Source: Dehalococcoidia bacterium (GTDB lineage: Bacteria > Chloroflexota > Dehalococcoidia > GIF9 > AB-539-J10). From it: a stretch of 34,374 bases of DNA. Numbering within the stretch: position 1 is the stretch's first letter; each line of letters opens with the position of its first letter. A program made the position numbers and the translations under genes. The stretch lies in contig JAGGZD010000121.1 of assembly GCA_021162245.1 (NCBI GenBank), positions 1 to 34,374 of the forward strand. Direction: 5' to 3'. The notes below the pieces were generated by a model. That model worked only from the letters and a program-made list of their open reading frames with translations. It was not told where the DNA came from and did not search any database. This document shows positions 1 through 34,374 of this stretch, one piece after another.

Positions 1-41
1 AGCTAAACCCATTGCCAGGGCATTAACTGTATGAGATTAAT

Positions 42-82
42 AGAGGACATTTCTAATGGGTTAAAAGAGAGGACATTTCTAA
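42..82. repeat. 15-bp direct repeat AGAGGACATTTCTAA, two copies (42-56, 68-82), possible remnant of an IS terminus
   Basis: Exact repeat read in sequence; 26-bp period, non-coding, at window edge. Confidence 0.6.
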
Positions 83-324
83 AGAGCTTTGACAGTGATT
101 TTCACCAAGTATTGACCTCCGCATTTTTTTTGAGGTACACTGGAAATAAGCCTTGCTATAAAAGAGGAAAAACTTTAGAGAAAATTGCTTTCTTCTAAGT
201 GCAGGAAGCTTGCCTGTAATCGACAGCTAACAGAAAAAGGGGGTGAGTGGTATGATGATTGAATAGTCGTTTAAATTGCAGGGCTAACGTAACTAAGAAT
301 AAAAAAGAAGGAGAATTAATAAAT

Positions 325-1278
325 ATGGGTAATTTAAATAGAGCTGCCAGGGCGATGGAAAAGGTGGGCATACCAGGCAGAGATGCTTATGATTTACCAA
401 CCAGCAAGAAGCGTTTCCCTGATGGAGCCTGGTACAGGATGGAAATATCCGGTCTGGAGAGACCCAATGTATTAGAAGCCATGATTGATGAGATGAGAAA
501 GCGAAATATTGCTCTTCACCGCTTAATTTCAGTAGTTATGGGAGCGACCCTTTTGGATAAGAGGGAGCTTAAAGATTTTGCTCAATTAGCCGCCGATGCA
601 AAATTGGAAGTAATAATAAATCCAGGGCCCCGTCGATCCTGGGATGTAGGAAGACAAATTGATAATTATGAAGGTGCCCTTTCTGGAATCCGTTACCGAG
701 GCTCCGACCAGCTAAAATATGTTGTGGCCGATATAATGCGCTGCATTGACGCAGGGATTCGAGGTTTCCTGGTTGTTGATGAAGGGCTACTTAGAATGCT
801 TAATGTGATGAGGGCAAATGGTGACATTCCGGCAGATGTAGTTTTCAAAGTCTCCATTTATGCAGGGCATGCCTCCGCTGCTGGAGGTAAACTTCTGGAA
901 GAACTGGGGGCAGGCACCTTTAATCCACTGGGAGATTTGACTCTACCTCAGTTTGCATCTATTCGCCAAGCTGTAGATATACCGATAGACATACACATTA
1001 TATTAGCTGAATCCTATGGTGGATTTATGCGTTTTTATGAAGCACCTGAAATGGTCAGGGTGGCGGCTCCTTGTTACTTCAAAATAGAGCCAGGACCATC
1101 ACTCGCTGTGGGGCCTCAAGCACTTTATAAACCATGGGTAGATAGAGAGATGCTGGCTAATTGGGCCAGGGAGAAGGTGAAGTATGCTTGTATTATCCAC
1201 GAACTTATTCAAGAAAACTTCCCTGAGGCAACCCTGTCAGCTCAGGGGCCTGAGGACCTGGCGATTCCAAAACCATAA
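325..1278 (+). CDS. TIM-barrel protein, U32-peptidase-like / uncharacterized
   Basis: ORF 259-1278; likely start ATG 325 with GAAGGAG 12 nt upstream; beta/alpha repeats such as LEVIINPGPRRSWD, GFLVVDEG, VVFKVSIYAGHAS. Confidence 0.6.
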   Translation: MGNLNRAARAMEKVGIPGRDAYDLPTSKKRFPDGAWYRMEISGLERPNVLEAMIDEMRKRNIALHRLISVVMGATLLDKRELKDFAQLAADAKLEVIINPGPRRSWDVGRQIDNYEGALSGIRYRGSDQLKYVVADIMRCIDAGIRGFLVVDEGLLRMLNVMRANGDIPADVVFKVSIYAGHASAAGGKLLEELGAGTFNPLGDLTLPQFASIRQAVDIPIDIHIILAESYGGFMRFYEAPEMVRVAAPCYFKIEPGPSLAVGPQALYKPWVDREMLANWAREKVKYACIIHELIQENFPEATLSAQGPEDLAIPKP

Positions 1279-1311
1279 TTAATGATATTTAGAAAGAAAG
1301 GAGATGATTAA

Positions 1312-2163
1312 ATGCAAAAGAAGAAGGGCATAATAGATTTTCAAAAGATGAAGAAGGAAGGCGAAAAAGTTGCCTGGCTAACTTGCTACGATTACCCGAT
1401 GGCGCAGTTTCAGGAACAGGCGGGCATAGATATGATTTTGGTGGGAGATTCGGTAGGCATGCTCATTTATGGATATACAGCAGGAACTATCCCCGTTACT
1501 ATGGACCAATGCATTGTGCATGCGGAAGCTGTTCGACGAGGAGCCCCCAACACTTTTGTAATGGGCGATATGCCTTTTTTGTCTTATCAGACAACGCCAG
1601 AAGAAGCTGTCAGGAATGCAGGCAGGTTCTATAAAGAAGCTGGAGTTGATGCTATCAAGCTAGAGGGAGGACGTCGGGTTACAAAAGTAGTAAAGGCAGT
1701 TGTTGATGCAGGGATGGTTGTTTGTGGCCATATTGGTTTAACCCCACAGAGCACGGGGCAATTTGGCGGCTATAAAGCTCAGGGACGTACAGCGAAAACT
1801 GCAAATGAGGTAATTAAGGATGCCAGAGCACTTCAGGAAGCAGGTGCACAGCTTTTACTTTTGGAAGCAGTAGCTCCTGAAGTGGGCAAATTTATAACCG
1901 AAGACCTTGAAATACCAGTATATGGTATTGGTGCGGGTATCTATTGTGATGGGCAATTACTTATTGCCCATGACATGTTGGGTATTTGGCAGGCTTTCAA
2001 ACCTAAATTTGTTAAGCGATATGCCAATATAGCCGAGAATATGGTGAAGGCTTTTCAAGATTACATAAGAGATATCAGAGAAAGCAAATTCCCGGAAGAT
2101 ATACATTGCTATAAAATGATTCAAGGAGAAACTGAGAAGCTAGCTGAGTTAGTCAAGAAGTAA
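1312..2163 (+). CDS. panB: 3-methyl-2-oxobutanoate hydroxymethyltransferase (PanB) or PanB-like enzyme
   Basis: PanB motifs LVGDSVGM, MGDMPFLSYQ, IKLEGG, VCGHIGLTPQS, LLLLEAVAPEV, PVYGIGAGIYCDGQ; Asp/Asp/Lys/His/Glu catalytic positions retained. Confidence 0.85.
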   Translation: MQKKKGIIDFQKMKKEGEKVAWLTCYDYPMAQFQEQAGIDMILVGDSVGMLIYGYTAGTIPVTMDQCIVHAEAVRRGAPNTFVMGDMPFLSYQTTPEEAVRNAGRFYKEAGVDAIKLEGGRRVTKVVKAVVDAGMVVCGHIGLTPQSTGQFGGYKAQGRTAKTANEVIKDARALQEAGAQLLLLEAVAPEVGKFITEDLEIPVYGIGAGIYCDGQLLIAHDMLGIWQAFKPKFVKRYANIAENMVKAFQDYIRDIRESKFPEDIHCYKMIQGETEKLAELVKK

Positions 2164-2354
2164 AATATTGGTTTCTATCTATACCAACAAGTGTGAAAAT
2201 AGGATTTTGTATCTCAGAAATGGCTGCCACAAGGCGGAGAGCATTATTCTGATGGTATTGTAAGGTGGAACTCTCTGGTCATGGGCCACACTATTGATAC
2301 TCTAACTATTAAGAGATACAACTATATTAAAGAATTAGAAGGAGGTGCATATAG

Positions 2355-3323
2355 ATGGCAGTTCTTATTACTGGGGGAACTGGTTTTGTTGGTAGTGAAT
2401 TAGCACATATCCTTGTCAATAAAGATGATGACGTTGTTCTGTTTGACGTCACTCCGAATTATGATCGTATCAGTGATATCCATGATAAAGTCAAAATAGC
2501 ACAGGGAAACCTGGCTAACTGGCCTGAAGTATTCAATGTTGTCAGGGATTACAGTATTGAAGGCATATACCACCTGGGGGGGATGCTGAGTGTACCTTCT
2601 AATACAAATCCATGGGCTTCCTTCCAGGTGAATGTCGTTGGAATGGTAAATATATTAGAGGCTGCTCGCCTCTTGGGGATAAGCAAGGTAATTTTCACCA
2701 GCACTTTGTCTACCTACGGATTGGATTGCTCCTCTGTAATTACAGATACGACGCTTCAGCGACCTACAACAATGTACGGTTGTGGCAAATTATATTGCGA
2801 GTCTTTGGGCAGGTTCTACCGTTCTAAATTTGGTCTGGATTTCAGGTCAGTGCGCTTTCCCTCAGTGATTGGCCCAGGTGTTAGAACTCCCGGCGTGGCA
2901 CAATGGAATGCATGGATGATTGAGTATCCAGCTTTAGGCAAACCCTTTGAGTGCTACGTCAGCGAAGGTACCAAGTGTCCTGTTCTGTATTTTAAGGATG
3001 CAGCCAGGTCTGTAGACATGATATACCATGCTCCTGCGGAGAAAATCAAAACCGTGAACTACAATGTTGCTGGGGTGGTGCCAACCCGAACAGCTAAGGA
3101 AATCGAACAGATAGTGAACAAATACATTCCAGAATCTCACATAAGTTACAGGCCTGATCCCGATGTAATGAATTATTTTCGCACTTCTACTGTAGATATC
3201 TTCGACGATAGCAAAGCGAGGGAGGAATGGGGATGGCAAGCCATGTACTCAGATTTTGACAAAGTAGTGCTTGACTTCATTGAAGAAATACGAGATCGTC
3301 CTGACAACAATGGAATTGTTTAG
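2355..3323 (+). CDS. NAD-dependent epimerase/dehydratase, extended SDR, L-threonine 3-dehydrogenase-like
   Basis: GGTGFVG Rossmann motif, YGCGK (YxxxK), RFPSVIGPG; RBS AAGGAGG. Confidence 0.8.
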   Translation: MAVLITGGTGFVGSELAHILVNKDDDVVLFDVTPNYDRISDIHDKVKIAQGNLANWPEVFNVVRDYSIEGIYHLGGMLSVPSNTNPWASFQVNVVGMVNILEAARLLGISKVIFTSTLSTYGLDCSSVITDTTLQRPTTMYGCGKLYCESLGRFYRSKFGLDFRSVRFPSVIGPGVRTPGVAQWNAWMIEYPALGKPFECYVSEGTKCPVLYFKDAARSVDMIYHAPAEKIKTVNYNVAGVVPTRTAKEIEQIVNKYIPESHISYRPDPDVMNYFRTSTVDIFDDSKAREEWGWQAMYSDFDKVVLDFIEEIRDRPDNNGIV

Positions 3324-3344
3324 AAAAGCAGAGGGGGATTTACT

Positions 3345-4274
3345 ATGGCTAAGGTAATAGTAACTGCAGCGATTACTGGTGGAATACATACTCCCAGTAT
3401 GAGCCCTTATCTACCTATTACGCCAGAGCAAATTGCTGAACAAGCGATTAAGGCTTATGATGCCGGAGCCAGTATAGTTCACATACATATACGTAATCCA
3501 AAAACAGGCCAGCCCAGTTCGGATATGAGTCTATTCCATGAAATATTAACCAGAATAAAAAGCAAATGTAATCTCGTTGTATGCACAACTACTGGCGGAG
3601 GCCTGGGTATGCCTGTAAAAGAGAGATTAAAAGTGGTTCCCACTTTTAAGCCGGAATTAGCTTCATTCAATGCTGGCTCCATAAATTTTGGCCTTTTCGA
3701 CCTTCCCGAACGAATGCAAATAAAGGAATGGAGATATTCGTGGGAAAAGCAATATTTGAAGATGACTGAAGATTTCATCTTCCCCAATACATTTAAGTCT
3801 CTACAGGAATTCGCTCGAACTTTTGAGGAGAGCAATACAAAACCTGAACTGGAGATCTACGATGTCGGCATGATTAACAATTTGCTTTATCTGGTCAAGA
3901 AAGGGTTTCTCAAAAAACCACTCTACCTTCAGTTTGTCATGGGAATTATGGGAGGGATACCTCCCTCTGTCTATAATCTGGTGTTTTTACATGAAACAGC
4001 GACGCATGCTTTTGGTGATGATTTTGTCTGGTCAGTGTGTGCTGCTGGCCACTTCCAACTCCCCATATGCACTGCTGCACTAGTTATGAAAGGCAATGTC
4101 AGAGTTGGTCTGGAGGACAGCCTGTATGCAGGCAAGGGAATATTGGCTAAAGGTAGTGCTGAACAGGTGGGAAAAATCACCCGCATTGCCAGGGAACTGG
4201 GTATTGATATAGCTACCCCCGATGAGACAAGGCAGATTCTGGGACTTAAAGGACTGGATAAAGTAGGCTACTGA
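3345..4274 (+). CDS. 3-keto-5-aminohexanoate cleavage enzyme family (BKACE, DUF849)
   Basis: VTAAITGGIHTPSMSPYLPITPEQIA, IVHIHIRNPKTG (His-x-His metal site), NVRVGLEDSLY. Confidence 0.9.
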   Translation: MAKVIVTAAITGGIHTPSMSPYLPITPEQIAEQAIKAYDAGASIVHIHIRNPKTGQPSSDMSLFHEILTRIKSKCNLVVCTTTGGGLGMPVKERLKVVPTFKPELASFNAGSINFGLFDLPERMQIKEWRYSWEKQYLKMTEDFIFPNTFKSLQEFARTFEESNTKPELEIYDVGMINNLLYLVKKGFLKKPLYLQFVMGIMGGIPPSVYNLVFLHETATHAFGDDFVWSVCAAGHFQLPICTAALVMKGNVRVGLEDSLYAGKGILAKGSAEQVGKITRIARELGIDIATPDETRQILGLKGLDKVGY

Positions 4275-4302
4275 ACAAGTGTTGCAAAAGGAGATAAATA
4301 AA

Positions 4303-5313
4303 ATGCAAATATTACAGGAAGGCAAAGGTGAACTTGTAGGTTGGCATGACCCAGACGAAGCCAGAGAGTGGGTGCTGAATAATAAATCGCGTGAATTAAA
4401 AGACAAGGCCATGTCTGCTAAAGAAGCCGTTTCTAAATTCGTTCATGATGGAGATTTCATAGCCAGTGGAGGGTTTGGACACATAAGAGTGTCCATGGCT
4501 GTTGTCTATGAGATAATCAGGCAGAAGAAGCGCAATCTAATTATGGCTGGTAAAACAGCAGTCCATGATATTGACATTCTCGTGGCTTCTGGCTGCGTAA
4601 ATAGGGCAGAGGTGGCTTACAGTTTTGGCCATGAACTTAGAGGTTTATCACCAGCTTCGAGAAGAATGGTGGAAAGCGGGAGATGTAAAGTCATTGCTGA
4701 AACCAGCAATGCCGCGTACCAGTGGCGATGGTTAGCCGGGATGATGGGCCTGCCATTTATACCTAGCCGCAATTTACTCGGCACTGACACCGGTAAATAC
4801 AGTTCGTGCAAGGTAATGAGGGACCCCTTCAGTGGTAAACCAATCAATTTAATTCCAGCAGCTTACCCTGATGTGGCATTTATTCATGTTCACCGATGTG
4901 ATATCTATGGCAACGCCCAAATAGATGGTCACCTGGTGGAGGATTTTGAACTTTCCAGATGTGCACGAAGGTTAATAATAACTACTGAGAAGGTTGTCGA
5001 TAACGAAATTATTCGGAGAGAGCCCTGGAAAACAAGCATACCATTTTTTGTAGTAGATGCTGTAGTTGAAATTCCGTATAGCGCACACCCTTCCGAGATG
5101 CCCGGGTTATATTGGTTTGATGAAGAGCACATAGCTGAATGGCTAAAATTGTCCAGAACTGAGGAAGGTGCAGATGAGTATCTACAAAAATATGTGTACA
5201 GCGTTGCTAATTTTAGGGATTACCTGGAAGCCTGTGGGGGTGCAAAGAAGTTAGATTACTTAAAGAAAAGAGAGTCTTACAAAGAGCCGATGAAAACTAT
5301 ATCATATAAATGA
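4303..5313 (+). CDS. CoA-transferase subunit A (glutaconate CoA-transferase-like)
   Basis: FVHDGDFIASGGFGHIRVSMAVVYEIIRQ, HVHRCDIYGNAQIDG; likely ATG 4303 behind AAAGGAG. Confidence 0.85.
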   Translation: MQILQEGKGELVGWHDPDEAREWVLNNKSRELKDKAMSAKEAVSKFVHDGDFIASGGFGHIRVSMAVVYEIIRQKKRNLIMAGKTAVHDIDILVASGCVNRAEVAYSFGHELRGLSPASRRMVESGRCKVIAETSNAAYQWRWLAGMMGLPFIPSRNLLGTDTGKYSSCKVMRDPFSGKPINLIPAAYPDVAFIHVHRCDIYGNAQIDGHLVEDFELSRCARRLIITTEKVVDNEIIRREPWKTSIPFFVVDAVVEIPYSAHPSEMPGLYWFDEEHIAEWLKLSRTEEGADEYLQKYVYSVANFRDYLEACGGAKKLDYLKKRESYKEPMKTISYK

Positions 5314-5351
5314 AATCTTAGAATTAGTGTTAAATAAGGAGAATTAAAGGC

Positions 5352-6131
5352 ATGGCAGCAAAAACCAGATATAATTTACGCGAATTATTGGCGTGCAACG
5401 GCTCCAAAGTGTTGGAGAACAAAAAATCTGTCTTTGTGGGGACAGGGCTGCCTATGATAGCTTCTATGCTGGCACAAAAAACGCATGCACCTGATTTATT
5501 CATAATATTTGAGGCTGGTGGGCTGGGACCTCTAATGAAGGAGTTGCCTATCTCTGTAGGTGATTCTAGAACTATCTGCAGAGCTATAAGTGCTTCCAGC
5601 ATGCATGATGTTATGTCGCTTTCACAGGCGGGATATGCAGATTATGGATTTCTGGGAGGCGCACAGATGGATATGTACGGGAACCTTAATACCACCGTCA
5701 TAGGCGATCATGACAAACCCAAAGTTCGACTACCAGGCAGTGGTGGTGCTAATGATGTCGGTTCTTTCTCAAACAAAACTATTTATATTATTGCTAATCA
5801 ATGTAAAAGAAGTTTTGTCAATAAGGTTGATTTCCTAACCACTGCTGGATACCTGGATGGCCCAGGAGGTAGAGAAAGGGCAGGGTTAGCTAGAGAATCA
5901 GGCCCTTATCGAGTGATTACCCAACTAGCTGTCTATGGTTTTGATGACAAAACGAAAAGACTAAAATTAATTTCCCTGCACCCGGGGGTGAGTGTAGATG
6001 AGGTGAAACAGAATAGCGATTTTGAAATTCTTATACCGGATGAAGTTGAAACAAGCTATGTGCCTAGCGAAAATGATCTAAGAATATTACGACAGGAAAT
6101 AGACCCAACAGGAATAGTATTAGGAAAGTGA
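5352..6131 (+). CDS. CoA-transferase subunit B (glutaconate CoA-transferase-like)
   Basis: VFVGTGLPMIASMLAQ, FEAGGLGP (candidate active-site Glu), GFLGGAQMDMYGNLNTTVIGD. Confidence 0.85.
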   Translation: MAAKTRYNLRELLACNGSKVLENKKSVFVGTGLPMIASMLAQKTHAPDLFIIFEAGGLGPLMKELPISVGDSRTICRAISASSMHDVMSLSQAGYADYGFLGGAQMDMYGNLNTTVIGDHDKPKVRLPGSGGANDVGSFSNKTIYIIANQCKRSFVNKVDFLTTAGYLDGPGGRERAGLARESGPYRVITQLAVYGFDDKTKRLKLISLHPGVSVDEVKQNSDFEILIPDEVETSYVPSENDLRILRQEIDPTGIVLGK

Positions 6132-6228
6132 GTGGTGAGGGTATTTAATTTGCCATCAAGGATAGCAGATGAAGGAAATATGACACACCATCAAGCAAAA
6201 AATGTAGCTGGTTAAACAAGGAGGTAAA

Positions 6229-8145
6229 ATGCGAGACATCGTGGGGCAAAGAGCAGGCACTTCTGCGCTACTACTTGGTAATGAAGCAATAGCCAGGGGT
6301 GCGCTTGAGGCAGGGGTAGATTTCTGCGCTGCTTATCCAGGAACACCTTCCTCAGAAATTATTGGGACGCTTGCCACAGTCGCTAAAAATATTGGTATCC
6401 ATGTAGAATGGTCTGTCAATGAGAAGGTAGCTGTAGAAGTAGCAGCATCAGCGGCTTTTTCTGGATTAAGAGGGCTTGTTGCTATGAAGAATGCTGGCGC
6501 AAGTGTAGCCATGGATTTTCTGACGCATCTTAACCTGACAGGTATAGGTGATGAGGGAGGAGCATTGCTGGTAGTTGTATGTGATGACCCACAAGCTCAC
6601 TCCAGTGATGATGAAGCTGACACACGCTGGATAACTAAGATAGCCAGTGCTCCCCTTCTAGAGCCAACGGATGCCCAGGAGGCCAAAGATTTGACCAGAT
6701 GGGCATTTGATTTATCTGAGAAATTGAAATGCTGGTGTTTCTTGAGAAGCTATACGCGCCTGTCCCATGCACATGGCGATGTCAAGCTCGGGAAAATACT
6801 TCGTCCAGAGAAGAAAGCTGTATTCAATACTAGTAAACACTATATTCCCTTCCCAACTACGTCGAAACATGCTATCTTGCATGAGAAGATGCTTAAGGTT
6901 CAAGAAGTGTTTGAATCCAGTCCCTTCAATTCGTATACAGGACCAGAACAACCAGAGGTACTGATAATCTGTAGTGGCAGTGGCTGGACATGCTCCCTTG
7001 AGGCTGTAGAAACGCTAGATTTGAGTGAATCAGTGGGAGTTCTGAGACTGGTGACCCTGTGGCCGTTTCCCAGCAAATTTGTTGCTAAATACTTAAAACT
7101 GACAACCAGGGTACTCGTTGCAGAGGAAGTGGATCCCTTTATTGAAGCTCATGTGAGAGAGACAGCAACATCGTATTCGAATACGGTACTGCCCCTGGAA
7201 ATATATGGCAAAGATTCTGGTCATATGAATCCTGTCGGTGAGATAACGCCAGATAGAATAATATATGCCCTTGCTGAAATCTTGAAGTTGCAATATCAGT
7301 CAAGAGAAACCAGTTATGAGCAGGCGGTTCAGGATACAGCTAAGCCACTGGTTATTAACCGTGGTATGCTCTGGTGCCCTGGGTGTCCTCACCGGGCTAG
7401 TTTTCTCTCTTTAAAGAAGGCCATAAAACGTGATGGCAGAAAGGTAGTAGTTATTGGTGATATTGGCTGTTACACACTGGACGTATTCCCCTACGGCCCT
7501 CACCAAAGCAATATAGTGCATTGCATGGGCTCAGGAGCAGGTTCGGCCTGTGGGTTTGGACAGCTTGCCCCTTTAGGCTCGGGACAGCCGCCTATCGGAA
7601 TATGCGGCGACTCAACATTTTTTCACGCATCAATCCCAGCATTAATTAACGCTGTTTATAACAAGTCGAGCATGACGTTGCTGGTACTGGACAATGGCGC
7701 TACAGGCATGACTGGGTTCCAACCTCACCCAGGAACAGGCCGAACTGCCACTCAGGACCCAGCCCCAGTAGTATCTATTGAGAACCTTTGTCGTGCTATC
7801 GGATGCAGAGTGGAAGTGGGAGATCCTTTTGATATAAAAGGAACCACAGCCACTCTCTGTAAATTGCTGAAAGATGAGAATGGCCCCAAGGTTCTGATTT
7901 TACGTAGAAAGTGTGAATTAGTTCGAATGAAAGAGGAACGGACCCGCCCTTATAGAGTTTGGGTTGATCCTGAAAAATGCGTGGGAGAAAAGTGCGGGTT
8001 TTGCTACAGGGAGTTTCAATGTCCTGCTTTATTCCATGATAAGGAGACTGATAAGGTACAAATACTGGAGGAGGTTTGTCCTGGGTGTGGAGTCTGTGTT
8101 GATATATGCCCCTATAAAGCTATTGTTAAGGAGGATATAAAATAA
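6229..8145 (+). CDS. iorA: Indolepyruvate:ferredoxin oxidoreductase alpha subunit with C-terminal 2[4Fe-4S] domain
   Basis: AAYPGTPSSEI, WCPGCPHRASF, IGDIGCYTL, ICGDSTFFHAS TPP region, C-terminal CPGCGVCVDICPYKAI. Confidence 0.92.
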   Translation: MRDIVGQRAGTSALLLGNEAIARGALEAGVDFCAAYPGTPSSEIIGTLATVAKNIGIHVEWSVNEKVAVEVAASAAFSGLRGLVAMKNAGASVAMDFLTHLNLTGIGDEGGALLVVVCDDPQAHSSDDEADTRWITKIASAPLLEPTDAQEAKDLTRWAFDLSEKLKCWCFLRSYTRLSHAHGDVKLGKILRPEKKAVFNTSKHYIPFPTTSKHAILHEKMLKVQEVFESSPFNSYTGPEQPEVLIICSGSGWTCSLEAVETLDLSESVGVLRLVTLWPFPSKFVAKYLKLTTRVLVAEEVDPFIEAHVRETATSYSNTVLPLEIYGKDSGHMNPVGEITPDRIIYALAEILKLQYQSRETSYEQAVQDTAKPLVINRGMLWCPGCPHRASFLSLKKAIKRDGRKVVVIGDIGCYTLDVFPYGPHQSNIVHCMGSGAGSACGFGQLAPLGSGQPPIGICGDSTFFHASIPALINAVYNKSSMTLLVLDNGATGMTGFQPHPGTGRTATQDPAPVVSIENLCRAIGCRVEVGDPFDIKGTTATLCKLLKDENGPKVLILRRKCELVRMKEERTRPYRVWVDPEKCVGEKCGFCYREFQCPALFHDKETDKVQILEEVCPGCGVCVDICPYKAIVKEDIK

Positions 8146-8756
8146 TGGCTATTTCTTGTGACCCATTGAACGTAGTTATTTGTGGGGTTGGGGGTCAAGG
8201 GAATATCTTAATCTCAGGCTTAATAGGCAATGCATTGATGAAGACGGGATATCATGTCACTATAGGAGAGACGTTTGGGGCTAGCCAGAGGGGTGGCGCC
8301 GTTTTCAGTACCCTCAGGATATCTACCAAAAGGCGTTATGGGCCGCTAATTCCACAGGGGAAAGCTCATCTCATCCTTGGGCTCGAACCTCTGGAAACAT
8401 TGAGGATGCTACAGCAATATGGAAATCCAGGAGTAGTATGTGTAGCCAATACACATCCTATCTTGACAATAGGAGCACTTTCAGAAAAAGAGGAATATCC
8501 TGATAGTAGTGAACTTAAGAAAGCAATTGTAAAGCTTTCCAGGCTAGCCTGGTTTGTAGATGCTACAGGTATAGCATCTAAACTGGGCGCCACCATAGTT
8601 GTGAATATCATTATGGTAGGAGCTCTAATTGGTTCGGATCAGATCGCTCTGAAAAAGGAGGATGTTGAGAATGAAATGTGGAACACCTTTCCACACGGAA
8701 AGATGAAATTGAATTTAAGGGCTCTTGAAATGGGCATTAACAATATCAAGTTATAA
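8145..8756 (+). CDS. iorB: Indolepyruvate:ferredoxin oxidoreductase beta subunit
   Basis: VICGVGGQGNILISGLIG, ETFGASQRGGAVFSTLRIS; overlaps iorA stop. Confidence 0.9.
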   Translation: MAISCDPLNVVICGVGGQGNILISGLIGNALMKTGYHVTIGETFGASQRGGAVFSTLRISTKRRYGPLIPQGKAHLILGLEPLETLRMLQQYGNPGVVCVANTHPILTIGALSEKEEYPDSSELKKAIVKLSRLAWFVDATGIASKLGATIVVNIIMVGALIGSDQIALKKEDVENEMWNTFPHGKMKLNLRALEMGINNIKL

Positions 8757-8790
8757 AGAGGTTATGAATAAACATCAAGCAATATAAGGT

Positions 8791-9888
8791 GTGGCCCATT
8801 ATCATACCTCCGAGATATGCATCTATAGTCAGAATTTTGAAATGGATTATTTGAACGTCGGTAAACTACCATCAGACTTACTCAGAAATTTTCTGGGTAA
8901 AATCAAGATAGAGGATGAACAGGTCATTCTCGGCCCTCGTATTGGTGAAGATGCAGCAGTAATAAAATGCGGTCACAAATTATTGGTGGCTAAAACAGAC
9001 CCAGTAACATTTGCTACTGATCTTATTGGCTGGTATGTGGTTCATGTTAATGCCAATGACATCGCCACTATGGGAGCACAGCCACGCTGGTTTCTGGCAA
9101 CAATTCTTCTTCCTGAACAATCAACCAATCGGAAAGCGGAAAAGATTTTCGACCAGATACTTTCTGCTTGTAATTCTCTGGGGGTTACTCTTGTAGGGGG
9201 GCATACTGAGATAACTTATGATTTCAATCGCCCTGTAGTAGTTGGGTGTATGCTGGGAGAAGCTGCGGAAGGATCTATAATAACTGCATCTGGAGCGATG
9301 TTGGGCGACGATGTTGTGCTTACAAAGGGAATTGCCATCGAGGGGACGGCTGTGCTGGCGCAGGAAGCAGAGAAAACTCTTCTCTCCGCAGGGCTAAATA
9401 GAAGTTTGATCCAGCGTGCGGCAAATTATCTCTTTTCTCCAGGGATTAGCGTGGTCAAGGAAGCACTAACTGCATGTTCAATGGTAACTGTACACTCAAT
9501 GCATGACCCTACCGAGGGTGGATTAGCTACAGGACTTCTGGAAATAGCTACTGCAGCGCAAGCTGGCATTTTGGTGGAGGGAGAAAATATACCTGTTTTG
9601 CCTGAGTGCAAAGCCATCTGCACCAAATTTGGAATCGAACCACTTGGCTTATTAGCATCGGGAGCTTTAGTTATTACGTTGCCTTGCTCCGATACCTCCA
9701 GATTACTGGAAGGGCTACATGAAATTGGGATTATTGCCAATGTCATAGGGAAAATAGTGGAAGCAAAAGAAGGATTGAAGATACGCACTATAGCAGGAAC
9801 GCGAGATTTGCCTCAGTTTAAACGGGATGAGTTAGCTGGATTCTTCGATCACCATGGATCATCTGCCCCCGGGTCAGTTCACCTTTAG
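8791..9888 (+). CDS. AIR synthase-related protein (HypE/ThiL-like)
   Basis: GEDAAVI, VNANDIATMGAQPRWFL, GGHTEIT, MHDPTEGGLATGLLEIA. Start uncertain: GTG 8791 or ATG 8842. Confidence 0.8.
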   Translation: MAHYHTSEICIYSQNFEMDYLNVGKLPSDLLRNFLGKIKIEDEQVILGPRIGEDAAVIKCGHKLLVAKTDPVTFATDLIGWYVVHVNANDIATMGAQPRWFLATILLPEQSTNRKAEKIFDQILSACNSLGVTLVGGHTEITYDFNRPVVVGCMLGEAAEGSIITASGAMLGDDVVLTKGIAIEGTAVLAQEAEKTLLSAGLNRSLIQRAANYLFSPGISVVKEALTACSMVTVHSMHDPTEGGLATGLLEIATAAQAGILVEGENIPVLPECKAICTKFGIEPLGLLASGALVITLPCSDTSRLLEGLHEIGIIANVIGKIVEAKEGLKIRTIAGTRDLPQFKRDELAGFFDHHGSSAPGSVHL

Positions 9889-10026
9889 TTCAACGGAAAG
9901 GGAAAAGGGTAGCAGACTTGATATTAGCAAGAAGCTTAAGTTTGAAATATAGGTTTACCGCAATTGCCATGGATGGCACCATTGTTACAGGGAATTGGTA
10001 AAAGATTACGGTTACAGGATATGACA

Positions 10027-10057
10027 TGTGGCCGGAGAAGCTGAATCTCCGACCACA
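10027..10057. terminator. Bidirectional hairpin between convergent genes
   Basis: TGTGGCCGGAGA (10027-10038) pairs with TCTCCGACCACA (10046-10057), one mismatch, 7-nt loop, between convergent stops at 9888 and 10094. Confidence 0.65.
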
Positions 10058-10093
10058 GTATTTCCAGTTATAGGCATTTTGGGAAGGGTATAC

Positions 10094-11824
10094 TTACCAT
10101 CCTTTGAGTTTATAGTAATCAGCTAGCATCCTGTCAAAATTAGCTTTCGGTAACACCTTGCCACTATCCTCAAGTTTCTCCTCGAAGAACCTCTTTGGCA
10201 GTGTTTCATCTATCTCTTTATTCATTCCCTCACGCAGGTTAAACTCCCTAACCTTATTTGCAATAGCTGAAGCTACTTTCTGTAATTGCTTCTTATCTAG
10301 CTCCATTCCTGTAGTTGCGCTTATGACTGTTGAAATTTTTTCCCACGGGTACAAATCTCTGAAAAATCTGCACAGAATCAGGGCGTCGAAAAGGTTATGC
10401 CTATCTTCGAAATCAATAAGCATTTCTGCTTTACCCTCGACTGCAGTTGGAGCTATCATCCCCGAAAGTTCTGCTTTATAGATAGTTGCTCTTAGATGAC
10501 ATGCTCCTCTATCCGAAGTAGCGTATGCTAATCCCATCCCATTCAAAACTCTTGGGTCATAGCTTGCAGGATCCATTCCCTTGACGTGGATAGCCAAATC
10601 CTCAAGTCCCCACTCCTTGCTGGCATATTTTATGCCTTCAGCCAGAGTAGCCCCGATTCCTTCCTTCATTGCCATTTTATTTAACAAAGCAGCAATAGCG
10701 TCAACGTCTCCATATTCAATTTTCTCTCCGATGTCTTTCAGGTGAGAAGTTTCTATAGTAAAACCTGCCAGGTTGCCTGCAGTTATGGTATCCATACCCA
10801 ATCTGTCACATATATCGTTTAGATATACAACTTCCACAATATCGTCTATCAGGCATACCCCCCCAAAAGCACCTACAGTTTCATAATCTAATTCCTGTTT
10901 TAGCCCCTTGTGTCTTCCTTCAAGCACCTCGGTCAATCTTCCACAGCCCAAAAAGCATCTTGGACATGCATGCGATCGCACTTTGGCTTTCTTCTGCAAG
11001 GCCTCCTGAGTTAAATTTTGCCATTTGTCATAAGTTCCCGCATGCCAGTATTTTGTGGGGAATGCTCCGACTTTGTTCATGATAGGTACCATTTGTAATG
11101 TCCCAAAATTTCTATAGTTCTTCGCTCCAGGATTATCTTTGCCTATATCTTTTAGTTCCGTGCTCAACTTCTCCAGTAAGTCGAGATTTGCTACTTCCTT
11201 CTTCTTGTTCCCATGAAAGGCGATGCCCTTGATTTTCTTAGAGCCCATTACTGCCCCAACTCCTGTTCTGCCAGCCGACCTCCAGTAATCATTTTCGATG
11301 CAGGCGAACCTTACCAAATTCTCCCCAGCGGGCCCTATAACGACAACCCCTGCACCTTTTATCCCAACTTCTTGTTTTATGGTATCCTCTGTTTTGTAAG
11401 TGTCCTTTCCCCATATATGAGATGCGTCATGAAATTTTACATCCTCGTCAGAAATCTCAAGATAAACAGGGTTTTCAGAGGCTCCCTCTATCATTATCGC
11501 ATCATAGCCAGTTCTACTCAGCGGTTCAGCAACTTTACCTCCGGAATAAGATTCAGCATACAATCCCGTTAAAGGAGCTTTGGTGAATACCCCATATCTA
11601 GAAGAGCCCCAAATTGTTGTGTCTGTAGCTGGGCCTGTAGCAAAAATGAGCATATTGCCCTCCGATAAAGGATCAACCCCTGCTTTTGTGTTGTTCACCA
11701 GGAGATGTGTGGCAAGGCCTTTGCCCCCTAAGAATGTTTGGTAGATTTCATCGCTGACAGGTTCCTGTTCAAATGATTCTTTGCTAACATTAATGCGCAA
11801 AACCTTGTTGTAGAATCCGTCCAT
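10094..11824 (-). CDS. Aldehyde:ferredoxin oxidoreductase (tungstopterin AOR family)
   Basis: GKGLATHLL, GSSRYGVFTKAPLTGLYAESYSGG, CPRCFLGCGR and later ALILC for the 4Fe-4S site. Confidence 0.92.
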   Translation of the reverse strand: MDGFYNKVLRINVSKESFEQEPVSDEIYQTFLGGKGLATHLLVNNTKAGVDPLSEGNMLIFATGPATDTTIWGSSRYGVFTKAPLTGLYAESYSGGKVAEPLSRTGYDAIMIEGASENPVYLEISDEDVKFHDASHIWGKDTYKTEDTIKQEVGIKGAGVVVIGPAGENLVRFACIENDYWRSAGRTGVGAVMGSKKIKGIAFHGNKKKEVANLDLLEKLSTELKDIGKDNPGAKNYRNFGTLQMVPIMNKVGAFPTKYWHAGTYDKWQNLTQEALQKKAKVRSHACPRCFLGCGRLTEVLEGRHKGLKQELDYETVGAFGGVCLIDDIVEVVYLNDICDRLGMDTITAGNLAGFTIETSHLKDIGEKIEYGDVDAIAALLNKMAMKEGIGATLAEGIKYASKEWGLEDLAIHVKGMDPASYDPRVLNGMGLAYATSDRGACHLRATIYKAELSGMIAPTAVEGKAEMLIDFEDRHNLFDALILCRFFRDLYPWEKISTVISATTGMELDKKQLQKVASAIANKVREFNLREGMNKEIDETLPKRFFEEKLEDSGKVLPKANFDRMLADYYKLKGW

Positions 11825-11855
11825 CCTACCTCCTCTTTTGTTGAAATTAACATCA

Positions 11856-11933
11856 TAGCTAAAGGCAACCCCCGAAGTTATTGTTACTCCTTATTCACTT
11901 TAATGAACTCAAATTCTTGATTGCCTTTAGCTA
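11856..11933. repeat. Perfect 13-bp inverted repeat TAGCTAAAGGCAA / TTGCCTTTAGCTA flanking 52 nt
   Basis: Arms 11856-11868 and 11921-11933, in the intergenic space between the aminotransferase and AOR genes. Confidence 0.8.
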
Positions 11934-11960
11934 ATTTGATTCTTAAATCCCTGGTTTATT

Positions 11961-13310
11961 TTATATGGCTTTACTTGTCTCCTTTATGGCATTTTCCAGT
12001 ATATCTAATCCCTTTATCAGTTCTTCCTCTTTGATTACCAGGGGATAAATGAAACGAAGAACATTGCCGAGCGTGCCGCAGTTCATAATCATTAAGCCAT
12101 GCTCGTGGCAATTCTTCATTATCTCTTTAGTCTCGGCTGCTGCAGGCTCTTTTGTTCTTCGATCTTTGACCAACTCTAATCCCAGCATGCTTCCAATCCC
12201 ATTTACGTTGCCTATTATGCTATATTTTTTCTTCATTTCCTCCAATCTATCTTTGGCAAGTTTACCCAGCATGGCGGACCTGTCCACGAGTTTCTCTTCC
12301 TTAAATACTTTCAGCACTTCTAGCGCAGCCACACACGCAGGCGGATGGCCTGAGAATGTTCCACCTATTCCTCCTGTTTCAACTGAATCCATTACGTCTG
12401 CCCGTCCTACGGTGCCTGTCAAAACCATTCCGCCTGATAGACTTTTGCCTATTGTCATCAGGTCGGGGACAACATCGAAATGTTCTATTGACCACATTTT
12501 CCCTGCGCGTCCCATACCAGCTTGTATTTCATCAGCTATGAAGAGGATGTCATACTTGTTACACAGGTCTCTTAGCCCTTTGATAAATTCTTTTGGTGGG
12601 ACAACATATCCCCCCTCGCCCAGGACTGGTTCTACAAGTATTGCCGCAATACTGTCAGCTGGAGAATAAGTTTTGAACATATCCTCGATTCTGTTGAGGC
12701 AATGCATTCCACATCCAGGGTAGCTCAGTTTATGTGGACACCTGTAGCAATAAGCATAAGGAACTCGCATAATTCCTATGTCGGTTGTACCGAAACCATA
12801 CTTGTAGTATTTTACCTTGCTGGTCAAGCCCATGGTGAGCAAAGTTCTTCCATGAAACGCATGTTCGAATGCAAGTATATTGTATCTACCAGTATATCTT
12901 CTGGCTATTTTTACTGCGTTTTCAACAGCCTCAGCTCCATTATTGAAAAAGTATGCTTTTTTGGGGAAATTGCCCGGGGTGCTTTCACAAATTTCCTTCG
13001 CCAGTTGAACAAATGATTCGTACATGAACACATTGAAGGAGACGTGCATGAATTTATCTATCTGGTTCTTTACTGCTGCGACGACTTTCTCATGGCAATG
13101 TCCTGTATTGAGACAAGCAATGCCACCACAGAAGTCGATATATTCATTCCCGTCAACATCCTCTGCTATGGCACCTTTGCCTTTTGCAATAAAAATGGGT
13201 GCTGTGTGGAATCCACCGCGAGGGACATAATCATTCCTCAATTTAAGTAATTGCTTTCCTCTTTCTCCAGGTACCGTTCTCTTCTCTCCTATTTTTGCTC
13301 CTTTGCTCAT
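11961..13310 (-). CDS. Class III (PLP) aminotransferase, 4-aminobutyrate aminotransferase-like
   Basis: NNGAEAVENAVKIARRYTGR, HAFHGRTLLTMGLTSK, LFIADEIQAGMGRAGKMW, GGTFSGHPPACVAALEV; RBS AAGGAGG. Confidence 0.9.
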   Translation of the reverse strand: MSKGAKIGEKRTVPGERGKQLLKLRNDYVPRGGFHTAPIFIAKGKGAIAEDVDGNEYIDFCGGIACLNTGHCHEKVVAAVKNQIDKFMHVSFNVFMYESFVQLAKEICESTPGNFPKKAYFFNNGAEAVENAVKIARRYTGRYNILAFEHAFHGRTLLTMGLTSKVKYYKYGFGTTDIGIMRVPYAYCYRCPHKLSYPGCGMHCLNRIEDMFKTYSPADSIAAILVEPVLGEGGYVVPPKEFIKGLRDLCNKYDILFIADEIQAGMGRAGKMWSIEHFDVVPDLMTIGKSLSGGMVLTGTVGRADVMDSVETGGIGGTFSGHPPACVAALEVLKVFKEEKLVDRSAMLGKLAKDRLEEMKKKYSIIGNVNGIGSMLGLELVKDRRTKEPAAAETKEIMKNCHEHGLMIMNCGTLGNVLRFIYPLVIKEEELIKGLDILENAIKETSKAI

Positions 13311-13444
13311 TTCTATAGTTCCTCCTTCTTTATTATATCGCCAACTACTTCTCCAAGAATCATAATTAATTTGCTCGTTAGTTCCTTCGATTGAGCGTAT
13401 AACTATCTACTCATTATGTAATACAGTATAACGAAATACATTTT

Positions 13445-14200
13445 ATGGGTAAAGAAATATTGGCAAATTGGCGTGAGGGGTTTGCTTTCAGGGGAAACTA
13501 CCTTATAATTCAAGTTGCTGTGAAAATAAACAATTTACACAGGTGGGATGTAAGCGTTACGGAAGCCAAGGAGATACAATTAAAACTGGCAAATAAGATA
13601 GTAATTGCTGATAAGGATATTAATCCACAACTCATTGCCGGTGTGGATATATCTTCTCCGGATTCTCATGGCATGGCCCGAGGGGCGGTGGTAGTACTTA
13701 GATACCCCGAACTTAACATAGTGGAAGTCAAAGTGGCCAAAAGCAAGGTTACTTTACCTTATATACCAGGACTACTATCTTTCCGAGAATGTCCTGTAAT
13801 ATTAGCCGTTTGTGAAATGCTGTATAATACTCCTGATATTGTTCTGGTTGATGGTCAAGGTATTGCTCACCCCAGGAAATTAGGGCTTGCCTCGCATTTA
13901 GGGCTTTTTCTTGACCTACCTACTATAGGTTGTGCTAAATCTATTCTGTGTGGCAAACATGAGCCTGTGGAAGAAAAACCAGGCTCTTTTGCTAAATTGA
14001 TTCACAACGGACAAATTGTTGGGGCAGCATTGAGAACTAAAGCTAAAGTAAAGCCAATTTATGTCTCTATAGGCCATAAAACTAACCTTACAATGGCCCT
14101 GAATTGGGCAATGAAATGCTGCCGTGGTTATCGCCTCCCTGAACCTACTCGATTGGCTCACCTTGCCGCCTCCGGCAAATTATCTCCTGAGCCAAAATAG
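13445..14200 (+). CDS. nfi: Endonuclease V (deoxyinosine 3'-endonuclease)
   Basis: IAGVDISS, VKVTLPYIPGLLSFRECP-like segment, DIVLVDGQGIAHPRKLGLASHLG. Start may be GTG 13520. Confidence 0.88.
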   Translation: MGKEILANWREGFAFRGNYLIIQVAVKINNLHRWDVSVTEAKEIQLKLANKIVIADKDINPQLIAGVDISSPDSHGMARGAVVVLRYPELNIVEVKVAKSKVTLPYIPGLLSFRECPVILAVCEMLYNTPDIVLVDGQGIAHPRKLGLASHLGLFLDLPTIGCAKSILCGKHEPVEEKPGSFAKLIHNGQIVGAALRTKAKVKPIYVSIGHKTNLTMALNWAMKCCRGYRLPEPTRLAHLAASGKLSPEPK

Positions 14201-14235
14201 CAATGAAACTATTTTAATTAGTAAAAGGAGCACAA

Positions 14236-15340
14236 ATGCAGGAAGAAAAAGAACACCTGGAAATACTACGTCGCCACATTTCAGATATAATGGTGCATCT
14301 TTGACATTTCAGGAAAAGAAAAGGAGATTGCCAGAGTAGAGGCAGAATCAGCTGGGCCGAATTTTTGGCAGGATACAGGCAAGGCTCAAGCTATTATGTG
14401 CCACCTCAGAGCGGAGCAGAGTCTAGTTTCTAGTTGGCGTGAGATAGAGAGACAGGTCACTGATCTCTGTGAGATGGTTGATCTGGCTATTGAGGAAGAC
14501 GATCATTCTCTTGAGGAAGAGGTGCAGCAAGAACTGCAGAAAATAACTGCTCAGTTCGAACGATTAGAGAATCAATTAGTTCTTAGCGGCGAGTATGATA
14601 CCAGGAATGCCATAGTAGCTTTTCATGCTGGCGCGGGAGGTACAGAATCTCAGGATTGGACCAGTATGTTGCTCAGGATGTATCTACGATGGGTAGAGAG
14701 ACATAACTACCATAGCGAAATTTTGGATGTCTCTCCTGGCGAAGAAGCGGGTATCAAGAGTGCCATTATAGAAATTAAAGGAGATCATGCTTATGGCTAT
14801 CTTAAATGTGAACATGGTGTCCATAGGTTGGTTCGTATTTCTCCTTTTGACGCCGACCATGCCAGGCATACCTCTTTTGCTATGGTGGAGGTTCTTCCCG
14901 AAGCAGATAAGGAACTGGATATTCAAATCAACCAGGAGGATTTGAGAATAGATACTTTCAGGTCCAGCGGCCCTGGAGGGCAACATATGCAGAAAACAAG
15001 CAGTGCTGTCAGAATAACCCACTTGCCTACAGGGCTAACATCTTCCTGCCAGGGTGAGAGATCACAGCACCAGAACAAAGAAGTTGCTTTAAAAATACTT
15101 TATACGCGTCTTCTTGAGTTAGAGCGGGAGAATAGGAAAAAGGAAAAAGCCAGGCTCAAGGGTGAACAGGTCAAAGTTGAGTGGGGAAATCAAATTAGAA
15201 GCTATGTCATTCATCCATACAAGATGGTGAAGGATCACCGCACTGGCTGTGAGACCAGCAATGCTGAAGCTGTGTTGGATGGTGATTTGGATAAGTTTAT
15301 CACTGCTTATCTCCGTTCCAAAGTAGGCGAAAAGAAATGA
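14236..15340 (+). CDS. prfB: Peptide chain release factor 2, programmed +1 frameshift at CTT TGA C (14299-14305)
   Basis: ATG 14236 behind AAAAGGAG opens 22 codons ending CTT TGA C; a +1 shift at 14303 continues DISGKEKEIARVEAESAGPNFWQDTGKAQAI into the 14396 ORF; SPF and GGQ motifs present. Confidence 0.93.
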
Positions 15341-16557
15341 TTAAACGAATCATCCTGATGGCTCTAGCGATCTTTTCAATATGTACAGCTTCTTCTGTTA
15401 AAGCTAATAGCGATATTGTGGTTTTAGATAGCGATGTGGAGCTGCATTTTCCCACTGCGCTTGTCTTCAATATCGAAGCTGAGAGCGGGGCTAATATTGT
15501 CGATGCTCGTCTTAAATATTACGTGGATAAAATGAACTATGCACGAGTTATCAGCGAGGGCTGGCCTGATTTTACTCCAGCAAACAAAATAAAGACTAAC
15601 TGGACATGGGATATGAGGAAATCAAGTTTACCTTCAGGAGCTACTGTAACATACTGGTGGACAATCAGGGATGCTATTGGAAATGAAATTGAAACTTTGC
15701 CGGCTGTAATTCATTTTGATGATGATCGTTATCAGTGGCAAAGTTTAGCCAGTAGTGAATTCCCTACTGAATCGCAGGCTCTTGAGGGTGAAAATAGTGA
15801 GCTAACGCTCTTCTGGTATAAGGGGGATAATTCCTTTGCCTTGGAGTTAATGGATGCCTGTCAGCAGGGGCTTGATAGATTAACTCGGGACCTCGGCACC
15901 TACCCACAAAAATCCATCAAGATATATGTTTATGCCTCAGCCAGGGATTTACAGGAAGCCATGATTTTTCCTCAAGAGTGGACTGGGGGTGTTGCCTTTA
16001 CTGAATTTAGTATAATCGCCATTGGCATTTCTCCTGATAACATTGACTGGGGCAAAGAGGCTTTAGTTCATGAATTGACCCACCTGGTTGTTCACCAGGC
16101 GACCTTCAGCCCTTATGGCAGGCTCCCGACGTGGCTTGATGAGGGGTTAGCCATGTATAACCAGGGTGAACTGAGTTCTTATTTCCGCATGCGGCTGGAT
16201 AGTGCTATTTCAGAAGGTGAGTTGCTTTCGGTACGTAGTTTGTGTAGTTTGTTTTCTGCCGATACTGAGAAAGCTTGTCTTTCTTATGCTGAGAGCTATA
16301 GTTTGGTGGAATATCTCTTGCATAACTATGGACAAGGGAAAATGCTCAACTTACTAACAGCACTTAAATATGGCAATACCTATGATGAAGCTTTGACTGA
16401 AATTTACGGCTTTGATGTAGATGGGCTTGATGTGCGCTGGCGGCAAACATTGGTAACGACTGTATATCAAGCGGAAACTATATGGTTAAATCCTGGCGCG
16501 ATTACTGTGTCGTCAATTAACCCCCTTGCTTGCTTCAATAGGCATACTGACAGGTGA
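15337..16557 (+). CDS. Secreted peptidase MA-like metallopeptidase-domain protein
   Basis: N-terminal signal peptide; VHELTHLVVH...WLDEGLAMY (HExxH plus downstream Glu); ATGA overlap with prfB. Confidence 0.75.
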   Translation: MIKRIILMALAIFSICTASSVKANSDIVVLDSDVELHFPTALVFNIEAESGANIVDARLKYYVDKMNYARVISEGWPDFTPANKIKTNWTWDMRKSSLPSGATVTYWWTIRDAIGNEIETLPAVIHFDDDRYQWQSLASSEFPTESQALEGENSELTLFWYKGDNSFALELMDACQQGLDRLTRDLGTYPQKSIKIYVYASARDLQEAMIFPQEWTGGVAFTEFSIIAIGISPDNIDWGKEALVHELTHLVVHQATFSPYGRLPTWLDEGLAMYNQGELSSYFRMRLDSAISEGELLSVRSLCSLFSADTEKACLSYAESYSLVEYLLHNYGQGKMLNLLTALKYGNTYDEALTEIYGFDVDGLDVRWRQTLVTTVYQAETIWLNPGAITVSSINPLACFNRHTDR

Positions 16558-16568
16558 AGGGAAAAGTG

Positions 16569-18158
16569 ATGAAAAAAATCTGGCAATTCGTATTTGTCTC
16601 CCTCTTTGTGGGAATTTTGTTATTTCTGCCTTCGATTAGTTGTCACCCTGCAGAATTAGCATTCAACAATGACACCCTTGATCTTTGTGGCAGCAACCCT
16701 GCAACACTTGACCCAGCAATTTCCCGTGAAATGGCATCACATGCCTATATCATGCAAATCTTTAGCGGTTTGGTTCGCCTTGATGAGAATTTAAAAGTGG
16801 TGCCCGACATCGCGGAGAGTTGGGAGAGAAGCGAGGATGGGAAAACATATACCTTCTATCTTCGTCGCGAAGTAAAGTTTCATAGTGGCAGAGAGGTAAA
16901 GGCCAGCGATTTTAAATATTCCTGGGAGCGTGCTTGCAACCAGGCTACGGGTTCTCAGACAGCAGCTACTTATCTGGGTGATATTGTGGGTGCCAATGAT
17001 ATGCTAGCCGGTGAGTCCAGAGAGATTTCAGGAATAAAGGTTCTTGATGATTACACTCTTCAAGTAACTATTAGTACTCCTGTAGCTTATTTCCTGTGCA
17101 AGTTAACATATCCTACTGCATTTGTTGTTGATAGGGTTAGTGTGGAAACTGGGAAAAATTGGTGGCGTCAGCCAGATGGGACTGGCCCTTTCAAGTTACA
17201 GGAATGGGAGCCAGCCCAGCAATTGATTTTGCGACGAAATGAGCTTTATTATGGCTATCCAGCCGGCGTAGAACAGGTTATTTTCCATTTCCTGTCGGGT
17301 ATGCCTATGGCCATGTATGAGAAGGACGAAATTGATATCACCTCTGTTTCCATGTATTACATTGACCAGGTTAGAGATAAAAATGGACCATTTTATCGGG
17401 AATTAGATATAACGCCCGAGCTTAGTCTTTATTATATTGGCTTTGATACTACCAGGGCTCCTTTCGATGATATTAACATTCGCCGTGCTTTTTGCAGTGC
17501 TGTAGATAAGGAACGTATTGTTAGATTGATATTGAGAGGTATGGTAACTGAAGCTAAGGGCATTTTGCCACCTGGCATGCCAGGTTATAATGAAAACTTT
17601 GAAGGTTTGGGCTACAACGTAGAAAAGGCAAAGGAATTTATCGCTGTTTCGAAATATGGTAGCGCTGCGAATTTACCGCCCATTACCATTACCGTTTCAG
17701 GTTATGGTAATGATATTCCGGGTTACCTGGGTGCTATTGTCCAGGGGTGGCAGCAGAATCTTGGAGTTGAAGTAATGATAAGACAGCTGGAGCCAGAGAA
17801 TTACCTTTATTACGTAAAACAGGAAAGAGACGAGATGTTTTTGCTCGGTTGGGTAGCCGATTACCCCGACCCACATAATTTTTTGGATAACCTGTTTTAC
17901 ACTAGAAGCGAGAATAATGTTTCTAGCTATAGCAATCCTGAGCTGGATAATTTGCTTACTCAAGCTGCCATCGAACAGGGTAATGCTACTCGCTTCAGTA
18001 TATATCAGCAAGCTGAGCAGGAAGTAATAGAGGAAGCTCCCTGTTTACCGTTATGGTTTGGCATTAATTATACATTAGTTAAACCCTATGTTCAGAATTA
18101 CGAACTTAACCCCCTTGGCATTGCCGATTTGAGTAAAGTTTGGATGAAGCAGCATTAA
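16569..18158 (+). CDS. Peptide/oligopeptide ABC-type substrate-binding protein (SBP_bac_5)
   Basis: PATLDPAISREMASHAYIMQIFSGLVRLDENLKVVPDIAESWERSEDGKTYTFYLRREVKFHSG; N-terminal hydrophobic signal; ORF opens at 16554. Confidence 0.9.
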   Translation: MKKIWQFVFVSLFVGILLFLPSISCHPAELAFNNDTLDLCGSNPATLDPAISREMASHAYIMQIFSGLVRLDENLKVVPDIAESWERSEDGKTYTFYLRREVKFHSGREVKASDFKYSWERACNQATGSQTAATYLGDIVGANDMLAGESREISGIKVLDDYTLQVTISTPVAYFLCKLTYPTAFVVDRVSVETGKNWWRQPDGTGPFKLQEWEPAQQLILRRNELYYGYPAGVEQVIFHFLSGMPMAMYEKDEIDITSVSMYYIDQVRDKNGPFYRELDITPELSLYYIGFDTTRAPFDDINIRRAFCSAVDKERIVRLILRGMVTEAKGILPPGMPGYNENFEGLGYNVEKAKEFIAVSKYGSAANLPPITITVSGYGNDIPGYLGAIVQGWQQNLGVEVMIRQLEPENYLYYVKQERDEMFLLGWVADYPDPHNFLDNLFYTRSENNVSSYSNPELDNLLTQAAIEQGNATRFSIYQQAEQEVIEEAPCLPLWFGINYTLVKPYVQNYELNPLGIADLSKVWMKQH

Positions 18159-18171
18159 TTGCGCTACGCAT

Positions 18172-18768
18172 TTATCTTGTGCTGAACCTGTGCCAGAGTT
18201 CGGTTACTCTAGTTTCGAGATGAGCCATATCGCCATCATTGTAAATTATCTCGTCGGCGTATTTCATCTTTTCTCTTGCTGGCATCTGTGACCTGAGCCT
18301 GGACAATGCCTGCACTGTGCTTATTCCTTTGTGTTGAGTGAGCCTTTGAGATACTGTGTTATCGGAGGTCATTACTAACCAGACCTTATCTACCAGTTTT
18401 GTCCAATCTGCTTCAACGAGTAGAGCGGCTTCTACCGTAACAGCTTCAACTCCCTGGCGACTGTAATTTTCGATTCTTTCTTGAACCATACAATACACGC
18501 AGGGATGCACTATTCGATTCAGCTGAGCTAGAGCATGTGGACTGGAAAAGACTATTTGCCCTAACTGTTGGCGGTCGATTTCTCCATTCACCTTCACAAT
18601 ATCTTTGCCAAAGATGTTGATTAATTCCTGCCAGATTTGACTATTCGGTTTGTAAACTTCATGTGCTAATTTATCGGTATCGATAGTGGGAATACCGAGT
18701 TTAGCCAGAATTTGGCAGACTGTACTTTTGCCGCTGCCGATGTTACCTGTTATTCCAATAATAAGCAT
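18172..18768 (-). CDS. coaE: Dephospho-CoA kinase
   Basis: MLIIGITGNIGSGKSTVCQILAKLGIPTIDTDKLAHEVY (P-loop and CoaE signature). Confidence 0.93.
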   Translation of the reverse strand: MLIIGITGNIGSGKSTVCQILAKLGIPTIDTDKLAHEVYKPNSQIWQELINIFGKDIVKVNGEIDRQQLGQIVFSSPHALAQLNRIVHPCVYCMVQERIENYSRQGVEAVTVEAALLVEADWTKLVDKVWLVMTSDNTVSQRLTQHKGISTVQALSRLRSQMPAREKMKYADEIIYNDGDMAHLETRVTELWHRFSTR

Positions 18769-18795
18769 TTACCAGTGGTGATATAATAACTCATA

Positions 18796-19815
18796 ATGGA
18801 GAGAGAAGCGATACTTTATGAAAAACTGCCTGGAGGAAAGGTAAGATGTAATATTTGTCAGTGGCACTGCCTGATTAATCCTGGAAAATCGGGCGTCTGC
18901 CGCATGTATATTAATCGTGATGGCACTTTGTATTCTATGAATTATGCTGAAGTATCGTCATTAGCAATCGACCCTATTGAAAAGAAGCCTCTATTCCACT
19001 TTTTCCCTGGGACTAATGCTTTTTCCCTGGGTACATGGGGATGCAATTTCCATTGCCAGAATTGCCAGAACTGGGAGATTTCCTGTGTGGATATTCCAGA
19101 TACCTCACAACGGTTATTGCCAGGGAAAGAAATAGAATTAGCCAAGAAATATAATTGCGCTGGAATCGCCTGGACTTATAATGAACCTTCCATATGGTTT
19201 GAATATACACTGGATTCAGCCAGATTGGCTAAAGAAAATGGTCTCTATACTGCTTACATTACCAATGGCTATATTACTCCTGAGGCTTTAGATACTATAG
19301 GTCCTTATCTTGATGCATGGAGGGTTGATGTTAAAGGTTTTAACGATGGGTTTTATCACCAACTAACTAAAATCCCTCACTGGCGTGGCATTCTGGATAT
19401 GGCTAAACGAGCTAAAGACAAATGGGATATGCACATTGAGGTGGTAACTAATGTTGTTCCTACTATGAATGATGATGAAAAACAACTCAGTGGTATTGCT
19501 TCCTGGATTCGGGATAACTTGGGAGAACTTACTCCATGGCATGTAACTCGTTTTTACCCTATGCGTAATTTAAGTCACCTCATGCCTACACCGATATCCA
19601 CATTGGAAATAGCTTACCAGATTGGCAAAAAAGCTGGGCTAAAATTTGTCTACCTGGGTAATGTTCCAGGACACGAATACGAGAATACTATTTGTTATTC
19701 TTGCGGCAAGCTGGTTGTTCAACGGGTTGGCTACAATACTGAAGTATTGGGACTGGATAAGTCCAGGTGTAAATTCTGCGGAAGCGAACTTAATTTCAGG
19801 ACAAAATCAAGATGA
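18796..19815 (+). CDS. amrS: AmmeMemoRadiSam system radical SAM enzyme
   Basis: GKVRCNICQWHCLINPGKSGVCRMYINRDGTLYSMNYAEVSS, CNFHCQNCQNWEIS radical SAM CxxxCxxC. Confidence 0.9.
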   Translation: MEREAILYEKLPGGKVRCNICQWHCLINPGKSGVCRMYINRDGTLYSMNYAEVSSLAIDPIEKKPLFHFFPGTNAFSLGTWGCNFHCQNCQNWEISCVDIPDTSQRLLPGKEIELAKKYNCAGIAWTYNEPSIWFEYTLDSARLAKENGLYTAYITNGYITPEALDTIGPYLDAWRVDVKGFNDGFYHQLTKIPHWRGILDMAKRAKDKWDMHIEVVTNVVPTMNDDEKQLSGIASWIRDNLGELTPWHVTRFYPMRNLSHLMPTPISTLEIAYQIGKKAGLKFVYLGNVPGHEYENTICYSCGKLVVQRVGYNTEVLGLDKSRCKFCGSELNFRTKSR

Positions 19816-19952
19816 AAATAAACTGCAATGTAACTTTACCCATGGGGGGATGGAGAAAACAGGAGAGAGTTAGGTAGAAAAGAGAAAGAGAAGCCCAAAA
19901 GCAAAGTTCTAATGAGCTAACGTTGGAATAACATAATTATGAGGAGGTATTT

Positions 19953-20468
19953 ATGAAAGAGGAACTTAACCCTATAGTGAAATTGGCTAAGGAAACGGTA
20001 GAAAGCTACCTTCGTTACGGCACAATACTTCAACCGAAAGAACTTAGCCCAGAAATGAAGAAACGAGCTGGCGTTTTCGTTTCTATCCACAAATATGGTG
20101 TACTAAGAGGTTGTATCGGTACCTTTGAGCCAACTAAGAATAATGTGGCTGAGGAAATTATAGCCAATGCTATTAGCTCAGCTACTAGAGATCCCCGTTT
20201 TCCCTCAATTGCCGAGGCTGAATTATCTGAACTGGAGTATAGCGTGGATATTCTTACTAAACCAGAGGCAGTTGAGGACGCAAATCAGCTTAATCCTAAA
20301 GAATATGGACTGATTGTGGAGAGTGGTTCCAAGAAGGGTCTTTTACTGCCTGACCTGGATGGTATAGACACAATCGAGCGGCAGATTGAAATTTGCCGAC
20401 TCAAGGCAGGGATATCACCTTCTGCACCTATCAAGCTCTACCGTTTTCAGGTAAAGAGATTTAAATAA
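19953..20468 (+). CDS. amrA: AMMECR1 domain protein
   Basis: [45 protein letters not shown]. Confidence 0.9.
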
Positions 20469-21808
20469 TGAGCCTGGAGATGCCTCTTTTTAACCTGCAA
20501 CAAAAGGGAAACCCATCTGACGCTATACCTTTGGCAGCAAAAATGCGCCCACAGAGCTTGAGTGATTTTGTGGGACAGGAGCACTTGTTGGGTAAAGGCA
20601 AAGTACTCAGAAGATGCATTGAAACAAATTGCCTGCCGTCGATGATTCTCTGGGGTCCCCCAGGAAGTGGCAAAACAAGTTTAGCTTGTATTATCGCACA
20701 GAATACTGAATCGCATTTCAGTTCTCTGACTGCTGTTAGCGCTGGGGTAGCTGACCTGCGTCGTATCACCAGTGAAGCTAAGCAGAGATTAAAATTATCA
20801 GGACAACGAACAATCCTTTTTATAGATGAAATTCATCGCTTTAATAAGGCGCAGCAAGATGCTGTTCTTCCATTTGTAGAAAATGGTACCGTGATTCTTA
20901 TTGGGGCTACTACTGAAAATCCTTCTTTTGAAGTCGTATCACCTTTACTTTCACGGTGTCGGGTTTTTCAATTAAACTTGCTTACAAACAAACAGGTTAG
21001 ATTCATTGTAGAGCGGGCTCTAAAAAATAGTGAGCAGGGACTAGGAACATTGGAAGTGACTATTGATGAAGAAGCTCTTGATAACCTGGTGAACATGTCC
21101 AATGGCGATGCTCGTATAGCTCTTAATGTTTTGGAGATGGCTGTGTCTATTACTTTGCCTGATAGTAATGGTAATCGTCGAATAAAATTACCAGATGTTG
21201 AGGATGCATTACAACATCGGGCATTACCCTATGACAAGAGTGGTGATCAGCACTATGACATTATGTCTGCTCTGCATAAATCTCTGCGTGGCTCTGACCC
21301 TGATGCCGCCTTATATTGGCTGGGGCGTATGATTGAAAGTGGAGAAGAACCTCTTTATATTGCTCGTCGCTTAGTGCGTTTCGCTTCTGAAGATGTAGGC
21401 ATGGCTGATCCACAAGCTCTGTTATTAGCTATAGCTGCTCAGCAAGCAGTTCATTTTGTTGGCATGCCAGAAGCCAATCTGGCTCTAGTTGAGGCAGTGG
21501 TATTTCTAGCTTCGGCTCATAAAAGTAACTCTTTATATCAGGCTTATTCTCGAGTGAAACAGGATATAGAGCACAGCCGCAATGAGCCAGTGCCCCTCTG
21601 GTTACGTAATCCTAAAACATCTTTGATGCGACAGATGGGATATGGGCAGGGTTATAAATATGCACATGATCACCCGGGACATTTTATAAAGCAGCAGTAT
21701 TTGCCCCACTCCCTCAAAGGAAAACACTATTATATTCCCAGCGATCAAGGTTATGAAGTAGAAGTTGATGCCAGGTTGAAAGCTTGGTGGGGAAAGCATT
21801 TGTTATGA
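20468..21808 (+). CDS. rarA: Replication-associated recombination protein A (RarA/MgsA AAA+ ATPase)
   Basis: [56 protein letters not shown]. Confidence 0.93.
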
Positions 21809-21882
21809 TACAATGTTGAACAAGAGTAGGAGAGCATCTTTGACTATTGATACCATTGGCACTGAGGTGAAGGAGGTATATT

Positions 21883-22512
21883 TTGCCTAAATTTTTGTTA
21901 ACCCCTAAAGATACTAAATTTTATGACTTGTTTGAACAGGGTACTGCTAACCTGGTTGTTGCTGCAGGAAAACTTGTTGATCTGTTCGAAAATTATACAG
22001 ATGTTGAAGCGAAGGCAAAAGAACTCAAAGATGCAGAAAGTCATGGTGATGTTATAACACATGAGGTAATGCAGCGGTTGCATCGCACTTTCGTGACTCC
22101 TATCGATAGAGAAGATATCGCTTTGCTTGCCCAAAGTCTGGACGATATGATGGATTTTATCGAGGCTGCCGGCAGAACTGCTTTCCTTTATCGTATTACC
22201 AAACCCACGGCAAGGTCACAAGAGCTAACCATAATCATATCCAAGGTCGCTAAGAAACTAAACGAAGTGATGCCCTGTTTGCGACACCATGACCAATTCC
22301 CGCAAATTCTGGAGGAGTGTGTGGAAATTAACAGCCTGGAAAACGAAGCCGATGATATACATCATAGTGCCCAAACTGAACTGTTCGAACATTGCACTGA
22401 CCCGTGCAGAATAATTAAATGGCGCGAGATATATCAACATTTGGAGGATGCTACTGACAGGGGAGAAGATGTGGCTAATGTACTTGAAGGTATAGTATTG
22501 AAGTATGCCTGA
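21883..22512 (+). CDS. DUF47/PhoU-like Pit accessory protein
   Basis: FYDLFEQGTANLVVAAGKL, EDIALLAQSLDDMMDFIEAAGRT; TTG start behind AAGGAGG. Confidence 0.88.
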   Translation: MPKFLLTPKDTKFYDLFEQGTANLVVAAGKLVDLFENYTDVEAKAKELKDAESHGDVITHEVMQRLHRTFVTPIDREDIALLAQSLDDMMDFIEAAGRTAFLYRITKPTARSQELTIIISKVAKKLNEVMPCLRHHDQFPQILEECVEINSLENEADDIHHSAQTELFEHCTDPCRIIKWREIYQHLEDATDRGEDVANVLEGIVLKYA

Positions 22513-23524
22513 TCCTCAAATACTGTTAATTTTAATAATTACAGCAGCTGTTGGCTTTGGCATAGCCAATGGTTTTAATGACGCTGCCAATTCTGTTGCT
22601 ACGGTAATCGGCACCCGCACACTTTCTCCTCGCACTGCCATAATCATGGCAGCTTTTTTTGAATTCGCTGGAGCAGCCACGGGCAATGCAGTGGCGATAA
22701 CTATTGGCAAAGGGATTATTGAGCCTGAATTCTTGACTATGGACATTGTTCTTTCTGGCGTTATGGCGATTATCATCTGGGCTGTTGTTACCACACATTA
22801 TGGTATGCCTATTAGTTTGACCCACGGATTAGTAGCAGGGTTGGTGGGAGCTGGCATAGCTATGGGGAGCGCGAAAATCATTATTTGGAGAACTCTGGCA
22901 AGAGTGTTCTCGGCAGTCGGTTTTGCCCCCCTCCTGGGTTTTGGTGGTGGTTTTTTGGCAATGTTAGCTATATTATGGCTCTTCCAAAAAACCGGGCCGT
23001 CAAAGATACGAAGTATTTTTAGTAAGTTACATATACTTTCGTCGGCCTTCCTGGCCTATAGCCATGGTAAGAATGATGGGCAAATGCCTATTGGCTTGAT
23101 TATGATGGCACTGGTAACTTCTCCTTATTATGACAGTAGTTTATGGCAACACCTCTCATTGTTAGATTCTAATACCTGGTGGATCATAGTTATCTCTGCG
23201 GGCTCAATTAGCTTTGGTACTGCTATTGGTGGATGGAGAGTTATCAAAACACTGGGATTAAAGGTGACTACCTTACGTCCTGTCCAGGGATTTACAGCAA
23301 CGGTATCGGCGTCCACTGTCATTGAGCTCGCTTCGCATTACGGCATCCCAGTGAGCACCACACACTGTGTGAGCTCCTCCATTATGGGGGTTGGGGCCAC
23401 GAGGCGCCTTTCTGCAGTGCGATGGGGAATAGCCAAAGACATCGTGTTGACCTGGATTTGTACCTTTCCGGCATGCGGCATTCTGGGCTGGATTATTGCT
23501 ACCGTTCTGAAAAGATTTCTTTGA
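22505..23524 (+). CDS. pit: Inorganic phosphate transporter, Pit family
   Basis: GFNDAANSVATVIGTRTLSP, YSHGKNDGQMPIGLI, GIPVSTTHCVSSSIMGVGA; overlaps the DUF47 gene. Confidence 0.92.
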   Translation: MPDPQILLILIITAAVGFGIANGFNDAANSVATVIGTRTLSPRTAIIMAAFFEFAGAATGNAVAITIGKGIIEPEFLTMDIVLSGVMAIIIWAVVTTHYGMPISLTHGLVAGLVGAGIAMGSAKIIIWRTLARVFSAVGFAPLLGFGGGFLAMLAILWLFQKTGPSKIRSIFSKLHILSSAFLAYSHGKNDGQMPIGLIMMALVTSPYYDSSLWQHLSLLDSNTWWIIVISAGSISFGTAIGGWRVIKTLGLKVTTLRPVQGFTATVSASTVIELASHYGIPVSTTHCVSSSIMGVGATRRLSAVRWGIAKDIVLTWICTFPACGILGWIIATVLKRFL

Positions 23525-23662
23525 TCTAAAAATTATGGAGTCTATAGAGCCAGTAGCATATTATTGAGAGAGAAAAAGCTGGAATTAGAAACAGCCAGCA
23601 CTGTACTGCTCCCATACCCCTGTATCTACTGGATATGATGGCAGCTGGTGAAAGAAATTCTA

Positions 23663-24772
23663 TCACTGGAAGAATAGATTCTTGGGATAGGTAGTTAGCA
23701 TTTTTGCCCCGGATTCTGTTATTGCTACGGTATCTTCCAACCTGATACCAAGGTTTTGTTTCGCCCGTATCGAGCCCTGAAATAAAGCTATGACCATATC
23801 CTTCTCAATCTTGGAATCTGAGCCTGCTGCGGTAGATGACTCCAAGTAGGGATGCTCTTCAACTTGCAGGCCAATATTATGTCCTACATGAGCTAGCAGT
23901 CGATAGCCAGTAGCTTTTGTAGCTTCTTCGGCTACAATTTGAACTTCTCCAGTGGTTATGCCAGGACGGAGCTGTTGCAAAACTGTGTCCTGTGCAATGC
24001 GGAAGGCATTAAAGGCATCTTTTAATTCTGTGCTTGGTTTACCAACGACGGCGGTCCGTGCTATATCTGAACAGTAGCCATTGTAGACTGCACCCAAATC
24101 TATCGTAACCAAATCTCCATTTTCTATTTGTTTCTGAGTTGCCCAGGCGTGGGGAAGTTTAGTCCGTGGTCCAGAAGCTAGAATAGTGGGGTGTTTCAAC
24201 CGGTCAGATCCCAGCGTTAGCATATGGTGCTCTGCCAGAGATGCAACTTGAAGTTCTGTCATACCCGGCTTCAGAGATTCCAGAGCAATTTTCATCCCTT
24301 CATCTGCAATTGCACAAGCTTTTTGGATAAAGCTGATTTCCTCCTCAGTCTTCACCGATCTTAAACCCTCTGCTTCCTCAGTAACATTTACAAGTTCGAT
24401 GTTTGATGACGATCGTCTCAAAGAATTCCCTAACACTTCAAGGGAAATATCATCCATGCCAATTTTCCCTTTCGTGACGCCGAGGTCTTTGAGTGTTTTA
24501 ATTATTATTGTGCCTTGAGTGTACCCAGTGTATGCTTTAATATCAACGTCTTTCGCTTGTTTTCGCGCGAATTCCTCATCGAGCCAGAGCACTGCTAATG
24601 CTGGCCGACTCCGCTGAGTAACTATAAGAACACTACATGCATGTACACTGGGCTCTGTCACATCTGTAAGATACTGTATGTTCTCAGCTGCAGACAATAC
24701 CAGTGCTTCGTAGCCGCTGTCCCTTATCAGCTTTTGAGCTCTCTCGCGTCTTTGTGCAATTTCGCTGTCCAT
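23663..24772 (-). CDS. M24 family metallopeptidase (Xaa-Pro peptidase)
   Basis: VTIDLGAVYNGYCSDIARTAVVG, HVGHNIGLQVEEHPYL, VIALFQGSIRAKQNLGIRLEDTVAITESGA. Confidence 0.9.
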   Translation of the reverse strand: MDSEIAQRRERAQKLIRDSGYEALVLSAAENIQYLTDVTEPSVHACSVLIVTQRSRPALAVLWLDEEFARKQAKDVDIKAYTGYTQGTIIIKTLKDLGVTKGKIGMDDISLEVLGNSLRRSSSNIELVNVTEEAEGLRSVKTEEEISFIQKACAIADEGMKIALESLKPGMTELQVASLAEHHMLTLGSDRLKHPTILASGPRTKLPHAWATQKQIENGDLVTIDLGAVYNGYCSDIARTAVVGKPSTELKDAFNAFRIAQDTVLQQLRPGITTGEVQIVAEEATKATGYRLLAHVGHNIGLQVEEHPYLESSTAAGSDSKIEKDMVIALFQGSIRAKQNLGIRLEDTVAITESGAKMLTTYPKNLFFQ

Positions 24773-24812
24773 AGGTCAAACCCTCCTGTCACAGAAATAA
24801 GTAATTTGTTTA

Positions 24813-25988
24813 TCACAATGTGGGCAGTTCCTTGCCCACATCAGCCAGCGATTGAATTTTTCTGTGGCTTTCTTCTATTTGACCTTTATGCTCCTGTCCA
24901 TATTTAACAGCTTTCTCATAAAGGTCCTTGATTTTAGGCACGGAAGAGAGTTGAGATACTATCAAGGTGATATCAATGAAATGTTTTTCACCAGGGAAGT
25001 CGCCGCCTCTGATTAAAGCAGTGGGCGACATCTCTTTGATATAATCGCTAATGCTTTTGACCATGTCCATGTTCATTTCCTTGGCTGGCCCAGATATAAT
25101 ATATGTAATTCTGGCAGCTTCACCAGGGTCACAGCTAATAGATAGATCAGATAGTGTAGCGTCCAGAGCCTGAGAACCCCGAAAGCTTTCCACAGCCTTC
25201 TCGTGGAAGTTTTTCTTTTTTATTTCCCAGGGGAAACGAAATGACGGCAGCGGAGTTCTCCCAATTCCAATAGCTGTCCAGCCTTCCAATGTGGCAATAA
25301 TATCTCCTGCATCTACAGTTCTGGAGCCCACAAATTTGCGTTTAGTTATTTCACCAGCGCACATCAAGTCGTAGAAGGGCTCGGCAATATGTCGGTTTAT
25401 CTTCTCTATGTTGTTAGCCAGACTGGCGTCTTTTCTAACATACCTCTGGTTATCAGCCAGGAAAACAGCATCAGCTATATCATATACCGATTTGAGACAG
25501 GTGCCCGTATTGTATACGCTTCTGGTCTCACTGCTAATCTCATGCTCAAACGGCAATACAATAAGGGCATAAATCGGTTTGTTGAGATACCTCTCCTTAA
25601 TCATCTGAGCAATCACAGGTAATGCACCTGAGCCAGTGCCACCAGCAGCACCACCAATGAGCAAAAAAGCATGTGTTTCATAAAATGTTGGTTCTGCCTT
25701 TATAGCATCCATTACCTTGTCACCATCTTCCCTGGCCAATTGAGCACCTATTTCGTTTATCTTGCCCACACCATGCCCCAATGTCTGGCGCAACCCGATG
25801 AGTATACTATGCATATAGTCCTTCTTGATAAACCTCAATCCGGTTAAATCTGCCTGGTCACTGTTCACAGCGACTATATCTGGCGCTATGGTCGCCCTGC
25901 GCTCAGTTTGTGCCTTGAGATTAAGCCTGGCGAACTGATCAGCAATACGGCAACCACACTGTCCTAACCCGATAACTGTTAGTTTCAT
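24813..25988 (-). CDS. Divergent tubulin/FtsZ-superfamily GTPase
   Basis: N-terminal VIGLGQCGCRIAD, tubulin T4 signature GGAAGGTGSGALP; low resemblance to canonical FtsZ. Confidence 0.8.
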   Translation of the reverse strand: MKLTVIGLGQCGCRIADQFARLNLKAQTERRATIAPDIVAVNSDQADLTGLRFIKKDYMHSILIGLRQTLGHGVGKINEIGAQLAREDGDKVMDAIKAEPTFYETHAFLLIGGAAGGTGSGALPVIAQMIKERYLNKPIYALIVLPFEHEISSETRSVYNTGTCLKSVYDIADAVFLADNQRYVRKDASLANNIEKINRHIAEPFYDLMCAGEITKRKFVGSRTVDAGDIIATLEGWTAIGIGRTPLPSFRFPWEIKKKNFHEKAVESFRGSQALDATLSDLSISCDPGEAARITYIISGPAKEMNMDMVKSISDYIKEMSPTALIRGGDFPGEKHFIDITLIVSQLSSVPKIKDLYEKAVKYGQEHKGQIEESHRKIQSLADVGKELPTL

Positions 25989-26038
25989 TTTAATCCTCCT
26001 CGTTTAATATACTTTACATAAAGTAACATACATTCTGG

Positions 26039-26076
26039 TCAAAAGTTACACAAATTATAGTTTATGCAACTTTTGA
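26039..26076. terminator. Inverted repeat TCAAAAGTT / AACTTTTGA just 3' of the surface protein stop
   Basis: Arms 26039-26047 and 26068-26076 within the 89-nt gap between the two - strand genes. Confidence 0.4.
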
Positions 26077-26077
26077 T

Positions 26078-27751
26078 TTAATCATAAGATCCTCTTCTTC
26101 TGATGAGGAGATAAACTAGAGCGCCAATGAGCACTGCTATTAAAGAAGCAATAGATATAAGCGCCCAGAAGGGCAACAGCCCGGTTTTGAAGGAATGAAC
26201 AACGCTCCATACGGATTCATTTTGAGCATTATCAACTGCTTTTACCCTCCAATAGTAGGTGCCATAAAATAAAGCACTATTTTCAGGGAGAGTATAACTA
26301 ACTGTATTTACTCCTGAAGCGGAAGTCAGTTCTGCCACTGCTAAATTCCGGGAAAATAATGTAGCTTCCGTAGTAAAATTTTCGCTACTGGCTATTTGCA
26401 AGCAATAATAGTTAATCCCACTGTCGTCCACTACGCTTTGCCATTCGAATGCAGGGGTAAATTTCCTGCCTATTACAGAGCCGACCCTTTCCTCAGCGGT
26501 TGGAGATGTGAGAACAGGGGCAGCTGGTGCAACTGATTCCATGGTGAAGTTTTCGCTACGTTCGTCAGAGCCACAAGTGGCTTTTACTATGTGATTCCCA
26601 TGTGTTCCTGTAGCCTCAAAGCTTACGCCTGAGAAGCTGCCATTGCTCTGGGTAGTTCTGCTACCCATGGTCACTCCATCATAAGTGATAATTACTGACG
26701 TGTTCTTGGGGAAGCCACTGCCGCTGACGGATAAAGTTGTTCCCACATGCCCCTGGGTAGGAGATAATGTTAATCCGGGCACTATCTCAAATTCCACTTC
26801 TTCAATATCGTCTTTATCAGTATGGCTACCCTCGGCCGTTATATCATATTTACCTTTGGCAAGTTGAGGCACATCAAAGGTCTCCTCCCAGCAACCATCA
26901 TCATCAGCCTCGATGCCACTGACTATCGTGTCATTATCGAACAGTATTTTAATGTTTATTTCGTCTTCCGCAAATCCGTTGCCTGTTACCGTTACAGCCT
27001 CGCCATGTGAGCCACTTTCCGGATCCACGCTTATACCCGGCATTACCTGAAAGGTAGCTTCCTCGACATCCTTCTCGTCAGTATCATGACCCTCGGCTGA
27101 AATGTCATGCTTACCCTTGGTAACAGTGGGCACCTCAAAAGTTCCCTCCCATGTGCCATATTCATTTGCTTCAAATTGTTCGTCTGATACCACATCGCCC
27201 TCGAACAATATATCGATATCCTCTTCATCTTCAGCAAACCCGGTGCCTTTCACCGTGACTTCGATTCCCGTTGCCCCTTTGGCATCATCGGGGTCATCTA
27301 TTTCATCGCCTGCTACCTCTATTATTTCCACTTTTGGTTTTACAGTGAAGTCCTTTGAGTATTTTTCATCGTCTTCAACATCATCATCATCATCCACTGA
27401 ACTTCCCAGGTCTTTATCGCAAATCGTGATTGTGTGTTTCCCACTGCAGCTCTCTGGGATGAGGAATTTATCGTCCTTGGTGCTGTAGTCATAGTCTTCC
27501 GTATTCGATTCAAACTCAAAATCACGGTCCTCCAGCACCTCTACCCATTCGTTGGTATCCAGCTGGTAGTAAACCCAGTAATCATCATGTCTCTCGCATG
27601 AGCCCGTGATATACACTTCCTCCCCAACAGTGCCACTGCTTGGATGTAGCGACATACTGGTGATATCAGCAGCTTGCACAGGTGTAGCCATTGCAGGAAT
27701 GGCAATAATGCAGGCAAGTAAAGCAATAAGCAGCCGAGATAGTAATTTCAT
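26078..27751 (-). CDS. Modular acidic surface protein: signal peptide, about four IPT/TIG-like domains, FN3-like domain, C-terminal TM and RRR tail
   Basis: Signal peptide to VQAA; repeated P-GxxxxPxxGxxGxxVTVTGxGF modules; AFEWQSVVDDSGINYYCLQIASS...YYWRVKAVDNAQNESVWS; terminal LLPFWALISIASLIAVLIGALVYLLIRRR. Confidence 0.8.
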   Translation of the reverse strand: MKLLSRLLIALLACIIAIPAMATPVQAADITSMSLHPSSGTVGEEVYITGSCERHDDYWVYYQLDTNEWVEVLEDRDFEFESNTEDYDYSTKDDKFLIPESCSGKHTITICDKDLGSSVDDDDDVEDDEKYSKDFTVKPKVEIIEVAGDEIDDPDDAKGATGIEVTVKGTGFAEDEEDIDILFEGDVVSDEQFEANEYGTWEGTFEVPTVTKGKHDISAEGHDTDEKDVEEATFQVMPGISVDPESGSHGEAVTVTGNGFAEDEINIKILFDNDTIVSGIEADDDGCWEETFDVPQLAKGKYDITAEGSHTDKDDIEEVEFEIVPGLTLSPTQGHVGTTLSVSGSGFPKNTSVIITYDGVTMGSRTTQSNGSFSGVSFEATGTHGNHIVKATCGSDERSENFTMESVAPAAPVLTSPTAEERVGSVIGRKFTPAFEWQSVVDDSGINYYCLQIASSENFTTEATLFSRNLAVAELTSASGVNTVSYTLPENSALFYGTYYWRVKAVDNAQNESVWSVVHSFKTGLLPFWALISIASLIAVLIGALVYLLIRRRGSYD

Positions 27752-27917
27752 TTAACAGTCCTCCTAATCATATTAGTTTGTATTATATACGCTAACCATA
27801 TTATAAACGAAAATATAGCACAAAAGTAAATAGCAAGGGAATAATATCTACCAATTTCCTTTTTGCCATCGCAAATTTTATGCGCTGTGAGACACTAGAT
27901 AGTTCCTCGCAATTTGT

Positions 27918-27946
27918 TTGATTAAGCTGCTTAGCAATGGTAGAAT
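27918..27946 (+). promoter_or_regulatory. Candidate sigma70-type promoter for tRNA-Arg
   Basis: TTGATT (27918-27923), 17-bp spacer, TAGAAT (27941-27946), 10 nt before the tRNA 5' end. Confidence 0.7.
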
Positions 27947-27955
27947 ATGCCTTTC

Positions 27956-28027
27956 GCCCCTGTAGCTCAGAGGATAGAGCGCTGGCCTCCGGAGCCAGAT
28001 GCAAGGGTTCGAGTCCCTTCAGGGGTA
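27956..28027 (+). tRNA. tRNA-Arg (anticodon CCG)
   Basis: Cloverleaf read by hand: acceptor GCCCCTG/CAGGGGT, CTGGC-CTCCGGA-GCCAG anticodon arm, AAGGG-TTCGAGT-CCCTT T-arm; CCA not encoded. Confidence 0.95.
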
Positions 28028-28045
28028 TAGCAAAAGTTGTAAGTG

Positions 28046-28921
28046 ATGAATGATATTACAGAAATTCGCTGGCATGGCAGAGGAGGACAGGGAGCAGTAA
28101 CATCTGCGGAACTTCTGGCTTTAACCGCAATTAAAGAAGGTAATATTGCTCAAGCTTTTCCCAGTTTCGGCCCAGAGAGGAGAGGGGCTCCAGTCATAGC
28201 TTTCAATCGCATTAGTGCAGGTAAACCTATCAGATCCAGAGCTGCCATTGCTGAACCTGATATCGTTGTAGTATTAGATCCTGGCTTACTTGGTATTATT
28301 GATGTTACCCGAGGACTCAGGGATGGTGGTGTTCTCATAGTAAATAGCTCAAAAGGATTAGCCACCGTAAATTCAGAAATTGGTGGCCCATGGAAATTAG
28401 CGGTAGTAGATGCTACTGCTATCGCACGGGATATACTGAAGAGACCTATTGTCAACACTGCTATGCTGGGAGCCCTGATAAAGGCAACTGGTGTAGTTAA
28501 TCTGGAGTCCTTGACTCAGCCGCTGGAAGAGAGATTTGGTAAATTAAGTGAAATTAATGTTCAGGCTTGCAGTAAAGCATATAAAGAAGCCGTCGTAATG
28601 GAATACTCCCCCGGCGTTAAGAAAGCCGAAAAAGTCTATCCCATCGAGAAAAGCCTATCATGGAAAGAACTAAACCTTGGCTTTGTGGTAACTGAGATGG
28701 GGAATGCCAGGAGCTACCGAACTGGATATTGGAAATCAGAACGCCCCGTGAGAGATAACGCGAAATGTATTAAATGTGGTATGTGTGCTCTCTTTTGCCC
28801 TGAAGATTGTATTCACCAGGACGCGGAGGGCTATTTTGAAGCTGATGAATTTTATTGTAAAGGATGTGGCATTTGTGCTCGTGAGTGCTGGACAGGAGCC
28901 ATAACTATGGTCGAGGCATAG
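28046..28921 (+). CDS. 2-oxoacid (pyruvate):ferredoxin oxidoreductase, fused gamma-delta subunit
   Basis: IRWHGRGGQGAVTSAELLA, FGPERRGAPVIAFNRIS, C-terminal CIKCGMCALFCPEDCI...CKGCGICARECW. Confidence 0.9.
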   Translation: MNDITEIRWHGRGGQGAVTSAELLALTAIKEGNIAQAFPSFGPERRGAPVIAFNRISAGKPIRSRAAIAEPDIVVVLDPGLLGIIDVTRGLRDGGVLIVNSSKGLATVNSEIGGPWKLAVVDATAIARDILKRPIVNTAMLGALIKATGVVNLESLTQPLEERFGKLSEINVQACSKAYKEAVVMEYSPGVKKAEKVYPIEKSLSWKELNLGFVVTEMGNARSYRTGYWKSERPVRDNAKCIKCGMCALFCPEDCIHQDAEGYFEADEFYCKGCGICARECWTGAITMVEA

Positions 28922-28924
28922 AAA

Positions 28925-30100
28925 ATGGAGAGAAGAGTAGCTTTTGAATCCTCGTTTGCTATAGCAGAAGCAGTCAAAATGGCTGATATCGACGTCTGTG
29001 CAGCTTATCCCATTACCCCTCAGACCCACATTGTAGAACGAGTGGCACAACTGGTTGCTAATGGTGAACTGGATGCAAATTATATACCTGTTGAATCAGA
29101 GCATTCAGCATTGAGCGCCTGCCTTGGCTCTTCGGCAGCAGGCGGACGGACTTTCACCGCCACCGCTGGCCAGGGGCTGGAGTTAATGCACGAAGTGGTA
29201 TATGTAGCATCAGGGATGCGGCTACCTATAGTTATGTCTGTGTGTAACAGAGCATTGTCAGTGCCATTAAGTATCTGGGGAGACCACTCCGATGTTATGT
29301 CTGTTCGCGACACAGGCTGGATTCAGATATTTGCAGAGAATGCTCAGCAGGCTTTCGATTTGACTTTATGTGCTTTCCACATTGCTGAAGACCCTGCGGT
29401 TCTTCTTCCTACCATGATTCATATCGATGGTTTTCACCTATCACACGTCATTGAACCAGTCTTGCTTCCTGAACAGGAGAAGGTAACTAGATTTCTTCCC
29501 AAATATCATCACCCCTTTGCTCTGGATGTAAATAACCCAGCAGCTATGGGGGATTTTGCTCTACCTGACCTTTATACTGAGGCTAAGGTGGCGCATGATA
29601 TGGCTTTGCGAAACTCTATAAAGGTAATTCTGCAAGTATGGCAGAAGTTTGGAGAGGAATTCGGACGTGAATATTCACCAGTGGAAACCTATGGAGCAGA
29701 GGATGCAGATATTTTACTTCTGACTATGGGAAGTTTTAGCGAAGTGGCTATGGAGGCTATAGACAGACTCAAGAGAGCGGGAGAGAAAGTGGGCCTGGTG
29801 AGGTTACGTCTGTGGCGGCCATTTCCCTTTGAGCAATTCCGCCAAACTGTGGGTCGAGCAAAATTGCTCATCGTTCTTGACCGTGCCCTTTCCGTTGGTG
29901 GCCCAGGGCCTGTTTGCTCTGAAGTACAGGCTGCCTTATATCATTTGAAAGAAAGACCTCAGGTTATTGGTTTTATTGGCGGATTGGGGGGTAGAGATAT
30001 ATCAGTTGAAGGCTTTCAAAATATGATACACCGCGGAATGGATAAAGCTAGTCAAGGCAAACCTGGTGAAATCGAAGTGTTTGATGTGAGGGAGAAATAA
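28925..30100 (+). CDS. porA: 2-oxoacid (pyruvate):ferredoxin oxidoreductase alpha subunit
   Basis: VCAAYPITPQTHIVERVA, ESEHSALSACLGSSAAGGRTFTATAGQGL, GLVRLRLWRPFP. Confidence 0.9.
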   Translation: MERRVAFESSFAIAEAVKMADIDVCAAYPITPQTHIVERVAQLVANGELDANYIPVESEHSALSACLGSSAAGGRTFTATAGQGLELMHEVVYVASGMRLPIVMSVCNRALSVPLSIWGDHSDVMSVRDTGWIQIFAENAQQAFDLTLCAFHIAEDPAVLLPTMIHIDGFHLSHVIEPVLLPEQEKVTRFLPKYHHPFALDVNNPAAMGDFALPDLYTEAKVAHDMALRNSIKVILQVWQKFGEEFGREYSPVETYGAEDADILLLTMGSFSEVAMEAIDRLKRAGEKVGLVRLRLWRPFPFEQFRQTVGRAKLLIVLDRALSVGGPGPVCSEVQAALYHLKERPQVIGFIGGLGGRDISVEGFQNMIHRGMDKASQGKPGEIEVFDVREK

Positions 30101-31020
30101 TGGAAACTCTGAGCATATATGCGCCTCGTCTGGTAACAAAGAGGCAAAGCTTGACCCCGGGGCATCGTGCCTGTTCAGGGTGTGGCGAGGCTCTGGCGTT
30201 GAAGTTTGTGATGAAAGCTTTGGGACGGGATGTGATCGTTGTTATGTCCACTGGCTGTATGGAAATTATATCCTCGCAACTTCCTTACACTGCGTGGGAG
30301 GTTCCCTGGATTCACACCTTGTTCGAGAATGCTGCCACGGTGGCTACAGGCGTGGAATCTGCCAGAAAAGCTCTAGCTCGCAAAGGAGCTTCTTTGCCCA
30401 AAGCTAAGGTAGTAGCTATAGGCGGAGATGGAGCAACTTTTGATATTGGCCTCGGGGCCTTATCTGGCGCTTTTGAGAGAGGACATGATTTTCTCTATGT
30501 TTGCCTTGATAACGAGGCTTATATGAATACAGGCATTCAAAGGTCGAGTGCCACTCCATACGGTGCTTCAACTACCACCCAACCGGCGGGCAAAGCCAGT
30601 TTTGGACAAAGCACATGGAAGAAAAATATGCCAGCTATCGCTGTAGCTCATGATATTGCCTACGTAGCTACTGCTTCTGCAAGTTATCCCTTCGATCTTA
30701 TGAACAAGGTAAAAAAGGCAATAGCAGTAGAGGGCCCAAGTTACCTTCACATATTTGCTGTTTGCCCTACAGGCTGGCGAATTCCTACCGATATGACCAT
30801 AAGGGTGGGCAGGCTGGCAGTAGAAACAGGTGTTTTTCCCCTTTATGAAGTGGAGAATGGAAAATATAGCTTGAATTATGATCCACCGCAGCTGCGTCCT
30901 GTTATAGATTATCTGAAACCCCAGGGGAGATTCAGACATCTTACACCAGAGATGGTGGATAAAATACAACAGCGAGTAAACAAGGAGTATGCCAGAATTA
31001 AGGAGAAAGCTGCTCAATGA
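30100..31020 (+). CDS. porB: 2-oxoacid (pyruvate):ferredoxin oxidoreductase beta subunit
   Basis: GHRACSGCGEALALK, IGGDGATFDIGLGALSGAFERGHDFLYVCLDNEAYMNTGIQRS (TPP site). Confidence 0.92.
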   Translation: METLSIYAPRLVTKRQSLTPGHRACSGCGEALALKFVMKALGRDVIVVMSTGCMEIISSQLPYTAWEVPWIHTLFENAATVATGVESARKALARKGASLPKAKVVAIGGDGATFDIGLGALSGAFERGHDFLYVCLDNEAYMNTGIQRSSATPYGASTTTQPAGKASFGQSTWKKNMPAIAVAHDIAYVATASASYPFDLMNKVKKAIAVEGPSYLHIFAVCPTGWRIPTDMTIRVGRLAVETGVFPLYEVENGKYSLNYDPPQLRPVIDYLKPQGRFRHLTPEMVDKIQQRVNKEYARIKEKAAQ

Positions 31021-31508
31021 CCAGAGAAAAAACAGGCGCTGATCGTAGTGAAATTAAGGATAAGCAGGAAGTTGCTGCCATTATTGATAAATACAAGGCT
31101 GAAGAAGGCCAATTGATTGCTATATTGCAAGATATCCAGTCCAGCTTTTATTATTTGCCCAAGGAAGCTTTAGTGCAAGTAAGTGAGGCTGTAAATGTTC
31201 CGTTAAGCAGGGTATATAGCGTAGCTACTTTCTTCAAAGCTTTCAGCCTTGAACCTAAAGGCAGGCATACAGTTAGTGTTTGTCTGGGAACTGCCTGTCA
31301 TGTTAGAGGTGCACCTAAAGTGTTGGAGCAAATTGAACGAGAATTAAAAATTAACGCAGGGGAAACAACGAGCGACTTTAAGTTCACATTGGAAACGGTG
31401 AATTGCATGGGGTGTTGTGCCCTGGGTCCAGTAGTGAGGATTAATGGCAAATACTTTGGGCAAATAAACACCGGTCAAATTGCCTCGATATTAAGTAAAT
31501 ATGGATAA
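31017..31508 (+). CDS. NuoE-like [2Fe-2S] subunit (NADH dehydrogenase / bifurcating hydrogenase-type)
   Basis: SVCLGTACHVRGAPKVLEQIE, TVNCMGCCALGPVVRING; ATGA overlap with porB. Confidence 0.92.
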   Translation: MTREKTGADRSEIKDKQEVAAIIDKYKAEEGQLIAILQDIQSSFYYLPKEALVQVSEAVNVPLSRVYSVATFFKAFSLEPKGRHTVSVCLGTACHVRGAPKVLEQIERELKINAGETTSDFKFTLETVNCMGCCALGPVVRINGKYFGQINTGQIASILSKYG

Positions 31509-33384
31509 TTATAGGAGTCTGTTAGTGAGCAGAATTAACTCTTTACATGACCTGGAAAATCTAAGAAGTAAGATACAGGGGAACGAAGGAGAGAGAAGCA
31601 AGCCACTCATTACCATATGCAATGGCACAGGGTGTCATGCCAGTGGATGTGTAGAGGTTACGGAGGCTATTAGGCAGGAGATAGCAACTCAGAATCTCAC
31701 CGATAAAATTAACATAAAAACTACAGGGTGCCATGGTTTCTGCGAAAGAGGGCCGATTGTTATCATCCAGCCCGGCGATATCTTTTACCAAAAGGTAGAG
31801 GTAAAAGATATACCTCAAATTATAAAGCATACTGTCATTGATGGCAGAATTATTGATAGATTGTTGTATGTTGACCCTGCCAGCGGAAGAAAATACATCC
31901 ATCCTGCAGAGATACCTTTTTATAAAAGACAGAAAAGAATCATCTTCGGCAATAACGGCGAAATTGACCCCAGGAATATTGAGGATTATATTGTTTTAGG
32001 TGGCTATTCGGCTTTAGCTAAGGTGCTCTCTTATTGGACTCCACAACAGACGATAGAGGAGATTAGACGTTCAGGTTTGAGAGGACGTGGTGGTGGAGGG
32101 TTTTCTACGGGACAGAAATGGCAATCCTGTCACGATGCTCCAGGAGAACCCAAGTATGTCATAGCTAATTGTGATGAAGGTGATCCAGGAGTTTACTCTA
32201 ACAGAAGCTTACTTGAAGGTAATCCGCATAGTGTTCTTGAAGGGCTAATAATATGTGCTCATGCTATTGGCTCTCATGAAGGCTATATTTATGTGCGCAA
32301 CGAATACCCCTTAGCAGTGGAAAATGCCACGATAGCTATCGAGCAAGCAAGACAGCTAGGTCTTTTGGGTGAAAATATCCTTGGCTCTGGCTTTGACTTC
32401 ATTGTCCACATTAACAGGGGTGGTGGTGCCTTTGTTTGCGGCGAATCAACCGCCTTAATGGCTTCTCTGGAAGGCAAAACAGGAGAACCCAGAGCTAAAT
32501 ATACCCACACGGCGGAAAAAGGCTTGTGGGATAAACCCAGTAACTTAAATAATGTGGAAACTCTGGCAAATGTGCCTTTAATAATTAATAAAGGGGCTGA
32601 TTGGTTTAACACTATAGGCACTGAAGGAAGTAAAGGAACAAAAATTTTCTCGCTGGTAGGAAAGGTAAACAACACAGGACTGGTAGAGATACCTATGGGA
32701 ATGACATTGCGGCAAGTTATCTATGATATTGGGGGAGGCATAAAAGATGGGAAGAAATTCAAAGGTGTACAGACTGGAGGCCCCTCTGGTGGTGTTATTC
32801 CTGAAAGCATGCTTGATATGCCTGTGGATTTTGATGAACTGAGCAAGGCAGGCTCAATGATGGGTTCAGGTGGCATGATTGTTATGGATGAAGATACCTG
32901 CATGGTGGATACCGCTAAATATTTTCTCACTTTTCTTGAGGAGGAATCATGTGGTAAATGTGTACCATGTCGTGAGGGCATAAAAAGAATGCGCCAGATA
33001 TTGAATAACATCACTGAAGGTAAAGGGGAACAGGGAGATATTGAACTTCTGCAACGTTTATCTGCTACCTTGCAGGATTGCTCATTATGCGCTTTGGGTA
33101 AAACTGCTCCTAATCCTGTGCTTTCCACCATTCGTTATTTTAGAGATGAATATGAAGCACACATCAAAGAGAAGAAATGCCCTGCCGGTGTGTGTAAAAC
33201 CTTGATTCAATATTACATAAAAGAGGATAAATGCCCAGGATGTCGACTTTGTGAAAAAGCTTGCCCTGTAGAAGCCATAACTTTCACGGGTAAGAAAAAA
33301 CCAGTAGCATTGGACCAGAGCAAATGTATCAAGTGTGGTATCTGTAAAGATGTTTGTAAATTGGGAGCTGTGGGCATAAGGTAA
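31501..33384 (+). CDS. NuoF-like NADH-binding flavoprotein with N-terminal [2Fe-2S] and C-terminal 2[4Fe-4S] domains
   Basis: ITICNGTGCHASGC, RGRGGGGFSTGQKW, CNADEGDPG-like NCDEGDPGVYSNR, ESCGKCVPCREG, CPGCRLCEKACPVEAI. Confidence 0.93.
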   Translation: MDNYRSLLVSRINSLHDLENLRSKIQGNEGERSKPLITICNGTGCHASGCVEVTEAIRQEIATQNLTDKINIKTTGCHGFCERGPIVIIQPGDIFYQKVEVKDIPQIIKHTVIDGRIIDRLLYVDPASGRKYIHPAEIPFYKRQKRIIFGNNGEIDPRNIEDYIVLGGYSALAKVLSYWTPQQTIEEIRRSGLRGRGGGGFSTGQKWQSCHDAPGEPKYVIANCDEGDPGVYSNRSLLEGNPHSVLEGLIICAHAIGSHEGYIYVRNEYPLAVENATIAIEQARQLGLLGENILGSGFDFIVHINRGGGAFVCGESTALMASLEGKTGEPRAKYTHTAEKGLWDKPSNLNNVETLANVPLIINKGADWFNTIGTEGSKGTKIFSLVGKVNNTGLVEIPMGMTLRQVIYDIGGGIKDGKKFKGVQTGGPSGGVIPESMLDMPVDFDELSKAGSMMGSGGMIVMDEDTCMVDTAKYFLTFLEEESCGKCVPCREGIKRMRQILNNITEGKGEQGDIELLQRLSATLQDCSLCALGKTAPNPVLSTIRYFRDEYEAHIKEKKCPAGVCKTLIQYYIKEDKCPGCRLCEKACPVEAITFTGKKKPVALDQSKCIKCGICKDVCKLGAVGIR

Positions 33385-33391
33385 ATCAACA

Positions 33392-34117
33392 ATGATAACA
33401 CTCAATATTGACGGAAAGAAGATAGAAGCAGAAGAAGGGCAAACGATACTTGAAGTAGCCAGAGACAATGGTATTAATATACCTACCCTCTGCTATCATG
33501 AAAACCTAGCTCCTTATGGAGCTTGTCGTCTCTGTATGGTGGAAATATTCAAAAATGGCCGTTCCCGCTTAGTAGCTTCATGTCTTTACCCAATAGAGGA
33601 AGGACTTAAAGTAAAAACTAATTCATCTCGCGTTATAAGCAATCGTGAGATGATAATGGAATTGCTCCTGGCTCGCTGCTCTCAAAACAAGGTGATAAAG
33701 GAATTGGCTTCCAGTATGGGCATTGAGCAAACACCATTTGACCCTGAATACCTGGAGGATAAAAATTGCATTCTTTGCGGTTTATGTGTTAGAGCTTGTG
33801 AACAAGTTGTAGGGAGAAGTGCTATCAGCTTGGTTAATCGTGGAGTGAAGAGACAGGTAGCACCACCATTTTTTGAACCTTCTTCAGCTTGTATAGGTTG
33901 TGGCTCTTGTGCTTATGTTTGCCCTACTGGGGCTATAAAAATAGAGGATAAGGGAGATATCAGAACCCTCCACTCTCGCAATTGGAAAAAAGAATTCAAG
34001 ATGAAGAAATGTAAAATATGCGGTAACTACTGGGCTCCTGAAGAGCAGGTGGAGTATATGCGCGAGAAAGCTGGTCTACCATCAGATTTCTTTGATGTTT
34101 GCCCCGATTGCAGATAA
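33392..34117 (+). CDS. Truncated NuoG/HndD N-terminal-like iron-sulfur protein with C-terminal CxxC...CxxC zinc-ribbon-like tail
   Basis: [2Fe-2S] ITLNIDGKKIEAEEGQTILEVARDNGINIPTLCYHENLAPYGACRLCMVEI; CILCGLCVRACEQV and CIGCGSCAYVCPTGAI; tail CKICGNYWAPEEQ...CPDC. Confidence 0.9.
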   Translation: MITLNIDGKKIEAEEGQTILEVARDNGINIPTLCYHENLAPYGACRLCMVEIFKNGRSRLVASCLYPIEEGLKVKTNSSRVISNREMIMELLLARCSQNKVIKELASSMGIEQTPFDPEYLEDKNCILCGLCVRACEQVVGRSAISLVNRGVKRQVAPPFFEPSSACIGCGSCAYVCPTGAIKIEDKGDIRTLHSRNWKKEFKMKKCKICGNYWAPEEQVEYMREKAGLPSDFFDVCPDCR

Positions 34118-34125
34118 AACATTTC

Positions 34126-34154
34126 TTGACCCTGTCAAGCTACTGGGTTATATT
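34126..34154 (+). promoter_or_regulatory. Candidate sigma70-type promoter for tRNA-Pro
   Basis: TTGACC (34126-34131), 17-bp spacer, TATATT (34149-34154). Confidence 0.65.
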
Positions 34155-34194
34155 CTTGTTATAAAATAAGTTCCCTCACGAAAGGGGGTTTTGT

Positions 34195-34271
<77 letters not shown>

Positions 34272-34288
34272 ACATGTAGGGTATAGCT

Positions 34289-34324
34289 CTAGGGATTCCC
34301 TGCGAACGGGCATGGAATCTCTAG
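34289..34324. repeat. 11-bp inverted repeat downstream of tRNA-Pro
   Basis: CTAGGGATTCC (34289-34299) pairs with GGAATCTCTAG (34314-34324), one G-U on RNA, 14-nt loop. Confidence 0.55.
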
Positions 34325-34374
34325 GAGTGTGTCTGAGTAACAGCCAATCATAGTTAGTTGGCAACTATAAAGCC

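Follow-up and report, generated by a model that had tools for sequence, protein, structure and literature searches.

Among tubulin-superfamily GTPases, the CetZ type is best known as a shaper of archaeal cells. A study of Haloferax CetZ1, which functions in motility and in the development of rod-shaped cells, calls CetZ archaea-specific (PMC11621097). An earlier survey (Santana-Molina et al. 2023, PMC9871819) refers, in one clause of its accessible text, to CetZ-like sequences of Chloroflexota-Dehalococcoidia forming sparse paraphyletic groups, which are very probably the same group as the protein described here. For these sequences, the accessible part of that text is silent on paralogues, partners, any C-terminal motif and murein; the present analysis adds how the paralogues are structured, which partners are dedicated to them, the tail motif and how CetZ relates to the loss of murein. 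Full-text literature searches, with subscription journals mostly outside their coverage, returned no dedicated study of Dehalococcoidia CetZ. The Dehalococcoidales have lost the dcw cluster and have an S-layer-like envelope (PMC10608941), and the genes reported below bear on how such wall-less, S-layer-type bacteria, for example Dehalococcoides, keep their shape without murein or MreB.

The window, that is the whole stretch of 34,374 nucleotides analysed, corresponds to contig C14 in the 1.49-Mb draft genome of an uncultured Dehalococcoidia bacterium (Chloroflexota); the publicly named genomes nearest to it are Dehalococcoidia MAGs. The protein under study, named CetZ-A (paralogue A; Table 1), matched the Pfam GTPase domain at E=7e-31, and its ORF was unbroken in 25 other genomes of the same order at 57-87% identity, indicating a real, selected gene. 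The initial annotation had read a GxGQC-type start and a GGTGSG signature from the letters, and both were located, GLGQCG at residues 7-12 and GGTGSG at residues 116-121, where the FtsZ of the host has GGGTGTG instead. It had also described a locus without ftsA, mur or min neighbours, with a surface protein and an M24 peptidase on the same strand; both of these neighbours were found, and nothing recognisable as ftsA, mur or min turned up among the window's ORFs, about half of which were scanned with Pfam and the others judged by reading. The peptidase gene is possibly co-transcribed with CetZ-A. As a functional partner the peptidase was rejected, because the neighbourhood is not conserved: among the relatives, the M24 cluster was the downstream neighbour of A only in L024. 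The window further contains prfB (release factor 2, 14298-15340); its CTTTGAC site for programmed +1 frameshifting is the customary one, so that the gene is ordinary. A terminase-like ORF (Terminase_6C), absent from the window, is convergent to CetZ-A in many relatives (L025:3867-5291, L027:9427-10896, L029:1204-2637, L053, L055, L056, L066 and L070); these loci are without obvious other phage genes, and several have a small neighbouring ORF.

Table 1. Features of the CetZ-A locus, in positions of the window
Feature	Position	Strand	Basis and remarks
CetZ-A (paralogue A), CetZ-like tubulin-superfamily GTPase, 391 aa	24813..25988	(-)	Pfam, Foldseek, order-wide conservation; ORF with exactly these limits, ATG start
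Ribosome-binding site GGAGG of CetZ-A	25995..25999	(-)	Sequence; 6 nt 5' of the ATG
T1 loop GLGQCG, residues 7-12	25953..25970	(-)	Alignments; CetZ type GxGQxG (FtsZ, GxGGxG)
T3 loop GHGVGKINE, residues 71-79	25752..25778	(-)	Invariant in 34 relatives
T4 signature GAAGGTGSG, residues 113-121	25626..25652	(-)	Residues 116-121 invariant in 34 relatives
T7 loop (GTP hydrolysis) DAGD, residues 226-229	25302..25313	(-)	Invariant in 34 relatives
C-terminal peptide ELPTL, residues 387-391, FtsZ-CTP-like	24816..24830	(-)	After a variable linker
TIG/Ig-like surface protein, 557 aa	26078..27751	(-)	Pfam TIG 7.8e-13; directly upstream of CetZ-A
Signal peptide of the surface protein, residues 1-28	27668..27751	(-)	MKLLSRLLIALLACIIAIPAMATPVQAA, read by eye; relatives start similarly
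Transmembrane segment near the C terminus of the surface protein, roughly residues 528-550	26102..26170	(-)	By eye; layout common to relatives
M24 metallopeptidase	23663..24772	(-)	Pfam Peptidase_M24 1.6e-53; 40 bp downstream of CetZ-A

A non-canonical family of the superfamily, unlike FtsZ, had been proposed in the initial annotation, and the profile and structure comparisons identify that family as CetZ. CetZ-A scored 108 bits with Pfam Tubulin (cut-off 33) and, beside this GTPase domain, 69.4 bits with CetZ_C (cut-off 21.6), whereas it remained under the Pfam cut-off of 27 with Tubulin_2, the 'FtsZ-like' group of Makarova and Koonin (20.3 bits), and far under that of the FtsZ equivalog TIGR00065 (55 bits, cut-off 295.2). 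No Pfam FtsZ_C domain was matched in CetZ-A, while the host's own FtsZ has one. The solved structures nearest by sequence were Haloferax CetZ1/CetZ2 (profile E 1.1e-59) and Methanosaeta CetZ. A Foldseek search with the AlphaFold model (pLDDT 79.9, pTM 0.81) returned CetZ1 (4b46) as top match (E 2.8e-34, TM 0.77 by query and 0.90 by target); ranks 1-4 were occupied by CetZ1, CetZ2 and Methanosaeta CetZ, and FtsZ started at rank 5. These comparisons place CetZ-A within CetZ, broadly defined, as a bacterial branch of that family. A divergent FtsZ orthologue was ruled out by the equivalog score, the missing FtsZ_C domain and a separate ftsA-ftsZ locus: the canonical ftsZ, whose possible presence elsewhere in the genome had been raised at the outset, lies on contig C4 in the order mraZ-rsmH-ftsA-ftsZ-nrdR, in which all genes but ftsZ were named by reading their sequences. 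Dehalococcoidales without the dcw cluster are reported to have this gene order (PMC10608941). The host genome therefore holds three tubulin-superfamily genes, namely CetZ-A, paralogue B (contig C122, 49% identity to CetZ-A) and ftsZ.

The fold is also common to TubZ (2xka, Foldseek rank 36), another bacterial relative of tubulin, but a DNA-segregation filament of that type is very improbable: CetZ-A is nearer to CetZ in both sequence and structure, it is chromosomal in a conserved housekeeping neighbourhood, and no TubR-like small gene was recognised beside it. Since the phage collection gave no match and the plasmid collection only haloarchaeal CetZ-like proteins, an origin of CetZ-A from TubZ, phages or plasmids was rejected.

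A loss of GTP-binding residues, which the initial annotation had weighed against its own proposal, was not found, the nucleotide-binding and T7-loop residues being kept (Table 1). The T3 motif GHGVG is common to CetZ-A and archaeal CetZ, whereas FtsZ has GLGAG. In T7, the DAGD of CetZ-A keeps both Asp residues of FtsZ DFAD, in contrast to the DxSE, mostly DSSE, of haloarchaeal CetZ; the haloarchaeal DxxE is thus absent from CetZ-A, although DxxE is not known to define the whole CetZ family. A tail peptide like [D/E/G]-[I/L]-P-x-L, found in A, B and most relatives, ends 61 of the 65 main-clade proteins (shuffled tails, mean 0.5, maximum 4), and P389 and L391 of CetZ-A are invariant in the alignment of relatives. 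The form [D/E]-[I/L]-P-x-L resembles the FtsZ tail peptide (the host FtsZ tail is LDVPSFLRR), while the sampled haloarchaeal CetZ mostly end in ExxLF-like motifs.

These traits bear on the main rival to a role in envelope or shape, according to which A and B are second division proteins that form auxiliary rings with FtsZ in cytokinesis, like the paired archaeal FtsZ1/FtsZ2. We regard it as rather unlikely. The tail peptide and the FtsZ-like Asp in the T7 DxxD of the main clade argue for it, as does the coexistence of canonical FtsZ with the two paralogues, which makes three tubulin-superfamily proteins in a murein-less cell; yet the fold and sequence are CetZ-like, none of the loci read placed a CetZ gene next to ftsA or any other division gene, and three incomplete genomes (G001, G018 and G019) show an FtsZ-level match alone, with no CetZ match.

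The conserved partner of A is the surface protein, whereas the M24 peptidase mostly is not. In every contig that could be judged (n = 15/15), the gene directly 5' of A, in the same orientation, encodes a TIG/Ig surface protein with a signal peptide and a C-terminal transmembrane helix; set aside from this count were three contigs that were too short, L036 (short opposite ORF between the genes) and L070 (206-aa ORF between them), the latter two carrying the same surface protein one ORF further away. The gaps ranged from 19 to 363 bp, with six of the 15 at 50 bp or less, and several spacers contain little beyond the ribosome-binding site. Searching whole genomes of the window's family (threshold E<1e-60, some of the genomes incomplete) recovered the surface protein in 15/15 genomes with A and in 0/10 without it. 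This pairing of genes shows shared regulation or function, not contact. By eye, the surface protein has a signal peptide, about 500 aa outside, a transmembrane helix and the short basic tail RRRGSYD; with a cytoplasmic tail of only about 7 residues, direct binding to CetZ-A is doubtful. A shared regulatory element in the spacer was considered and rejected, as the inverted repeat of the window was not visible in relatives and spacers are as short as 19-50 bp; promoter and terminator scans gave results near background. The spacer of one relative (L031:1717-2079) contains a broken copy of the CetZ gene start, a small partial duplication. In a Dehalogenimonas-like genome, a 1597-aa Ig/FG-GAP/MBG surface protein is located 135 bp upstream of another CetZ paralogue (L095:3751-8544); here CetZ may have been paired with a surface protein a second time, independently.

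Paralogue B was found tail-to-tail (convergent) with two genes, c3 (about 126-188 aa) and c1 (425-910 aa), whose Ala/Glu-rich products are putative coiled coils, as judged by composition and repeat pattern; Pfam gave nothing on the c1 of the host and nothing above cut-off on its c3. Genome-wide searches detected c1 in 13/14 genomes with B and 0/27 without B, and c3 in 14/14 and 1/27 (a weak match), respectively. In uncultured Dehalococcoidales the order is gap, B, c3, c1, second CetZ, dnaX, ybaB and recR, with the coiled-coil pair between two CetZ genes. At another locus (L109:13899-18576) a TIG-domain protein (807 aa) adjoins c1 near a CetZ gene, which brings A-type and B-type partners together. 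A third paralogue, B', adjoins the AMMECR1 gene with a gap of -4 to 180 bp where measured (L053:13587-14690, L054:10525-11625, L055:7762-8880, L056:4953-6107, L064:9137-10246, L065:8416-9525 and L069:8325-9443). Its T4 loop has become GSLGSG-like, its T7 loop mostly has Gly in place of Asp, and the C-terminal peptide is missing, so that B' is probably a GTPase-dead CetZ.

Phylogenetic conclusions were drawn from a careful tree of 45 proteins, whose outgroup was FtsZ without tubulin, TubZ or artubulin, and a quick 92-row tree was set aside for its long-branch rows. The 43 CetZ-like rows split from FtsZ at 100/100; as FtsZ is the sole outgroup and long branches meet at the root, the tree gives no count of CetZ entries into bacteria. 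A grouped with B' (99/99), and B from many families formed one clade (100/98). Haloarchaeal CetZ were joined at 98/96 by a second, archaeal-type CetZ of other Dehalococcoidia; the main bacterial set fell outside this group. The archaeal type (CetZ_C about 108-138 bits) occurs in families f14, f35 and f50 as well as in genus g8, which belongs to the window's family but has neither A nor B (L067:8495-9553, L071:964-2097, L073:1423-2535, L075:1435-2535, L076:1450-2553 and L080:1450-2559). Compared with the sparse paraphyletic groups named in the accessible text of PMC9871819, the sequences here comprise a main bacterial set with strongly supported subclades and an archaeal-type set.

Family f16 includes complete genomes of 1.4-2.1 Mb with 18-38 reductive-dehalogenase matches, which we infer to be Dehalococcoides and Dehalogenimonas. 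In D. mccartyi 195, ftsZ (DET0343) adjoins ftsA (DET0342), and the FtsZ annotation is given to DET0589 and DET0636 as well (PMC5102406); DET0589 adjoins the GAPDH gene DET0590, in an operon with enolase DET0593 (PMC3986231). As this order matches a gap-CetZ locus in a Dehalococcoides-like genome (L091), DET0589 is very probably a CetZ, by gene order rather than sequence comparison; taking DET0636 as the orthologue of B is guesswork by elimination. Naming is at stake as well: expression studies call DET0589, and probably also DET0636, cell-division FtsZ. Transcripts of these two genes have been linked to hydrogenase and Fdh-like genes (PMC5102406), which suits a further reading, that the filaments are a metabolic or secretory scaffold localising enzymes or surface-system assembly, the gene neighbours reflecting general co-regulation rather than shape. 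Paralogues adjoining gap-dnaX-ybaB-recR or AMMECR1-AmrS point the same way, and such roles have been suggested for archaeal CetZ (Brown and Duggin 2023, PMC9856176). Those neighbours, however, vary by paralogue, whereas the surface protein (for A) and the coiled coils (for B) track presence and absence genome-wide, and we consider a scaffold unlikely.

CetZ_C was detected in 66 of the 294 Dehalococcoidia genomes, so that CetZ is not restricted to archaea; in a 251-genome sample of the phylum it occurred only in the class Dehalococcoidia. This challenges the archaea-specific statement and offers an independent bacterial system for probing CetZ filament function. FtsW/RodA was present in 135/294 genomes, and the two hardly overlapped (both, n = 1; CetZ only, n = 65; FtsW only, n = 134; neither, n = 94; Fisher 9e-20), although these counts overstate independence because the genomes are related and the pattern follows a few clades, and the Fisher value is no count of independent events. 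CetZ is not a requirement of life without FtsW, as the 94 genomes with neither show. The two occur together in G257 alone (C2:402-1445), where the FtsW match is near a contig end; this may be contamination or a genuine exception. The MreB model matched weakly in the CetZ genomes (about 1e-9 to 1e-19 in those read), while most FtsW genomes were below 1e-80; the weak matches are read as putative cross-matches to DnaK/FtsA-type proteins. Neither FtsW/RodA nor true MreB was found in the lineage of CetZ-A, and no peptidoglycan-wall genes were detected in the host bacterium.

The conserved pair of CetZ-A and surface protein suggests a role in the envelope or shape of this wall-less bacterium. We favour, by a modest balance of probability, a CetZ-type GTPase whose GTP-driven filaments under the membrane, tethered by the tail through an adaptor, organise the surface layer or cell shape, while FtsZ keeps division. 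CetZ-A would bind GTP and form FtsZ/CetZ-like protofilaments beneath the cytoplasmic membrane; its C-terminal peptide may dock an adaptor, FtsA or another protein, and so tether them there; and the filaments would place or brace the co-expressed surface protein, thereby shaping the S-layer-like envelope. Paralogue B may do related work with its coiled-coil partners, and the division role would stay with the canonical FtsZ. More tentatively, an order without peptidoglycan may have exchanged the murein/MreB shape system for at least two CetZ paralogues, one in an operon with a surface protein and one with dedicated coiled coils, a possibility about which we have more doubt than belief. To our knowledge, a filament-to-surface-layer system of this kind has not been described in any bacterium. 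The CetZ paralogues and their partners are named candidate genes, also in the cultured Dehalococcoides and Dehalogenimonas, where they are apparently annotated as FtsZ.

Among the known systems, TubZ has the superfamily fold in common with CetZ-A, but is plasmid- or phage-borne with TubR, and CetZ-A is closer to CetZ. FtsZ resembles CetZ-A in the GTPase domain, the T7 Asp residues and the tail peptide, whereas CetZ-A is without the FtsZ_C domain, falls under the equivalog cut-off and lies outside a division cluster, without division-cluster neighbours. With CetZ1 and CetZ2 of Haloferax volcanii (4b46 and 4b45) it shares the Tubulin and CetZ_C domains and the GxGQxG, GHGVG and GGxGSG loops; it differs from them in its bacterial host, in an identity of about 30%, in extra inserts and in its gene partners.
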